Shown in pieces: positions 1 to 64,000 of a stretch of 64,000 nt of DNA. The DNA lies in NCBI GenBank assembly GCA_913057235.1, contig CAJXNI010000001.1:124001-188000 (forward strand). Direction: 5' to 3'. The position numbers and the translations under genes are program-made. Every line of letters starts with the position of its first letter. Positions within the stretch are counted from its first letter, which is position 1. The notes under the pieces were generated by a model. The model ran no database searches and was not told the DNA's origin. It saw only the letters and a list, made by a program, of their open reading frames with translations. The DNA is from an uncultured Bacteroidota bacterium. Lineage in GTDB: Bacteria > Bacteroidota > Bacteroidia > Flavobacteriales > Schleiferiaceae.

Positions 1-760
1 TCATCTTCACCTTGCCTTTAGGCGTTTTCAAGCCCCAGGGGTTTTCAAAATCCTGCCCCATTAAAATGATACCGCCCCTGGGCCCACGCAAAGTTTTGTG
101 GGTAGTAGAAGTTACAATGTGACAATGAGGTAAAGGGTCGTTTAAAACGCCCTTGGCTATCAATCCGGCCGGGTGGGAAATATCGGCCAGTAATAAGGCA
201 CCTACCTCATCGGCAATAGCCCTAAACTTGGCGTAATCCAGGTCTCGGCTGTAAGCCGAAAAACCACAGATCATTAAGTTGGGTTTTTCTTCACGCGCCT
301 TCTCAGCTACCTTCTCGTAATCAATGCGGCCCGTTTCTTTTTCAACTCCGTAAAAAGAGGTTTTAAAATACTTCCCGCTAAAATTTACCGGTGATCCGTG
401 CGTGAGGTGGCCTCCGTGGGAAAGATCAAAACCCATGATTTTATCTCCGGGCTTTAAACAGGCCAAAAATACGGCCGCATTGGCCTGGCTGCCACTGTGG
501 GGCTGCACGTTGGCATACTCTGCACCAAACAAAGTCTTAGCCCTATCAATGGCCAATTGTTCTACTTGGTCTACCACTTCGCAGCCTCCGTAATACCGTT
601 TACCGGGAAATCCTTCTGCGTATTTATTGGTTAAAACCGAGCCCATGGCTTGCATCACCTGTGGACTGGCAAAGTTTTCAGAGGCTATTAATTCAATCCC
701 TTCGGTCTGCCGGGTTCTCTCTTCTTCAATAAGATTGAAAATGGCGCTGTCTTTTTGCAT
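1..760 (-). CDS. glyA: Serine hydroxymethyltransferase (C-terminus beyond window)
   Basis: PLP enzyme that interconverts serine and glycine and loads one-carbon units on tetrahydrofolate in the cytoplasm. The visible 253 codons begin with ATG at 760 and hold the family N-terminus (ELIASENF), the GSQAN active-site region, and the PLP-lysine motif [13 protein letters not shown] near residue 222. After it comes the insert [15 protein letters not shown], which I recall as typical of the Bacteroidota form. The rest of the gene lies before base 1, so the protein is partial only because of the window edge. It is divergent from the fumarylacetoacetase gene across a 59-base gap. The identification is secure. 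Confidence 0.97.
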
Positions 761-819
761 AAAGCTTATTTTGTGAGGCTTTGCCTTTATTTATAATATT
801 GCTCAAAATTAAACAGAAA

Positions 820-2094
820 ATGCTCACAGCAAATAATACAGACCGCAAGAGTTGGTTAGAAATAGAAAGCAATAGCGACTTCCCCATTCAAAATATTCCC
901 TTTGGTGTTTTTATGGCGCATGATGACCATATTACCATAGGTACGCGCCTGGGAGATTGGGCCGTAGACTTGAACGTACTGCATCAGTTAGGTTACTTTG
1001 AGGGAATCACCCTACCGGAAGATGTGTTTTTGCAAGACACCCTCAACGATTTTATCACCTTGGGCCGCCCTATTTGCCGGCAGGTACGCAACCGTATTGC
1101 GGATATTTTTGATGCCGAGAATGACCAATTGAAAAACAATCAGGAGCACCGTAACGAGGTACTTTTTAAAGTAGATGAAATTCAGGTACTCATGCCTGTT
1201 TTTGTGCAAGACTACACCGATTTTTACAGCAGCCGCGAACACGCTGAAAACGTGGGCACCATGTTTAGAGGCAAAGAGAACGCCCTCATGCCCAACTGGC
1301 TGCACCTTCCAGTTGGCTACCACGGCCGTTCCAGCTCCATTGTGGTGAGCGGAGAAAATATTCATCGCCCTAAAGGCCAAACCATGCCTGAAGGAGCTGA
1401 CAAGCCGGTATTTGGCCCCAGCAAACTGATGGACTTTGAATTGGAAATGGCCTTTATCACCACCGATGGCAAGCACTTAGGCGAAAGCATTTCTACCGAT
1501 GAAGCCGAGGAGTACATTTTTGGTATGGTGATTTTTAACGACTGGAGTGCCCGTGATTTGCAAAAGTGGGAGTACGTGCCGTTAGGACCGTTTTTAGGTA
1601 AAAACTTTGGCAGCAGTATTTCGCCTTGGGTAGTTACCCTGGATGCCTTGGAGCCCTTTAGAACAGAGGCCCCTAAACAGAATCCTGAACCACTGCCCTA
1701 CTTGAAATGTGCCAATAACACCGCCTACGATATTAACCTGGAAGTTTACATTCAGCCCGAGGGTGGCGAAGAAACGCGGGTAAGCGAAAGCAACCATAAA
1801 TACTTGTACTGGACCATGGTGCAGCAATTGGCACACCACACTGTAAACGGCTGTAACATTAATGCAGGCGATATGATGGCCAGTGGAACTATCAGTGGCC
1901 CAGAGCGTGAAAATTATGGCTCCATGTTAGAATTGAGCTGGCGCGGTTCCAATCCTTTAAAATTAAAGGATGGTTCTGAACGTAAGTTTCTTTTGGATGG
2001 CGACACCGTAATCATGCGGGCATTTGGCCAAAAAGACGGCTTGCGCCTGGGCTTTGGCGAAGTGCGCTCTAAAGTGTTGCCCGCTAAAGATTAA
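820..2094 (+). CDS. fahA: Fumarylacetoacetase (tyrosine degradation, last step)
   Basis: Hydrolyses 4-fumarylacetoacetate to fumarate and acetoacetate at the end of tyrosine catabolism. The 424-residue product matches the usual family length. The metal and catalytic motif DYTDFYSSREHA (about residues 131-142) carries the equivalents of human Asp126, Tyr128 and His133. LPVGYHGRSSS, FELEMAF (two metal-binding Glu) and DWSARDLQKWEYVPLGPF all follow in family order. An upstream TTG at 781 would add 13 hydrophobic residues, but ATG at 820 gives the normal N-terminus and is preferred. No other tyrosine pathway gene is adjacent. A strong terminator follows at 2117. Confidence 0.96.
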   Translation: MLTANNTDRKSWLEIESNSDFPIQNIPFGVFMAHDDHITIGTRLGDWAVDLNVLHQLGYFEGITLPEDVFLQDTLNDFITLGRPICRQVRNRIADIFDAENDQLKNNQEHRNEVLFKVDEIQVLMPVFVQDYTDFYSSREHAENVGTMFRGKENALMPNWLHLPVGYHGRSSSIVVSGENIHRPKGQTMPEGADKPVFGPSKLMDFELEMAFITTDGKHLGESISTDEAEEYIFGMVIFNDWSARDLQKWEYVPLGPFLGKNFGSSISPWVVTLDALEPFRTEAPKQNPEPLPYLKCANNTAYDINLEVYIQPEGGEETRVSESNHKYLYWTMVQQLAHHTVNGCNINAGDMMASGTISGPERENYGSMLELSWRGSNPLKLKDGSERKFLLDGDTVIMRAFGQKDGLRLGFGEVRSKVLPAKD

Positions 2095-2116
2095 TGAAAT
2101 TTTCCCAGAAAAGCTT

Positions 2117-2149
2117 CCCTTGTTGGCCTTTGGTTAACAAGGGTTTTTT
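2117..2149 (+). terminator. Rho-independent terminator after fahA
   Basis: A perfect 8-bp stem, CCCTTGTT at 2117-2124 and AACAAGGG at 2136-2143, with an 11-base loop and followed directly by six T residues. It lies 22 bases after the fahA stop codon, so it very likely ends that transcript. Confidence 0.88.
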
Positions 2150-2288
2150 AATTTAAATATTAGCCGCAAAAAGTTTTAGGCCGGGATGTTTGCGGGGCAG
2201 AAAAAGTTTGCACGAGTAGCCGCAGGAATTAGATGGCCGGTGTGTTTTCCATGTCGGCTAAGTGTTTCTAAGCCAGCAATTATAAAAC

Positions 2289-3089
2289 CTAAAAGGTGAA
2301 ACCGGCTCTAAAAATGATGGGCAGGCCGGAGTCAAAACCAAACTCTAATCCTTCACCACCGCGGCTTTCTTTCCCGGGCAACCCCACTACCTGGTCAAGC
2401 ATGCGGTCGTAAAAATACTCCTGCTTCTTTTCCACATTATCAAACTGATAAGCCACAAAGAAAGATGCCCTGGCTTCCAGACCTATAAAAAAGTGGTCCG
2501 AAAAATAATATTCAATGCCAGCAAAACCACCCATACCAGCGCCAAGTCTTTGATTGTAAACATCACTGATCACTCTAGTGCCTACAGGGCCAGAATTATT
2601 ATAGTTATTGCCATATAAGTCGGGGACTGGCTCATACCCGTAGTTTCGCTGGTTATAGCTCCCAAAAACACGAACATCATAACCGGCATACTTACGCCAG
2701 CTTCTATTGGTTTTTAATAATTTAAGTTTACTGGAAGGTGTCACCTTAAAAAACTCCTGCCCCAAGGCTATGCTGGCATAGGCATTTACAGCCGAACTGG
2801 TTTGCTCCCAAATGGCGCTTTCAAAATAGTCCGTTGATCGATTCACATCTATATTTGCCGAAAGCCTTAAAGCCCTGTTTTCCTTATAAACACTACGGTA
2901 AATCAGTCCAGCGCCACTAAGGTTCAAGTCATTATTGTAATTCTCGTTATCGCTAAAAAAGTTACCGATATAGCGAAATACTGGGTTAACATTAATAGCT
3001 ATTGATTTTTCACCCTCTTGCATGGGTTGGGCCGCCAGGCTCATGGCTGCTAACACTAAAATTGCAGTGGCAAACAGATTATTTTTCAT
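2289..3089 (-). CDS. Secreted or outer-membrane protein of unknown function
   Basis: I do not recognise a named family. The 266-residue product starts with a clear Sec signal peptide (MKNNLFATAILVLAAMSLAAQ); the upstream TTG at 3110 is less likely than this ATG at 3089. The remainder is rich in Tyr, Phe and Asn with alternating polar and hydrophobic residues (for example GAGMGGFAGIEYYFSDHFFIG), and the protein ends in FRAGFTF. An aromatic last residue is typical of outer-membrane beta-barrels, so a small barrel is the best structural guess. It faces away from the glycosyltransferase gene that starts near 3242 and has no obvious partner. Confidence 0.75.
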   Translation of the reverse strand: MKNNLFATAILVLAAMSLAAQPMQEGEKSIAINVNPVFRYIGNFFSDNENYNNDLNLSGAGLIYRSVYKENRALRLSANIDVNRSTDYFESAIWEQTSSAVNAYASIALGQEFFKVTPSSKLKLLKTNRSWRKYAGYDVRVFGSYNQRNYGYEPVPDLYGNNYNNSGPVGTRVISDVYNQRLGAGMGGFAGIEYYFSDHFFIGLEARASFFVAYQFDNVEKKQEYFYDRMLDQVVGLPGKESRGGEGLEFGFDSGLPIIFRAGFTF

Positions 3090-3241
3090 TCCTTGAAGAT
3101 TTTGGAGCAAGTTAATTGAATTTCTTTAGGCTTCCACTTTTTGTCTTCTATTTCTGTCATTTCCCAAAGCCCGGTACTTTGGCTGGCAATCTGCATTTTT
3201 ACGCACCTTTGTTGAAACTAATAATTCATAATTATACCCTT

Positions 3242-4342
3242 TTGGCAACACTCCCCAAAATTCTTCATGTGTCTACCCCGCAAAGTTGGCGAGGGGGCGA
3301 ACAGCAACTGGCGTACTTGATGGAAGAATTGGAAAGACTAGGCATTACACCTTTGGCAATGACGCCCACTGGCTCTGCGCTCAGCCGGTTTTGCCAACAA
3401 AAGCAGTGGCAACACCAAACAGCTCTTAAAAAAGGCGGCCTGCCTTTGAGTTTTGCCAAGGCTTTAAGCCTGTATGCCAACCAGAAGCAAGTAAATGTAG
3501 TGCATGCCCATGACTCACACGCACACACCGCCTGCATTTTGGCCGCTACCTTTTGGGGACTTAAGTTGCCTGTAGTGCTCAGCAGAAGAGTCGACTTTCC
3601 GGTCGGTCAATCGGCCTTGAGCCGCTACAAATACAACCACCCCCAGGTAAAACAAATACTGTGTGTAAGTGAAGCCATTCAAGAAATAGTGCGCCCCAGC
3701 ATTCAAAGGCCAGAGCGGCTAAAAGTGGTGTATTCTGGGGTAGACTTGCAAAAATTCCCCACCACCGCACCCGGTCACTTGCGCAAAGAGTTTGGGCTTT
3801 CGCCCGATATACCCTTGATTGGAAACGTAGCAGCTTTGGCTGATCATAAAGATCACTTTACCTTTTTACGAACTGCCAAGCTACTGATTAACCAAGGCTT
3901 TAAAGCCCATTTTTTCATAATTGGTGATGGCGAACTGCGGGCAGAGCTGGAAGCCTTTAGCCAAGCTGAAAACTTGCAAGAGCAAGTCACCTTTACGGGC
4001 TTTCGGGCTAACGTAACGGAGCTTTTGCCAGAGTTGGACTATTTTTTATTTACCTCCAAAACTGAAGGTCTAGGTACCAGTATATTAGATGCTTTTGCCG
4101 CAAAGGTGCCTGTGGTGGCCACGGCCGGGGGCGGTATTCCTGAGCTGGTGAAACATCAAGAAACCGGTCTTTTAGCGCCCGTCAAAGACGCAGATCTTCT
4201 GGCTAAACACCTGCAAAAACTTATCAGCAATGACTCCCTTCGCGATAAGCTCACTAAAAACGCCTTGAAATGGGTGCAAAAATTTTCAAAAAAAGAAACC
4301 GCCCGGCAAACACTTCTGAGCTACCAAGAGCTGTTGAACTAA
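3242..4342 (+). CDS. GT4-family glycosyltransferase
   Basis: Retaining GT-B glycosyltransferase of the GT4 type, probably adding a sugar to a cell-surface glycan or lipid-linked intermediate on the cytoplasmic side. The N-terminus reads ILHVSTPQSWRGGEQQ, a typical GT-B first strand and glycine loop. The C-terminal half has LIGNVAALADHKDH, FFIIGDGELR, VTFTGFR and the donor-site signature FTSKTEGLGTSILDAFAAKVPVVATAGGGIPE. The reading frame is open back to TTG at 3116, but no ATG exists there; TTG at 3242 puts the start right before the conserved strand and behind a possible promoter (CACCTTTG at 3204), so I prefer it. Start is uncertain. Its stop overlaps the convergent acyltransferase stop by 4 bases. 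Confidence 0.87.
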   Translation: MATLPKILHVSTPQSWRGGEQQLAYLMEELERLGITPLAMTPTGSALSRFCQQKQWQHQTALKKGGLPLSFAKALSLYANQKQVNVVHAHDSHAHTACILAATFWGLKLPVVLSRRVDFPVGQSALSRYKYNHPQVKQILCVSEAIQEIVRPSIQRPERLKVVYSGVDLQKFPTTAPGHLRKEFGLSPDIPLIGNVAALADHKDHFTFLRTAKLLINQGFKAHFFIIGDGELRAELEAFSQAENLQEQVTFTGFRANVTELLPELDYFLFTSKTEGLGTSILDAFAAKVPVVATAGGGIPELVKHQETGLLAPVKDADLLAKHLQKLISNDSLRDKLTKNALKWVQKFSKKETARQTLLSYQELLN

Positions 4343-4830
4343 ATTTTGGATTTTGTTTTAGCAGGATTTCCCCAGGCCTCTGTGTTATCAGGTACATCTT
4401 TGGTTACAATGCTACCGGCTCCAATAATAACGTTATGGCCAATTTTCACATCTGGGAAAATACAACTGCCTCCCCCTATTCGAGTGTTGTTGCCAATGGT
4501 GGGAGGGGTAATGGCGCCATCCATGTATTTGTCATTCATAGTGATAACCCCGGGTCCTAAGAAGCAATTTTCCCCAATTTTCACCCCTCGGGTGATGTGA
4601 CAACCGGTTTGAATGCTGCTATTGGCTCCAATCTCCACTTGGTTGCAAATATTACAGTGAGAACCCACCGTAACGTTTTCTGAAATTTTTGCCCCAGATT
4701 GTATCATAGTAAAAGAGCCTACTCTGGAGCCTGAGCCAATGCTCACATCCTCTTGAACTTCCGTAAGGCGGGCGTTGTAAAACTTTACTCCTTTAAATCT
4801 GCGCTTAAGCTTACGCTTCCATTTTCCCAA
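4339..4830 (-). CDS. Left-handed beta-helix acyltransferase (hexapeptide repeat)
   Basis: A 163-residue sugar O- or N-acyltransferase of the trimeric hexapeptide-repeat class. Repeats of the [LIV]-G-x-x-x-x form run through most of the protein (VSIGSG, VTVGSH, VEIGAN, VKIGEN, VKIGHN, VIIGAG), ending with the family C-terminus IVTKDVPDNTEAWGNPAKT. A basic N-terminal stretch (KWKRKLKRRFKG) precedes the helix. Such enzymes acetylate sugars for O-antigen or capsule, consistent with glycosyltransferases on both sides. The acceptor sugar cannot be told from sequence. Confidence 0.88.
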   Translation of the reverse strand: MGKWKRKLKRRFKGVKFYNARLTEVQEDVSIGSGSRVGSFTMIQSGAKISENVTVGSHCNICNQVEIGANSSIQTGCHITRGVKIGENCFLGPGVITMNDKYMDGAITPPTIGNNTRIGGGSCIFPDVKIGHNVIIGAGSIVTKDVPDNTEAWGNPAKTKSKI

Positions 4831-4944
4831 TTTATTGGCAAATAATTACTTCTCAAATCTACTATAAATTACCAAAATTTACTTTTTTAGCTATGTCCCG
4901 TTTTGACCTAAAGAGGCTTTGATTGTTCTTTTAAATAATTAATA

Positions 4945-5640
4945 ATGAATTACAAATTATCCCCTCAGTTTAAAGGCGAACAAATGTTTAAGGAGCAGGG
5001 CTTCTTAGGCGTACCTGTACACTCTTTTGAGGCGGTCGGCAGAAATCAATTGATCACCTTTTGCAGTTAGGCTTAACACCCGAGCATAAGGTGCTGGAAA
5101 TTGGCTGTGGGGTTTTAAGAGTGGCCTATTGGTTAATCAGACTTTTAGAAGTAGAGAATTATTGCGGTATAGAACCCGCCCGAGAAAGAGTAGAACTGGG
5201 TAAAAAACATTTGGTAACAGCGGAGTTATTAGCGCATAAAAAGCCCAGGTTTGACTTTAACGACCAATTTGATTGCTCGGTTTTTAACAATCGTTTTGAC
5301 TTTTTCCTGGCAGGCTCCATTTGGACCCACTTTAGTAAAAAAAATAAAAGTAATGTTAGATGGATTTGTAGACTTTGGCACGCCCACGGCCAAATTTCTG
5401 GTTTCCTACCTCCCCGCGCACGAGGCCAATGAAGATTGCCAGGGAAAAGAATGGGTGGGCACTAGTCATCAGTCATCCACCGCTGGAGTAATTAAGCACA
5501 GCCTTTCCTGGATAAAAAAAGAATGCTCTAAGAGAAATTTACTTCTTGATGAGCTTGAATACCCAGCATTTGATGGTCAGTTTTGGCTGCTAATTAGCCG
5601 CACGGAACAAGCCAAGAAACCGAGAGGATTTTGGAAATAA
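4945..5640 (+). pseudogene. SAM-dependent methyltransferase, broken by two single-base frameshifts
   Basis: Reading from ATG at 4945, the frame gives a normal N-terminus (FKGEQMFKEQGFLGVPVHSF) and then stops after 41 codons. The methyltransferase continues in a second frame from about 5050 with HLLQLGLTPEHKVLEIGCG (SAM-binding motif I) and runs to SIWTHFSKK. The frame then returns to the first one at a run of eight A (about 5334-5341) and continues to 5640 (LDGFVDFG to the end). The changes fit one lost base near TTGATC (5048) and one gained A in the homopolymer. The gene is either a recent pseudogene or an intact gene with two sequence errors. It would methylate a sugar or lipid in the glycan locus. 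Confidence 0.8.
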
Positions 5641-5645
5641 ACTTT

Positions 5646-6803
5646 TTATTTTTTGCCCAAAAGTAGGCGTAAGGGTGCGGTGAGTATGCGACCTAATTTA
5701 AAGCTCCACGATTGAGTTATTTCCTTGTTGATTAGCTGTAATTCTTGTATGCGTGCTTGGAGCTCACTATTTTCCATAGATAGGTTTTGCTGAAGATTTT
5801 TAACACGCCCTTCCTCTTTCTGTAGAAGCCTTAAAATACTTTGATAATTAGCTTGTTTTTGGGGTTGGCTCTCTATTTCTTGGTCCTTAGCCTGGGTATA
5901 TACGGCACAGAGTTCATCCACTACCTCTTCCAGTCCCGCAGATTCCCTTAAATGATTAGACACCTTTTTAGCTGTATCACGGTTGTACTTCTTAAGTTCT
6001 TTAATAATCAATGAGGAATCATGTGGTTTAGTAAGAATCTGTGCTCCAAAGTTGTAGGTACGCAAATGCTCAAAATTATCAAGGCTCACAGCCTCACCCA
6101 GCCCTTTAAAATCGCAAAGAATTACAAAGGCGCCAGAAGCCATCGCCTCCATAGCCGCCTTTGCTTTAGCAAATACCACATCATATTTCCAAAGCATTTT
6201 TTCGGGGTATTGAGTAGCTGTTCCTGCTCCGTGTCCTATAATATCAAGGGGAATATTTAAAACCTGACAAGCCTCCTGAATGGCCACTGCATAGTTATCT
6301 TTAGTAGCGTAGTTACTAAATACAGCAGCTCGCTTCGGGTGCAGGTTCCATTCTTGCTTCTGCTTAAAACGCTGAGTATTCACCCAATTAGGGATTATAG
6401 AACAAGCCCTTTCAGAGATTTGGTTGTCTACGATCAACCGCTGCAAGCAGCGTTTGTCTACAGGTATATGACGTACAATTTGCGGAAGGTCTGGTGGGAA
6501 ATCTCCAGGAAACTCCCTATCGTGCAAAACGTACACTACAGGTATTTCCGGGAAAAATAATATTGCCTCTAAACTGGGCCTAAATTGATGGGTGTGAATT
6601 ACATCAGGCCTGAATTTCAATTGGTCTAAAGAATCTACCACCGCTACGCCTGCCTCCTGAATGGATTGAGCCAGCGCCCCAAGTTCTGGAGAATATACGC
6701 CTACCTCATGCCCTCGCTTTTTTAAAGACAGAGCTAATTCTTTCGTGTACATTTCGGTACCGCCCGTACCTACCAACCAGATATTAGTGATTAGTATTTT
6801 CAC
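5646..6803 (-). CDS. GT4-like glycosyltransferase with C-terminal coiled coil
   Basis: A 385-residue GT-B enzyme. The N-terminus, ILITNIWLVGTGGTEMYTKELALSLKKRGHEVGVYS, has the GGTE loop typical of GT4 enzymes; HTHQFRPS and IIPNWVNTQRF are domain-boundary motifs, and FAKAKAAMEAMASGAFVIL holds the donor-site Glu. Residues from about 320 form a Glu/Gln-rich coiled coil, ending in SWSFKLGRILTAPLRLLLG, a tail often seen on O-antigen and surface-glycan enzymes. The start is GTG at 6803, overlapping the stop of the upstream BKACE gene by one base, so the two are probably co-transcribed. The substrate is unknown. Confidence 0.85.
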   Translation of the reverse strand: MKILITNIWLVGTGGTEMYTKELALSLKKRGHEVGVYSPELGALAQSIQEAGVAVVDSLDQLKFRPDVIHTHQFRPSLEAILFFPEIPVVYVLHDREFPGDFPPDLPQIVRHIPVDKRCLQRLIVDNQISERACSIIPNWVNTQRFKQKQEWNLHPKRAAVFSNYATKDNYAVAIQEACQVLNIPLDIIGHGAGTATQYPEKMLWKYDVVFAKAKAAMEAMASGAFVILCDFKGLGEAVSLDNFEHLRTYNFGAQILTKPHDSSLIIKELKKYNRDTAKKVSNHLRESAGLEEVVDELCAVYTQAKDQEIESQPQKQANYQSILRLLQKEEGRVKNLQQNLSMENSELQARIQELQLINKEITQSWSFKLGRILTAPLRLLLGKK

Positions 6804-7628
6804 TAGATCCCAATTATTTCCCTGGCATTTTTAGGACTGGCGGGGGTTCGGCCTAACTCTTTAGCCAGGCGAATTATCCGCTCTACTAATCTGGGATTAG
6901 AAGCGGTTTCGCGGGTATTCCAATTGCAGTAGGGATTATCTTCAAGGCCTTTCCGCACATGGCCTCCTAAAGCCAAAGCAATAGTGTTGGCCTGCAATTG
7001 ATAGCGTCCTATTCCGGCTAAGGACCAAGTTGAACCTGTGGGCAAGGCACCAATCATGGCACCAATAGCAGCTGCGTCTAAATTCACCGTCCCCAGTGAA
7101 CCTAAAAGTAAATTGTAATAAAAAGGCGGCTTTAAAAAGCCCTTATTTACCAGATATTGGGAATAATGTACCATGCCTAAATCAAAGGCTTCTAATTCGG
7201 GGACCACTTGTAGCTCATTCATTTTCTGAGCCAGTCCTTTAATATTGTCTGGCGGGTTTACTGACGCTTGCTTAGGAAAATTAAGGGAGCCCAAGGTAAG
7301 CGAGGCCATATCTGGTTTCTCTGGGCCGCTAATCTCTAAGGCGGCAGAGCGTTTTTCCAGTTCAGACCAATTTCTGCCACTGCTGGTTACAACCACTATT
7401 ACTTCCTTATCTATTCGCAATCATTTCTTTGAAAGGCTCCGGACGCCAGGTGGGGTCTTCCTGTGCATCACGGGCGTGCAAATGCACCATAGAAAAGCCC
7501 AGCTCGTAACATCTTTTTACATCGGCCACAACTTCCTTTGGTGAGATAGGTACTTGCGGGTTTTGCTTCTTCCGCGGAATCATTCCCGTTGGACAGAGGT
7601 TAATAATTACGGGTTTTTGTTCAGTCAT
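6803..7628 (-). pseudogene. BKACE / DUF849 beta-keto acid cleavage enzyme, frameshifted
   Basis: The two halves lie in different frames. The first (ATG at 7628 to a stop at 7407) encodes VIINLCPTGMIPRKK and MVHLHARD, the metal-binding and substrate part of the BKACE TIM barrel. The second (from about 7420 to 6803) continues with VIVVVTSSGRNWSE, MASLTLGSLNF, NGxGxGGH-like ALALGGHVRKGLEDN and the family C-terminus. Joined, they give a near full-length protein. The shift falls near 7407-7420, after EPFKEMIAN. BKACE enzymes split beta-keto acids with acetyl-CoA to give acetoacetate and a new CoA ester. Its one-base overlap with a glycosyltransferase gene is unusual. A sequence error cannot be excluded. 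Confidence 0.82.
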
Positions 7629-7816
7629 GAGTAAAGGCTATTGAAATAGGCAGTAAAAAAAGTCATTATTTACCAAAACCATCAAAGGCTCTGCTTTAAA
7701 TTTCCACGTCTTTTTTTTGAGCAAGCCTTAAACTACTCTCTGGGTCAAAGTCTTACAGCTAAAGGCTGCGTGGTAAAGGAAGTGCAACAGAGGCTTTGGT
7801 TTCTTCTCATTTGCCC

Positions 7817-7824
7817 TAAATTTG
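7817..7824 (+). promoter_or_regulatory. Bacteroidota -7 promoter box (TAAATTTG)
   Basis: A perfect TAnnTTTG match, with TTTG at 7795-7798 as a -33 candidate 18 bases upstream. It lies only 12 bases before the ATG at 7837, which implies a very short leader for the membrane protein and cca genes. Confidence 0.6.
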
Positions 7825-7836
7825 TATTCCCGTAAA

Positions 7837-8199
7837 ATGGGGCGTATGGCGCAAGTAATTTTCATTGTATTTAGCACACTGCTTATGATGGCCATTTTGG
7901 GGCTGTTTTTACGAAAGGTAGGGCTGCAACTGCAGTACCTGAGACTTGAGCAGAAAAAAGACCCTGGAGAAGTGACTGATTTTTTGCGTTTTTCATGGCA
8001 AGATTTGCAAGCCCGACAAATTAGATGGCAAGCTTTTCTTCTTTTCCCCATGCTTTATGGCGTACCCATGGATGAAGAATCTAATGAAAAAATGAATCTC
8101 AAGCGAGCCATTAAACGTACCCATATCCTCATTTATTTAGCGCTCATCATTTTGGTGGTGCTGGGCGTATTTTCTGAAAAAGTATTTCCCACAACATAA
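7837..8199 (+). CDS. Small two-segment membrane protein, unknown function
   Basis: A 120-residue product with two likely membrane helices, one near the N-terminus (VIFIVFSTLLMMAILGLFL) and one near the C-terminus (ILIYLALIILVVLGVF), joined by a polar middle of about 65 residues. It ends one base before the cca start, so the two are translated together, but nothing in the sequence links it to tRNA maturation. ATG at 7837 is preferred over TTG at 7822 because the TTG lies inside the promoter box; ATG at 7846 is also possible. I do not recognise the family. Confidence 0.75.
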   Translation: MGRMAQVIFIVFSTLLMMAILGLFLRKVGLQLQYLRLEQKKDPGEVTDFLRFSWQDLQARQIRWQAFLLFPMLYGVPMDEESNEKMNLKRAIKRTHILIYLALIILVVLGVFSEKVFPTT

Positions 8200-9615
8200 A
8201 TGACTCATTACAAAGAGTTCCTAGTCCATCCGGCTTTTGAGGCCATCAGCAAGGCGGCTCATGAATTACATGTAGAAGCCTTTGTAATTGGTGGCTTTGT
8301 ACGCGATAAACTACTTAAGCGTAAAGAGCCCAAAGATATTGATGTGGTAACCATAGGCAGTGGGATTATTCTGGCCCAAAAAGTGGCGGAAATCCTAAAA
8401 GTTAAAAAAGTAACGGTCTTTAAAAATTTTGGTACCGCTCAGGTAAAATGGAAAGAGCTGGAGCTTGAATTTGTAGGGGCCCGCAAAGAAAGTTACCAGC
8501 GCAACAGCCGCAAGCCTATTGTAGAAAATGGCTCGCTGGCCGATGATCAAAACCGCAGAGATTTTACCATTAACGCCCTGGCGCTGGATTTAGGTCCTGA
8601 AAATTTTGGCGCCTTGCTGGATCCGTTTAACGGCCTAAAAGATTTAGAAAAGGGGCTCATCCGCACGCCTCTGGAGCCTGGCACCACCTTTTCAGATGAT
8701 CCCTTGCGCATGCTACGGGCCATTAGGTTTGCCACACAATTGGATTTCACCATAAGCCAGGAATGCCTCGCGGCTATTGGCGAAAACGCACCAAGGCTGG
8801 AAATCATTAGCCGCGAGCGAATAAGCGAAGAGTTGCATAAAATAATGCGTTCCCCAAAACCTTCTAGAGGAGTCATTCTTCTGCACCGCTGTAATTTGTT
8901 AAAACAGTTTTTACCCGAAGTTTCGGCCTTAGCCGGAGTAGAAGAAATTGGCGGACAAAGCCATAAAGACAATTTTTACCATACTGCCCAGGTAGTAGAC
9001 AATATTGCCCACACTACCGATGACTTATGGTTACGCTATGCAGCTCTCTTTCATGACATCGGGAAAGCGCGCACTAAAAAATTTATAAAACCAACCGGGT
9101 GGACTTTTCATCATCACGAGTATGTGGGGGCTAAAATGCTCCCCAAAATATTTAAACGCATGAAGTGGCCTTTGGGAGAACCGCTACGCTACGTGCGTAA
9201 AGTGGTGGAGTTGAGCAGCCGCCCGCAAGCTATTGTAGACGAGCAAGCTACTGACAGTGCTGCTCGCAGACTGTTATTTGACGCAGGTGATGCTATTGAA
9301 GACCTAATGTTGTTGGCTGAGGCCGACATTACCACCCGCAATGAACGCAAGAAACAACGTTTCTTAAATAACTTTCAAGAGGTACGAAAAAGATTAAAGG
9401 AGGTGGAGGAAAAAGACCACGTTCGCAATTTTCAACCGCCATTATCAGGTGAAGAAATTATGAAGCTTTTCAAGCTAAGTCCCGGTCCTGAAATTGGTCA
9501 AATTAAGAATGCCGTAAAGGAAGCCATATTAGATGGTGAAATACAAAATAACAAAGAAGAGGCCTTGGCTTTTGCTAAAGCCAAGGCCCGTGAAATAGGT
9601 TTAGCATCTAGCTAA
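8200..9615 (+). CDS. cca: CCA tRNA nucleotidyltransferase with HD domain
   Basis: Adds or repairs the 3'-CCA end of tRNAs (class II nucleotidyltransferase). Residues about 27-60 hold GGFVRDKLL and the catalytic DIDVV pair. QNRRDFTINALAL and DDPLRMLRAIRFATQL are head and neck motifs, followed by RISEELHKI. An HD domain lies near residue 285 (LFHDIGKARTKK), as in HD-containing CCA enzymes with added phosphohydrolase activity. The length, 471 residues, is normal for the Bacteroidota form. ATG follows directly on the stop codon of the upstream membrane protein gene. Confidence 0.95.
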   Translation: MTHYKEFLVHPAFEAISKAAHELHVEAFVIGGFVRDKLLKRKEPKDIDVVTIGSGIILAQKVAEILKVKKVTVFKNFGTAQVKWKELELEFVGARKESYQRNSRKPIVENGSLADDQNRRDFTINALALDLGPENFGALLDPFNGLKDLEKGLIRTPLEPGTTFSDDPLRMLRAIRFATQLDFTISQECLAAIGENAPRLEIISRERISEELHKIMRSPKPSRGVILLHRCNLLKQFLPEVSALAGVEEIGGQSHKDNFYHTAQVVDNIAHTTDDLWLRYAALFHDIGKARTKKFIKPTGWTFHHHEYVGAKMLPKIFKRMKWPLGEPLRYVRKVVELSSRPQAIVDEQATDSAARRLLFDAGDAIEDLMLLAEADITTRNERKKQRFLNNFQEVRKRLKEVEEKDHVRNFQPPLSGEEIMKLFKLSPGPEIGQIKNAVKEAILDGEIQNNKEEALAFAKAKAREIGLASS

Positions 9616-9904
9616 AGCTCACCTTTACAATTCGGTTTACCGGAATGATTCGTCCTCCTTTAAAAACAACTTTCTGGTCTGTAACCGCCCAAATGGTTGT
9701 AAACACTTCTTTAATACCCTCACGGTCGGCAAAAATGATACGCACCTTCTGCTTTTCTAGATTACCTAAGCTTGTAGCCTTGTGCAAAGCACGGGAACGG
9801 TTTTGGCGCTCCTCAGCGTCCTTTAAAATTTCATCTACAGGAAAGGTTAAATTGGCAAGGTCTTCTTTTTCTATAGGGGTTACTGTGGGTTTATCTTGAT
9901 TCAT
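9608..9904 (-). CDS. Conserved small protein of unknown function
   Basis: A 98-residue soluble protein with an acidic N-terminal half (PIEKEDLANLTFPVDEILKDAEER) and a beta-rich C-terminal half (KVRIIFADREGIKEVFTTIWAVTDQKVVFKGG, cut here by the reader as one strand-turn-strand unit) ending RIVKVSFS. It has no signal peptide or membrane segment. It overlaps the end of cca by 8 bases on the opposite strand. The opposite frame is also open (9645-9899), but the minus frame has the better start and composition. I cannot name a function. Confidence 0.68.
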   Translation of the reverse strand: MNQDKPTVTPIEKEDLANLTFPVDEILKDAEERQNRSRALHKATSLGNLEKQKVRIIFADREGIKEVFTTIWAVTDQKVVFKGGRIIPVNRIVKVSFS

Positions 9905-9974
9905 TTTGCTTCTTTTTTGATGGATATTAAAATTAGCTAAAAATTTTTCTGTTTTTTAGCACAAAAGCATTCTC

Positions 9975-10865
9975 TTGAAAAACGTTTTAACCACGCATAA
10001 TCTCAGCAAGCGTTACGGTTCTTTTACCGCTCTCAAAGATTTGAGTATTGCTATTCCTAAGGGCTCAGTCTACGGTTTACTCGGTCCAAATGGTAGTGGA
10101 AAAACCACCACTCTGGGTATGTTGTTAGGAATTTTAAATCCCTCCGGTGGCAGTTTTACCTGGTTTGAGGGTGAAACCAGCCCTCCCATTAAGCAGCGCA
10201 CCGGGGCCTTACTGGAAACGCCCAACTTTTACCCCTACCTAAGCGCCCGTAAAAACCTTGATATTGTAGCTACCATCAAGGAGCTGAAAAAACCTGATTA
10301 TGAGGGCGTGCTTAAAACGGTCAACCTGCTTGATCGTCAAAATGATAAATTCAAAACCTTTAGTTTGGGTATGAAGCAGCGGCTGGCCATTGCTTCGGCC
10401 CTGCTTTGTGATCCTGAGTTTCTTGTGCTGGATGAACCCACCAACGGACTTGACCCAGAAGGAATTGCGGAAGTGCGCAACATCATTTTAAACATAGCCA
10501 ACCGCGGCATTACCGTGCTTATGGCCAGCCACATTTTGGTTGAAGTAGAGAAGCTTTGCACCCACGTGGCAGTGCTCAAAAAAGGGCAGCTTCTGTATGA
10601 GGGTTCCCCCGATGGGTTGAACGCCAACCAGGAAGGCATGTTAAAATTGCAGGCCGCCAACATGCAGTCGCTGGAAAAAGCTCTGGCCACCTATCCTGGT
10701 AAAAGCACGTTACGCAAAGAAGGAAACTACCTAATGCTCAACCTCAATAAAGGGGTTAAGCCTGAGGAGGTGAACCAATACCTTACAAATCAGGGTATTT
10801 ACCTCAGTCATTTAGACTTACGCAAAACTACCTTAGAAGAACAATTTTTAAGCCTGGTAAAATAA
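9975..10865 (+). CDS. ABC transporter ATP-binding protein
   Basis: ATPase of an ABC-2 type exporter. It has Walker A GPNGSGKTT (near residue 40), a signature motif FSLGMKQRLAIA, Walker B FLVLDEPTNGLDPEG and the switch His in MASHIL. The last 80 residues form the small C-terminal domain common to gliding and antibiotic-type exporters (GldA, NatA, BcrA). The start is TTG at 9975; no ATG is closer. The stop shares one base with the start of the permease gene, so the two form a transporter unit. The substrate is unknown. Confidence 0.92.
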   Translation: MKNVLTTHNLSKRYGSFTALKDLSIAIPKGSVYGLLGPNGSGKTTTLGMLLGILNPSGGSFTWFEGETSPPIKQRTGALLETPNFYPYLSARKNLDIVATIKELKKPDYEGVLKTVNLLDRQNDKFKTFSLGMKQRLAIASALLCDPEFLVLDEPTNGLDPEGIAEVRNIILNIANRGITVLMASHILVEVEKLCTHVAVLKKGQLLYEGSPDGLNANQEGMLKLQAANMQSLEKALATYPGKSTLRKEGNYLMLNLNKGVKPEEVNQYLTNQGIYLSHLDLRKTTLEEQFLSLVK

Positions 10866-11701
10866 TGACAAGTTTGGTTAAACTAGAATGGCTAAAGCTA
10901 AAGGGCAACCGTTTTTTTTGGATAGGTCTGGGGCTGTTTTTAACGCTAATGGTGCTCTTGTTGGTCTACTTTGGCGATATTAACGTTTTTGGTCAAAGCT
11001 CAAAAAATGAAGAAGGCGCTGAAGCCAATATGCTGGAACGTAGTTTTGGCGAGGCCGGGCTTTACAATTTGCCCCACATTTGGCAAAACCTGGCCTACCT
11101 GGCTGGTTTTTTCAAATTTATACCTGCATTTATTCTTATCTTTTTTGTGGCCAATGAATTTCAATACCGCACCTTACGCCAAAATATAATTGATGGTTTA
11201 AGTGAGTGGCAGTTTTTTCTGTCTAAATTTTTTGGGCTTCTGATTATACTGGGCATTAGTATTGGAGCCATTGGTCTGACCATTGTAATTTTAGCCCTCC
11301 AGAACAATGATTTGAGTGAGGTTTCACTTTGGGCTAGCTCTGAATATTTGCTGGCACTCTTTGTAGAATACTTACTCTACATGAGCTTTTGCTTTTTCAT
11401 TGTTTTTCTAGTAAAGCGCAGTGCCATCAGCATTATTATTGTTTTGCTCTACTACTTGTTGATAGAGCAAATTGCCATTGGCCTGCTTAAAGCCAACGGC
11501 CTGGGTTTATGGGAATACTTACCTATGTCGCCCGGCCGTGAACTCATTTTACAACCCTTTACCCGCATGCTAGACATAGACATGCTTACAGGCAGGGTAA
11601 GCCCGGTAGCGGTAGAAATGAAATATGTTTGGTTGAGCACACTTTACAGCCTGATTTACCTAGTGGGTAGTTGGCTATTATTGAAAAAGAGAGATTTGTG
11701 A
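10865..11701 (+). CDS. ABC-2 type permease
   Basis: The 278-residue membrane partner of the ATPase gene just upstream. It has about six hydrophobic segments: one at the N-terminus after KLEWLKLKGNRFFWIGL, a second in FIPAFILIFFVANEF, then ILGISIGAIGLTIVIL, LYMSFCFFIVFLV, ISIIIVLLYYLLIEQIAI, and a last one in LIYLVGSWLLL. NEFQYRTLRQNIIDGLS is the conserved cytoplasmic loop of this permease class. No large periplasmic domain is present. It overlaps the next gene by a GTGA junction. Confidence 0.88.
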   Translation: MTSLVKLEWLKLKGNRFFWIGLGLFLTLMVLLLVYFGDINVFGQSSKNEEGAEANMLERSFGEAGLYNLPHIWQNLAYLAGFFKFIPAFILIFFVANEFQYRTLRQNIIDGLSEWQFFLSKFFGLLIILGISIGAIGLTIVILALQNNDLSEVSLWASSEYLLALFVEYLLYMSFCFFIVFLVKRSAISIIIVLLYYLLIEQIAIGLLKANGLGLWEYLPMSPGRELILQPFTRMLDIDMLTGRVSPVAVEMKYVWLSTLYSLIYLVGSWLLLKKRDL

Positions 11702-12522
11702 TCCATAACGCACCTGAGAAAGAAGGCTGGCGCAAGCGCTGGTACACCATCATTTTTGAAAGTGATACCCCTTTAGGCAAGCAGTTTGATATTGCCCTAT
11801 TAGTAGCTATTCTCAGCAGTTTGGTAGTGGTTATGTTAGAAACGGTGAAACCTTTTGCCACAGAACACCGGCAGCTTTTCATCACCTTTGAGTGGATTTT
11901 CACGGCCATTTTTACGGCAGAATACCTAATCAGGCTTATTATTGTAAAAAAGCCCAGCAAATACGTTTTTAGTTTTTACGGCCTGGTTGATTTCATCAGT
12001 GTTATTCCCTCTTACTTAGCCCTCATCATTGGGGGAGCCCAGTACTTCATTATTGTACGAAGCCTAAGACTGCTCCGCGTTTTTAGAGTACTGAAAATGG
12101 TGCGCTTTCTAGGTGAAGCACAAGTACTTTCTCAGGCCCTGCGGGCCAGCCGCCCCAAAATAATTGTGTTTATAATAGCTGTCACCTGCATGACCTTTAT
12201 TATGGGAGCCATCATGTACATGGTGGAAGGTCCTGAAAATGGCTTTAAAAGCATACCCATAGCCGTGTACTGGTGCATTGTTACCTTAACTACCGTGGGG
12301 TATGGCGACATTTCTCCGCAAACTCCGCTAGGGCAAATCATTGCCTCTATCATCATGATTTTAGGCTATGGAATTATAGCGGTGCCTACGGGTATAGTTA
12401 CCTCTGAAATTTCCAAGCAAAGCGCTCAGCCCAGAGGCGATCAAAAGTGCAACCAGTGCGGTAAACCCGGTCTATCCAACCAAGCTCAATATTGCGAAAA
12501 TTGTGGAGAAGCCTTATCCTAA
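11698..12522 (+). CDS. Voltage-gated-type potassium channel with C-terminal zinc ribbon
   Basis: A 274-residue six-helix cation channel. S4 carries regularly spaced arginines (RSLRLLRVFRVLKMVRF), and the pore loop has the potassium selectivity filter TTVGYGD. The last 30 residues have two CxxC pairs, KCNQCGK and YCENCGE, which predict a small zinc ribbon in the cytoplasm. GTG at 11698 overlaps the permease stop as GTGA and is preferred; the frame stays open to TTG at 11671. The protein end overlaps miaA by 20 bases. Function inferred: potassium flux. A role for the zinc ribbon is not known to me. Confidence 0.9.
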   Translation: MIHNAPEKEGWRKRWYTIIFESDTPLGKQFDIALLVAILSSLVVVMLETVKPFATEHRQLFITFEWIFTAIFTAEYLIRLIIVKKPSKYVFSFYGLVDFISVIPSYLALIIGGAQYFIIVRSLRLLRVFRVLKMVRFLGEAQVLSQALRASRPKIIVFIIAVTCMTFIMGAIMYMVEGPENGFKSIPIAVYWCIVTLTTVGYGDISPQTPLGQIIASIIMILGYGIIAVPTGIVTSEISKQSAQPRGDQKCNQCGKPGLSNQAQYCENCGEALS

Positions 12523-13414
12523 AACGGTTTTAGCTCTAGCAGGTCCCACGGCCGTTGGAAAAACCGGAGTGGCAATTGCCTTGGCGCAGCACTTTAAAAC
12601 CGAAATTGTTTCTTTTGATTCTCGCCAGTTTTACCGTGAACTCAAAATTGGGGCGGCCCCACCTAGTACTCAAGAACTAGCCAAAGCCCCGCATCATTTT
12701 ATCGGGCACCTTTCGGTGGATGAGGAATGGAGCGCAGGGCAATTTGAAAAAGCGGCTTTAAAAAAAGTAGAAGCGCTTTTTAAAAATCACAATTTGATAA
12801 TTTTAGTGGGCGGCAGTGGGCTTTACTTGAGAGCTTTTTGCCAGGGACTGGATGAAATGCCTACGGTAGAACCCCACCATCGCACAGCGTTAAATGCAGT
12901 ACTTGAAACGCAAGGCCTGCCTGCGCTCCAAGAAGAATTAGCCCAAAAAGATCCTGACTTTTACGAAAAGGTTGACCTTCAGAATCCTCAGCGCATCATC
13001 CGGGCCTTAGAACTCATCCGCGGAAGCGGTAAGACTTACACGGAACTAAGGCAACAGAGCCACCGCCAGCGGCCTTTTAATATTCTAAAGGTAGGCTTAA
13101 ACTTGCCAAGGCCTCAACTTTATGCCCGCATTAATGAGCGTGTTGATCTTATGGTAGCGCAAGGTTTAGTGCAAGAAGCACAAGACCTGTTACCTTACCA
13201 GGAGAAAAATGCCCTCCAAACCGTGGGCTACAAGGAGCTATTCAAATATTTTGGAGGTTTGCTCAGCCTAGAGGAAGCCATAGTGGAAATTAAGAAAAAC
13301 AGCAGGCGCTACGCCAAAAGACAAATCACCTGGTTTAAAAAAGAGCCTGGCTTACAATGGTTTAACCCCACTGATGTGCCAGAACTTATTAAGTTACTGA
13401 AGCCTTACGCATGA
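12503..13414 (+). CDS. miaA: tRNA dimethylallyltransferase
   Basis: Adds a dimethylallyl group to A37 of tRNAs that read codons starting with U. The P-loop GPTAVGKT is at residues 14-21, followed by the DMAPP and tRNA-binding motif FDSRQFYRELKIGAAPPS, VGGSGLYLRA and NPQRIIRALE, all in family order, and TVGYKELF near the C-terminus. The 303 residues match the usual size. It starts with GTG inside the end of the channel gene and ends in an ATGA overlap with lpxK. Confidence 0.96.
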   Translation: MEKPYPKTVLALAGPTAVGKTGVAIALAQHFKTEIVSFDSRQFYRELKIGAAPPSTQELAKAPHHFIGHLSVDEEWSAGQFEKAALKKVEALFKNHNLIILVGGSGLYLRAFCQGLDEMPTVEPHHRTALNAVLETQGLPALQEELAQKDPDFYEKVDLQNPQRIIRALELIRGSGKTYTELRQQSHRQRPFNILKVGLNLPRPQLYARINERVDLMVAQGLVQEAQDLLPYQEKNALQTVGYKELFKYFGGLLSLEEAIVEIKKNSRRYAKRQITWFKKEPGLQWFNPTDVPELIKLLKPYA

Positions 13415-14436
13415 AGATTGTACGCCATTTATTGAGCCCCTTGGCCTGGCTGTATCTCTTGGTCACTCAATTGAGAAATAGTGCTTTTTCAAAAGGATGG
13501 CTCCAGTCTAGAGCGTTTGATGTCCCAGTAGTAGCCATTGGCAATTTGAGTACGGGTGGTACAGGTAAAACACCCATGACGGAATATTTACTGGCACAGT
13601 TTCCTCAAAAAGAAAAAGTAGTGGTAAGCCGCGGTTACGGCCGAAAAACCCAAGGTTGCCTCCCCGTGAATCCTAAAGGTAAGGCCGAAGATTTTGGAGA
13701 TGAACCCTTGCAAATAGCAAAAAGATTCACCAACACCGCTGTGTGGGTTTCAGAAAAGCGCGTTAAGGGTATTGAAAAAGCGCTGCAAGAGAAACCCCAA
13801 GCCAACCTTGTAGTGTTAGATGATGCCTATCAACACCGCTACGTAAAGGCCGGCTTTTCTGTTTTGCTCACCACCTTTAAGGCGCCCTTTTTCAAAGACT
13901 TTGTGCTTCCAAAGGGCAATTTGCGGGAAAGCCGCGAGGGTGCCAACAGAGCGCAAGCCATTGTGGTCACCAAATGTCCGGCAAACCTTTCGGCTCAAAA
14001 GCAAATTATTTACCGGCAACTCATTCAAAAATACAGTAAGGCTCCCGTTTTTTTTAGCACGCTTAGGTATGGCTTGCCGGTCAACCCATCGGGGCAAACC
14101 CTAAAAAGCCACAGCATTTACTTGCTTACCGGCATTGCCAATCCTGAACCTTTAATGCATCACTTGAAAAGAGAGTACCAAATACGTAAACACCTCAAGT
14201 TCAAAGACCATCATGCCTTTAATTCTGAGGAGATAAAGCAGCTCACCCATTTGCTTAGGAGCAACGGCCTGCCGCTTATCACCACCCAAAAAGACTGGGT
14301 GCGGCTGGGGCCGGAAATACCCGTTGAGTTACATCCGCTTTGTTTTGTAGTTCCAATAGAAATAGGCTGGCTGGGAAATGATCAAGATGCATTTGGAGAA
14401 CTGCTGAAGACTTATATAAATGCCGCTGCCAATTAG
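13411..14436 (+). CDS. lpxK: Tetraacyldisaccharide 4'-kinase (lipid A synthesis)
   Basis: Phosphorylates the 4' position of the lipid A disaccharide precursor at the inner membrane. There is an N-terminal amphipathic membrane anchor (LSPLAWLYLLVTQL), then the P-loop GNLSTGGTGKTPMTEYL around residues 45-61, SRGYGRKT, FGDEPLQIAKR and VLDDAYQHRYV. This kinase's presence implies a lipopolysaccharide- or lipooligosaccharide-type outer membrane. Its ATG overlaps the miaA stop. Length (341 residues) is typical. lpxB, the preceding pathway step, lies elsewhere in the window near 41-42 kb. Confidence 0.95.
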   Translation: MKIVRHLLSPLAWLYLLVTQLRNSAFSKGWLQSRAFDVPVVAIGNLSTGGTGKTPMTEYLLAQFPQKEKVVVSRGYGRKTQGCLPVNPKGKAEDFGDEPLQIAKRFTNTAVWVSEKRVKGIEKALQEKPQANLVVLDDAYQHRYVKAGFSVLLTTFKAPFFKDFVLPKGNLRESREGANRAQAIVVTKCPANLSAQKQIIYRQLIQKYSKAPVFFSTLRYGLPVNPSGQTLKSHSIYLLTGIANPEPLMHHLKREYQIRKHLKFKDHHAFNSEEIKQLTHLLRSNGLPLITTQKDWVRLGPEIPVELHPLCFVVPIEIGWLGNDQDAFGELLKTYINAAAN

Positions 14437-14481
14437 AAGAAGCGTGGTACATTTTGTTTCTTTGCAAATTGTTGAAATAAT

Positions 14482-15933
14482 ATGGAAGACATCTTAAAAT
14501 CATACGAACCGGTTATTGGTCTTGAAATTCACGTGCAGTTAAACACGGCCAGTAAAGCCTACTCAAGTGATGCCACTAGTTATGGCGAAGAACCAAACAG
14601 TAAGGTGAGTCCCATTACCCTAGGGCATCCGGGAACGCTGCCCATGTTAAATGAAGGTGTTTTAGAATCAGCTGTAAAGTTGGGGGTGGCTTGCAACTGC
14701 CAAATACGGGAGGTGAATGAGTTTGCCCGTAAGAATTACTTCTACGCAGATTTGCCCAAAGGCTATCAAATTACTCAGGATAAAACCCCTATTTGTAACG
14801 GTGGGTTTGTGGAAATTAAAGATGCCAATGGTGCGGATAAAAAGATAAACCTTACCCGTATTCACATGGAGGAAGACTCCGGTAAGAGCAGTCATGATAT
14901 TGACCCTTTTAACACCTTAATCGATTTGAACCGGGCCGGTACTCCCCTGCTGGAAATTGTAAGTGAACCTGAATTTAAAGACGGTACCGAAGCTTACAAC
15001 TATTTAAGCGAAATGCGCAAACTAGTGCGCTACCTAGACATTAGTGATGGCAACATGGAAGAAGGCAGCTTGCGCTGTGATGTTAATATTTCGGTTAAAC
15101 CAAAGGGGCAAAAAGAGTTTGGCACCAAGGTAGAAGTAAAAAACCTTAACTCCTTTCGCAATGTGCAAAAGAGTATTGATTTTGAAATTAAGAGACAAGT
15201 TGAACTTATAGAAAGTGGCGGAACCGTTACTCAACAAACCCGCACTTTTGATGCGGGCAGCGGTAAAACACAGGTTTTAAGAGCCAAAGAAGATGCGCAT
15301 GATTACCGCTATTTCAATGAACCAGATCTGCAACCTGTTATTGTAAAAGAAGATTACATTGCTAGTGTTAAGCGGAACTTACCTGCCTTACCTAAAGAGC
15401 TTTTTGCCAAATACCGCAAACTGAAATTGAGCGAGTACGATGCCAACCTCCTTACTGAAAGTAAAGAACTGGCCTCCTATTACGAGGAAATTATTGAGCA
15501 CACCCAAAACTATAAGGGAGCAGCCAATTGGATAATGGGTAGTATCAAATCCTACCTGAACGAGAGAGCCGCATCCATTGCAGAGTTTCCTTTACAGGCT
15601 AAAACCATTGCGGAATTGCAAATTTTGGTTGACGCGGGTAAAGTTAGCAACTCGGCCGCCACGGGTGAACTCTTTAAAGCACTACTTGAAGATCCTGAGG
15701 CTTCGCCCAGCGAGCTGGCGCAAAAACTGAACTTGATTCAAGAAAGCAACGAAGACGAGCTTATGGCCTTTGTAAAACAAGCCCTCTCCAAGTATCCTGA
15801 CAAGGTGGAAGCCTACCGCAATGGTAAAAAAGGGGTGCAAGGCTTATTTATGGGAGAGGTTATGAAACTTTCTAAAGGCAAGGCCGACCCTAAAGTGGCT
15901 AGTAAATTAGTAACTCAAGAATTAGAAAAATAA
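14482..15933 (+). CDS. gatB: Asp/Glu-tRNA(Asn/Gln) amidotransferase subunit B
   Basis: Subunit B of the GatCAB complex that converts mischarged Glu-tRNA(Gln) or Asp-tRNA(Asn) to the correct amide form. The N-terminus VIGLEIHVQLNTASKAYS is diagnostic, followed by HPGTLPMLNE, FARKNYFYADLPKGYQI, MEEDSGKS, DLNRAGTPLLEIVSEP, DGNMEEGSLRCDVNIS and the PxxPxL region. A C-terminal YqeY-like tail ends in GLFMGEVMKLSKGKADPK. All 483 residues are intact. gatA and gatC are not in the window. Confidence 0.97.
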   Translation: MEDILKSYEPVIGLEIHVQLNTASKAYSSDATSYGEEPNSKVSPITLGHPGTLPMLNEGVLESAVKLGVACNCQIREVNEFARKNYFYADLPKGYQITQDKTPICNGGFVEIKDANGADKKINLTRIHMEEDSGKSSHDIDPFNTLIDLNRAGTPLLEIVSEPEFKDGTEAYNYLSEMRKLVRYLDISDGNMEEGSLRCDVNISVKPKGQKEFGTKVEVKNLNSFRNVQKSIDFEIKRQVELIESGGTVTQQTRTFDAGSGKTQVLRAKEDAHDYRYFNEPDLQPVIVKEDYIASVKRNLPALPKELFAKYRKLKLSEYDANLLTESKELASYYEEIIEHTQNYKGAANWIMGSIKSYLNERAASIAEFPLQAKTIAELQILVDAGKVSNSAATGELFKALLEDPEASPSELAQKLNLIQESNEDELMAFVKQALSKYPDKVEAYRNGKKGVQGLFMGEVMKLSKGKADPKVASKLVTQELEK

Positions 15934-15936
15934 ATT

Positions 15937-17130
15937 ATGCTTAAAAAAGCACTTTTGCTGGGCACGGCCCTGGCTATGTTTACGGCCTGTAATTCAGGTG
16001 ATAGTTCCAAAGAAGGTACCAATATTACAGTACAAGCGCCTGAGGGCGAAGAGCTGATTCTATCTGAACTAAACCCCAGCGGTACCAAAGCGCTAGATAC
16101 ACTAATAAGTTCAAACGGAGAAGTTTCTTTTAGTCTGGAAACCGATTCGGCTAACTTTTACATGGTGAGCCTGCCGAGCGTACAAAGCAACATTCCCATT
16201 TTTGTGCAACCAGATGAGGATGTGAAACTGAACATTACAGTTGATACCCTAACGGGCGGCACCCAGTATACCGTAACTGGCAGCGAAGAAAGCCAGCGCA
16301 TCAAAGAAATAAATGAGGTAGTGGAGCAAAGTAAAAGCCGTTTGGATAGCTTGGCTGAGCTGATGCGAACTGAAAATGGGCAGTTAGACCGTGCTTCTTT
16401 TCAAGCCATTTACATGGATGAGTTAGAGAAGTCTCGCAAGCAGCTCATTGAATACATTGAAGCCCAGCCGGGTAGTATTGCCAACCTCTTTGTTTGGCCT
16501 CAAACCCTGGGTAACCAGCAATTGGTACCCGCACAGGATTATATGAAATATTATGACACGGTAGCGGTGGCGCTGGTAAAAGCCTATCCCAACGTGGAGC
16601 ACGCCACCTTCTTTGCTGATCAGCTGGTGAAAATCAAGGAAAATGTAGAGCGCGGCAAGCGTTTGGAAGAAGCTAAAAAGAACATTGCTTTGGGTAAAAC
16701 AGTGCCAAATATTAACTTACCTGATACTACGGGTCAGAACCGGTCTTTAGAGGATCTAAGAGGCAAGGTAGTGCTGGTTGATTTCTGGGCAGCCTGGTGC
16801 AGACCTTGTCGTGCTGAAAACCCCAATTTAGTGCGTACCTATAAGGAGTTTAAAGACCGTGGTTTTACGGTTTACAGCGTTTCACTAGACGGATTGCCTA
16901 ACCAACCCAACCCTAAAATGGCCTGGACCCAGGCTATTCAGCAAGATGGCCTGGTTTGGGAGAATCACGTTAGTGATCTACAAGGCTGGAACAGCTCGGT
17001 GGTAGACCAATTTGGCTTCCAGGGTATTCCTTTCACCGTGCTTATTGATGAGGATGGCAAAATTTTAGGAACCAACCTTAGAGGGCCGGCCCTTAAAGAG
17101 AAGCTAAGCAAAGTTTTTGCCGATAAGTAA
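15937..17130 (+). CDS. TlpA-type thioredoxin lipoprotein with DUF4369-like N-terminus
   Basis: An envelope thiol-disulfide protein. The signal peptide ends with a lipobox (LAMFTAC, Cys at about residue 20). The N-terminal ~110 residues resemble the DUF4369 beta domain common in Bacteroidota, followed by a helical segment. The thioredoxin fold carries WCRPC at residues 287-291 and a cis-Pro region FGFQGIPFTVLI. It probably keeps periplasmic cysteines reduced or acts as a peroxidase-like reductase. It starts 4 bases after gatB and its end overlaps the convergent gap gene by 27 bases. Confidence 0.9.
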   Translation: MLKKALLLGTALAMFTACNSGDSSKEGTNITVQAPEGEELILSELNPSGTKALDTLISSNGEVSFSLETDSANFYMVSLPSVQSNIPIFVQPDEDVKLNITVDTLTGGTQYTVTGSEESQRIKEINEVVEQSKSRLDSLAELMRTENGQLDRASFQAIYMDELEKSRKQLIEYIEAQPGSIANLFVWPQTLGNQQLVPAQDYMKYYDTVAVALVKAYPNVEHATFFADQLVKIKENVERGKRLEEAKKNIALGKTVPNINLPDTTGQNRSLEDLRGKVVLVDFWAAWCRPCRAENPNLVRTYKEFKDRGFTVYSVSLDGLPNQPNPKMAWTQAIQQDGLVWENHVSDLQGWNSSVVDQFGFQGIPFTVLIDEDGKILGTNLRGPALKEKLSKVFADK

Positions 17131-18099
17131 AATCAGATCGGCCAGTCTATTGGCGTAGCCCATCTCATTATCGTACCAGCCCACCACCTTCACCATGTGG
17201 CCCAGGGCCGAGGTTAACTCCTGATCAAAGAGGCAGGAATAAGGGCTGCCAATTACATCTCTTGACACTATGGGGTCTTTGGTATAACCAAGAATCCCTT
17301 TTAATTTACCTACTTCTGAAGCCTTTAAAAAGGCCTCGTTGATGGCTTCTATAGCTACTACTTGACGTACGGAAAAAGTGATGTCTGTCAAGCTGCCATC
17401 TGGCACTGGCACGCGAATACCCGCCCCCCCTATTCTACCTTCTAGGTTAGGAAAAACCTTGGTAATGGCCTTAGCCGCTCCAGTTGTAGTGGGTACAATA
17501 GATTCTGCTGCAGCTCTCCCTCTTCTAAAGTCTTGATGCGGGCCATCTTGCAATTGCTGATCAGTGGTATAACTGTGTACAGTTGTGATGTAGGCATGTT
17601 CAATACCACATAAATCTTCTATTATTTTAACCAAAGGCGCAGCTGAATTGGTAGTACAACTGGCGTTGGATACTACCCGGTCTTGGGCCAGCAAAACATC
17701 ATCATTAATGCCAAGTACTAAGGTTTTGGTGTCATCTTTTGGTGGAGCGGTAAGAATGACCCGTTTAGCTCTCCTAAGGTGCGGAGCCACGGAAGCGGCC
17801 GTACGAAAAAGCCCGGTACTTTCTATAATTATATCCAAGTCTAAAGATTGCCAGGGAAGATCCTCAGGATTTTTATGATGATACAATAAAGTTTTTTGGC
17901 CATTAATGGTCAATTCCTCCCCTTCTACGCTGAGGTTGCCATCAAACAAGCGGTGAGTAGTATCGTACTTTAGAAGGTGGGCCATGTTTTGGGCGCTTGC
18001 CAAATCATTAATAGCTACAAGTTCTACCTCCCGGTGCTGCTGTAGTACTCGTGTTAAACTTCTGCCTATTCGGCCAAAGCCGTTAATTGCGATGCGCAT
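17104..18099 (-). CDS. gap: Glyceraldehyde-3-phosphate dehydrogenase
   Basis: Oxidises glyceraldehyde 3-phosphate with phosphate and NAD in glycolysis. The 331-residue protein begins MRIAINGFGRIGRSLTRVL, has Asp32 in AINDL (which favours NAD over NADP), the catalytic SNASCTTN with Cys148, TTVHSYTTDQ, RGRAAAESIVPTTTGAAKA, GAGIRVPVPDGS and WYDNEMGYANRLADL. The last nine codons overlap the tail of the TlpA gene on the other strand. Some Bacteroidota carry more than one gap gene, so whether this is the main glycolytic copy cannot be told here. Confidence 0.96.
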   Translation of the reverse strand: MRIAINGFGRIGRSLTRVLQQHREVELVAINDLASAQNMAHLLKYDTTHRLFDGNLSVEGEELTINGQKTLLYHHKNPEDLPWQSLDLDIIIESTGLFRTAASVAPHLRRAKRVILTAPPKDDTKTLVLGINDDVLLAQDRVVSNASCTTNSAAPLVKIIEDLCGIEHAYITTVHSYTTDQQLQDGPHQDFRRGRAAAESIVPTTTGAAKAITKVFPNLEGRIGGAGIRVPVPDGSLTDITFSVRQVVAIEAINEAFLKASEVGKLKGILGYTKDPIVSRDVIGSPYSCLFDQELTSALGHMVKVVGWYDNEMGYANRLADLILLIGKNFA

Positions 18100-18162
18100 A
18101 TTAAGGATTTAAATGTTCAATGGATTTCTGAATAGAAGCCGCTTAAACGATGTTCCAATGAA

Positions 18163-18187
18163 AAGGGCCGCCCAGTAGGCAGCCCTT
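18163..18187 (-). terminator. Hairpin terminator after the BNR-repeat gene
   Basis: Stem AAGGGC-c-GCC with GGC-a-GCCCTT around a five-base loop. On the minus strand it is followed by a short T run (TTTT) and lies about 25 bases past the stop of the large secreted protein. The T tract is weak, so termination may be partial. Confidence 0.6.
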
Positions 18188-18212
18188 CAAAAAAGCGACA
18201 ATCTTAATTAAA

Positions 18213-21200
18213 TTAGCGTGTCACCACTAGTTTACCAGTGGTAGTGGTACTCCCTTGCGTAAGAGTCACCAAATAATTACCAGCCTTTAAATCTGCAATA
18301 TTCAAGGTAACTTTTTTCGTTCCCTGAGGAACCGCTTTAAGGTTTACTGTTTTTAACAGCTTTCCGCTAAAGTCGCGTACACTAATTTTAAGATCGGTAC
18401 GATTGTTTAAGTCAACTTCTAAATTAACTTCATTTACAGCAGGGTTGGGGTAAAGACCTAAAGCCTTGGCATTGCTTACACTAGTCTCTACCAATTCATT
18501 TTCATCTGCGCCCACGTAATCTGCCGTAGTATTGGTTTTGAATATTCCTCTACCGTGGGTACCTGCAAAAATAGCTCCCTCAAAATCTTGGTTAGTCACT
18601 AAATCATAACGTATCGTTCTGGTTTGAACCAAATCAAATACTGGAACATTCGGAAAACCGGTACTTTCATTATTCCAGGTAACCGTGGGAGCATCAATAT
18701 TATCTGTGGCTAGTATGCCATACTCCGTTCCTAGTATTACCTGCCCTTTACTGGGATCATTATAATTGAAAACAGCATCGTACACAGGGAATGGAGGTAA
18801 ATTAGCAGTTACATTTTCAAACAGAGCATTACCTAAATTAGGAGAAGTACCTCGGTCTGTGTAAAACACGTAGTCTTGGTTACCATAATTACCCAAACCA
18901 ATGATAATCCGATCGTTATCCTCAGGGTCAAAAGCTAAAGCGGTAATGGTTCTTCCACTTGCGTTAAAAATAACCTTTTCTTCAATTACCGAATTGCTGG
19001 GTGTAGGGGGATTAGTCGCGTAGCTGTCGTCTATATCCGCTGTTTCAAAACTACGGGCTTGGTCTAAATTACTGAATCTCCACACTCTGTTAAAGTTGGT
19101 CGCTACCAATAGAATATCCCCGTCTCCACTAAAGGCCATAGTTTCAGGACGCTCATTGTTGGCCAACTCGCCAATATGCCACCATTCAGGAGCAGCATTC
19201 TTGTTGCTTACTAAGTCCCTAGTCATCCATACACCTCCTTGCTTGTTGTTAGGCTGGCTGGGAATATCATAAGCTGTTAAACCCACGGCAAATAAGTTTT
19301 GCACTGGATCTTGAATTTTAGCCGTTTCTCCAGGGTTCAAGCCATTGAAAAGAGTGTCTGTAATAGTAATCCCTTCGGTTAAACTTTCCAAGCGGATGAT
19401 CGCACCTGCATCATAACGAGTAGCGGCTTGAATTCGGATTTCAAAGTTGGTAGGCGTATTAAACGATACATTAAAAGTACCTGCATTGGCATCAAAAGTA
19501 CCGCTTCCATCCCCTGAAAGATTGCCGCTAGCATCTGAGACTACTGTGTCAGATCCGGCAATAATCACAAAGCTCTCAGGAACAAATTTTGTAGACTGTT
19601 GAGGCTTGGTAAAAGAACCTGTGTAGTCAGTTCCTCCATTACCAAAACCAATGCTTGAATTAATGGTATCTGCCCTTAAAGCAAGTGAGTCCGTACTGCT
19701 GCGGTCTACCAATTCTTCATGCATAACAAAAGGAGTAACAAAATCTGCGAAAGCAGCACTTTGGCCTATTTCAGGAGCTCTGTTACCCCGAACACGTGGA
19801 GTAAAGAAGCGCGCAAAATTGTCACCATTATCAGTGGTGCGCACCACATTACCATACTGAGAGGCAATCACCCAAACACTAGGGTCTAAATGTGACACTG
19901 AGGCCACACCCCCATCACCGCTATTAAAGATAGTACCTGATTTTGCCAGCGGTCCGTTCGGGTCTACTTTAATGTTACTGTTATCTTGAGTTCCTCCAAT
20001 GGCTGCACCGTCTAGGAACACGTCTATTCCGTAATATTGAATGGTAGCGTAGCCCTTATTCTCCATGGAGAAAGTAAAGCCGTTATCAGTAGATTTAAAC
20101 AAACCACCATCATTACAAATAAAAATTGTGTTCAAATTAGTTGGGTGGAAGGTGATAAAGTGATTATCAGCATGAACATAAAAGGACGTACTGAAGCGTG
20201 ATAAAGTAGATATCTGGAACCAACCTGATCCTTGAGAATACTCCCAAAGCTCTACACCACCCACAACTAAACGATCTTTGTCTTTAGGGTCAACCGCTAA
20301 AGCATTATTGAACCCTCCTTGATTTCTATGAGGATTTAATAATTGGTTTCGGGTACCAATGACAGTCCATGAACTACCACCATCTGTACTCTTGTAAGCT
20401 GCGTTAAAACGATTAAACTCGTCTACCGATACCACATATAAATAGTTTTCATCCTGTGGGGCTACGGCTAAGCGCATTCTATTGTTATTTCTAGGTAGGC
20501 CAGTAGTGCCAGTGGAGTTGTTTGAAATTTCAGTTACGGTCTGACCTTGATCAGTGACTTTGTACATGCGATCCAATTGTTTGGCGTACACAACACCGGA
20601 AGGTGAAATGGTCATGTCCACACAGGCTGCTGAACCAGAAATTGGACTGCTCCAATTCTCGCCTCCATCGCTGGAAACTCTTAAACCACCATTAGTGGCA
20701 GCATAAATTAATTGCGGATCATTGGGGTCTACCTCTAACTTTCCTACGGCTGTCCAAACGCCAGGACCATTGTCAGCGGGCTGGGTGCTCGGGATCTGAG
20801 TAAACGTGGCACCTCCATCAGTAGATTTGTAGATACCATTACCTAGCATTCCGCCACTACCACGACCTCCGGCAAAATAATAAAGATTTTCACCGGTCCC
20901 GGCATAAATAGTGCCATCAGACCCTTGTGCCAAAGATGAAATGGCCAAGTTCGAAAGCTTGTCATCCACCTCATTCCAACTGCGTCCGCCATTGACACTT
21001 TTATAAATGCCGCCCGATACGGAGCCCATAAACATAATATTAGGATTGTCTTTATCGAAAATTAATGAACGGGTACGACCGCCCAAGTCAGTAGGACCAA
21101 ACTCTTCCCACTGCAGACCTAAAGCGGAATTTTTGTTTAAGGGAAGCTCGGCAAGAGCCTTTTCGGCTGCTTTTACATCGGCTAACTCAATTTTTCCAGT

Positions 21201-21395
21201 CTCTTGATTGGCTCTTCTTCTTAGTAAATATTCCGCTGAGCCTTTAGCAGAAGTAGATTTCTCTTCTTGTACACGAGGTTGATAGTATTCTTTTTCATTA
21301 GCGGTACCTCCATACCAAGCAATTGCTCCAACCATCATTAGGCCGCTAACTGTTGCAAATAATAATCCTCTTTTCATGCTTATTGCGATTTTCAT
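18213..21395 (-). CDS. Large secreted BNR/sortilin-like beta-propeller protein with T9SS sorting domain
   Basis: A 1060-residue extracellular protein. An N-terminal signal (KRGLLFATVSGLMMVGAIAWYGG) is followed by about 450 residues of BNR/sortilin-type propeller repeats: the phrase S-x-D-x-G-x-x-W/F recurs (SVNGGRSWNE, STDGGATFTQI, SSDGGENWSS, STDGGSSWTV, STDNGFTFS, TTDNGDNFA). A less regular region follows, then a final propeller part. The last ~80 residues are a type IX secretion sorting domain (ALGLYPNPAVNEVNLEV to the end, LVVTR). Likely exported and anchored at the cell surface; ligand or enzyme activity unknown. ATG at 21377 is an alternative start. Confidence 0.9.
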   Translation of the reverse strand: MKIAISMKRGLLFATVSGLMMVGAIAWYGGTANEKEYYQPRVQEEKSTSAKGSAEYLLRRRANQETGKIELADVKAAEKALAELPLNKNSALGLQWEEFGPTDLGGRTRSLIFDKDNPNIMFMGSVSGGIYKSVNGGRSWNEVDDKLSNLAISSLAQGSDGTIYAGTGENLYYFAGGRGSGGMLGNGIYKSTDGGATFTQIPSTQPADNGPGVWTAVGKLEVDPNDPQLIYAATNGGLRVSSDGGENWSSPISGSAACVDMTISPSGVVYAKQLDRMYKVTDQGQTVTEISNNSTGTTGLPRNNNRMRLAVAPQDENYLYVVSVDEFNRFNAAYKSTDGGSSWTVIGTRNQLLNPHRNQGGFNNALAVDPKDKDRLVVGGVELWEYSQGSGWFQISTLSRFSTSFYVHADNHFITFHPTNLNTIFICNDGGLFKSTDNGFTFSMENKGYATIQYYGIDVFLDGAAIGGTQDNSNIKVDPNGPLAKSGTIFNSGDGGVASVSHLDPSVWVIASQYGNVVRTTDNGDNFARFFTPRVRGNRAPEIGQSAAFADFVTPFVMHEELVDRSSTDSLALRADTINSSIGFGNGGTDYTGSFTKPQQSTKFVPESFVIIAGSDTVVSDASGNLSGDGSGTFDANAGTFNVSFNTPTNFEIRIQAATRYDAGAIIRLESLTEGITITDTLFNGLNPGETAKIQDPVQNLFAVGLTAYDIPSQPNNKQGGVWMTRDLVSNKNAAPEWWHIGELANNERPETMAFSGDGDILLVATNFNRVWRFSNLDQARSFETADIDDSYATNPPTPSNSVIEEKVIFNASGRTITALAFDPEDNDRIIIGLGNYGNQDYVFYTDRGTSPNLGNALFENVTANLPPFPVYDAVFNYNDPSKGQVILGTEYGILATDNIDAPTVTWNNESTGFPNVPVFDLVQTRTIRYDLVTNQDFEGAIFAGTHGRGIFKTNTTADYVGADENELVETSVSNAKALGLYPNPAVNEVNLEVDLNNRTDLKISVRDFSGKLLKTVNLKAVPQGTKKVTLNIADLKAGNYLVTLTQGSTTTTGKLVVTR

Positions 21396-21411
21396 TTAAT
21401 AGCTAACGCTA

Positions 21412-21419
21412 CAAATATA
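21412..21419 (-). promoter_or_regulatory. Bacteroidota -7 box (TATATTTG) for the BNR protein gene
   Basis: Perfect TAnnTTTG on the minus strand, about 17 bases before the ATG at 21395. No clear -33 element lies at the expected distance, so support rests on the -7 box and its position between lipA and the BNR gene. Confidence 0.5.
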
Positions 21420-21442
21420 GTTTACAAATTTTTTACTCTTAC

Positions 21443-22330
21443 TTAAAACAGGTGTTTTTCGGCATGGTAGGAAGAACGAACCAATGGACCACTCTCTACA
21501 TACCTAAAACCCATGTTATAACCTATTTCTTTGTACTTCTCAAATTGCTGGGGCTCTACAAATTCCTGCACCGGAAGATGTGTAGGGGTAGGTTGCAGAT
21601 ATTGCCCCAACGTTACAATGTCTACTTTGGATTTACGCAAATCTTCAAGGGTTTGGATTACTTCCTCTTCCTTTTCTCCTAAACCCAGCATAATGCCTGA
21701 CTTAGTGCGTTTTAACCCTTGCTTTTTCAGGTACTTAAGAACCGCTAGACTTCGATCATACTGGGCTTGAATGCGCACCTTTCGTGTTAATCTGCGCACC
21801 GTTTCCATGTTGTGACTTACAATTTCGGGGGCAACCCGAATAATACGATCTACGTTATGCCATTCACCTTTAAAATCAGGAATTAAGGTTTCCAACGTTG
21901 TTTCGGGGCTCATCCTGCGCACCGCCTTTACCGTTTCGGCCCAAATAATGGAACCCCCATCCTTCAAGTCATCCCTATCAACAGAGGTGATTACGCAATG
22001 TTTTACATCCATCAATTTGACAGAGCGTGCCACCCGTTCAGGTTCATCCCATTCTACCGAATCTGGTTTACCCGTAGCCACTGCACAAAAGCCGCAACTG
22101 CGGGTACAAGTATTTCCTAAAATCATAAAAGTGGCGGTGCCGGCTCCCCAGCATTCTCCCATATTGGGACAATTACCGCTCTGGCAGATGGTGTGTAAAT
22201 CATAGCTACTCACCAACTTTCGCACGCTCTTATACTTTTGGCCGGTGGGTAACTTTACCCTTAGCCAACGAGGCTTACCTCTAGTTACTTTTTTCTCTGT
22301 TGCCTCAGTCATCACTACTCCTTCGCTCAT
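21443..22330 (-). CDS. lipA: Lipoyl synthase
   Basis: Radical SAM enzyme that inserts two sulfurs into protein-bound octanoyl groups to make lipoate. With ATG at 22330 (295 residues), the auxiliary cluster cysteines are C49, C54 and C60 ([13 protein letters not shown]) and the radical SAM cluster is C75, C79, C82 (CTRSCGFC). The C-terminal RSSYHAE supplies the serine ligand of the auxiliary cluster. A TTG at 22357 would extend the protein and overlap the upstream gene by 20 bases; the ATG gives a normal N-terminus and avoids that. lipB is not nearby. Confidence 0.96.
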
Positions 22331-22337
22331 TTCTCTT

Positions 22338-23096
22338 CTAATTCTTCTTGTAGCCAAAATTAACTGCTAGATACATTTGAAAAAAACCACTCCAATTAAT
22401 ATTCTCATCCTCTTCATAAAAAATAGGAATGTCTGAAAAAAAGTAGTCATAAATTATACCAGCCTCTACCGATGTTATTTTTTTATCCAATAACTGATAG
22501 TCAAATTCTAAGCCTCCCTTCAAATAAATCCCAGGTCTCGGTTTTATTTCGTCCATTCCCACAAAAAAATTGGCTTCGCCATTGATGTTGCTAAATTGCG
22601 TGGTACCATCATAACGCTCAGTAGATATGCGAATACTGGAACCATCATCTGTAAAGCGTTGTACCTGCAAATAAATGGGTTTTAACAAGCCCAAAGAAAG
22701 GCCACCACTAGTCAACCATGAGATGGACACTGAACCTTTATCTGTTTTATCGTATAAAATGCTATGGTGTATGTACCCAGTTCTTAATGTGTAAAATGAA
22801 TTGATCCGACCCAGGACAAAACCTCGGGCATTTACCGTAGATTCATTGGAGGATATGACTTCTTTAGGGTGCCGCAGCTTGGCAAAATCAATTTCTAATC
22901 CTCGGGCGGTATAACCATCTACGTACTTTAAGTAACGCCCGTTAATGGAATAACCTCTACTGTGAAATATGAGGCCAAAGGTGTATGCTCTATCGTACAC
23001 TTGTCTTTTAAAGTCTGCATCAGTGGTTAGCTGTGCCTGAGCCACCGTGGTGGTAAGCAACAAAAAAAATAACCCTTTACTGACTTTTTTAATCAT
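22338..23096 (-). CDS. Probable outer-membrane beta-barrel protein, unknown function
   Basis: 252 residues with a signal peptide ([16 protein letters not shown]) and a body of alternating hydrophobic and polar strands rich in aromatic residues (YAFGLIF-like [46 protein letters not shown]). The pattern suggests a transport-less small barrel, but the C-terminal residue is not aromatic. It sits between ytxJ (8-base overlap) and lipA (8-base gap), probably in one transcript with them. I do not recognise a specific family. Confidence 0.78.
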
Positions 23097-23430
23097 GAAT
23101 GCTTTCTACAAGAGCTTCTTGAGTTATGCCATTATGGCTGGCGTGAAAGGGACACAGCCCATTACTTATGCGCAATATTTGAGGAGATTCGTGATCTACT
23201 GCAAAAGTCTCACTCACCGCATTAGACACTTCTCGATAACTTAGAACATCTAAGTAGAAAACGGTTGCCTGCTCAAGTTGTTTTTCAGAACTTTTTTTTA
23301 GTCTACCATACGCCATGGTGCTAATAGGGCAACGGGTACTGTGCTTAAAAATAAAAAGAGGGCGCTGCTGATAGGAGGCCTCTTTAATATCTTGAATTTG
23401 CGCTATAGTGTTTAATTGAGACCAAACCAT
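23089..23430 (-). CDS. ytxJ: YtxJ-type bacilliredoxin (bacillithiol system)
   Basis: A 113-residue monothiol redox protein. The motif FKHSTRCPIS in the first third, with a single active Cys, is the recognisable YtxJ signature. FYLDVLSYREVSNAVSETFAVDHESPQ and a cis-Pro-like SPQIL follow as in thioredoxin-fold relatives. Its presence suggests that the organism makes bacillithiol, a low-molecular-weight thiol known from Firmicutes and some Bacteroidota. It starts directly after a 40-residue lipoprotein gene (23431-23553), and the two stop/start codons are adjacent. Confidence 0.87.
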   Translation of the reverse strand: MVWSQLNTIAQIQDIKEASYQQRPLFIFKHSTRCPISTMAYGRLKKSSEKQLEQATVFYLDVLSYREVSNAVSETFAVDHESPQILRISNGLCPFHASHNGITQEALVESIHD

Positions 23431-23553
23431 TTAAGCCTTAACTTCTTGGGGCGACTCTAAGCTGGTGTATGCCGGACATTTTTCTGCACCACCGCATGAT
23501 TGCAGCGCCATACCCGCTGCTAGAATTAGTACTATTGCTAAAATCTTTTTCAT
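23431..23553 (-). CDS. 40-residue lipoprotein
   Basis: A short frame on the minus strand, ATG at 23553 and TAA at 23431-23433. The product begins MKKILAIVLILAAGMALQSC, a complete lipoprotein signal with lipobox LQSC at about residues 17-20. The mature part is only about 20 residues (GGAEKCPAYTSLESPQEV and two more). The CPAY motif recurs, as I recall, in tiny Bacteroidota lipoproteins. The stop codon touches the ytxJ start, so the two are co-translated. Function unknown; a thiol-linked role is possible given the second Cys and its neighbour. Confidence 0.72.
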   Translation of the reverse strand: MKKILAIVLILAAGMALQSCGGAEKCPAYTSLESPQEVKA

Positions 23554-23672
23554 AATTGTTAGGAAAATAAAAGGTTCTTACTCCTCAATTGTCAAAATTA
23601 GCAATTAAACCGTAAAAGCCCGTTTAGGATTATATAACCAAAGTTTATCTCTTTTAGTATCCCTTACACGCT

Positions 23673-24344
23673 ATGGTTCAAGTGAAAATAGAAGACAGTT
23701 GGAAAGAGGCGCTCAAGAATGAATTTAGTGAGCCCTATTTCCAAAAACTCACGCAGTTTGTGAAACAAGAAAAGTTACAACGGACTATTTATCCGCCTGG
23801 CGCAGATATTTTCAGAGCGTTCAACAGCACTCCTTTCTCAACAGTAAAAGTGGTGCTCATTGGACAAGATCCCTACCATGGCCCGGGGCAGGCCCATGGG
23901 CTTTCATTTTCGGTACCACGGGGAGTGCCCTTACCGCCTTCCCTTCGGAATATTTATAAAGAATTACATGCTGACTTAGGCTTAGATCTACCTGTACATG
24001 GCGATTTATCCAGCTGGACTGCACAGGGGGTACTGCTGTTAAATGCGGTGCTTACCGTAGAACACAAGAAACCAGGTAGCCACCAAAATAGAGGCTGGGA
24101 AAAATTTACCAATGCAGCCATTCAGGCCCTGCAAGCGCGGCCTGGGCTGGTGTATTTTTTATGGGGTAAGTATGCCCAGGCCAAAAAAGAATTCATAAAT
24201 ACTACTAAAAACCTGGTGATAGAAAGCGCCCACCCCTCTCCTTTTTCTGCACACCGCGGTTTTTTTGGAAGTAAACCCTTTTCAAAAGCCAACGCGTATC
24301 TTATTGAACACGGTAAAGAGCCTATTCAGTGGCAGATTCAATAA
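23673..24344 (+). CDS. ung: Uracil-DNA glycosylase
   Basis: Family 1 uracil-DNA glycosylase, which removes uracil from DNA to start base excision repair. The water-activating loop GQDPYHGPGQAHGL puts the catalytic Asp at residue 66. LLLNAVLTVEHKKPGSHQNRGWE and the minor-groove loop HPSPFSAHRGFFG are present. 223 residues is the normal length. Its end overlaps the next gene by 16 bases. Confidence 0.97.
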   Translation: MVQVKIEDSWKEALKNEFSEPYFQKLTQFVKQEKLQRTIYPPGADIFRAFNSTPFSTVKVVLIGQDPYHGPGQAHGLSFSVPRGVPLPPSLRNIYKELHADLGLDLPVHGDLSSWTAQGVLLLNAVLTVEHKKPGSHQNRGWEKFTNAAIQALQARPGLVYFLWGKYAQAKKEFINTTKNLVIESAHPSPFSAHRGFFGSKPFSKANAYLIEHGKEPIQWQIQ

Positions 24345-26011
24345 AACTTATTTTAGTTCTATTAATAACCAGCAGTTTATCGGCTCAAAAGCCAAAAATA
24401 TATTGGCTGGAGCCGAAACCTGCGGTGGAAATACAAGAAAGTGCGCAAAACTATTTAAAGCAATTAGCAGACAGCCTTAGTTATAAGCTATGGAGCAACA
24501 AGCTTCAGACACACTTACAGAACAAAGGCTACTGGTTCAGTAAGGTAGCTTTAGATAAAAAGGACTCACTTCTGGTTTCTGTACAAGCGGGCACCTTTCT
24601 TGAATTGGGCCAAATGGAGATTCAGATTAAAGACAGTCTGCAAACTCCCAAACCTCTGGTAAATTATAATCATCCGGCTTTAAGCCGAAAAAACCTCAAT
24701 GACCAAATCAATTACTACCTCAACTTTTATGAAGAAAATGGCTATCCCTTTGCAGAGGCCAGGCTGGAAGAATATTTTTGGAAGCAAAACACGCTTACCG
24801 GTCGTGTACAAATAGAGCCTGGACCCCGCATCACCTGGGACAGCGTGGCCATTAAAGGCTTTGACAATTTTACCGAGGCTACTTTGCGATATGAGCTTGG
24901 ATTTTACCAAGGGCGCCCTTATCAAGAGTCGTATCTCAAAAAACTGAAAGAATACGCGCAGCAGATAGAATATCTCAGTTTCACCCGCCCACCGGCCGTA
25001 GCCTTTTTTGAGAATAAAACCACCCTCTTTTTATACACCCAAGAGCAGAAGGGTAATCAGATTGATGGTGTGGTGGGCCTAAATACCCAAGAAAATGGTG
25101 AAACCACCTTCAATGGTGATTTTCAATTGCGCCTTTTGAACATTTTTAAAAAGGGGGAAGACCTCCAACTTCGTTGGCGCAGACCCGATGCCAGTATTCA
25201 AGAACTTCAACTAGGCCTAATTTGGCCCTTTCTCTTTAAATCTCCGTTGTGGCTCAACACCAACTTTGAGCTTTTTAGGCAAGACAGCTCTTTTGTAAAC
25301 ACCAATTTTAATGGCTTATTGAAATATAGAGTGGCCCGGCAGAGCTTTATTTCTGGCGGGGTAAACTACCGCAGCTCTAATGCCTTGCAAAATACCGATG
25401 GCCCCACCACCAATACCGGTAATTTCACCAACCTGAATTCCTTTAGCACTATTACCTACTTATTGGGTACCGAGATTAACCGGCTAAACCGGGCCTTGGT
25501 GCCTTACAGCGGTTACCGCATTGAAGCCTTTGCCAAATCCGGCCAACGCAGCACCGACCAAAACGAACAGAACCAATTAGGCTGGCTATTTAATACCGAG
25601 TGGCTTTGGCCCTTTTACGGAAATATGGTGGCCAAAGTTGGCTTTAACTCCCAGGGTCTCATCGGTGAAAACCTATTTGAAAATGAATTATTTCGCTTGG
25701 GCGGATTACGCAGTCTACGCGGATTCAATGAGCAGAGTATTTTTAGCTCAGGCTTTGCCATAGGTACCTTAGAGTACCGCTACCGCATAGGAGAATATGA
25801 CTACCTTACCCTTTTTACAGACTTGGCCTATACCACTAAAAATGTAGGTGAGAGCTCTGAAACTAATTGGCTAAATGGTGTAGGAACCGGCATTAACTTT
25901 AGAACTAAGGGCGGTATTTTCTCCTTGTTTTTAGCAGTAGGTCATGATCAAAACAGCAATTTTGATTTCAGGACTACCAAAGTCCACTTTGGCTACGTGA
26001 ATCAGTTTTAA
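24329..26011 (+). CDS. BamA/TamA-family outer-membrane protein
   Basis: A 560-residue Omp85-like protein. A GTG start is followed by a signal peptide (SIKLILVLLITSSLSAQ). One or two POTRA-like domains lie in the first half (YLNFYEENGYPFAEARLEE; VAIKGFDNFTEATLRYELGF). The C-terminal half is a 16-strand-type barrel with the substrate motif region FRLGGLRSLRGFNEQ (the conserved L6 RGF) and ends VHFGYVNQF with a terminal Phe. It could insert outer-membrane proteins or export a partner across the outer membrane. The neighbours (ung, a GWxTD lipoprotein) give no clear partner. Confidence 0.88.
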   Translation: MADSIKLILVLLITSSLSAQKPKIYWLEPKPAVEIQESAQNYLKQLADSLSYKLWSNKLQTHLQNKGYWFSKVALDKKDSLLVSVQAGTFLELGQMEIQIKDSLQTPKPLVNYNHPALSRKNLNDQINYYLNFYEENGYPFAEARLEEYFWKQNTLTGRVQIEPGPRITWDSVAIKGFDNFTEATLRYELGFYQGRPYQESYLKKLKEYAQQIEYLSFTRPPAVAFFENKTTLFLYTQEQKGNQIDGVVGLNTQENGETTFNGDFQLRLLNIFKKGEDLQLRWRRPDASIQELQLGLIWPFLFKSPLWLNTNFELFRQDSSFVNTNFNGLLKYRVARQSFISGGVNYRSSNALQNTDGPTTNTGNFTNLNSFSTITYLLGTEINRLNRALVPYSGYRIEAFAKSGQRSTDQNEQNQLGWLFNTEWLWPFYGNMVAKVGFNSQGLIGENLFENELFRLGGLRSLRGFNEQSIFSSGFAIGTLEYRYRIGEYDYLTLFTDLAYTTKNVGESSETNWLNGVGTGINFRTKGGIFSLFLAVGHDQNSNFDFRTTKVHFGYVNQF

Positions 26012-26017
26012 ACTCCT

Positions 26018-26025
26018 TAATTTTG
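26018..26025 (+). promoter_or_regulatory. Bacteroidota -7 box (TAATTTTG) before the GWxTD gene
   Basis: Perfect TAnnTTTG. Transcription would begin close to 26032, which makes the TTG at 26023 unlikely as a start codon. The nearest TTTG upstream (25988) is too far for a standard -33 element. Confidence 0.4.
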
Positions 26026-26031
26026 AACCTT

Positions 26032-27390
26032 GTGAGGCATACCTTATTCATATATTTCTCAAGCATTGTTCTGCTTTTAGGCGTTGGTGCTTGCAGCAGT
26101 CCACAAGGCGTACAGGGTAGCAACTTAGCCTATCTCTACAATCCCAAAGAACTGGCGCTTAAGGCTAATTATGTGGTTGTGCATCAAAATGATAGCGTTA
26201 GTCAACTACACTACCGCTTTAACAGTAGCGATTTATTGTACGTGCGTAACAATGAAACCGGCCGATACGAAGCTAATTTTAACCTTACGTACCGCGTATT
26301 GAAGAGTTCTAACTCTGTTTCTTACAGTGACAGTAACAGCTTTAGTTTTGTTGATGAAGTGAGTCAGCCTCCTCAAAAAGTTATCTCAGGATATTTTAAT
26401 TTTAAAACCGATGACAGCCAGTTAAAGGACCAAGCCGGTTTATTGGTAATTGAGCTGCAAGACCTCAAGCGTAAAGTTGGTTACCAAAGTTTCAAAAGGT
26501 TCTCTAAAAAATCATTGAATCAAAGGCAGTATTTTAGGCTCACAGACACGGCCAATCGATTGCTCTACGAGCCCCATCTTCCGGTGGGCGTGCCTTTTAA
26601 GCTAGCGCACGATGTTTTGGAACCAAAGTCATTTTACGTGAGTTTTTACGAAAGGGATTTTCCGGTAGCCTTGCCCCCCTATTCCAGTAAAAAACCCAGC
26701 ACCTTTGAGCTCAAACCAGACACCACCTACAAGGTGGACGCCAATGCCACGCTAAACCTTCCGCAAAAAGGATTTTACCACATCCGGCTAGATACCAGTC
26801 AATGGGAAGGTTTTACGCTTTACAGCTTTTACCGTGAATTTCCTTACATCGCCAATTTTGAAAATTTGGCGCCTCCCCTGCGTTACTTAACTACCGCCAA
26901 AGAATATGCCCAGGTTGAGGCTGCCTTAGCCAATCCGCTGGAAGCAAAAAAACTAGTGGACCGTTTTTGGCTAGAACGCGCGGGTAGTCAAGAGCGCAGC
27001 AAAAGCTTAATCAAAAGCTACTACCAACGCGTAGAGGAAGCCAATCGGCTCTTCACCTCATTTATGGAGGGTTGGAAAACCGACCGCGGTATAATTTACA
27101 CCATTTATGGTCCGCCTAACATTGTGTACCATTCTGAAGGTGGTGAGTCTTGGGTGTACGGCAGTGAAAGTTCTTCCCTCTCCTATTATTTCAACTTTGA
27201 GAAAATTGCCAACCCCTTTACCGATAATGATTACGAGCTAAACCGTTCGCCTCAGTATCGCTACGGCTGGGGCCAAGCCATAGAAGCCTGGCGCAACGGA
27301 CACATTTACAACTCAAAAGATATTAGGCGCGAACAAGATGCACAAGACCAACAACTCCAATACCGAAACCGGAATCCTTATTGGTATTAG
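26032..27390 (+). CDS. GWxTD-domain lipoprotein
   Basis: A 452-residue envelope protein. The signal peptide ends in a lipobox (LLLGVGAC). The C-terminal ~110 residues contain the motif that names the domain, MEGWKTDRGIIYTIYGPPN, followed by ESWVYGSESSSLSYYFNF. GWxTD proteins are common in Bacteroidota and their role is unknown. GTG at 26032 is chosen because a -7 promoter box covers the alternative TTG at 26023. The 3' end overlaps rlmB by 53 bases, so the last 17 codons serve two frames. Confidence 0.88.
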   Translation: MRHTLFIYFSSIVLLLGVGACSSPQGVQGSNLAYLYNPKELALKANYVVVHQNDSVSQLHYRFNSSDLLYVRNNETGRYEANFNLTYRVLKSSNSVSYSDSNSFSFVDEVSQPPQKVISGYFNFKTDDSQLKDQAGLLVIELQDLKRKVGYQSFKRFSKKSLNQRQYFRLTDTANRLLYEPHLPVGVPFKLAHDVLEPKSFYVSFYERDFPVALPPYSSKKPSTFELKPDTTYKVDANATLNLPQKGFYHIRLDTSQWEGFTLYSFYREFPYIANFENLAPPLRYLTTAKEYAQVEAALANPLEAKKLVDRFWLERAGSQERSKSLIKSYYQRVEEANRLFTSFMEGWKTDRGIIYTIYGPPNIVYHSEGGESWVYGSESSSLSYYFNFEKIANPFTDNDYELNRSPQYRYGWGQAIEAWRNGHIYNSKDIRREQDAQDQQLQYRNRNPYWY

Positions 27391-28096
27391 GCCCCTTATT
27401 GAAGCCATTGAGGCCAGTAAAGACATTGATAAAATTTACCTCCAAAAAAACCTGAAAGGCCAGCTTTTTAAGGAGCTCTGGGGCTACATTAAAGAATACA
27501 ATCTACCCTACACGGTGGTACCCAAAAGTAGGCTGGATAAATTTACCCGCGCTAATCACCAAGGCGTTATCACCCATTTAAGTGCGGTACCTTTTCAGAA
27601 TCTTCAGGAGATTGTGCAAAGCGCCTATGAAAAGGGAGAAGATCCTTTTGTGGTGGTTTTAGACCGCGTAAGTGACGTACGTAATTTTGGCGCCATTGCC
27701 CGCACCGCTGAAGCCGCTGGCGTACACGCCTTGGTGATTGGTCAAAAAAACTCAGCCGCCATAAATGAAGATGCTATGAAAACTTCAGCCGGAGCTTTGC
27801 ACCATTTGCCGGTTTGCCGAGAAAACAACCTAAACGAAACTTTGCAATGGCTGAGCAGTAGCGGCCTCCAAATTGTGGGCAGCAGTGAAAAGGCCTCAAA
27901 GCTTAGCTATCAAGCGGACTTGACTGGACCGCTGGCGCTGGTAATGGGCAGCGAAGACAAGGGTCTGGCGCCCGAAAGGCAAAAGCTTTGCCACCAACTA
28001 GTAAAATTACCCATGTTGGGCAAAGTAGGTTCTCTTAATGTTTCGGTGGCTACAGGGGCTCTGCTTTACGAGGTGGTACGACAAAGATCTTTGTAA
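27338..28096 (+). CDS. rlmB: 23S rRNA 2'-O-ribose methyltransferase (RlmB type)
   Basis: SpoU/TrmH-family methyltransferase, which methylates G2251 of 23S rRNA in the family type. An N-terminal substrate-binding domain (IGIRPLIEAIEASKDIDKIYL) is followed by the knot domain: VLDRVSDVRNFGAIARTAEAAGV (motif 1), LALVMGSEDKGLAPE (motif 2) and LPMLGKVGSLNVSVATGALLYE (motif 3). Length 252 is typical. ATG at 27338 lies inside the GWxTD gene in another frame; a later start would trim the N-terminal domain. rlmB versus a close TrmH relative is not fully resolved. Confidence 0.9.
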   Translation: MHKTNNSNTETGILIGIRPLIEAIEASKDIDKIYLQKNLKGQLFKELWGYIKEYNLPYTVVPKSRLDKFTRANHQGVITHLSAVPFQNLQEIVQSAYEKGEDPFVVVLDRVSDVRNFGAIARTAEAAGVHALVIGQKNSAAINEDAMKTSAGALHHLPVCRENNLNETLQWLSSSGLQIVGSSEKASKLSYQADLTGPLALVMGSEDKGLAPERQKLCHQLVKLPMLGKVGSLNVSVATGALLYEVVRQRSL

Positions 28097-28114
28097 GCTT
28101 AAAAATATAAAACG

Positions 28115-31100
28115 GTGAAAAAACCAATACTTCTTCTCTTTTTAGGTGTTCTATTTTCTATCTCAAGTTTATCGGGGCAAACCCAAAAACACCTATGGAG
28201 CTTTGGCCTGGGTGACGGAGAAGGCGATAATGATGAAGTGACCGCGCTGGCTCAGCACCCTACTGGCGACATTCTTACCGCTGGCTTTTTTGAAGGGTAC
28301 CTCGATTTTGATGCCGATACCGGCAAAGCGCTGCGATCAGCGGTAGGACAAGAAAACCTTTACCTGGCGCGTTACAGCCCCAGCGGGGATTTGCGTTGGG
28401 TTTCCACGGCAACCTCTAGCCGAGGCGTGGAGCCGCAGGCCATAGCTTTAGACAGTTCCAACAACGTATACGTCACCGGCTTTTTTTTAGAGGAAGTGGA
28501 TTTTACACCCCAACAACCGGGTGGAAAAATTTTTGGCGCCACCTCTAACAATGCCGATGCCTTTCTAGCTAAGTTCAATGATAGCGGTCAGCTGCTTTGG
28601 GCCCAGGCCTTAAGCGGCAATAGCATAGATTTTGGAGCCGATTTAGTAGTAAAAAGCAACCAGGAAATTGTGTTGCTAGGCCATTTTTCAGACACCCTCA
28701 TTTTAGACAGCGCCCAAAGCACCACCAGTACGCTTATTTCGGCTGGGGCCGGAGATGTTTTCCTGGCCGGCTTTAACCCTCAAGGGCAATGGCAGTGGGC
28801 TACACACCTGCCTGGTACCGGTTTTGACAATTCGCGCGCGCTGAATGTAGACGCCCAGGACAATCTGTACGTGTTGGGTGATTTTACCGCCACCCTCAGT
28901 TTTAACAGCAATCCCCTCAACAGCGTAGTACGCCAAGGGGGAAATGACGTTTTTTTAGCCAAGTACGGCCCCACCGGTGCGTTCAAATGGGGGCAGCGTT
29001 TGGGTGGGTTTAGCACCGATTTAGCTTACGATATGGATCTGTACGACAGCACCCTGGCCATTGTAGGTACTTTTAGATTCAGCGCCCAGTTTGATCCTAC
29101 CCAAGTTGCGCCCAGCCTAAGCTCTAATGGCGGAGAAGATGTCTTCTTAGCCGTATACGATACCAGCGGTAGTCACCAGTGGAGCCATGCTTTAGGCTCC
29201 AGTTCTAATGAAGACGGCAATGCGGTAACCATTACGCCCAATGGCGAGGTGCATGCCGGGGGCTATTTTATTGGCTCCGTAGATTTTGACCCTTCCGCGG
29301 CCAGCGAAACGCGCATGGGTACTGGTGGCGATGGTTATATTGCCAGCTATGATTTGAGCAGCGGGCAATTTAACCAAGTGGTAGCCTTACGCGGTACAAA
29401 TTTTAGCACCATAACTACCTTACTTACTACCTCCAGCACCGAATATTTGGGAGCGGGCTATTTTGTTTTTAAAACCGATGTAGATCCATCGCCCGATAGC
29501 ACACTGCTGAACACGCCTGGCACCAATAACTACTCAAGCTTTTGGGCCGGTTATCAGGCCGGAAATCTTACCAATGCCTGGGCGATGGAAGACCGCACCG
29601 GAGGCGATGATGCCTTGGAGCACCTCCAAGTAGGCTCCGCAAACCGAATTTACACGGCCGGTACTTTTGCCGGAGAGGTAGACTTTGATCCCGGCCAAGG
29701 AGAGTTCTTTTTGCAGGCCACCGGAGCCAGCGATGTATTTCTGGCCGCCTACGATAGCAGCGGAAGTTTTCTGTGGGCTAAGAGCTTTGGCGGTGCAGGT
29801 ACGGAAGGGGTAAAAGGATTGGAACTGAACAGTGCCGGTGAGCTCGTTCTGGCCGGTGAGTTTAATCAGAGCTTTAGTTTCGCCAATACTGACAGCGTAG
29901 TTACCACATCAGGCTGGGGAGCATTTTTACTGCAAACAGACGCTCAAGGCAATCTGCTTTGGACGCAGGAGTTTAGCGGAAGCAGTGATGAATTTATCAA
30001 TGGGCTCAGCATCAACTCAGCCGATGAAATTTCGGTGGTAGGGCACTTTAGAGGTTCTTTGGAAGTGGGGCGCAATGCCCCAGCGAGTCAAACCTTTAGT
30101 GCCTCCAACAGAGATGGGTTTTGGACGGAACTCAGTCCTTTGGGTGCGGTGCTGAACACCCGCACTTTTGGGGCCAATAGCAATGACTACCTCTACGACA
30201 TTGACCACAACGCGCAGGATGAAGTACTTCTCACCGGCAGCTTTCGCTTTACGGTTGATTTTGACTTTGGCCCCGGCAGCACCACCCGCACCACTACCGG
30301 CAGCAATGATGCCTTCATCGCTCAATATGATGCGCAGGGTAATTTTCAGTGGGTTCAAAGTTGGGGTAGCTTCGGAGGTGATTACGCCTATCAATGTGCT
30401 TTTGACCCAGCAGGAAATGCCTACGCCTCAGGTATTTTTTACCAGGATGTAAACTTGCAACCCTTCAGCAGTGACACCCTCAGATCGCTTGGCTCAGCCG
30501 ATGTTTTTCTATTGAGTTTTACCGGGGCCGGCCAGTACAGCTTCAGCCAAGTATTTGGGGGGGCGGGTTATGACTATCCGCTGAGCCTCAATTACTCGCT
30601 GGGACAAGTGCATCAAACAGGCATGTACGCTTCCCAAGCCACTTTTGGGCGGCCCGGGCAGCGCCACGACACCTTAGTATCCAAAGGCATTAACGATGGT
30701 TTTGTGCACAGTGTGGATACTTCGGGCAACAGCCAAAATGCCCTCACTTTTGGTGGGCTAGCTGCCGATGAAACCCACGCTTTTGTAAGCCTGGGCCAGC
30801 AGGCCTATGTAGGAGGCTCATTCAGTCGAGAAATTGATGCAGACCCCGAAGGCACAGAAGTATGGGTTCCCAGCCGGGGGGGCAAAGATGCCTACCTCAT
30901 TAAGCTAGGCCCAGCCGTTCCCTGTGTAACCGTTTACGATACGCTGGCTCTCAGCCACTGCGGACCGCTTTTTTGGCGCGGAAAAAACCGAGACAGTACC
31001 GGATTCTACCAAGATACTTTACTAACCGCCCGTGGCTGTGATTCGGTGGTGGTTTTGGACCTTCTAGTGCAACCGGTTTTCATGCAAAATGACACCCTGG

Positions 31101-32287
31101 CGAGCTGCAGCGCCAGTATTTGGCGCGGACAGAATGTGAGTGAAAGCGGCTTTTACAGCGATACTTTAGTGAGTAGTCAGGGCTGCGACAGTATTTACAG
31201 CCTACACTTTACTCGCAACCCTAGTTTCATTGATTCTTCTAGTGTAAGCGCCTGCAACAGCTATTTCTGGCAGGGGCAAAACCTCAACACTTCTGGCACC
31301 TACCGGGATACCCTGCTCACGAGCCAAGGCTGCGACTCGGTGTTGGTATTGAACCTGACGGTGAACTCTAGTGATTCTTCCGTGCAAGACGTCACTGCCT
31401 GCAACAGCTATTTCTGGCAAGGGCAAACGCTCAGCACTTCCGGTATCTACCGCGATACCTTGCTCACCAGCCAAGGTTGCGACTCTGTATTGGTTTTGAA
31501 CCTGACGGTGAACTCAAGTGATTCTTCCCTGCAAAACGTCACTGCTTGCGACAGCTATCTTTGGCAAGGCCAAACCCTCAGTACTTCCGGTACCTACCGG
31601 GACACTTTACTCACGGCCCAAGGCTGTGACTCAGTGTTGGTATTGAACCTGACCGTGAACTCCAGTGATTCTTCCCTGCAAAATGTCACCGCCTGCAACA
31701 GCTATTTCTGGCAGGGGCAAACGCTCAACGCCTCTGGTACCTACCGTGATACCTTGCTCACGAGCCTAGGCTGCGATTCGATTTTGGTGCTGCAATTGCA
31801 GGTAGACCAACTGAGCGACAGTGCCTACATGGTTTTGGGTACTGGCTTTGCGCTAGACACCACAGCTGATCGCTACCAATGGGTGGATTGCGATGCGGGC
31901 TTCAGCCCCATTGCAGGGGCCAATGGTTCTTCCTACACTCCCTTGACCAGCAGTGGCAATTTTGCGGTAATTCTGGAAAAGGGCGCTTGCGTAGATACCT
32001 CAGCTTGCATGCCCTTATACCCAAGTAATCTTTTAGAGCTAAAAGCAGGTCAGGTAAAGGTGTTTCCTAACCCCAGTCGTGGTTTGGTTAACCTGGAAAC
32101 TTCTGGTTTTTCCACTCAGAAGGCGCTGTTAAAGATCTACAACGCTCAGGGTGGCCTGTCTGCAGTCATCGCTTTAAGCGGAAGAGAAAAGCTTCATTTT
32201 GAGCTGCCCGCGGCCAAAGGAAAATACTTGCTTATATTGGAACAAGACCACAAAGCCCTCTGGCGAAATTGGTTGATAAAACGATAA
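28115..32287 (+). CDS. Giant secreted repeat protein with T9SS sorting domain
   Basis: A 1390-residue extracellular protein starting with GTG and a signal peptide (PILLLFLGVLFSISSLSGQ). Residues about 25-930 hold repeated ~50-residue blade-like units in which phrases such as DVFLAAYDSSG, GDFTATL and AGEFNQSF recur, a six- or seven-bladed SBBP-like propeller pattern. Then come about six cysteine-pair repeats, four of them near-identical 49-residue copies (CNSYFWQGQ ... GCDSVLVLNLTV). The end is a type IX sorting domain (VKVFPNPSRGLVNLETSG ... NWLIKR). Probably a surface adhesin or matrix protein; cysteine pairs likely form disulfides. Confidence 0.88.
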   Translation: MKKPILLLFLGVLFSISSLSGQTQKHLWSFGLGDGEGDNDEVTALAQHPTGDILTAGFFEGYLDFDADTGKALRSAVGQENLYLARYSPSGDLRWVSTATSSRGVEPQAIALDSSNNVYVTGFFLEEVDFTPQQPGGKIFGATSNNADAFLAKFNDSGQLLWAQALSGNSIDFGADLVVKSNQEIVLLGHFSDTLILDSAQSTTSTLISAGAGDVFLAGFNPQGQWQWATHLPGTGFDNSRALNVDAQDNLYVLGDFTATLSFNSNPLNSVVRQGGNDVFLAKYGPTGAFKWGQRLGGFSTDLAYDMDLYDSTLAIVGTFRFSAQFDPTQVAPSLSSNGGEDVFLAVYDTSGSHQWSHALGSSSNEDGNAVTITPNGEVHAGGYFIGSVDFDPSAASETRMGTGGDGYIASYDLSSGQFNQVVALRGTNFSTITTLLTTSSTEYLGAGYFVFKTDVDPSPDSTLLNTPGTNNYSSFWAGYQAGNLTNAWAMEDRTGGDDALEHLQVGSANRIYTAGTFAGEVDFDPGQGEFFLQATGASDVFLAAYDSSGSFLWAKSFGGAGTEGVKGLELNSAGELVLAGEFNQSFSFANTDSVVTTSGWGAFLLQTDAQGNLLWTQEFSGSSDEFINGLSINSADEISVVGHFRGSLEVGRNAPASQTFSASNRDGFWTELSPLGAVLNTRTFGANSNDYLYDIDHNAQDEVLLTGSFRFTVDFDFGPGSTTRTTTGSNDAFIAQYDAQGNFQWVQSWGSFGGDYAYQCAFDPAGNAYASGIFYQDVNLQPFSSDTLRSLGSADVFLLSFTGAGQYSFSQVFGGAGYDYPLSLNYSLGQVHQTGMYASQATFGRPGQRHDTLVSKGINDGFVHSVDTSGNSQNALTFGGLAADETHAFVSLGQQAYVGGSFSREIDADPEGTEVWVPSRGGKDAYLIKLGPAVPCVTVYDTLALSHCGPLFWRGKNRDSTGFYQDTLLTARGCDSVVVLDLLVQPVFMQNDTLASCSASIWRGQNVSESGFYSDTLVSSQGCDSIYSLHFTRNPSFIDSSSVSACNSYFWQGQNLNTSGTYRDTLLTSQGCDSVLVLNLTVNSSDSSVQDVTACNSYFWQGQTLSTSGIYRDTLLTSQGCDSVLVLNLTVNSSDSSLQNVTACDSYLWQGQTLSTSGTYRDTLLTAQGCDSVLVLNLTVNSSDSSLQNVTACNSYFWQGQTLNASGTYRDTLLTSLGCDSILVLQLQVDQLSDSAYMVLGTGFALDTTADRYQWVDCDAGFSPIAGANGSSYTPLTSSGNFAVILEKGACVDTSACMPLYPSNLLELKAGQVKVFPNPSRGLVNLETSGFSTQKALLKIYNAQGGLSAVIALSGREKLHFELPAAKGKYLLILEQDHKALWRNWLIKR
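31241..31800 (+). repeat. Four tandem 147-bp repeats inside the giant secreted protein gene
   Basis: Copies begin near 31247, 31394, 31541 and 31688, exactly 147 bases (49 codons) apart, and keep the reading frame. Each encodes CNSYFWQGQ, TYRDTLL, GCDSVLVLNLTV and NSSDSS with few changes. Two more diverged units precede them (from about 30950 and 31095). This suggests recent unit duplication by recombination. Confidence 0.93.
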
Positions 32288-32290
32288 CGA

Positions 32291-34699
32291 ATGAGAAAGC
32301 TATTTTTAGTAGTGTTAAGCCTGGGCCTGTTTGCGGCCAACGCACAATTTAACTGCCAGCAAACCAAATGGGTACAGCAGCAGATGAGCAGCCCCAGCAT
32401 AAATAATAATGCCAAAAGCGACACTTTTGATATCCGCCACTATAGCCTGTACCTGGACCTTACGGCTATAGCCCAACAAGAATTTAAAGCAATAGCCGAA
32501 ATTAGCTTTTCACCCAAACTACCCGGAGTAAGTCGCCTGAATTTAGATCTGCTGGAGCTGAACGTAGACTCCGTGCAACTGAAAGTAAATAATGGTGTTT
32601 TTAGCAATCAGGGTTTCACCTACACCTACAATGATTCTTTGCTGGCCCTGGAACTTAATCAACCTTTGCCTTTGGGCGATTCTGCCGTGTTTAAAATCTT
32701 TTACCAGGGTTACCCCGAGACGGATGCCAGCGGCTGGGGTGGTTTTCATGCCGCCAGCGGTTATTACTACAATTTAGGGGTAGGCTTTGCCGCCAATCCT
32801 CACACCTTTGGCCGGGCCTGGTTTCCGTGCTACGATAATTTTGTGGAAAAAAGCACCTACTCGCTGGAGGTTTTGAGCCGCAGCCCACGTTTACCCCTGC
32901 TCAGTGGCGATAGCATTAGCCGCATAACCATGCAGGGGGACACCATTTTGAGTTATGCACAACTAAACACTCCTATTCCCACCTATCTGGTCAGTTTCGC
33001 GCTAAGCAATTATGCCTTTTTGAGCGATACCGTACAGGGCTTTAATGGTGTGATTCCCATTTTGCTGGCTGCTAAGCCTCAAGACACCACCCAACTCAAA
33101 AACTCATTTGTAAATCTGAAACCTACTTTTCACGCCTTTGAGAAATATTTTGGGCCCTACCACTGGCCGCGGGTGGGCTATGCGGTAACCACTGTGGGCG
33201 CCATGGAGCATGCCACCAGCATCCACTACCCTATCAGCTTAGTAGATGGTACATTAGCTGGAGAAGATATTATGGCGCACGAGCTGGCTCACCACTGGTT
33301 TGGCAATTTGGTTACATGCCAAACCGCTGAAGATATGTGGATTAACGAAGGTATGGCCGAGTTTTGCAGTCACCTTTACCAAGAGGCGGTGTACAGCCCA
33401 GAGCGCTACAAAGCCACCGTGCGCGATAACGCCTACAACGTGCTAAACTTTGCCGCTTTGCGCGATGATGGCCACCATGCGGTTTACGGCCCATCGCATG
33501 AAAATGTCTACGGTTACCACACCTATCAAAAAGGCGCTATGGTAGCCCACAACCTTAGGCATTACCTTGGTGATGATGATTTCTTTGAAGCTTTTACCGC
33601 CATTTTTCAAGCCAATAAATACGGTAATATTTCCAGTAGCGCTTTGCGCGATAGTCTGCAAGCCCGTACTGGCAATCCTGCGGTACAGGATTTTTTCAAC
33701 GACTGGATTTTCAACCCGGGTTACGCTCAATTTTCGGTAGAAGACTTCACCTACGCCCCGCTTTTGCAACGGGTAAGTTTTGAACTGAAACAACGCACCT
33801 ACGCGGCTCCCGCTTTGCACAAGAATGTACCAGTAGACGTTACCTTTTTTAGCGCTCAGGGCGACACCTTAACCTATCGGGTAAGCCACTCCGGTAAGAC
33901 CAGCGCCCACAATGGGCTACTCCTACCCTTTGAACCCGTGGCCGCTCTGGCTAACTTTAGCGCAGGTTTGCTCACCGCCAGTACTTATGATTATAATTCC
34001 ATAAGCCAAGCTGGCATCTTGCCCAATGCTTATGGCGAAATGGTGCTAGAAGTAACCCAGTTTCAAGACAGCGGTCAGGTAGTGGCCATGCATCACCGGG
34101 TGGCGCCCGAGAAAAAAGCCGGCAATCCTTTTGATTTTAGGTTAAGTGACAGTCGCTACTGGACGGTGGCTAAAATTGGGGCCGCCCAAAGTCAGCTCAA
34201 GGCCACCCTCACTTTTAACGGCAGCAACAACGGCCAGGACCAAAGTCTGTTGCAAAATGGCAATGATAGCCTGGTGGTGCTCTATCGGCCGAAAGGCAAA
34301 GAGCAATGGAATATTTACCCGCATCAAACCAAGCAGGCGGGCAGCCCGAACAGCCGGGTAGGAAAGATTTTCTTAGAACCGGTACTCAACGGAGATTATA
34401 CCCTGGCCAATACCGCGGAAACCTTAAGAATTCCTGATCGTATGAATTCAACATCACCTGAGGTAGCCGTTTATCCCAATCCTGCTAAGGGCAGCGTTAC
34501 CATTTCCATTCCCTACCAGGGCAAAGACACCGTTAAAATTCAATTACTCAGTTCAGATGGGAAAACCTTGCTGACCCAACAGGTGGCCATGCGGCAAAAA
34601 TCCCAGGAAATTGTATTGGACTTAAGACCGTACGGTCAGAGCAATTTTATTTTGCTGGTAGACGGCTTGCGCCATAAAATCCAAAACTTTAAGCCTTAG
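32291..34699 (+). CDS. M1-family zinc aminopeptidase with T9SS sorting domain
   Basis: An 802-residue secreted metallopeptidase. A signal peptide (KLFLVVLSLGLFAANAQ) is followed by the M1 N-terminal beta saddle, the exopeptidase motif as GAMEHATSIHYP, and the zinc site HELAHHWFG at residues 330-338 with the third ligand Glu in NEGMAEF 18 residues later. GYHTYQKGAMVAHNLR holds the transition-state Tyr region. The last ~80 residues are a type IX sorting domain (VAVYPNPAKGSVTISIPY). It probably trims peptides outside the cell. It begins three bases after the giant repeat gene, so the two secreted proteins are co-expressed. Confidence 0.95.
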   Translation: MRKLFLVVLSLGLFAANAQFNCQQTKWVQQQMSSPSINNNAKSDTFDIRHYSLYLDLTAIAQQEFKAIAEISFSPKLPGVSRLNLDLLELNVDSVQLKVNNGVFSNQGFTYTYNDSLLALELNQPLPLGDSAVFKIFYQGYPETDASGWGGFHAASGYYYNLGVGFAANPHTFGRAWFPCYDNFVEKSTYSLEVLSRSPRLPLLSGDSISRITMQGDTILSYAQLNTPIPTYLVSFALSNYAFLSDTVQGFNGVIPILLAAKPQDTTQLKNSFVNLKPTFHAFEKYFGPYHWPRVGYAVTTVGAMEHATSIHYPISLVDGTLAGEDIMAHELAHHWFGNLVTCQTAEDMWINEGMAEFCSHLYQEAVYSPERYKATVRDNAYNVLNFAALRDDGHHAVYGPSHENVYGYHTYQKGAMVAHNLRHYLGDDDFFEAFTAIFQANKYGNISSSALRDSLQARTGNPAVQDFFNDWIFNPGYAQFSVEDFTYAPLLQRVSFELKQRTYAAPALHKNVPVDVTFFSAQGDTLTYRVSHSGKTSAHNGLLLPFEPVAALANFSAGLLTASTYDYNSISQAGILPNAYGEMVLEVTQFQDSGQVVAMHHRVAPEKKAGNPFDFRLSDSRYWTVAKIGAAQSQLKATLTFNGSNNGQDQSLLQNGNDSLVVLYRPKGKEQWNIYPHQTKQAGSPNSRVGKIFLEPVLNGDYTLANTAETLRIPDRMNSTSPEVAVYPNPAKGSVTISIPYQGKDTVKIQLLSSDGKTLLTQQVAMRQKSQEIVLDLRPYGQSNFILLVDGLRHKIQNFKP

Positions 34700-34719
34700 T
34701 ACAGACGCAGGCAAAAAAC

Positions 34720-34727
34720 TACCTTTG
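34720..34727 (+). promoter_or_regulatory. Bacteroidota -7 box (TACCTTTG) for the sulfotransferase-trmD genes
   Basis: Perfect TAnnTTTG, 22 bases before the ATG at 34750 and 20 bases after the aminopeptidase stop codon. No convincing -33 element is seen. Confidence 0.5.
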
Positions 34728-34749
34728 CCGGCCTTAGATTGCCACGGCT

Positions 34750-35565
34750 ATGATGAAGTTTTACAAAAAGCCTTTTCTACCCCTGATTGAATTTTTGGGT
34801 AGGCTCAAGGCCGAAAAACGTTTCACGGAGCCTCCCATTCTTATTGGGGGCTGTGGCCGTTCGGGTACCACCATTTTGCTCTCCATTGTGTCGGCTCACC
34901 CGCAGGTATTTGCTTGCCCCAAAGAGTTGGGCCTTTTCAATAAAATTAAATATGATGCCGAGGGTAATCCGGGCCCGCACCGCATAGACCGCCTCTACCG
35001 GGCCGTGCTCACCAGTAAGGTGAAAAAAACAGCTAGCCGTTTTGTAGAAAAGTCGCCCAGCAACGTAAAGCAAATTGAGGTGATTGACCAATACTTTAAA
35101 GAATACAAGTTCATACACATTATCAGAGACGGCCGCGATGTGGTTTTAAGCATACACCCCACGGATAAAAGTAAATACTGGGTAGACCCGGAGCGCTGGG
35201 TTCATGACGTTTCAGCCGGCCTGGAGCACCTCCACAACCCCCATGTGCTCACCATTTTTTATGAAGACCTGATGCAGAATTATCAGGAAACCATGCGCCA
35301 AATTTGCCAGCATTGCAACCTACCGCTTACCCCTGAAATTGAAAACTGGTTTGAACACACTACGGTAAAGAAAAATAAGGCGTACCATGGTGGGGTGAAT
35401 AAAATAAACACCAGGAGTATTGGTAAATGGCAAGCCCCTGAACATCAAGAGCGCGTGCAAGAGCTTTTAGACTACCCCGGTGCCCAGGAGCTCTTAGAGA
35501 AATTAGGCTACTTAAAGGGTCAACCCAGTCTCGAGGCCTTTCAGCCAAACACTATCAAACCCTAA
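34750..35565 (+). CDS. Sulfotransferase-family protein
   Basis: A 271-residue PAPS-dependent sulfotransferase-like protein. The 5'-phosphosulfate loop is [21 protein letters not shown] (near residue 35; conserved GRSGTT), and the 3'-phosphate region is [14 protein letters not shown] (RDGRDV), preceded by VEKSPSNV. These are the two hallmark motifs. It may sulfate a surface sugar or lipid, as marine Bacteroidota often do. Start could be either Met of the ATGATG pair. It lies 11 bases before trmD. Confidence 0.9.
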
Positions 35566-35576
35566 ATACCAGCACC

Positions 35577-36266
35577 ATGCGCATAGATATTATTACCGCC
35601 CTGCCTCAATTGCTTGAAAGCCCTTTTGCCGATAGCATCCTGCAAAGAGCCATTAAACGGAACCTGGTAACCGTGCAGCTGCATGATTTAAAGAAATACG
35701 GAATAGGCAAACACCAACAAATTGACGATTACCAGTTTGGTGGAGGAGCCGGTATGGTAATGATGGTAGAACCCATTTTAAATTGTATTCAGGATTTAAA
35801 AAAGGAAAGAACCTACGATGAAATAATTTACATGACCCCGGATGGGGAGCTGTTTAATCAGAAAATGGCCAATCAGCTCTCGCTGAAAAAAAATCTGATT
35901 ATTCTATGTGGCCACTACAAAGGCATAGATCAACGCTTGCGCGATCACATTATAACCAAAGAAATTTCCATTGGGAGCTACGTACTCAGTGGAGGGGAGT
36001 TGGCTGCAGCAGTGGTAAGTGATGCCATTATCCGTTTGCTGCCGGGCGTGCTCAATGATGAAGCCTCTGCCCTTTCGGACTCTTTTCAGGATGATTTATT
36101 GGCGCCTCCGGTGTATACGCGCCCAAAGGAAATAAACGGCTGGAAAGTACCGGAAATCCTTACCACGGGGAACTTCCCAAAGATTGAAGCCTGGCGTGAA
36201 GAGCAGGCTTTGGAAATCACCCGTAAACGCAGACCGGATCTTTTGGATAAAGACTTTAGTGATTAG
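35577..36266 (+). CDS. trmD: tRNA (guanine37-N1)-methyltransferase
   Basis: SPOUT methyltransferase that makes m1G37 and prevents frameshifting. The N-terminus [13 protein letters not shown], the SAM/tRNA region [31 protein letters not shown], and the knot motif [16 protein letters not shown] are all diagnostic. The C-terminal domain has [19 protein letters not shown] and the tail KRRPDLL. Length 229 fits. It precedes rplS, the usual partner in the rpsP-rimM-trmD-rplS cluster, though rpsP and rimM are not here. Confidence 0.97.
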
Positions 36267-36390
36267 GCTTTTTGTTGTATTATTGCAGCCGATTTGCAAC
36301 ACCCGGAAAACTAATTGTAAATCGCTGATTTTCAACCTCTGGCAAAAATTGTGAATGTTGTCTTTCGGTTAATTAAATTTTTGTTTCAAA

Positions 36391-36738
36391 ATGGATTTAG
36401 TAAAATACGTACAGGAACAGTACGTGGAGCGCAATGACCTCCCCGAATTCGCAGCCGGTGATACCATCACGGTGTACTACAAAATTAAAGAAGGTAACAA
36501 AGAGCGTATCCAGTTCTTCCGCGGAGTAGTTCTGCAACGCAGAGGTTCAGGAGCCACTGAAACCTTTACCATCCGCAAAATGAGCGGCAGTGTAGGAGTA
36601 GAAAGAATTTTCCCTTTAAACTTACCTACCATTGACAAAATTGAAATCAACAAACGCGGTAAAGTGCGCAGAGCACGTATTTTCTACCAGCGTGAACGTA
36701 CCGGTAAGGCGGCTAGAATTAAAGAAAGAAGAAGATAG
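36391..36738 (+). CDS. rplS: 50S ribosomal protein L19
   Basis: A 115-residue ribosomal protein at the 30S-50S interface. [32 protein letters not shown] is cut here to its motifs: [14 protein letters not shown] and FFRGVV; then [23 protein letters not shown] and a basic C-terminus ending [15 protein letters not shown]. It lies 124 bases after trmD and is followed by a strong terminator. Confidence 0.98.
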
Positions 36739-36761
36739 CCTTTACCTTCAGATAATACGAA

Positions 36762-36788
36762 AGCCGCTTATTTGTAGCGGCTTTTTTT
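36762..36788 (+). terminator. Rho-independent terminator after rplS
   Basis: A perfect 7-bp stem, AGCCGCT and AGCGGCT, with a 7-base loop (TATTTGT) followed by six T residues, 24 bases after the rplS stop codon. Confidence 0.93.
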
Positions 36789-36798
36789 ATGTCCAAAC

Positions 36799-37041
36799 AT
36801 GTCAGCTTTGCGCACACCTCGTGGGTTTAAAATCATTAACCGGGTAAAGAATCGAAATCTGAGTCTTACCCTTCTGGCCTACAATGGCCATAAGTACCGT
36901 GTGCTCATTAATAGCTACTGGCTGGGCCTGCACATAAAGCACCGTAGCTATCAGTTTGATAATTTAGAGCAAGCGCAAAATTTCTACCGCAAAGTCATCA
37001 GCAGACACCCCAATTTAGTACCCCAATACCAAGTTTCCTGA
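36799..37041 (+). CDS. Small basic protein, unknown function
   Basis: An 80-residue protein rich in Arg, Lys, His and Tyr (for example KIINRVKNRNLSLTLLAYNGHKY is its core region). It has no signal peptide or membrane helix. It starts 11 bases after the rplS terminator, so its own promoter must lie within or just past it, or it depends on read-through. The coding pattern is plausible but short, and I recognise no family. Confidence 0.5.
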   Translation: MSALRTPRGFKIINRVKNRNLSLTLLAYNGHKYRVLINSYWLGLHIKHRSYQFDNLEQAQNFYRKVISRHPNLVPQYQVS

Positions 37042-37105
37042 GCGGGCCAGGACACGGTTTACCCATGGCTTAAATCCATAATGCCAAGAGCCTTCCGTCT
37101 TTAAA

Positions 37106-37375
37106 CTACAAAGCATTGACAATTAAAAAGGTGGCGGCAAAAGCAATAATGGCATAAAGCTGTGGGAACACCGCTAAAATCATGGTCTTCCCAAATACAT
37201 CGTGACCACCTGCCAAAACGTTGATACCGTTGGCGCAAATGCGCCCTTGTTGCATGGCGCTCAGCAGTGAAACCCCTCCTCACATGATGGCGGTCCCTTG
37301 CAACATGGTGGTTTCAGCACCAAGAATGCTGGCCGTGTTAATGATGAAAAAACCGGCAAAACCGTAAAGCGCAGG
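37106..37375 (-). pseudogene. V-type ATPase subunit K (rotor proteolipid) relic
   Basis: On the minus strand one frame reads ALYGFAGFFIINTASILGAETTMLQGTAIM, then an in-frame TGA at 37280-37282, then GGVSLLSAMQQGRICANGIN, GHDVFGKTMILAVFPQLYAI and AFAATFLIVNAL before TAG at 37106-37108. This matches the second half of the two-hairpin V/A-type proteolipid. The first hairpin is absent: the frame enters dispersed repeat sequence above about 37375. No other V-ATPase gene is in the window. The gene is truncated and interrupted by a stop, so it is not functional. Confidence 0.72.
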
Positions 37376-37380
37376 GGTGG

Positions 37381-37543
37381 CGCGGAGAAAGCGGGGGTGG
37401 ATTCTCGCTAAGACGCTAAGACGCCAAGCGGGAAGACGGGAGACCGGAGACGGAAGCTGATTGGGAAGGTAGTAACGCAGCGGGCCCGGGGGTTGCGCGG
37501 AGAACGCGGGGGTGGGTTCTCGCAAAGGCGCTAAGACGCAGAG
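37381..37543. repeat. Dispersed repeat A, two copies (37381-37428 and 37495-37543)
   Basis: Both copies follow the pattern GCGCGGAGAAnGCGGGGGTGG then TTCTCGCnAAGnCGCTAAGACGC. Further copies are at 38927-38976 and 47669-47713. Copies at 37495 and 47669 share a left flank starting AGTAACGCAGC. The segment 37429-37494 between the copies is GA-rich filler. The open frame across it on the minus strand (PRFLRATPAL-like) is repeat-derived and not called as a gene. Confidence 0.8.
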
Positions 37544-37639
37544 GCTCTCTGGTAAGAGGGAAGCTTGACATGTCACCCTGCCCGTCTGACCTTTGAACGG
37601 GAGCAGAGGCGAAGTATGAGTGAAGGCATCATTTACCGG

Positions 37640-38137
37640 TCAGCGGGTAAAGCGTTCAATTAAGTCTTTGTGCTGGGGAAATTCTTCAATTAGCTTATCG
37701 CGATGGGCTAGTTCAAAATCGGCAAAGTCGAAACCGGGGGCCACTGTGCAACCTACCAAAGCGAAATCCTGTAGCACTCTGGCGGCAAACCAGGCTCCGG
37801 CCGGCACTACTACTTGGAGCGCCTCGCCTTGGCTTAGGTTGGAACCCACCCGGACTTCATGGTGCTCCCCATCGGGCGTAAGCCAGTGCAACTCTATGGG
37901 CTGACCCAGGTAGAAGTGCCAGATTTCATCTTGCCGAATGCGGTGAAAGGCGGAAAAGCTTTGGGCCGTAAGCATAAAGTAGATGCTGGTGCTGTAGTTG
38001 CGGGGTCCTTCAAAATCGGCCGGCAGAGCCTCTGCGGGTATGGCTTCTGCACTGCGGTAGACTTCCTTGAAAAAGCCGCCTTCGGGGTGGGGTTGTAAAT
38101 CCAGTTGGGAAACAATTTCATGTTGGGTAAGGGCCAT
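37640..38137 (-). CDS. Cupin-fold protein (DUF985 family)
   Basis: A 165-residue single-domain cupin. Hallmarks are LQPHPEGGFFKEVYRS at the N-terminus, STSIYFMLTAQSFSAFHRIRQDEIWHFY (the first cupin motif with two His and a Glu for metal), LHWLTPDGEH, VVPAGAWFAARV and CTVAPGFDFADFE. Relatives are uncharacterised metal-binding proteins, possibly sugar isomerase-like. ATG at 38137 is chosen over TTG at 38155. It stands alone among repeats, with its own likely promoter upstream. Confidence 0.9.
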   Translation of the reverse strand: MALTQHEIVSQLDLQPHPEGGFFKEVYRSAEAIPAEALPADFEGPRNYSTSIYFMLTAQSFSAFHRIRQDEIWHFYLGQPIELHWLTPDGEHHEVRVGSNLSQGEALQVVVPAGAWFAARVLQDFALVGCTVAPGFDFADFELAHRDKLIEEFPQHKDLIERFTR

Positions 38138-38186
38138 AGCTACTCTTTTGGGCAAAGTTGGGGAAAGGATTTGGCAATTTCTAATT

Positions 38187-38232
38187 CATCCTTCGATACA
38201 CCCCGAATTCTTCCGGGGCACTCAGGATGACA
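38187..38232 (+). repeat. REP-like repeat C, copy 1
   Basis: A 46-base unit starting CATCCTTCGATACACCCCGAA, with an internal imperfect palindrome (CCCCGAA ... TTCCGGGG). An inverted copy lies at 39294-39339 with about five mismatches. The related short form CTTCGACTnnCGCTCAG occurs twice at 39181-39207 and 39581-39607, also inverted to each other. Confidence 0.85.
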
Positions 38233-38357
38233 GTAAAGGCCGTTCTCGAGAGTCCGCAGAGAAGAGACCACAGACCGCAGCAGCAATGCTTCTATTTTAC
38301 GAGAGCTGTCGTTTTAAATGTGCTCAGGACGAGAATTTGCTGCGCTGAAGGGTGAGC

Positions 38358-38648
38358 CTAGAAGAAAAAGCGGTAGATGAAAATACCCAGGAGGCAGGCT
38401 ACGGAGGCCACTAGAATTCCGCGGCTCACGGCTTCTTTATCTAAGCGCATGAAAATGAAAAACAAGCCAGCATTTATGATCATCCCCAGGGTGATGAGCT
38501 GCACGTTTACTTGTTTAACAATTTCGTCCTCGTATTGCTGAATGGTTTGCAGTTCTGGGCGGGCGGTGAGCATGAGCACAATGCCCAGCACGGGCATGGC
38601 TAAACCGAGCGCAATGCCCAAAAGTATTTGAAGTTGATAGGGTTTCAA
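38358..38648 (-). CDS. Small three-helix membrane protein, unknown function
   Basis: 96 residues with three likely membrane helices: ILLGIALGLAMPVLGIVLML, VQLITLGMIINAGLFFIFM and GILVASVACLLGIFIYRFFF. The first loop (RPELQTIQQYEDEIVKQVN) is acidic. The layout is typical of short conserved Bacteroidota membrane proteins without known role. It is bounded by REP-like repeats on both sides and has no operon partner. Confidence 0.75.
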   Translation of the reverse strand: MKPYQLQILLGIALGLAMPVLGIVLMLTARPELQTIQQYEDEIVKQVNVQLITLGMIINAGLFFIFMRLDKEAVSRGILVASVACLLGIFIYRFFF

Positions 38649-39020
38649 GCGGTAGTATTTGAAAGTAAAACGTAGGGTTGGGTATTTCTAGTGTGTGAAT
38701 GGGAAATTATAGGTTCCTGCTTGTTTTGGGCTTGCGATAATACGAAAGTTTGTTGGGTGGGAGAGGGAGACTTGAGACTTAAGATTTTGGAGGTTAACTG
38801 CCAGAGGTTGGATGTGGGAGGTTTGAGGGTTTGAGATTTGCCAGATAGAGCGGTCATTGAGCAGAGCCGAAATGCAGCGGATTGATTGGCTGTGGAATTT
38901 TTGGGAACGCAGCGAGCGCAATGGTGGCGCGGAGAACGCAGCGTTGGGGTTCTCGCAAAGGCGCGGAGACGTAGAGGTGGAAGCGGGAAGTCGGATGTCG
39001 GATGACGGATGACGGATGAC

Positions 39021-39104
39021 CCAAGACGGAAGAAAGGCTTAAAGAACCATCTGTCGCATTTCGCTACAAGCCGAAATTCTTCGGGTTACTTCATGTGACG
39101 GTAG
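39021..39104 (+). repeat. Repeat B, copy 1 (84 bases)
   Basis: Aligns without gaps to 47961-48044 in the same orientation with about 15 differences over 84 bases (about 82% identity by eye). It begins CCAAGACGGAAGAAAGGCTT and ends ATGTGACGGTAG. In both places it follows a copy of repeat A on its left, so A and B may form one composite element. Confidence 0.88.
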
Positions 39105-39293
39105 TGGGGCTCTAATAAAAAAAGGGGGGATGCTGAGCGGCAATTTAAGCATGGGCTGCAGATTAGGATCTTAAATAGCGCACCCTTCGACTCCGCTCAG
39201 AGTGACACCTCTACTCAACTCACGGAAGCAAATAAATAAACTCAAGGTGACATTATGCTAAGTACTTTTTTTGCTTGTAATAGTTCAGCCCAT

Positions 39294-39339
39294 TGTCATC
39301 CTGCGTGCCCCGAAGCATTTCGGGGTGTATCGAAGGATG
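39294..39339 (-). repeat. REP-like repeat C, copy 2 (inverted)
   Basis: Inverted copy of 38187-38232, same length, about 41 of 46 positions equal. Together the two copies enclose the small membrane protein gene and repeats A and B. Confidence 0.85.
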
Positions 39340-39644
39340 GGTTAAAGGCTAACTTGACGTCCCTTAATCCTTACTGTTCATTTTGCCATGATGCAAAACG
39401 AACCAAAAAATCTAGAAGTAGTCAAGGGCTTTTGGGCTGCGTGCCTTGCCCAAACCGAAACCCTTTCGGCCTTCATGCGTCATTCTCCCTTTGGTCGAAT
39501 CGCAATTGCGGCCTGCGGGTTCGTAAGCCTGAGACTACTTCCGTTCCTGCTCATAATACCGTACTTGATTCCAAATTCATTGTCATGCTGAGCGACAGTC
39601 GAAGCATAGCTTAGCTGTCCAGGGCCGAGGTGAGTAGTTACGCT

Positions 39645-40850
39645 TTAGGGTAAGAGCGTCCGCTCTGCGCTTTCTAAGCGGTGGAGGGATTCGAGCTCGA
39701 TGTTGCTGTAGTAGTAGTGCAAAATCTCCCGGTAGCTGTAGCCTCTACGACTCATTTCAATGGCGCCATCCTGCGAAAGGCCCACCCCGTGCCCGAAACC
39801 GCGACCTTTTAGCAGCAAATCACTGCCCTGTTTTTCTACACTGAAGTAGGTGCTGCGCAGACCAAATTGCCTGCGGATCTCGGTGAGCTTTAGCCTTTGA
39901 CCGTCATAGCGGAAGTAGGCCTGCCGTTGTTCCTGGTCGAAATTCAACAGGGCCTTTTGCAAGCGTATATTATTTTTTACCCCTAAGCGCTGGGCCACAA
40001 AGCGGTAAAAGCTAGCGGCCGGAACTTTCTTCTCCCAGGTGTAGCTGCCTACGTTCTCACTAAAGCTATCTCTGCGGGCGCGGAGGTAGGAAACCTCCGT
40101 TTGCCAAACGTCTTCGGAGTTGGTGGTAAAACCGCCACTGTTGGCGTGAAAGACCCCTAAAACGGGTTGGCAGTTTTCCAACACCAGTAAAGTATCGCGG
40201 GTGGCCTGCACAGCCGAATCAATGAGCTCTTTGTGAGTGTAATGGGCCTTGCTGTAGTAGGCCTGCGAGCTCACATCATCTTTTAAATTGTAGCCTTCGG
40301 CCAGGTGCTTGCCTAAATTTTTAATGGCAAAGGTGCGGGCCAGCACGGCCTGAGCTTTGAAAAACTCCAGCTGGTCTACGTGCCCCGCTTCACTCTCCAC
40401 TACCCCGGCCACATATTTTTCCAAATCTACCCGGTTGACAATCTGCAGGCTTCCGCTCTGAGCGCTAAAAATCAGATCGCCATAGTAGGCACGGCCTTTT
40501 TTATTGGCTTCAATCCTGAATTCCTTTTCGGGATGGCGGCTGGTGAAGCGCAAGCGACTGAACACACCCAGCTTCTCACTGCCCCGTTTGAGGTAGAGGT
40601 TATTGCCAGTAGCGCCCAGGTAAAAAGTGCGCAGCTCATCGGCTGAAAAGACATCGTATACGGTGTCTACCAGCTGCCTGTCCTGATCATAGGCCAGCAG
40701 AAAATACAGTCCGGTGTCTAAGGTAATAATGGCGCGCTCTACCTTTTGATTGGCGTACAAACGCACGTCTATATCGAGCGCTTGCGCGGAAGGGATTAGC
40801 GCCAGCCAACTTAATACCAAAAGGACAAAGGACTGAAGAAATCTAGGCAT
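39645..40850 (-). CDS. SpoIID/LytB-domain secreted protein
   Basis: A 401-residue exported protein with a signal peptide (RFLQSFVLLVLSWLALIPSAQA). The SpoIID domain spans most of the C-terminal half: VNRVDLEKYVAGVVESEAGH, FFKAQAVLARTFAIKNLG, SSQAYYSKAHYTHKE, VFHANSGGFTTNSEDVW and LKGRGFGHGVGLSQDGAIEMSRRGYSYREILHYYY. The family includes lytic transglycosylases that cleave glycan strands freed of stem peptides; a role in peptidoglycan remodelling is inferred. ATG at 40850 overlaps the lpxB stop by 8 bases; the frame stays open further up, inside lpxB. Confidence 0.93.
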   Translation of the reverse strand: MPRFLQSFVLLVLSWLALIPSAQALDIDVRLYANQKVERAIITLDTGLYFLLAYDQDRQLVDTVYDVFSADELRTFYLGATGNNLYLKRGSEKLGVFSRLRFTSRHPEKEFRIEANKKGRAYYGDLIFSAQSGSLQIVNRVDLEKYVAGVVESEAGHVDQLEFFKAQAVLARTFAIKNLGKHLAEGYNLKDDVSSQAYYSKAHYTHKELIDSAVQATRDTLLVLENCQPVLGVFHANSGGFTTNSEDVWQTEVSYLRARRDSFSENVGSYTWEKKVPAASFYRFVAQRLGVKNNIRLQKALLNFDQEQRQAYFRYDGQRLKLTEIRRQFGLRSTYFSVEKQGSDLLLKGRGFGHGVGLSQDGAIEMSRRGYSYREILHYYYSNIELESLHRLESAERTLLP

Positions 40851-41970
40851 GGGCTTTTCCTTTTTGCGCTTGTTCCACCACGGCCTGGGCGGCTTGGGCC
40901 GATGCCCCTTCCCCACCCAAAACTTTGACCAGGCGGCCATAGCCCTCTTTAAAATAGAGGGCTCTATCGGCCGAAAGGCAGGCTTGCAGTTCTTTTTTCA
41001 GGCGTTGATTATTGAAATCACTCTGAATGAGTTCGGTTAGAAAGGGCTGGTCCATAATGAGGTTCACCAGCGATATGTACTTGACTTTGATGAGCCTGCG
41101 GGCGATGTGGTAGGAAAGCCAATTGCCCTTGTAGCAAACCACCTGCGGTACGCCAAAGAGGGCGGTTTCCAAGGTAGCGGTGCCGGAGGTGACCAGCGCG
41201 GCATCGGCTATTTCCAAAAGGTCGTAGGTTTTACCAGCCAAGATTTTCAGGTTCTCCCCTCCTACCAGGCTTTGGTAAAAATCCATTTCCTGCGAGGGTG
41301 CTGCGGCCACCACACATTGCACGGGAAACTGACGCGCTACCGCCACCATCCGCGGAAGCATGGCGGTAATTTCTTGTTTTCTGCTGCCGGGTAAGAGGGC
41401 CACTACGGGTTGATTGGGCGCCAGACTCCACTCTTTTAAACGCTGTGCTTTACTCACGAACGGACGGTTGGCAATGGCATCTAAAAGCGGGTGACCCACG
41501 AACTGGGTGGGCACCTGGTATTTTTCAAAAAAGGCCTTTTCAAAGGGTAGAATTGTGAGCAGTTGGTGCACATCTCTGCGCAGTTTATGTCCGCGGTTTT
41601 GCTTCCAGGCCCAGGCCTGCGGAGCAATGTAGTAGACCACGCGTATTCCCCGCGCACGGGCAAACTCGGCTATGCGCATGTTGAAGCCAGGGTAGTCAAT
41701 GAGTACCAGCACATCGGGTTGGTATTGGAGCAGGTCTTGTTTGCAGAATTTCAGATTGCCGAAGATGGTGCGGAGATTAAAAAGCACTTCCACAAAACCC
41801 ATAAAGGCTAGGTCGCGGTAGTGCTTTACTAGCTCGGCTCCCTGAGCGGCCATGAGGTCGCCTCCCCAAGCGCGCACCTGCGCCTCCGGATCTTGCTGCC
41901 GCAGGGTTTTGATCAGGTTGGCGGCATGGAGATCGCCACTTGCTTCACCGGCAATGATGTAGTACTTCAA
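40843..41970 (-). CDS. lpxB: Lipid-A-disaccharide synthase
   Basis: GT19 glycosyltransferase that joins UDP-diacylglucosamine and lipid X into the lipid A disaccharide. The start KYYIIAGEASGDLHAANLI is diagnostic. DYPGFNMRIAEFARARGIRVVYYIAPQAWAWK, VGHPLLDAI, LLPGSRKQEI and TSGTATLETALFGVPQVVCYK follow in family order. The start codon is TTG at 41970; no ATG fits the conserved N-terminus. Length 375 is normal. With lpxK elsewhere in the window it supports a lipid A-bearing outer membrane. A perfect -7 box lies just upstream. Confidence 0.96.
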   Translation of the reverse strand: MKYYIIAGEASGDLHAANLIKTLRQQDPEAQVRAWGGDLMAAQGAELVKHYRDLAFMGFVEVLFNLRTIFGNLKFCKQDLLQYQPDVLVLIDYPGFNMRIAEFARARGIRVVYYIAPQAWAWKQNRGHKLRRDVHQLLTILPFEKAFFEKYQVPTQFVGHPLLDAIANRPFVSKAQRLKEWSLAPNQPVVALLPGSRKQEITAMLPRMVAVARQFPVQCVVAAAPSQEMDFYQSLVGGENLKILAGKTYDLLEIADAALVTSGTATLETALFGVPQVVCYKGNWLSYHIARRLIKVKYISLVNLIMDQPFLTELIQSDFNNQRLKKELQACLSADRALYFKEGYGRLVKVLGGEGASAQAAQAVVEQAQKGKAHA

Positions 41971-41984
41971 GGCTGCATTTTTGG

Positions 41985-41992
41985 CAAAATTA
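41985..41992 (-). promoter_or_regulatory. Bacteroidota -7 box (TAATTTTG) for lpxB
   Basis: Perfect TAnnTTTG on the minus strand, 14 bases before the TTG start of lpxB. It would drive lpxB and the SpoIID-like gene. No clear -33 element. Confidence 0.5.
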
Positions 41993-42602
41993 GGGCTTTG
42001 AATTGGTTGGAGACGATGGGCTTTTGAAAGTTTAGAACAGGGGGGTGTTGGTTGTTGGGGGTGGGTGGAGGTGAGATGTGAGGTGTGAGGTGTGATTTAC
42101 CAAATGCTTACACACCAAAATTGTGGCCTTAAAAACCTATTCAAACGGTTTTCAGGTGCAGAAGGATGGAATGCGCAGAAAACCCCAATTTTTCAAGGAT
42201 CTAGTCCGATGGCTTGCTTCTAATTTTATCACTAATATAAATGGCTAGATCTAGGAAAAAGTGTACCTAAGATTAAACAATTTCTTTTGGAAAATCGAGA
42301 AGTCCCATAAAGCCATAATTCTGAAATAGTGGGGGGGGTATGTTAAGCCCAAAAGCCTTCAGGTTATTTTTACGAGATTATTAGGTATCAACAGCCAGTG
42401 GCTTACCCCCTTACGCTTTTGACGGAAATGCCTGCTAAACAAGGGTAAGACCACCTTCGACTAAGTTGATTACTGAAATCCTGAATTTTAATGATCTGAA
42501 GCTATTCAAAGTTGTTCAAAAACATACTCGTTACCTTAAATTTATAAATACCCACGGAGGTTTGAGATAAGGCTTTTGAACTTAACTTTTACAGCCTTGA
42601 TC
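41993..42602. other. About 600 bases without an intact gene
   Basis: Holds a G/T-rich low-complexity stretch (42040-42100), then the 3' remnant D1 (about 42139-42300, described separately), a G run at 42331-42338, and AT-rich sequence up to the terminator at 42603. No frame longer than about 50 codons with a plausible start was seen. Confidence 0.6.
42139..42300 (+). pseudogene. 3' remnant of an unknown gene, copy D1
   Basis: The plus frame at 42172-42246 reads MRRKPQFFKDLVRW, LASNFITN, IN, G and then TAG. It matches the peptide encoded at 46321-46392 (copy D2: RTQFFKGLNGW, FASNIITN, LK, then TAA). Most codon pairs that keep the amino acid differ at the third base only (AAG/AAA, CTA/CTC, GCT/GCA, AAT/AAC, ATC/ATT, ACT/ACC), which points to a once-coding paralogous sequence. 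The parent gene is not recognised. Confidence 0.55.
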
Positions 42603-42635
42603 AAAAAAAAGCCCCTCCACTTTCGCGAAGAGGCT
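42603..42635 (-). terminator. Terminator after the PepSY-like/barrel operon
   Basis: On the minus strand, a GC-rich imperfect hairpin (AGCCTC ... GAGGGGCT around a TTCGCGAA core) followed by eight T residues, about 30 bases after the stop codon at 42664. Confidence 0.7.
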
Positions 42636-42663
42636 CCAAGGAGTGCTGAGCTCCTATCCCTGA

Positions 42664-43317
42664 TCATTTTTGGATGAGCTCCTTAAGGTTAAAGATTCCC
42701 ACCTTCACACCGAAGTTGATTAACAGGTGATTTTCGGGATCGGGAGTAATGCCCTCAGAGTAAGTGCTGGCAAGAGGTAGACGGTAAGAAGCACCAGCAT
42801 AAACACGGGCGTATTTGTGCAGGTTAAGCTCCACGGTTACACCTGGCTCCACAAAGAATTGGTAGTCCTCTCTTTCTAAGTCCATCCAATCATTATCACT
42901 ATCGTTATCAAAAGGATCATAGTCATCTACATCGGTTTCAAATACCCCCAAGTGTAAAGGGAAACTTAGGTGTACTAAACTGCTGGGCTTGATACGGTAC
43001 TCCAAGAAACCACTGTATTGCATAAAATCCACTTCAACGGCCTTTCCGTACAGTGACTCTAGGCTAGTGGGGCGAATATATTCGACCGACTCGCCATAAG
43101 AGGCACCGATAGTCCAAGACTCATTTAGTATCACACCGGCTTTGAACTGAGAAAACCATACACTTTCACCATACAATTGGCTGTTTTGCATTCCACCGCT
43201 AAGCACAAATCCATAGCTGTCTAGACCATCACCTGAGCCGCTGCCAATAAGAGTTTTAGTTTGTGCGTTTGCACCAAGTCCAATACTTAAGCTCAAAGCA
43301 AAAAATAACTTTTTCAT
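42664..43317 (-). CDS. Outer-membrane barrel-like protein, unknown function
   Basis: 217 residues with a clear signal peptide (KKLFFALSLSIGLGANAQ). Alternating strands follow (YGFVLSGGMQN, FKAGVILNESWTIGASYGESV, YSGFLEYRIKPSSLVHLSFPLHLGVFE, FFVEPGVTVELNLHKYARVYAGASYRLPL, INFGVKVGIF), typical of small outer-membrane barrels. An acidic insert (DVDDYDPFDNDSDNDWMD) resembles a calcium-binding or extracellular loop. It lies 48 bases after the PepSY-like lipoprotein gene and ends before a terminator; the two form an operon under a likely ECF-type promoter. Confidence 0.8.
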   Translation of the reverse strand: MKKLFFALSLSIGLGANAQTKTLIGSGSGDGLDSYGFVLSGGMQNSQLYGESVWFSQFKAGVILNESWTIGASYGESVEYIRPTSLESLYGKAVEVDFMQYSGFLEYRIKPSSLVHLSFPLHLGVFETDVDDYDPFDNDSDNDWMDLEREDYQFFVEPGVTVELNLHKYARVYAGASYRLPLASTYSEGITPDPENHLLINFGVKVGIFNLKELIQK

Positions 43318-43365
43318 TTTTAAATTTTTAGTTTTTAAATTTTATTTAAGGATGGTTATTAGATG

Positions 43366-44202
43366 TTAGTCGAAATCAGCGTACAAGAAGTTTCCATTAA
43401 AGTCAAAGTATAATTCCAAGTCATTATTTAATTCTACTTCGTACATGCTATCGTCTATCTCCGCCGAAACAATACTTTGATTCGGATAATTCTGTTGGAT
43501 ATAATCTAAAATTACCGTAGGAAGATCTGCTGGATTGATGATTTGGTCGTCAATTTCGCGTCCTAGAAAGTTTCCATTAAGATCGAAATACAACTCGATA
43601 CCGTTACTGAGGTAAATCTCGTAGTGATTGGGATAGCGATCTACCTCGACAATACTCGCGTTAGGGTAATTCTGGGTGATGTAGTCGCGAATTACCTGCG
43701 GCAGACTGCTTGGGTCGATCGGCTGATCATCGGCATCGGCATAAAGGAAATTGCCGTTACCGTCAAAGTATAACTCTAGGCCGTTGCTTAGGAAAACTTC
43801 AAACTCATCATCATCCCACTCGGCCCAAACAATGCTTACCCCCGGATAATTGGAATTTATGTAGTTGCGGATGGCGCTAGGCAAGCTACTGATGGCTACC
43901 GGAGTGTCATCATCACCATCTTTATTCCTTTCTTTGTGCAGTAAAGAGCCATTTAGGTCGTAATAAAACTCCCATCCCGTGCTTAGGCCGACTTCATAGC
44001 CAATGCTGGGGTCTTTTTCCGCGCTGCTGATAGAAGCGCTAGGGTAATTGACCTGCAAATGGTACTTAATGTTGGCGGGCAATTCGCTTACCGGGATGCT
44101 TTTAAACGAGTACGCTTGGAAATTCAAAGCTTGGTTCTCGTTGTCTTTATCACAACTCATTAAGGCCAAGGCTAAGGCGAAGAGTAAGACTGATTTTTTC
44201 AT
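43366..44202 (-). CDS. Lipoprotein with four PepSY-like repeats
   Basis: 278 residues. The signal peptide ends in a lipobox (LALMSC). The mature part is four ~60-residue units of the form LPxxIxxYIxxNYPxxSI ... EVxLSNGxELYFDxNGNFL, matching the PepSY-like (putative beta-lactamase-inhibitor-like) fold; unit starts are near residues 36, 102, 162 and 222. Units 2-4 are closest to each other. The sequence is very acidic (DDD and DD clusters). Such proteins are thought to bind or inhibit periplasmic proteins, but function is not established. It is divergent from an ECF sigma factor gene and shares its promoter design. Confidence 0.88.
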   Translation of the reverse strand: MKKSVLLFALALALMSCDKDNENQALNFQAYSFKSIPVSELPANIKYHLQVNYPSASISSAEKDPSIGYEVGLSTGWEFYYDLNGSLLHKERNKDGDDDTPVAISSLPSAIRNYINSNYPGVSIVWAEWDDDEFEVFLSNGLELYFDGNGNFLYADADDQPIDPSSLPQVIRDYITQNYPNASIVEVDRYPNHYEIYLSNGIELYFDLNGNFLGREIDDQIINPADLPTVILDYIQQNYPNQSIVSAEIDDSMYEVELNNDLELYFDFNGNFLYADFD

Positions 44203-44231
44203 GGATTGATAATTTTGGATTGTCGTTACAG

Positions 44232-44262
44232 ACTATACCAGCCAATTTATAAAAAGGTTGCC
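44232..44262 (-). promoter_or_regulatory. Candidate ECF-type promoter for the PepSY-like operon
   Basis: Minus strand: GGCAACCTTTTT (44251-44262), an 11-base spacer, then GGTATAGT (44232-44239), ending 29 bases before the ATG at 44202. Same elements and spacing as the plus-strand promoter at 44282-44312. Confidence 0.72.
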
Positions 44263-44281
44263 CAGGAGTAATTTTTTTTGA

Positions 44282-44312
44282 GGCAACCTTTTTGTCCGTT
44301 TTAAGGTATAGT
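44282..44312 (+). promoter_or_regulatory. Candidate autoregulated ECF promoter for the sigma factor gene
   Basis: GGCAACCTTTTT (44282-44293), 11-base spacer, GGTATAGT (44305-44312), 33 bases before the ATG at 44346. The two 12-base upstream elements form a perfect inverted repeat 19 bases apart, with a run of eight T between them. Confidence 0.72.
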
Positions 44313-44345
44313 TTACAAAGTTTTTAATTGCTGAGCTCACCCTGA

Positions 44346-44918
44346 ATGAAGTTACATGAAACTCAGAAGCTAATGCCCTTGATTCAAGCCTGCGTAAAAG
44401 GTAAAAGGCGGGCTCAAAACGAGCTTTATCAAATAGCCTATCCTTACGCCATGAGCGTGGCTTTGCGCTACGGGGACGACCGTGATCACAGTGCGGAAAT
44501 TGTTAATGAAGCTTTTTACAAGGCTTTTAGTTATTTACAAAGCTTTGATCCTTCGCAATCTTTTGCATCATGGCTAAGGAAGATTGTAATTAACACCTCT
44601 TTAGACCATTTAAAATTGCGACGCAAGCAAAAAGAGCTCCTAGAGCCCATTGAGGAGCAAAGCCATATAGAACCTGAAACGGACGAATTAATCGAGGCTA
44701 TTGACGCCCAGGCTTTATTACATGAGATCCAAAAACTGCCTCCAAGCTATCGCATGGTCTTTTCCCTGTTTGCGGTAGAAGGCTATTCGCACCAAGAAAT
44801 TGCTCAGCAACTGGGTATTTCTGAGGGCACTTCCAAATCAAACTACCACAAGGCTAAAGCTAAATTGAAGCATCAGTTATATCAATTAGGTCTAGCGCCT
44901 CAAAAGAAAGCATTGTAA
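44346..44918 (+). CDS. ECF-family RNA polymerase sigma factor
   Basis: 190 residues. Region 2 is PYAMSVALRYGDDRDHSAEIVNEAFYKAFSYLQSFD with SFASWLRKIVINTSLDHLKLRRK, the typical -10 binding helices. Region 4 is LPPSYRMVFSLFAVEGYSHQEIAQQLGISEGTSKSNYHKAKAKLK, a helix-turn-helix for the -35 element. It has no extra domain. It shares one base with the next gene, which has the layout of a membrane anti-sigma partner. Matching promoter elements on both sides of the intergenic region suggest that it activates itself and the opposite operon. Confidence 0.93.
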   Translation: MKLHETQKLMPLIQACVKGKRRAQNELYQIAYPYAMSVALRYGDDRDHSAEIVNEAFYKAFSYLQSFDPSQSFASWLRKIVINTSLDHLKLRRKQKELLEPIEEQSHIEPETDELIEAIDAQALLHEIQKLPPSYRMVFSLFAVEGYSHQEIAQQLGISEGTSKSNYHKAKAKLKHQLYQLGLAPQKKAL

Positions 44919-46288
44919 TGAGTGAGAGAGGAAAATTTGAAGATCAATTACGCGCTAAGCTCGAAGCTTTCGAGGCGCCTTATGAAGCTAATGACTGGAA
45001 AGCCTACCGCAAGCTGTATGGCAGAAGGGGCATCGGACGCCTCTTAAAGATTTGGTACTTACCTTATCTATTCAGTGCCTTCTTATTTGGTTTAAGCTGG
45101 CTTTGGTTTCCGAAATTAAATATGGGGGGGCGTGGCTTCTCAAATGAGGCACGAGTTGATACCTTGTTTATTGAGAAAACGGTACAGGTATACGATACTT
45201 TTCTTCTTCGCGATACGGTTTATGTTCATACCCATGTCGCTCCGAGTGGCCGAAGACCAGCGCTTTCCGCAGGCTATTCTTCCGTTCCGACTAAGTCGAA
45301 TGCCTACACTCTAAGTCAAGTGAGCAGGCAAGGGCGGTCCAATATTTATCCGGCCCAGCCTAGTTCTATGGATAAACCTGGCCTTTCTGAAGAAGCGCCA
45401 GCTCTAAGCGCGGAAGAACAAGAAAGGCGGTTCATGCAAGACAAGCTTGCCGAGCTACAGGATCCTCGAGCTTTAAGAAATGACTCCCTTTTAGCACCCG
45501 GGACAGATACTACTGAATTAATAGCCCATACTGCTTTAGATTCCACGACCAGTCTTGGGCCCGAAAAACATAAGGATACCGCGGCGGCAGCTAGCACCCC
45601 CCCCTTTGGAGAGCCTTTGGAGGAAGAAAAACGTAGGGCTCTATTGGCAGGTTCACAGGAGAAGCTAAAAGCCCAAGACTACCGCTTACTTGTCGGTCCC
45701 CAAACCCGTTTATTCTCGCCATTCTCGAGCTCCACCTTTGACACCTACGGTGGGGTTTTCATAGGAATGGAGCTACGAGCCGGTATCAATCGCCTCGAGC
45801 TTGATCTAGCCGCACATTACGGTTTCATGCACCATGAGTTCCGAGACCCACAGACCATCCCACTGGAGCGGCAGGCTTTATTTCCGGGTTACTTGAGTTT
45901 AAATCGGCCGGCAGACTTTATTGAAGTTAGGACGCAACAGTTATTATTACCCATGAGCTTGAGTTATATCCCTTGGTATAACGATGTTTGGACTTGGCGC
46001 GCTCAAGCAGGGGCTTTAGGTAATTTATTGGTGCGGGAACAATTTGAATACGGCTACCGCGATGATGATTTCGACGACATTGAGGACATAGACTCGAACA
46101 TCGATGATCGGCGGTTTAAGTTTAGCCACTTGCAATTGGGCAGCTCCATTAGCTATACCTATCATCGAACATGGAGTTTAGAGGCTGGAATAAGTTACTA
46201 CCATCCCTTAGAGGAAAAATTGGGTTTAAGTAAACTTGACCCGGCAGCACTTTCGCTGAACATAGGCTGGTATTGGCATTTTCTTTAG
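44918..46288 (+). CDS. Membrane-anchored protein with barrel-like C-terminus, probable anti-sigma/sensor partner
   Basis: 456 residues in three parts. Residues 1-47 are charged and likely cytoplasmic; 48-68 (WYLPYLFSAFLFGLSWLWF) form a single membrane helix; a Ser/Pro/Glu-rich linker extends to about 250. From about 250 the sequence has alternating aromatic strands (YGGVFIGMELRAGINRLELDLAAHYGF, LLLPMSLSYIPWY, LEAGISYYHPL, ALSLNIGWYWHFL), like a small outer-membrane barrel ending in an aromatic/hydrophobic residue. Its one-base overlap with the ECF sigma gene suggests an anti-sigma role, with the C-terminal part sensing the envelope. I know of no exact family match. Confidence 0.78.
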   Translation: MSERGKFEDQLRAKLEAFEAPYEANDWKAYRKLYGRRGIGRLLKIWYLPYLFSAFLFGLSWLWFPKLNMGGRGFSNEARVDTLFIEKTVQVYDTFLLRDTVYVHTHVAPSGRRPALSAGYSSVPTKSNAYTLSQVSRQGRSNIYPAQPSSMDKPGLSEEAPALSAEEQERRFMQDKLAELQDPRALRNDSLLAPGTDTTELIAHTALDSTTSLGPEKHKDTAAAASTPPFGEPLEEEKRRALLAGSQEKLKAQDYRLLVGPQTRLFSPFSSSTFDTYGGVFIGMELRAGINRLELDLAAHYGFMHHEFRDPQTIPLERQALFPGYLSLNRPADFIEVRTQQLLLPMSLSYIPWYNDVWTWRAQAGALGNLLVREQFEYGYRDDDFDDIEDIDSNIDDRRFKFSHLQLGSSISYTYHRTWSLEAGISYYHPLEEKLGLSKLDPAALSLNIGWYWHFL

Positions 46289-46289
46289 T

Positions 46290-46425
46290 TATTCAAATTT
46301 TCAGGTAGCGTATTGTTTCAAAGTTTAGAACCCAGTTTTTCAAAGGACTCAATGGTTGGTTTGCATCTAACATTATTACCAATCTAAAATAAGCATCCAG
46401 TAAATGACATCTTTTAGAATCGTTT
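46290..46425 (+). pseudogene. 3' remnant of an unknown gene, copy D2
   Basis: Second copy of the remnant at 42139-42300. Frame 46321-46392 reads KFRTQFFKGLNGW, FASNIITN, LK and ends in TAA. The similarity starts with ATTCAAA...TTTTCAGGT just after the membrane-protein stop and fades around the CTTTT...AATCG sequence near 46420. It lies in the same orientation as copy D1 and ends where the IS66 relic begins. Confidence 0.55.
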
Positions 46426-46448
46426 ATAGGTTTTGACCTTTCCTGGGG

Positions 46449-47606
46449 ATGAAAATACAAGAGATCCTTCAAGAACAAATGTTCTGTTTAATTGATCGCT
46501 TGCAAATGAGTGGTTTGAGTCGTAAGACCTTTTTCGAGCTGGAGAACATTGGTTATAAGCGATTAGGTTATCGGCATAAAAAGTATTAGCAATCATTGGA
46601 GCAAAACAGCGGCTTTGTGGATTTGGAGCTGTCCTCTAGGCCCAATATTGGGGACTATACCTTAAAGTCCCCCAAAGGGGAGTGTTGCATTGTCCGCCCA
46701 ACATACCTGCGAGTACTTTAAAAACTCTGCTTACGCTGTAAAGATATTTGGACTTCACAGTCAGCAACGTTCTTTACTTTACGGTTTGCTCACGAATATG
46801 CGCAAGAGTATTGATGGTTCAGCGGGCCTGATGCGCAATTAGCTAGGTCAAGAGCCTGAGAGTGGTACGGTATAACGGTTTGTGAATAAGCGCCGAGACC
46901 GACTCAAAGTACTTCAGGGTAATGCTAGGGACTTCACCTTGTATTACAAGCGCCTAGAGCAAGGCACTTTTGAGTGGCCTCTTTACGATAAACACACCAC
47001 TAGTCTCCAACTCAACTACGCACAACTATTGCTATTAGAAGGACTGACGATAAGCAAACTTCAAAGGCCAAAGGGGCGAGGTTACCCAAGGTAAAGTATG
47101 GATCACAATAGCGTTAAAACCCTTGTCATTACTAAACCCTAGCCTACTTTCACTCGAGTGAATAACCAGTCGTAAAACACCGCGGAGCCCACCATAACGC
47201 TGACACGAAAAGACTACGAAAAGCTTTTTTGGCAAATCGCTTTTTTAACCCAAGAACTCGCGCAGCTTAAGCGAATGATCTTCGGGGTCAAAAGTGAGCG
47301 TTTTATTGCTGCCGACACCGGTCAAACCAGCCTTTTTGACACCATTGAAAAGCCAGGCTCCGAAAGTCGGGATTGTGCAACAGAAATTAGCCCTAGCCAG
47401 GGGAGAATCTGCCCAAAGCGTATCCAGAAAAAGCCTGTGAGCTTGGCTTTGCCGGCTCACACAAAGCCGCACAAAATGCACCCATGAAGTGCTCTTTTTT
47501 TGGAACGTAAAAGCTACAAGACCTTGAGCCCATTCAGTGGCTAACCGATACCCTGAATCGTATTCAACAGCACAAAGTCAAAAAACTACACGAGTTATTG
47601 TCAGGC
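46449..47606 (+). mobile_element. Decayed IS66-family insertion sequence
   Basis: Three IS66 genes in the standard order. tnpA relic: ATG at 46449, LIDRLQMSGLSRKTFFELENIGYKRLGY ..., stop at 46587, then GFVDLELSS and LKSPKGECCI up to about 46735. tnpB relic from 46747: FGLHSQQR, NMRKSIDG, two in-frame stops (46840s and 46870s), then NKRRDRLKVLQGNARDFTLYYKRLEQGTFEWP to 47094. tnpC relic from 47200: RKDYEKLF, ELAQLKRMIFGVKSERF, then frame loss, and the C-terminal piece EPIQWLTDTLNRIQQHKVKKLHELLSG at 47526-47606. The catalytic middle of tnpC is missing. No clear terminal inverted repeats were found. Confidence 0.85.
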
Positions 47607-48198
47607 TACACAATTGGTAAATTACGGGATGCTTACAAAATAGTAACGCAGCATGCCCAGAGATCAGGCGGGGGCTCAGCTTTGTGGTTCTTGCAAAGGC
47701 GTGAAGACGCAGAGGCTCTTGAATGGAGCCAGAAAAACAAATCAAACCCCTCAAATGAGCCCTGACCCCGAACGGAGTGGCGCGGAGACCCGGGGCCTCT
47801 TGTTGGGAAGCGCAAAAAAAGATGTTGTATTGAAGGGAGATTCTGGCTCCCTGGGCGGAATGAGAATTGCTGAAGAGTACACTTTCCCTAGTTCACCCTT
47901 TAAACTCAGATTCTGGCTCCCTGGCCGGAATGAGGTGGGCTGGAAAAAGCGAACGGAACCCCAAGACGAAAGAAAAGCTTAAAGAACCGTCTGTAGCATT
48001 TCGATACGACCCGAAATCCTGCGGCCCACTCAATGTGACAGTAGGGTGCTTATAAAGTACGCAGCGGCTCTTGCGTGAAGCCGAAAGGTAGCGAGTTGCT
48101 AAAAAGTAAACGTTTAAATGCTACACGGTGGTTCTAGAACATCACAACCTTTATAAAATAAGAGCAAAAGGTGCATATTAGCAATCTAAAAATGGACG
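47607..48198. repeat. Repeat cluster after the IS66 relic
   Basis: Holds repeat A (47669-47713), a second GCGCGGAGAC fragment near 47780, a 27-base direct repeat starting AGATTCTGGCTCCCTGG (about 47839-47865 and 47909-47935, one mismatch), and repeat B copy 2 at 47961-48044. Short frames here (47633-47815 minus, 47653-47982 plus, 47867-48055 plus) are repeat-derived. AT-rich sequence up to 48198 probably carries the promoter of the next gene. Confidence 0.75.
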
Positions 48199-49878
48199 AT
48201 GCTTTTGTTACTCGGACTTTTTGTATTTTATTTCTTCCTCTTCCGTGGTCTTGGACTTTGGGTGGATAAGGGCAGGCATGCAATCCCTTTAGGCACCGTA
48301 TTGGGAGTTCTGTCTGGAGCAGGATTCATGGCTATCGTGCTCTATTTTTATCATTTCTTTGCTGGCAGCACTGTCTATTTGTTGGGTCTATTTGTACTGG
48401 CAGCAGGAGTAGCTTGGTGGAGATATGGCGAGATCTGGTGGATTAATACCCTAAGCACTTTTAAAGAAACAACCTTTAATGAGCGGCTGCTGGCAGTGGC
48501 GGGGTTTTTAATCATTACGGCCTACTCTGCCCTCCCCTCTAGTGTAATAGATGAAGGCCTCTATTATGCGCAAGCCATCCTTTGGTTTGAAAACTATGGT
48601 TTTCTAAAAGGTCTGGCCAACTTTGACTATTACCTAGGACAGGGTTCTAGTCTGCATGCCTTGGAGAGTTTGGTCAATATGCACTATTTAGGGCTGCGTT
48701 TTAATGATCTCGGGGGCTTTTTCACGGCCGTTTGGACCTCTAACTTACTACTAAAAAGTAAAGCCATTGGATATGGCAAAGTCCTAGTGGCCTCGTTGGG
48801 ACTGCTCAGTTTTATTACACTCTTATCAGCCAGTAATGCAGATATGCTGCTGTACTTAATTGCTACGACACTATTTGTATCCACTCATGATCAATTAGGT
48901 CTGAAGGCCATCTTTCTTTTAGTGAGCTTAGCCGCTTTGAGTAAGTTGAGCGGCCTAATTTTAGTGATCTGGTTGGCCCTTCAACCAAAAGTGTTGCCCA
49001 AGGTGGCAGCCTTTGTTCTCACAATTTTGGTTTTAATTAAAGGTTGGTTCCTAACGGGCTATGCCCTATTTCCTTTTTTGGACTGGCAAATTTCAAGTGT
49101 TCCCTGGCAGCTGCCCCAAGCGGCTTTTGAAATGCAAGGAAAACTAAAGGCCATAGTCGTGTATGATTGGCCAGTTTTAGAATCCTTCTATGAAAGTCAC
49201 AGTCAATTTGAAAATATAAAAAAGCTACTATTTGGGACTGGCTTTACTAGTATAGTTTGCTGGTTGGCTTTAGTGGGCTTGATACTTATGGTACTTAAAG
49301 GCTTTAAGGATTCAAATGTTAAAAAATGGTTTTGGATTATAACCTTATATTTCTTTTTATGGTTTCTTTTTTCGGCTCAAGCCCGATTAATACTGCCATT
49401 GCTATTTTTACCCTACCTAGCCCTTAGCACCAAAATTTCCAATTCTTTGACTGGCCGGGTTCTCAATAGCGCGGTTTGGTTAGGGTTCCTTTTCTTTCTG
49501 GTTAACCCAACAAAACTTCCACTGCGCTATTTTTACAAAGCCAGTAAATCCTTTAGTTATTCTTTCAAATCGGATTATTTTTTAAAACCGGCCGCAGTTT
49601 GGGCAATATCGGCTGATCGAAAAAAGGCCCATGTCTCAGGCTATTCGTACTACTTGCCCCCAGAAGCAAACTACTGCTTCTACAGCTCATTTCCGTGCAC
49701 CCCTTATTTCTTGAACGATTATCTGGTTCCGGATAGCCTTTATGCCCCCGTGCTTCTTGGTGAAGAATTTTGCGATGGTTTTCGCTACCAGGCAGTTGCT
49801 TATGACACACTCTTACTTAGGCACTACAATACCTTGAATTATAAAGCTATTCGGAGGTATTTTAGGATGCCCCACTAA
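48199..49878 (+). CDS. Polytopic membrane protein (possibly LIC_10190-like)
   Basis: 559 residues with about 12 hydrophobic segments spread along the first 450 residues (from LLLLGLFVFYFFLF to AVWLGFLFFLV), then a ~110-residue soluble tail. Early loops contain SVIDEGLYYAQAILWFENYG, reminiscent of polytopic GT-C glycosyltransferases. The tail motif YCFYSSFPCTPYF resembles the CxxxxxPCTPYF motif I recall from the LIC_10190 family of membrane proteins. Function unknown; surface glycan assembly is a guess. It is isolated between an IS66 relic and an hsdM relic, and may be accessory DNA. Confidence 0.8.
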   Translation: MLLLLGLFVFYFFLFRGLGLWVDKGRHAIPLGTVLGVLSGAGFMAIVLYFYHFFAGSTVYLLGLFVLAAGVAWWRYGEIWWINTLSTFKETTFNERLLAVAGFLIITAYSALPSSVIDEGLYYAQAILWFENYGFLKGLANFDYYLGQGSSLHALESLVNMHYLGLRFNDLGGFFTAVWTSNLLLKSKAIGYGKVLVASLGLLSFITLLSASNADMLLYLIATTLFVSTHDQLGLKAIFLLVSLAALSKLSGLILVIWLALQPKVLPKVAAFVLTILVLIKGWFLTGYALFPFLDWQISSVPWQLPQAAFEMQGKLKAIVVYDWPVLESFYESHSQFENIKKLLFGTGFTSIVCWLALVGLILMVLKGFKDSNVKKWFWIITLYFFLWFLFSAQARLILPLLFLPYLALSTKISNSLTGRVLNSAVWLGFLFFLVNPTKLPLRYFYKASKSFSYSFKSDYFLKPAAVWAISADRKKAHVSGYSYYLPPEANYCFYSSFPCTPYFLNDYLVPDSLYAPVLLGEEFCDGFRYQAVAYDTLLLRHYNTLNYKAIRRYFRMPH

Positions 49879-50208
49879 CTCCTCCTCTATTAAAATAAGC
49901 TAAAGGAGGATGCCTTTGAAACAAAAAATAAGGATAGATCAGCGCAGTTTTGAATCCTTGGACTCCAGTAGTTATTCCCTACCTGGGGTAGAAACCTGGC
50001 GGGGTATGCCGTATTTGACTAGCGTGAAGCCTTAGCCTGCGGGAAATGGGTATTGGTTCGCCTGGCGAAGGTGTTGAACTCCAAGATGTCGAGGAGGGGT
50101 ATTGGGGTGCGGTGGGAAAACTCCTGTAGGTTTAGCAGATGGTGGCTTTGAGTTTTTGAGACTTAAGTCGGCTTGGGCAAGCTCAGCCACCTGTCACCCG
50201 CCAACATT
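49879..50208. other. 330 bases without recognisable content
   Basis: Between the membrane protein gene and the hsdM relic. Only short frames with no family resemblance (the 50102-50293 plus frame is antisense to the hsdM relic). No hairpin with a T tract and no repeat copy was noticed. Confidence 0.5.
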
Positions 50209-51440
50209 TCAAGAGTTTACTATTACGGGCCCTTCGGCTGCATTACTTCGTCTCTCGAATAATTCAACAAATTCTTCAAATTCTTTTCATTGAGCAGATT
50301 GGTCTTGCCAAAGTTACGGTCAAGATTCAACTGGTAAAACCAAACTTTTTGTGTGGCTTTGCCTTTTTCAAAAAAAGCACTGCGGTTTTCACCCCTTCAG
50401 CGGTAAAGGTTACACCTTGAAAATCCAGTGCGCAGGTTATAGTTTTGCAGTAGTTCTTTCCACAGGGCTATGCTGGCATTATCGATATTGCTCAAGAAGG
50501 TGTTTTTAATCACCAGACCTGCTTTGCCACCCGTTTTCAAAATCTTGATGAAGCGCTAGAAAAAGAGCGAAGCCGTTTCGCTGGGGTGAATCGGGAAGTT
50601 TTGCCTGATCTCTGCTCGTTCCTTTTCACCTAATGGCGGATTGGCCAACACCACATCATAACGGTCTTTTCCTGTATGTCGGCTAAGTTTTCGGCAAGTG
50701 TGTTGATGTGAATGATGTTGGGCGCTTCCACAACGTTTAAAATCATGGTCATAATGCCAATGATTTAGGCCAATGATTTTATCTTCTTACCGTAAAAAGT
50801 TCGTTTTTGCAAGGTTTGCCATTCATTAGTACTGAGTTCCCTTCCTGATTTCAGATGGTCAAACGCTACACACAGGAAGCCTGCAGAACCTACCGCACTG
50901 TCATTCATTTTGTCGCCAATGTTTGGACGAACCACATTAACAATGGTGGTAGCGAGTGGTCGGGGCGTGTAGTTTTCACCACCGTCTCGCCCTGCATTAC
51001 CCATATTTTTGATTTTATCTTCATTCAGATGGCTCACTTCGTGCTTCTATGCATGGGTGAGGAAACGCATCTCGTCAAAGCGATTAATCACATCACGAAA
51101 ATTGTAGCCGCTTTAGACACGATATTTGAATTCACTAAAAATCTGACCAAACTTGTATTTAATGGTGTCGGGATTTCTGCTAACAGTTTGAACTTTTCAG
51201 ATAGGGGAATAGCTTGCGGTTTACAACTTTAGGAGCAACCAGAAGTGTTACATAACTACACCTTGTCAATGAAGGGCGTATAGGATTTTCCCGTGAGTTC
51301 CTTAGAAGTAGCATGGCTTCGTTCCATGTCGTCCAAGTATTTCAGGAACAAAACCCAAGAGGTCTGTTCGAAATAACCGAATTCACTTCCACAGCCCGCG
51401 TCTTTGTGGTTGATGTCGTCAAAATTTTTAAAAGTCTGTC
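50209..51440 (-). pseudogene. Type I restriction-modification methylase (HsdM) relic
   Basis: The minus strand carries HsdM in pieces and in order. N-terminal: FGQTFKNFDDI, EQTSWVLFLKYLDDMERS (about 51440-51256). Middle: SHLNEDKIKNMGNAGRDGGENYTPRPLATTIVNVV and GDKMNDSAVGSAGFLCVAFD (51037-50765; SAM motif). Then NVVEAPNIIHINTLAENLADIQ and the catalytic region DRYDVVLANPPLGEKERAEIRQNFPIHPS, an in-frame TAG, FIKILKTGGKAGLVIKNTFLSN, a TGA, FFEKGKATQKVWFYQLNLDRNFGKTN, and a shifted tail to 50209. It has several stops and frame changes and a loss near 51230. No hsdR or hsdS was seen. Confidence 0.86.
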
Positions 51441-51559
51441 CAAACCTTTGTTTCGGTTTTGATACGGTTAAGCTAATGTAAAACATGCCCATTAAATCGA
51501 GTTTGAACAAAAAGTTCAAGGGTGCTATTCAAGGCCGCAGGTTAGAACCTGGTTTCTTA

Positions 51560-53329
51560 CTACATCCGCTCAGGTACTTCAATCCCAAGCAGGGCCATGC
51601 CGTTTTTAATGACCGCGGCTACCCTTTCCGAGAGCTTTACTCGGAAGGCTACCACCGCAGGGTCTTCATCGGCTAAAATGGGCACCTGCTGATACAAGGC
51701 GTTGTAGCTTTTTACCAAATCATAAACGAAACTGGCTACAGTGGCCGGGGAGAACTGCTCGGCCGCCTCCATGACCTTTTGGGGGTACTGCACCAGTTGT
51801 TTGCACAGTTCCCGCTCTTGCGGATGCAAGGTTTTGGGGGTACCGCCAAAATCGAAATCTTTGGCTTTGCGCAAAAGGGATTTAATACGCGCGTGGGTGT
51901 ACTGGATGAAAGGTCCGGTATCGCCTTGAAAATCAACTGATTCCTCAGGGTTAAAAAGCATGCGCTTGCGCGGATCTACCCGCAGAATGTAATACTTTAA
52001 AGCACCTAAGCCCACCTGGTGGTAAAGCCGCTGCTTTTCATCTTCCAACATGCCCTCGGTTTTCCCGAGTTCTTCCGAAATTTTCTGGGCCGTACTTTCC
52101 ATTTCCTGCACCAAGTCATCCGCATCAACCACGGTGCCTTCGCGGGATTTCATTTTACCGCTGGGTAAATCTACCATGCCGTAGCTGAGGTGGTACAATC
52201 GCTCAGCCCAGGTATAGCCCAGTTTTTTAAGAATGGCAAAAAGCACTTTAAAATGGTGATCTTGCTCATTGCCTACGGTGTACACCATGCCCGCCATGCC
52301 AAAATCTTCATAGCGCTGAATGGCCGTACCAATGTCTTGGGTCATGTACACGCTGGTACCGTCTTTACGCAGCAAAAGCTTCTCCCCCAGCTTTTCATCT
52401 TCCAAATCACACCAAACTGAACCGTCTTCTTTTTGAAAAAACACGCCTTGGGCCAGGCCTTCTTCTACTACTTTCTTACCCAGTAGGTAGGTTTCACTCT
52501 CGTAGTAGTTTTGGTCAAAGTCTACCCCTAGTTTTTGGTAGGTTTTGGCAAAGCCCTCGTAGACCCAGCCGTTCATTTTTTTCCAGAGCGCCACAGTCTC
52601 TGGGTCATTCGCTTCCCATTTTTGGAGCATCTTACGGGCTTCCTGCATTAAAACAGACTGCTCAGTAGCTTCTTCCTCGGTTAAGCCCTTTTGCTGAAGT
52701 TCAGCCAGTTCTTTTTTAAAGGCCTTATCAAACTCCACGTAATATTTGCCCACCAGGTGGTCGCCCTTGAGGCCACTGCTTTCAAGGGTTTCTCCCTTAC
52801 CAAACTTTTGCCAGGCCAGCATACTTTTGCAGATGTGAATGCCGCGGTCGTTTACAATCTGCACTTTTTTAACTGTTTTGCCAGCTGCTTCTAAAATTTG
52901 CGCTACCGAAAAACCTAGTAGGATATTCCGAATGTGCCCTAAGTGCAAGGGTTTGTTGGTGTTGGGCGAGCTGTACTCTACCAAAATGGTTTCGTCTTGC
53001 CGGGGGGCCCGACCAAAATTCGCTAAATCCTCAATGGCTTCAATCTGCTCAATCCAATAGCCATCGGCAATAGCCAAATTTAAAAAGCCCTTAACCACGT
53101 TAAAACTGGCAATTTCGGGTACCGCTTTTTGCAAATATTCGCCCAACTCCTGAGCCGTGTCTTCGGGTTTTTTGCGGCTGGCGCGTAAGTAGGGAAAAAC
53201 CACCAGGGTTACATCGCCTTCAAACTCTTTGCGGGTGGGCTGTAAATCGGGATTTCCATCGGCTGTAAAGCCATACAACTCTTTTAAGCCTTGGGCTGCT
53301 TTTTGGGCAATGGTTGGGACTAAGCTCAT
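51560..53329 (-). CDS. argS: Arginyl-tRNA synthetase
   Basis: Class I synthetase, 589 residues. The HIGH motif is in SSPNTNKPLHLGHIRNILLG (near residue 120), the KMSKS equivalent is in MVDLPSGKMKSREGTVVD, and the ArgRS-specific N-terminal Add-1 domain and C-terminal DALR anticodon-binding domain (FIQYTHARIKSLLRKA ... VKLSERVAAVIKNGMALLGIEVPERM in part) are present. It starts two bases after the arginase stop codon, so both sit in one transcript. That pairing links arginine use in translation and catabolism only by position. Confidence 0.97.
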   Translation of the reverse strand: MSLVPTIAQKAAQGLKELYGFTADGNPDLQPTRKEFEGDVTLVVFPYLRASRKKPEDTAQELGEYLQKAVPEIASFNVVKGFLNLAIADGYWIEQIEAIEDLANFGRAPRQDETILVEYSSPNTNKPLHLGHIRNILLGFSVAQILEAAGKTVKKVQIVNDRGIHICKSMLAWQKFGKGETLESSGLKGDHLVGKYYVEFDKAFKKELAELQQKGLTEEEATEQSVLMQEARKMLQKWEANDPETVALWKKMNGWVYEGFAKTYQKLGVDFDQNYYESETYLLGKKVVEEGLAQGVFFQKEDGSVWCDLEDEKLGEKLLLRKDGTSVYMTQDIGTAIQRYEDFGMAGMVYTVGNEQDHHFKVLFAILKKLGYTWAERLYHLSYGMVDLPSGKMKSREGTVVDADDLVQEMESTAQKISEELGKTEGMLEDEKQRLYHQVGLGALKYYILRVDPRKRMLFNPEESVDFQGDTGPFIQYTHARIKSLLRKAKDFDFGGTPKTLHPQERELCKQLVQYPQKVMEAAEQFSPATVASFVYDLVKSYNALYQQVPILADEDPAVVAFRVKLSERVAAVIKNGMALLGIEVPERM

Positions 53330-53331
53330 GG

Positions 53332-54282
53332 TTAAAGGTGTTTGGCTTCTATGACTTCCACCACAGGTTTTAAAATCCGAAAGGAGGCCTCAGCCATACT
53401 GTTTCCGTTCATATCCAACAGCGGATTGATTTCCACGATTTCAAAACAGCACAAGCGCGGGTCTTGCACTAATTGCAGGAGGAGCTCCCGTGCTTCCTCT
53501 TCGTACAGTCCGCCCGGTACGGGAGTTCCCGTGCCAACGCTCACGCTGGTGTCCATGGAATCTACGTCAAACGATACATAAATAAGGTCGCATTCTTCCA
53601 GGTATTCTAGGGCTTGTTTAGCCACCGCTTCCACTCCACGTTCACGCAGCTCCTCAACCGGCACATTGGGTATGCCGTACTCTTCGCGTAAATTATCTTC
53701 GGGCTCCTCGGTATCGCGCAAGCCAATAAAAAATAAATCAGAGTGCTTCACCCGCTGGTTGGGACCTTTCATTTCATTCCAGTTCCAGATGGTCTCTTCC
53801 TCAGGCTGGTTGTTTTTGTTTTTAAGATTGTCTTCGTGCAAAGCGGTAGCTAAAGGCATACCGTGCACATTGCCACTGGGGCTGGTGTAGGGTGAGTGCA
53901 AATCGGCATGGGCATCTACCCAAATAACCCCCAGGCGTTTCTTGGGATACGCTTTTTTAATTCCCGCAATGGTGCCACCGGCATTGCTGTGATCACCGGC
54001 AATTACCAAGGGAAAGTTATCCTCCTTAAGGGTACGCCCCACCTGATACTGAATACGGTCATACATGGCCTTTATACCATCCAGTCTTTTGGCGTAGGGC
54101 TCTTGCACCTCCTGGTACAAGCGCTCATTCTCGGTGTCTACCCGGATAATGGGTCGGTTTCTAAAAAAAGTACGGTCGTATTGCAGACTGGCTATTTCTA
54201 AGGCGTTAAGGCCCAGTGAAGCACCACGGGTGCCGGCACCCAGTTCAGACATTACGCCTATGATTTGCAATTGATTTGCCAT
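53332..54282 (-). CDS. rocF: Arginase (ureohydrolase family)
   Basis: Binuclear manganese enzyme that splits arginine to ornithine and urea. Metal-site motifs in order: GDHSNAGGTIAG, DAHADLHSP with SPSGNVHGMP (the Ser-Gly-Asn-His substrate loop of arginases), and SFDVDSMDTSVSVGTGTPVPGGL. The SGNVHG loop favours arginase over formimidoylglutamase or agmatinase. ATG at 54282 (316 residues) gives the usual N-terminus QLQIIGVMSELGAGTRG; the frame is open to 54360, but a perfect -7 promoter box lies within that extension. Urea cycle partners are not nearby. Confidence 0.92.
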   Translation of the reverse strand: MANQLQIIGVMSELGAGTRGASLGLNALEIASLQYDRTFFRNRPIIRVDTENERLYQEVQEPYAKRLDGIKAMYDRIQYQVGRTLKEDNFPLVIAGDHSNAGGTIAGIKKAYPKKRLGVIWVDAHADLHSPYTSPSGNVHGMPLATALHEDNLKNKNNQPEEETIWNWNEMKGPNQRVKHSDLFFIGLRDTEEPEDNLREEYGIPNVPVEELRERGVEAVAKQALEYLEECDLIYVSFDVDSMDTSVSVGTGTPVPGGLYEEEARELLLQLVQDPRLCCFEIVEINPLLDMNGNSMAEASFRILKPVVEVIEAKHL

Positions 54283-54300
54283 AAGAGTGAATTTGGTGGG

Positions 54301-54308
54301 CAAAAGTA
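54301..54308 (-). promoter_or_regulatory. Bacteroidota -7 box (TACTTTTG) for the arginase-argS operon
   Basis: Perfect TAnnTTTG on the minus strand, 18 bases before ATG at 54282. It decides against the longer arginase start at 54360. No strong -33 element. Confidence 0.55.
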
Positions 54309-54466
54309 GGTAACGCCTTGCACTCTTAAAACTGGGGCCATGGTAAAAAAAGTGGCCCAAAGCTTCACCGATGGCTTTTTTAGCGAACCGGTGCAGATTT
54401 ACAGCAATGTTAAAAATGGTTACGGCACGGTGGGCACGTCTGCTCCTAGTTTCAACTTTGTTAACA

Positions 54467-54498
54467 CACGGTAAGCCTACAATATTATGCTATTTTTG
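54467..54498 (+). promoter_or_regulatory. Full Bacteroidota housekeeping promoter for ftsK
   Basis: TTTG at 54467-54470 (-33), a 20-base spacer, and TATTTTTG at 54491-54498 (-7, perfect TAnnTTTG), placing the start of transcription near 54505, shortly before the ATG at 54523. Confidence 0.75.
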
Positions 54499-54522
54499 CC
54501 GCTATAAAGGCAAAGGCACCCT

Positions 54523-56976
54523 ATGGCTAAGTCCAACAAAAAAAAGATTACTAAAAAGAAATCAGGACAAAAAGTTTCGCTAAAGCAACGCATCCAAAAC
54601 CCAGCCAACCGCACCATTTTAGGTTTGCTGGTGATTTTCACGGCCTTGTTTTTATTAGGCGCCTTTATTTCTTTTTTAACCAACTGGCGCTATGATCAAA
54701 ATCTGGTGTGGCAAGACTGGAGATCAGTGTATGGCAACCCCGAACTACAAGCCCAAAATGTGGTGGGCAAATTAGGGGCCGATTTAGGCCACCTTTTTAT
54801 CTACCAATGGTTTGGCATCAGTGCTTTTTTAATACCTATCTTTCTGTTCTTTCTAGGATTACGCCTGGCTCTGAGAGTGCGGCTGGCTCCCTTGAAAAAA
54901 CTGTTTGCCAGCAGCCTGTTTTTTTGCATTTGGTTGCCTACTATCTTAGCTTTCTTTCTTCCCCAGATTCCGATTTTGGCCGGGGCCACCGGCTTTTTTT
55001 TAGAGAGTTGGCTCAGCAGCCTGGCCGGCCCCTTGGGAAGTTTCACGGTATTACTTTTTAGCTTCCTTATTTATGGGGCCTTGCGCTTCCAATGGACACC
55101 CGCAACTTTTGAAAAATTCTTCCAACGCTTTTCGGCGGATGGGTCTAAAAAATCATCGGCCAAAGCCAGCGTAGAAGCCTCAGCACCTGCGCCAGAAGCA
55201 AGTCCCGAATCGGAGCTAATAGAGCCTGAGTCCCCATCGGCCGAAGAGCCTGAAAAACCGGCCACTCTTGAAATTATTGACGAAGCTGCTGCCGAAGAAG
55301 ATATCCAGACTCAGGAAGTGGAATTGAGTGAAACACCCAATCCACTTGAAAGCGCTGGTTCTGAGCCCGAAGAGAACTCGGATTTTGAAATTGAGTCTGT
55401 GGAGACCGAAGAGGAGCTAAGCGAGAAAGAACTGAATCAAAAGATAAAAGATTTTGGTGAGTATGATCCTAAACTGGACCTCTCACGTTTTAAGCTCCCT
55501 ACCATTGAACTGCTTAAAGATTACGGCTCATCCAATATTAAGGTGAACCAGCAGGAGCTGGAAGACAATAAAAACAAGATTGTTGAGACTCTTAATAATT
55601 ACAAGATTGAGATCAGTAAAATAAAGGCCACCATTGGTCCCACGGTTACGCTCTATGAAATTATACCGGCTGCCGGTGTGCGTATTAGTAAGATTAAAAA
55701 TCTGGAAGACGATATTGCCCTTTCGTTGGCCGCTTTAGGTATACGCATTATTGCGCCAATTCCGGGCAAGGGAACTATTGGTATTGAGGTGCCCAGCACC
55801 AGTCCGCAAATGGTACCGATGCGTAATCTTATTGCCAGCGAAAAATTTCAGCAAACCGAAATGGAGCTGCCCATTGCCATGGGCAAAACCATTAGTAATG
55901 AAACCTTCATTACTGATTTAGCCAAAATGCCCCACCTTTTGATGGCAGGGGCCACTGGGCAGGGAAAATCTGTAGGGTTGAATGTAATTCTCACCTCACT
56001 CCTTTACAAAAAGCACCCTAGCCAGGTAAAGTTTGTGCTGGTAGACCCCAAAAAGGTAGAGCTTACCCTATTTAATAAAATAGAACGCCATTACCTGGCC
56101 AAGCTACCCGATAGTGAAGAGGCCATTATCACCGATACCAATAAGGTGATTAATACGCTAAACTCACTGTGCATAGAAATGGACGACCGCTATGAGCTAT
56201 TGAAAAATGCCATGGTGCGCAACATTAAAGAATACAATACCAAATTCATTCAGCGTAGACTTAACCCCGAAGAAGGCCACCGCTACCTACCCTACATTGT
56301 GTTAGTAATTGATGAGTTTGCTGATTTGATTATGACCGCTGGCAAGGAAGTGGAAACGCCCATTGCGCGCCTGGCTCAGTTAGCCAGAGCCATTGGCATT
56401 CATTTAATTGTGGCCACCCAAAGGCCCTCAGTGAATGTAATCACCGGTATCATTAAAGCTAACTTCCCCGCCCGGGCTGCCTTTAGGGTAACCGCCAAAA
56501 TTGATTCCCGCACCATTTTAGACGCAGGCGGTGCCGAGCAGCTGATAGGCAAAGGTGACATGCTCCTGAGTTTAGGTCAGGATATCATCCGCCTGCAATG
56601 CGCGTTTGTAGACACTCCAGAAGTTGAAGACATTACTGATTATATTGGCTCGCAACAAGCTTACCCAGATGCCTACACCCTACCCGAATACAAAGGTGAG
56701 GAAGGCGATGGTGGCGGAGTGGACATTTTGGACCCCAGTGAACGAGATGCATTGTTTGAAGATGCCGCGCGGCTGCTGGTGATTCACCAACAAGGCTCAG
56801 CATCTTTGCTTCAGCGCAAGCTAAAATTGGGCTACAACCGGGCGGGTAGAATTATTGACCAATTGGAAGCAGCCGGTATAATTGGTCCTTTTGAAGGTAG
56901 CAAGGCCCGCCAGGTTCTGGTGCCAGATGAAATGGCTTTGGAACAGTTATTGAAAAACGAGCAAAACAACTCATAA
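54523..56976 (+). CDS. ftsK: DNA translocase FtsK/SpoIIIE
   Basis: 817 residues, moving chromosome ends across the septum during division. N-terminus: a basic start and four membrane helices (residues about 25-200). A Glu/Ser/Pro-rich linker (about 215-305) follows. The motor has LLMAGATGQGKSVGLNVIL (Walker A near residue 480), VLVIDEFADLIM (Walker B) and GIHLIVATQRPSVNVITG. The C-terminal gamma winged helix (ASLLQRKLKLGYNRAGRIIDQLE) recognises orientation sequences. ftsK heads an apparent operon with lolA-like, lptF/G-like and later genes. Confidence 0.97.
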   Translation: MAKSNKKKITKKKSGQKVSLKQRIQNPANRTILGLLVIFTALFLLGAFISFLTNWRYDQNLVWQDWRSVYGNPELQAQNVVGKLGADLGHLFIYQWFGISAFLIPIFLFFLGLRLALRVRLAPLKKLFASSLFFCIWLPTILAFFLPQIPILAGATGFFLESWLSSLAGPLGSFTVLLFSFLIYGALRFQWTPATFEKFFQRFSADGSKKSSAKASVEASAPAPEASPESELIEPESPSAEEPEKPATLEIIDEAAAEEDIQTQEVELSETPNPLESAGSEPEENSDFEIESVETEEELSEKELNQKIKDFGEYDPKLDLSRFKLPTIELLKDYGSSNIKVNQQELEDNKNKIVETLNNYKIEISKIKATIGPTVTLYEIIPAAGVRISKIKNLEDDIALSLAALGIRIIAPIPGKGTIGIEVPSTSPQMVPMRNLIASEKFQQTEMELPIAMGKTISNETFITDLAKMPHLLMAGATGQGKSVGLNVILTSLLYKKHPSQVKFVLVDPKKVELTLFNKIERHYLAKLPDSEEAIITDTNKVINTLNSLCIEMDDRYELLKNAMVRNIKEYNTKFIQRRLNPEEGHRYLPYIVLVIDEFADLIMTAGKEVETPIARLAQLARAIGIHLIVATQRPSVNVITGIIKANFPARAAFRVTAKIDSRTILDAGGAEQLIGKGDMLLSLGQDIIRLQCAFVDTPEVEDITDYIGSQQAYPDAYTLPEYKGEEGDGGGVDILDPSERDALFEDAARLLVIHQQGSASLLQRKLKLGYNRAGRIIDQLEAAGIIGPFEGSKARQVLVPDEMALEQLLKNEQNNS

Positions 56977-56986
56977 TTTTTTTCCT

Positions 56987-57634
56987 ATGCGCAGTGTATA
57001 TCTCGCTTTATGCAGCCTTTTAGCAGTGCCAACCGCATTGTGGGCCCAGAGCTCTCATCAAGAAGCCAAAAACTTATTGGCGCAGTCATCTGCCACCATG
57101 AAAGGCTACGCCACCCTAAAAATTGATTTTGATTACAATTTTGCGAACAATCGAGTAGACCCGCCCATCACGCAAAGCCAAAGTGGCACTATTGCTATAA
57201 AAAGTGATGACTACCACCTGAAGCTAGAAAGTTTAGAACAGTTGAGAGTAGGTAATAAACTGTACAATATTTTGCACGCAGATGAAGAGGTGCAGGTTAC
57301 CCAATATGACCCAGCTGAAGATCAGGGCCTCACCCCTTCTAAAATTTTAGACCTTTTTAGTGAAGGCTACAGCTACAAACTAGGCGGCTCTGAAGTTATA
57401 GATGGCCAAAAAATTCGTTACGTAATTCTTAAGCCCAATGCCAATGAAGAAATTGACAAAATAATGATTGGCATAGAGGCGCAAAGCAAACACATTTATA
57501 GCATGAAACAATGGGGCACCAACGGTACGGTAACCACCCTAAGCGTAAAGAATTTTAGTCCTAACCCGGCTTTGCCCGCCTCCCATTTTAAATTTAACAA
57601 AGCCAACTACCCTGGTTATTACATTGCCCAGTAA
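56987..57634 (+). CDS. LolA-like outer-membrane lipoprotein carrier
   Basis: 215 residues with a signal peptide (VYLALCSLLAVPTALWAQ). The body is the LolA/LolB-like beta sheet cup: SATMKGYATLKIDFDYNF, QSGTIAIKSDDYHLKLE, VQVTQYDPAEDQGLTPSKIL, EIDKIMIGIEAQSKHIYSMKQW and NPALPASHFKFNKANYPGYY. It likely ferries lipoproteins across the periplasm. It lies 10 bases after ftsK and shares one base with the next gene, a common Bacteroidota arrangement. Confidence 0.88.
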   Translation: MRSVYLALCSLLAVPTALWAQSSHQEAKNLLAQSSATMKGYATLKIDFDYNFANNRVDPPITQSQSGTIAIKSDDYHLKLESLEQLRVGNKLYNILHADEEVQVTQYDPAEDQGLTPSKILDLFSEGYSYKLGGSEVIDGQKIRYVILKPNANEEIDKIMIGIEAQSKHIYSMKQWGTNGTVTTLSVKNFSPNPALPASHFKFNKANYPGYYIAQ

Positions 57635-59070
57635 TGAAGATAATTGACCGCTTTGTTCTAAAGTCATTTATCAAACCTTTCATCATCACCTTTTTGGTGA
57701 TGATTCTTTTTCTGCTCATGCAGTTTGTGTGGAAATACATTGACGACTTGGCCGGACGAGGCGTTGAGTGGTACTACATTGCTGAACTGTTATTCTACAC
57801 CTCTGCCACAGTGGTACCCATGGCCTTACCCTTGGCCGTTTTACTCTCTTCCATAATGGTATTGGGAACTATGGGCGAAAATAATGAATTAGCCGCGCTC
57901 AAATCCTCAGGACACTCGCTAATCCGCGTAATGCGACCTCTGATCATTTTCATGGTATTTTTAAGCCTTGGCGCTTTCCTTTTTGCCAACTACGTGATTC
58001 CTGTAGCCAACTTTAAAAGTGAAACTTTGCGGGTAAACATCAGCAATGCCAAACCAGCTTTAAGCATACAGCCCGGAGTTTTTTACGCGGGCATTGAGGG
58101 GTACTCCATTAAAGTGGGTGATAAATACGGGCCTAACCAAAACAAGCTGCGGGAAGTTTTCATTTATGACCACAAGGGCAACAATGGCAATCAAAAAGTG
58201 ATTGTAGCCGAAACAGGCAAAATGCGTGTAACGCCTGATGAACGCTACCTCATCATTAACCTTTACAATGGGCACGTTTATGAAGATTATCCCACTAAAA
58301 AACGCGAAGACCGTGACAATCACCCTTTTGTAAAAACCCGTTTCAAAGAAAATATCATACGCTTTAGCCTCTCTGAATTTCAGCAGGGCGATTTACGGGA
58401 AAGCGGCCGAAAGGATTTTGACATGCTCAATGTAAACCAGCTAAACCTTACGGTAGACAGCTTAAAAACGGTAAAAAGCAACCGGAAGAAAGAGTTTGAA
58501 AAACAAATGCGTAGCCGCTATAACTTTGCGCAATTAGACACCATGCCCCTAGCCTCGGTAGAAATTTCCAGTAACATTCTCAGTAACTTTAAAGAAAATA
58601 CGCAGCCGCGCATTGTGCAAAATGCCATGCGTATTGCCCGTAGCAGCAAAGCCTATTTTACCAATGCCTCTAAAGAGTACGCTTGGCGCGATATTGTAAT
58701 TACCCGTCACATTCTAGAGTGGTGGAAAAAGTTCTCCGTTTCGTTTAGTGTTTTGGTTTTATTTTTCGTGGGCGCTCCCTTGGGTGCTATCATCCGTAAG
58801 GGAGGAATGGGCATGCCCGTGGTAATTAGCGTGGTTATTTTTATTGTGTACCACGTTGGTACAACCAGCTTTGAAAAACTTGGTAGGCACTTAGTTTGGG
58901 ACCCCGTGCCCGCCATGTGGACCGCCAACCTAATATTACTGCCCATTGGGTTTTGGCTCACCTATAAATCGGCTACTGATAGCGTTATTTTTAATGCCGA
59001 GCTGTATTTAAAACCCTTCCAAAAAATTGCCAGATTGCTGGGAACAGCTCAAAAGAAGCCACCAAAATGA
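57634..59070 (+). CDS. LptF/LptG-family permease (LPS export)
   Basis: 478-residue inner-membrane permease of the lipopolysaccharide export ABC complex. Three N-terminal helices (FIKPFIITFLVMILFLLMQF, with VVPMALPLAVLLSSIMVLGTMGENNELAALKSSGHS as the conserved coupling region), a periplasmic beta-jellyroll (about 130-345), and three C-terminal helices (FSVLVLFFVGAPLGAIIRKGGMGMPVVISVVIFIVYHVG in part). GAPLGAIIRKGG is a family hallmark. Which of F or G it is cannot be told. It follows the lolA-like gene with a one-base overlap and ends in ATGA with the next gene. Confidence 0.93.
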   Translation: MKIIDRFVLKSFIKPFIITFLVMILFLLMQFVWKYIDDLAGRGVEWYYIAELLFYTSATVVPMALPLAVLLSSIMVLGTMGENNELAALKSSGHSLIRVMRPLIIFMVFLSLGAFLFANYVIPVANFKSETLRVNISNAKPALSIQPGVFYAGIEGYSIKVGDKYGPNQNKLREVFIYDHKGNNGNQKVIVAETGKMRVTPDERYLIINLYNGHVYEDYPTKKREDRDNHPFVKTRFKENIIRFSLSEFQQGDLRESGRKDFDMLNVNQLNLTVDSLKTVKSNRKKEFEKQMRSRYNFAQLDTMPLASVEISSNILSNFKENTQPRIVQNAMRIARSSKAYFTNASKEYAWRDIVITRHILEWWKKFSVSFSVLVLFFVGAPLGAIIRKGGMGMPVVISVVIFIVYHVGTTSFEKLGRHLVWDPVPAMWTANLILLPIGFWLTYKSATDSVIFNAELYLKPFQKIARLLGTAQKKPPK

Positions 59071-60260
59071 AAGTTCTGGTTCTAAGCAATAAAGTGCCCT
59101 ACCCGGCCCAGGATGGCAGTACGCTAGCAATGAAGAGTATTGTAGACGCTTTGGTGCAGAATAATGCAGAGGTTACCCTGTTGGCTCTAAACACTTTAAA
59201 ACATTGGCAGTCTGCAGAAAGGGCTCAAGAGTTAAAGCCTACTCGCTTAAAGCTGCACTGCTTTGAGGCCAATACCAATATAACGCCTACAGGGGCTTTT
59301 AAAAACTTGCTCAAAAAAGAGGAAGCTTACCACGTAAGTCGCTTCTTTCAAAAACACCTGGCGCAGTTTCTAAGCGCTTTACTGAAAAAAGAGACCATTG
59401 ACATTATTCAATTGGAAGGGCTGGCTATGGCGGTGTACTTGCCCGTAATTCAAGAGCATACCAATACACCTGTAATTTTAAGAGCCCATAATATTGAATA
59501 CAAAATATGGGAACGCCACCTGCCCTATGAGAAAAACCCGCTCAAAAAATACTACCTAAAAATTCAGATTAAACGGCTTAAAAATTTTGAACACTATGCT
59601 TTTTCTAAGGTGCAGGGGGCTGTTTTCATTACAGAGGTAGATCAGGAAAAAGCAAGGCAGTGGGGTTTTAAGAAACCCGCTTGCGCCTTACCCTGCGGAG
59701 TAAACCTTGAAGATTACGCACTAGTAGCTCAAAAACCAGAGTTTGATTTGGTCTATTTGGCCAGCTTTGATTGGCTACCCAATCAACAAGGTTTTGAATG
59801 GTTTATGCATGAAGTGTGGCCTCTGCTAAAAAGCCAAAAACCTGAACTGACCATGGCGCTGGGTGGAAGGCACATGCCTGAGCACTTTAAAAAATTTCAA
59901 GACCAGGGCGTAACCCTTTTCCCAACCGTTAGAGATGCACAAGCCTTTATTCAAAGCGGAAAAATAGTGGTGGTGCCCCTACTGGCGGGCAGCGGTATGC
60001 GCATAAAAATTCTGGAAAGCCTGGCCTTGCAAATGCCAATGGTGACTACGCCTCTGGCAGCTGAAGGTATTCAAATAGAAAATCAAAAACACCTACTTTT
60101 AGCCCAAACACCCCAAGAATTTAGTGAGGCCATTTTGCATTTAGTAGATCATCCGCAGCAGCGTGAAAAAATAGCCCGGGCTGCACGCAGCCAAGTGATA
60201 AAACAATACGACAATCTTAGCCTGGGCGCTCAACTTGTAGATTTCTACCAGCAATTTTGA
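59067..60260 (+). CDS. GT4-family glycosyltransferase
   Basis: 397-residue GT-B enzyme. The N-terminus, VLVLSNKVPYPAQDGSTLAMKSIVDAL, is typical of the sugar transferase PEP-CTERM/EpsH-like subgroup. ILRAHNIEYKIWERH, ALPCGVNLEDYA, LVYLASFDWLPNQQGFEWF and PLLAGSGMRIKILESLALQMPMVTTPLAAEG (donor site Glu) follow. It overlaps the upstream permease gene as ATGA and the downstream GT2 gene as TTGA, so the three are co-translated. A surface-glycan role is inferred. Confidence 0.93.
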   Translation: MKVLVLSNKVPYPAQDGSTLAMKSIVDALVQNNAEVTLLALNTLKHWQSAERAQELKPTRLKLHCFEANTNITPTGAFKNLLKKEEAYHVSRFFQKHLAQFLSALLKKETIDIIQLEGLAMAVYLPVIQEHTNTPVILRAHNIEYKIWERHLPYEKNPLKKYYLKIQIKRLKNFEHYAFSKVQGAVFITEVDQEKARQWGFKKPACALPCGVNLEDYALVAQKPEFDLVYLASFDWLPNQQGFEWFMHEVWPLLKSQKPELTMALGGRHMPEHFKKFQDQGVTLFPTVRDAQAFIQSGKIVVVPLLAGSGMRIKILESLALQMPMVTTPLAAEGIQIENQKHLLLAQTPQEFSEAILHLVDHPQQREKIARAARSQVIKQYDNLSLGAQLVDFYQQF

Positions 60261-61432
60261 ATCTTCTTTTAGAAATAGTGCTATGGGTTTGTTTAACGGG
60301 TATGTTTAGCACCTACCTGCTCTACCCCTTATTTTTACTAAGTACAGCGCCCAAAAAGCCCTCTAAAAAAAAGACCAATATGGCTGGCCGCTGGCCAACG
60401 GTAGAGGTTATTTTTGCGGCCTATAACGAGGAGGCAGTTTTGGAGCAAAAAATTCGCTCGGTACTGCAAAGTAACTATCCAGCCGAAAAACTAAGCCTGC
60501 GTGTAGGTTCAGACCATAGCACAGACAGAACCAATGCTATCCTAAAAAACCTGCAACGTGAATTTCCGAAACGCTTAAAAACCATACTCTTTACCAGTAG
60601 GCAGGGTAAATCTGCCATACTAAACCAATTGGCGCAAAAAAGTACGGCCCAGTACCTGCTACCCACCGATGCCAATATTATTTTTGAGCCGCCAACGGTT
60701 CAAGAACTGGTGGCAGCGGCTCAAGAAAAGGGCGTGGGCGCTTGTGGCGGAAAAATAGAATATGTTGAGGTGCAGGAAAAAGGTATAGCCCAACAGGAGC
60801 GTGATTACTTAAACCTTGAAAACAAAATTAAGTGGGCAGAGAGTTCCAAATGGGGTCTAACCATGGGTTTAGAAGGCGGATGTTATCTTATCAAAAGATC
60901 CCTTTTTCCGGTAATACCGGCCAATTACTTCATGGAAGACTTTTACGTTACGCTGCACACCCTTCAACAAGGTTATAAGGTTACCTTTAACCCCTGCGCC
61001 CGGGTGTTTGAAGATGTAAGCGTTTCAGCGCAGGAAGAGTTTAAGCGTAAAGTGCGCATTAGCATTGGTAATTTTCAAAACTTAAAACATTTCAAGTACC
61101 TTATTTTTCAGCAATTTTGGCCCATCGGCTTTAGCTTTTTATTTCACAAAGTTTTACGTTGGCTTACGCCCTTTTTAATGCTCATTTCTTTTGCCTGCTT
61201 ATTAATTCTTATGTTCTACAGCGGGTTTTATCAGTTAATGGCGCTGGGCTTTATGTTGTTTTTCTTCACAGGTTACCTGGGAGTGTTATTTTCGCAAAGT
61301 TTAAAGGGTACCTGGCTAAAATACCCCGGCCACTTTATTTACATGAACCTGGCCTTACTTAAAGGGTTTGTGCAATACACAAAAGGAGTTACAAGCAATG
61401 CATGGCAACCCACAGCAAGAAATCAAAAGTAA
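60257..61432 (+). CDS. GT2-family membrane glycosyltransferase
   Basis: 391-residue processive-type family 2 glycosyltransferase. An N-terminal helix (IVLWVCLTGMFSTYLLYPLFLL) is followed by the GT-A domain: VEVIFAAYNEEAVLEQKI, RVGSDHSTDRTN (a DxD-like metal site), LLPTDANIIF, GGKIEY, and EDFYVTLHTLQQGY as the acceptor-side ED motif. Then RKVRISIGNFQNL and three C-terminal helices. The QxxRW motif is replaced by KVRIS, so synthase-type polymerisation is less likely. Start is TTG overlapping the stop of the GT4 gene. Confidence 0.92.
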   Translation: MNLLLEIVLWVCLTGMFSTYLLYPLFLLSTAPKKPSKKKTNMAGRWPTVEVIFAAYNEEAVLEQKIRSVLQSNYPAEKLSLRVGSDHSTDRTNAILKNLQREFPKRLKTILFTSRQGKSAILNQLAQKSTAQYLLPTDANIIFEPPTVQELVAAAQEKGVGACGGKIEYVEVQEKGIAQQERDYLNLENKIKWAESSKWGLTMGLEGGCYLIKRSLFPVIPANYFMEDFYVTLHTLQQGYKVTFNPCARVFEDVSVSAQEEFKRKVRISIGNFQNLKHFKYLIFQQFWPIGFSFLFHKVLRWLTPFLMLISFACLLILMFYSGFYQLMALGFMLFFFTGYLGVLFSQSLKGTWLKYPGHFIYMNLALLKGFVQYTKGVTSNAWQPTARNQK

Positions 61433-62552
61433 ACTAGACTCTATTGAAGAGGCCATTGCCGACATCAAAGCCGGCAAGGTGGTGATTGTAGTAGATGATG
61501 AAGACCGCGAAAATGAAGGCGATTTTGTAGCGGCAGCCCAAATGGTAACCCCCGAGATGGTGAACTTTATGACCAAAGAGGGCCGCGGCCTCATTTGCAC
61601 CCCATTAATTGAGGAGCGTTGCCGCGAATTACAGCTAGAGCCCATGGTAGCCAGCAACACGGATCCTATGCACACGCAGTTTACCGTATCAGTAGACCTA
61701 CGCGGAGAAGGGGTAACCACTGGCATTTCGGCCGGTGACCGTGCCAAAACCATTAAGGCCCTGGTAAGACCGGGGCTAAAGGCCGATGATTTGAACCGCC
61801 CTGGTCACATTTTTCCATTAATTGCCAAACCTGGAGGCGTTTTACGCAGAACCGGCCACACTGAAGCTGCCATAGATTTAGCCCGCTTAGCCGGCCTGCA
61901 ACCAGCAGGGGTGATTGTAGAAATCATGAATGAAGATGGCACCATGGCCCGTTTGCCGCAGTTATTGGAAATTGCCCAAAAGTTTGACCTCAAGCTCATT
62001 AGCATTGAAGATTTGGTGGCGTACCGCATGGAAAAAGAGTCCTTAATTTCCATTGAAGAAGAATTTGAGCTAGAGACTGAGTATGGCACTTTTGATTTAA
62101 GAGCCTACCGGCAAACCACCAATAATCAAATTCACATTGCTCTTACCAAAGGCTCCTGGGATAGCCAAGAGGCCGTTATGGTGCGTATGCACTCTGCCAC
62201 TGTGGCCAATGACATTTTTGAAATGCTTACCGGTGACGGGCAAGCGCAACTAGGCAAGGCCCTTAAAATGGTGGCCGAAACCGGCAAAGGTGCAGTGGTG
62301 TACATGAATCAGGAAATGAACCGCGGTAATCTGCTGGAACGCATCCGCAAACGCAAACAAGACCAGTTAGTAGGGCGTAAAGAAGTGAAAACCAGCTTTG
62401 CCAAAGATGCCCGAGACTTTGGCGTAGGAGCGCAAATTTTGCATGATTTGGGCATCACCAAAGTGAAATTACTCACTAACAATCCTATTAAACGAGTAGG
62501 CATAACGGGCTATGGCTTAACTATAGTGGAGAATATAACCATGAAGCCATAA
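61398..62552 (+). CDS. ribBA: 3,4-dihydroxy-2-butanone 4-phosphate synthase with degenerate GTP cyclohydrolase II domain
   Basis: Riboflavin synthesis. The N-terminal RibB half is intact: VVDDEDRENEGDFVAAAQ (catalytic acidic loop), RGLICTPL, HTQFTVSVD, GVTTGISAGDRA, GHIFPLIAKPGGVLRRTGHTEAA. The C-terminal RibA-like half keeps LLTNNPIKRVGITGYGL but the zinc site CxxxxxxxxxxCxC is missing: the aligned region reads NDIFEMLTGDGQAQLGKAL without any Cys, and the RGEGRGIG active loop is MNRGNLLERI. It should therefore lack cyclohydrolase activity. ATG at 61398 is preferred because AAGGAG lies 8 bases upstream; TTG at 61368 is the alternative. Confidence 0.92.
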   Translation: MHGNPQQEIKSKLDSIEEAIADIKAGKVVIVVDDEDRENEGDFVAAAQMVTPEMVNFMTKEGRGLICTPLIEERCRELQLEPMVASNTDPMHTQFTVSVDLRGEGVTTGISAGDRAKTIKALVRPGLKADDLNRPGHIFPLIAKPGGVLRRTGHTEAAIDLARLAGLQPAGVIVEIMNEDGTMARLPQLLEIAQKFDLKLISIEDLVAYRMEKESLISIEEEFELETEYGTFDLRAYRQTTNNQIHIALTKGSWDSQEAVMVRMHSATVANDIFEMLTGDGQAQLGKALKMVAETGKGAVVYMNQEMNRGNLLERIRKRKQDQLVGRKEVKTSFAKDARDFGVGAQILHDLGITKVKLLTNNPIKRVGITGYGLTIVENITMKP

Positions 62553-62554
62553 AC

Positions 62555-62590
62555 CCTGGAATAAAAAGGCGTATCAGCCGTTTGTCCAGG
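62555..62590. other. Inverted repeat after ribBA
   Basis: CCTGGA (62555-62560) and TCCAGG (62585-62590) enclose a smaller GGC-GCC hairpin. No T tract follows, so termination is uncertain; it may be a processing or weak termination site. Confidence 0.4.
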
Positions 62591-62608
62591 AATTAACTTT
62601 TCTCTTTC

Positions 62609-63136
62609 ATGAAACTATTTCTATTCACCTGTGCTTGCTTGGTAGGCTTGTCTATCCAGGCACAAACACGGCTCAGTGCAGAAGTTTTGGGCGCTTCTGG
62701 GGCAGGTGTTTCCCTTAATGGTGAGCGTCTTATTACGCTAAACAGTCATTTAAAAACCGGTCTACAACTAGGTACAGGCCTTGCCTTATCTGGGCAGTCT
62801 AAAACGCAATGGCTTTACAAAGGGGGCGTGCATTTATACTACAAAAATTGGGGCTTGGGAGCCGATGCTACCTCCTTTAATCGGCTGGGCGAAAAAGATC
62901 AGGGTAGTTTTGGGGAAACCATCCTTTTGGTTTATCCCAATCTAAACTACAATTGGTATTTCCATGCAGGCTGGTTTGCTAAATTTTCGCTAGGTCCTGC
63001 GCTCAGTTACAATCAAGTCATTAATCCTGAAATTAATCCAGAACAAAGCACGGCTAATTATTGGACGCGTTCGCCTTTTATTGGCTTAAGCTTGGGTAAA
63101 GTTTTAGAAAGCAGGCCCAGGAAAAAATCGAATTAA
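62609..63136 (+). CDS. Small outer-membrane-barrel-like protein, unknown function
   Basis: 175 residues with a signal peptide (KLFLFTCACLVGLSIQAQ). Alternating hydrophobic strands (LKTGLQLGTGLALSGQ, YKGGVHLYYKNWGLGADAT, LNYNWYFHAGWFAKFSLGPALSY, FIGLSLGKVLE) suggest a short barrel or beta-sandwich. The basic C-terminus (ESRPRKKSN) is unusual for an outer-membrane barrel, which normally ends in an aromatic residue. No family recognised. Confidence 0.72.
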   Translation: MKLFLFTCACLVGLSIQAQTRLSAEVLGASGAGVSLNGERLITLNSHLKTGLQLGTGLALSGQSKTQWLYKGGVHLYYKNWGLGADATSFNRLGEKDQGSFGETILLVYPNLNYNWYFHAGWFAKFSLGPALSYNQVINPEINPEQSTANYWTRSPFIGLSLGKVLESRPRKKSN

Positions 63137-63143
63137 GCTTTTA

Positions 63144-63175
63144 GCACTTTAACCAAACTATAGCCTGGTTAGTGC
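63144..63175. other. Inverted repeat upstream of the MFS gene
   Basis: GCACT-tt-AACC and GGTT-AGTGC form a 9-bp stem with a two-base bulge and a 12-base loop, ending 11 bases before the ATG at 63187. It may be an operator or a leader hairpin; no T tract. Confidence 0.4.
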
Positions 63176-63186
63176 GTTTCACCTCC

Positions 63187-64000
63187 ATGCGGAACAAACC
63201 CCTCCTTGTACTATTTGTCACCATCTTTCTAGACCTGGTGGGCTTTGGCATTGTAATCCCTATTTTACCGCTTTATGCCGATGAGCTTGGCGCCAGTGGC
63301 TTTATGATTGGCCTCATCACCGCCAGCTTTGCTTTCATGCAGTTTTTCTTTGCCCCCTTTTGGGGAAATTTGAGTGACCGCATTGGGCGCAGGCCGGTCT
63401 TACTCATTAGCATTGCAGTCATTGGTGTTTCCTACCTTATTTTTGCGCAAGCTAACACGCTTTTTATTCTTTTGCTTTCGCGGATGCTGGCCGGAATTGG
63501 AGCCGCCAATATTTCTACGGCCAATGCCTTTATAAGTGATATTACCCCGCCAGAAAAACGCAGTAAAAACTTCGGATTAGTGGGAGCAGCCTTTGGCCTG
63601 GGGTTTATTTTTGGTCCGCCCTTGGGTGGCCTGTTAAAAGACCACTTTGGTATTGAAGCAGTAGGCTATGTCTCGGCTGGTTTAGCCGCCATTAACTTTC
63701 TGATGGCCTACCTCCTATTGCCTGAATCTTTACAGGAGAAAAATCGAGAAAACTCACTCATTCCCAATCCCTTTGCTGAGTTTAAGCACATGCTGCCCCG
63801 CAAGGCCATCATGAGCTTTTTGGTGAGTAATTTTATTTTTCTTTCGGCCTTCAGCATGATGCACATTACTGCCTCATTGCTTTGGCAGGAAAAATACAAC
63901 CTCTCTGAATCTGAAATTGGCTATGTGTTTGCGTTTATTGGCATTGCGGTGGCCGTGGTGCAGGGCACTTTAATTGGCTCTTTCAATAAATGGTTTGGTG
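63187..64000 (+). CDS. MFS transporter, TetA-like (C-terminus beyond window)
   Basis: 271 codons visible, cut by the window end. The start RNKPLLVLFVTIFLDLVGFGIVIPILPLYA is the TetA/multidrug type of the major facilitator superfamily. The A-motif between helices 2 and 3 is GNLSDRIGRRPVLL, followed by SRMLAGIGAANISTANAFISDITPPEKRS (motif C/B region) and GAAFGLGFIFGPPLGG. About seven to eight helices are visible. The substrate cannot be inferred; drug or metabolite efflux is likely. Confidence 0.93.
   Translation, partial: MRNKPLLVLFVTIFLDLVGFGIVIPILPLYADELGASGFMIGLITASFAFMQFFFAPFWGNLSDRIGRRPVLLISIAVIGVSYLIFAQANTLFILLLSRMLAGIGAANISTANAFISDITPPEKRSKNFGLVGAAFGLGFIFGPPLGGLLKDHFGIEAVGYVSAGLAAINFLMAYLLLPESLQEKNRENSLIPNPFAEFKHMLPRKAIMSFLVSNFIFLSAFSMMHITASLLWQEKYNLSESEIGYVFAFIGIAVAVVQGTLIGSFNKWFG

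Follow-up and report, generated by a model that had tools for sequence, protein, structure and literature searches.

Predicted ECF-type promoters lie back to back between a sigma/anti-sigma operon and a PepSY_like lipoprotein operon in a Bacteroidota genome

Autoregulated ECF promoters, such as those of the Escherichia coli sigma-E type, carry AAC in the -35 box. In Bacteroides thetaiotaomicron, the Das1–Dma1 and Das2–Dma2 pairs each consist of an ECF gene adjoining an anti-sigma gene, with the Dma protein laid out as an N-terminal domain, a membrane helix, a disordered tether and a C-terminal barrel, and the free Das sigma factor raises the expression of other envelope genes (nigD1 in the case of Das1) (PMC13088901).

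The locus we describe here lies in a 64,000-nt stretch of DNA (the window) and is similar to Das/Dma in having an ECF gene beside a putative anti-sigma gene of the same domain layout. It differs in that the induced neighbour would be a PepSY_like lipoprotein together with an outer-membrane protein, encoded in a divergent operon, and no vesiculation phenotype is known for the window system. With autoregulated ECF promoters in general, it shares the AAC core followed by a T tract, the fixed -10 spacing and a sigma gene that is probably among its own targets, but the -10 box is GGTATAGT rather than of the GTC type and there are two copies placed back to back, 19 bp apart. The repeats of the lipoprotein belong by sequence to the same family as the PepSY_like (PF11396) periplasmic proteins BT_0922 and BT_0923 and the solved PDB relatives 3db7 and 3due, although in the window protein four repeats are found within one lipoprotein, and the Bacteroides and Parabacteroides PepSY_like examples that we saw adjoin either genes for two-component systems or an ECF factor of a different type. 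The type of circuit is already known and the locus is a good example of it, with one possibly new partner gene. The features to which we refer are as follows:

44282–44312, plus strand: predicted promoter of the sigma operon, GGCAACCTTTTTGTCCGTTTTAAGGTATAGT, made up of GGCAACC (-35), a T tract, an 11-base spacer and GGTATAGT (-10)
44232–44262, minus strand: predicted promoter of the PepSY operon, GGCAACCTTTTTATAAATTGGCTGGTATAGT, with elements and spacing as in the plus-strand site
44251–44293, no strand: 12-base perfect inverted repeat, comprising both -35 elements and T tracts around a 19-base A/T-rich middle
44346–44918, plus strand: ECF sigma factor of 190 aa with regions 2 and 4 (Pfam Sigma70_r2 and r4_2; TIGR02937)
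44918–46288, plus strand: predicted Dma-type anti-sigma gene, 456 aa (AlphaFold model; OmpA/OmpW/OmpX-type barrel matches)
43366–44202, minus strand: lipoprotein with four PepSY_like repeats and a signal peptide ending at Cys17 (PF11396, E=2.6e-50, four stretches)
42664–43317, minus strand: probable outer-membrane beta-barrel protein of 217 aa, second gene of the PepSY operon (ORF with an N-terminal signal)
42608–42637, minus strand: probable intrinsic terminator at the end of the PepSY operon (13-pair stem with a T tail)

The calls of an ECF sigma gene at 44346–44918 and a PepSY_like gene at 43366–44202 made in an initial annotation of this DNA hold, and the sigma factor can be assigned to the ECF proteins (group IV) as its 190 aa match PF04542 and PF08281 and no further domain. 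The predicted Dma-type anti-sigma gene is an addition, as it was absent from that annotation. Its start and the sigma stop share one base, and its product has no Pfam match. An AlphaFold model of the 456-aa protein, built with 21 proteins from equivalent positions, has helices at 4–17 and 27–36, a membrane helix at 39–63, a mostly disordered region from about 70 to 247, and strands at 250–454, about eight in number, which form the C-terminal barrel (pLDDT reaching 95 in some blocks, with a mean of 65 for the whole model). The barrel has structural matches to the OmpA, OmpW and OmpX types, and 14 of the 22 aligned proteins have a match to the OMP_b-brl_2 family. The modelled layout and the one-base overlap suggest the Dma anti-sigma arrangement (PMC13088901). 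We note that two anti-sigma-like relatives (L009 31–1473, minus strand, and L010 2046–3470) have three N-terminal F..KL....F.FN...WE motifs before the membrane segment, compared with one copy in the window protein. The 217-aa protein of the divergent operon has no Pfam or NCBIfam match and is probably an outer-membrane beta-barrel.

Two promoter-like sites with the same elements and spacing had been described on opposite strands, with 12-base halves forming a perfect inverted repeat 19 bases apart, and both parts of that description were confirmed. The pattern GGCAACCTTTTT-N11-GGTATAGT has one exact match on each strand (44282–44312, plus; 44232–44262, minus), the two sites are identical at 20/20 element bases, and 100 shuffles of the 64-kb window give a chance expectation of none. 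The likeness is one of elements rather than a simple palindrome, again as first proposed: the 31-nt arms of the pair are 74% complementary, since the -10 boxes also agree whereas the spacers differ. When the whole source genome (2.83 Mb in 49 contigs) was searched, by pattern matching only, these were the only two matches to GGCAACCTTTTT-N11-GGTATAGT and also to the looser GCAACCTTTTT-N9-14-GTATA, so that the scatter of the motif through coding DNA which would have spoken against the promoters was not seen in this genome. With up to three mismatches allowed there were 55 matches compared with 35 for a reversed-pattern control, which is of similar order. A search of 396 genomes from the order gave 16 occurrences of GCAACCTTTT-N13-GTAT, about the rate of its reversed control, and the pattern is so rare that two copies inside 81 bp are far from chance. 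The 19-base gap separating the -35 boxes (44263–44281) contains a run of eight Ts, which could be an upstream element shared by both promoters.

The boxes and their spacing are kept in relatives. The nearest sigma homologues come from three species of one genus in the same family (G029, G030 and G031; 42–44% identity to the window sigma factor) and one more distant genome (L045; 45%), and GCAACC-N17-GTA is found upstream of the sigma gene in all four, although G029–G031 are not fully independent as they share a genus. Exactly 17 nt after GCAACC we found GTAT in G029, G030 and L045 and GTAA in G031, with spacers that are unrelated. The sigma-upstream site is the sole exact genome match to GCAACCTT-N15-GTAT in G029 and G030, a second match in L045 falls within coding sequence, and the G031 site deviates from the pattern (GCAACCAT...GTAA). 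An inverted repeat or hairpin is absent from all four. Conservation of the hairpin and not of the boxes had been named beforehand as evidence against promoters, and the opposite was seen, with relatives keeping the two boxes and no hairpin.

This pattern could be followed through a larger family of 80 homologous loci collected by sigma similarity, which include some close relatives and are not all independent. The top enriched 5-mer in the 160 bases upstream was GCAAC (63/80 loci, with 7.1 expected); it lies no more than 130 nt upstream in 59/80 loci, compared with 5/80 for the opposite strand, and downstream of it comes GTC (26 sites) or ATC (14 sites), for the most part 18 nt away. The window sites read GCAAC-N18-GTA on both strands and so have the family spacing, but with GTA. 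A scoring matrix trained on other genomes only ranked the plus site 1st (12.3 bits) and the minus site 5th (6.9 bits) among 127,928 window positions, and a sigma-70 promoter scan gave nothing above shuffles. The sites have the attributes of autoregulated ECF promoters, namely an AAC core in the -35 box and a -10 box at the family spacing, kept upstream of homologous sigma genes. The earlier suggestion that these are promoters of this ECF factor, with positive autoregulation, is supported at the sequence level by the boxes and spacing kept in the nearest homologues and by the GCAAC-N18-(G/A)TC pattern of the family. We found no published promoter motif for these ECF factors in the literature searched, the coverage of which was incomplete, and one may exist. 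The consensus we offer for testing is GCAAC, a T tract, and then GTC, ATC or GTA 18 nt after GCAAC, and it applies to a large Bacteroidota ECF group mostly paired with membrane-anchored anti-sigma genes, some of which are of the Dma type.

The inverted repeat invites other readings. As RNA it forms a strong hairpin (-23.5 kcal/mol, z -6.2) flanked by A and U tracts, and it might be taken for a bidirectional intrinsic terminator or attenuator having T tracts on both sides, with the GGTATAGT boxes incidental. This is very unlikely because the hairpin precedes both predicted starts and lacks conservation: it sits between divergent genes with no transcript to end there, it is missing from the homologues, which have a single GCAACC-N17-GTA, and the 8-base GGTATAGT boxes lie outside it and yet match at identical spacing. 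An Rfam search of the region gave no match. Perfect inverted halves like the 12-base halves here are also typical of dimeric operators, and the repeat could be the binding site of a dimeric regulator acting on both operons rather than a pair of sigma -35 elements. We find this hard to credit, as related sigma genes are preceded by a single half, which keeps its orientation and its fixed distance to a -10-like box, and no other regulator gene was seen between or beside the operons.

A further possibility leaves the plus site autoregulatory and has a paralogous ECF factor as the actual reader of the minus site. There are eight further ECF matches in the source genome and the GCAAC -35 box is common across the family, but two ECF paralogues of this genome have CAACCC boxes followed by GTC and not GTATAG. 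As the -10 boxes of these paralogues are of the GTC type and the PepSY site is the same as the sigma site in all 20 element bases, the PepSY site points to this sigma factor, and we regard its reading by a paralogue as improbable.

We consider it very probable, then, that both sites serve as ECF-type promoters for the sigma factor encoded at 44346–44918, which would be under the control of the Dma-type anti-sigma protein and would drive both operons. The sequence itself shows the site pair and its uniqueness, the boxes and spacing kept in relatives, and the domain layout of the anti-sigma protein. From these we infer how the circuit works, including sigma recognition, transcription starts, how the anti-sigma protein acts, what stress is signalled and what the PepSY protein does, along the following lines. 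In the resting cell, the Dma-type anti-sigma protein would keep the sigma factor at the inner membrane until the outer-membrane barrel or the periplasmic tether reports envelope stress, when the freed sigma factor would drive both divergent promoters. Raising its own operon, with sigma and anti-sigma genes, would make the switch self-amplifying and later self-limiting, and the same sigma factor would induce the PepSY lipoprotein and the outer-membrane protein. The inverted repeat would be a by-product of the back-to-back arrangement of two identical -35 elements. A more elaborate proposal, in which the two operons make up a closed minimal regulon, feedback from the PepSY lipoprotein reaches the Dma tether or barrel in the periplasm, much as RseB acts on RseA, and the mirrored promoters thereby form a complete envelope-sensing feedback module which recurs in distant Bacteroidota, seems doubtful to us.

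The coupling of PepSY to such a sigma factor may be new. Coupled expression of the two operons, as originally suggested, is favoured by the identical site here and by one independent parallel in a distant Bacteroidota genome (L122), but it does not hold generally, since the locus lacks a PepSY gene in the closest relatives (G029, G030, G031 and L045). PepSY_like genes are uncommon in the family (12/88 genomes), with one in the source genome and none in G029–G031. In L122, a PepSY lipoprotein with four repeats, 33% identical to the window protein, is encoded near an ECF/Dma-like module and has the promoter motif of the sigma gene in common with it: one copy of GCAACCTTT-N7-TTTTTGCACTA precedes the sigma gene and three tandem copies precede the PepSY gene, with no other exact match in that genome. 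The motif copies are found at 1249–1582 and 2774–2800, and as part of the tandem array falls in a repeated stretch of about 121 bases next to a gap in the assembly, duplication of a DNA element could instead account for the extra copies. Elsewhere, the L122 motif was seen with one mismatch at about 1501 of L251 (minus strand; G787 C473), in a stretch without ORFs of at least 80 aa.

Among ten further multi-repeat PepSY loci, some of which are on short contigs, a closely related ECF gene adjoins in 1/10, and the link therefore recurs without being general. In that one, G766 (L235), a three-repeat PepSY gene lies directly before the related ECF gene, with GGCAACGGTTTT and CGTATGGG upstream; the motif spacing there exceeds that of the window sites by one base and the sigma gene has a FecR-like partner rather than one of the Dma type, so this parallel is only suggestive. 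We rejected a candidate from Parabacteroides distasonis (L256 768–1841) in which a PepSY-like gene is divergent from an ECF gene, as the sigma factor and the next protein belong to a different type and no inverted repeat is present in the gap. This pair is located near a two-component system and more PepSY-like genes. PepSY_like lipoproteins emerge from our analysis as candidate targets of such a system, or as candidate components of its feedback.

Further targets were sought in the source genome with GCAACCTTTTT-N12-GTATA, which had no additional site at zero or one mismatch and four sites at two mismatches, three within reading frames and one intergenic. The intergenic site (TCAACCTTTTT-N12-GTAAA; L037 1501–1528, G000 C8 87992–88019, plus strand) may be a weak third target, either of this ECF factor or of a related one. 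It lies 43 bases before an ORF which encodes a large, probably secreted protein.
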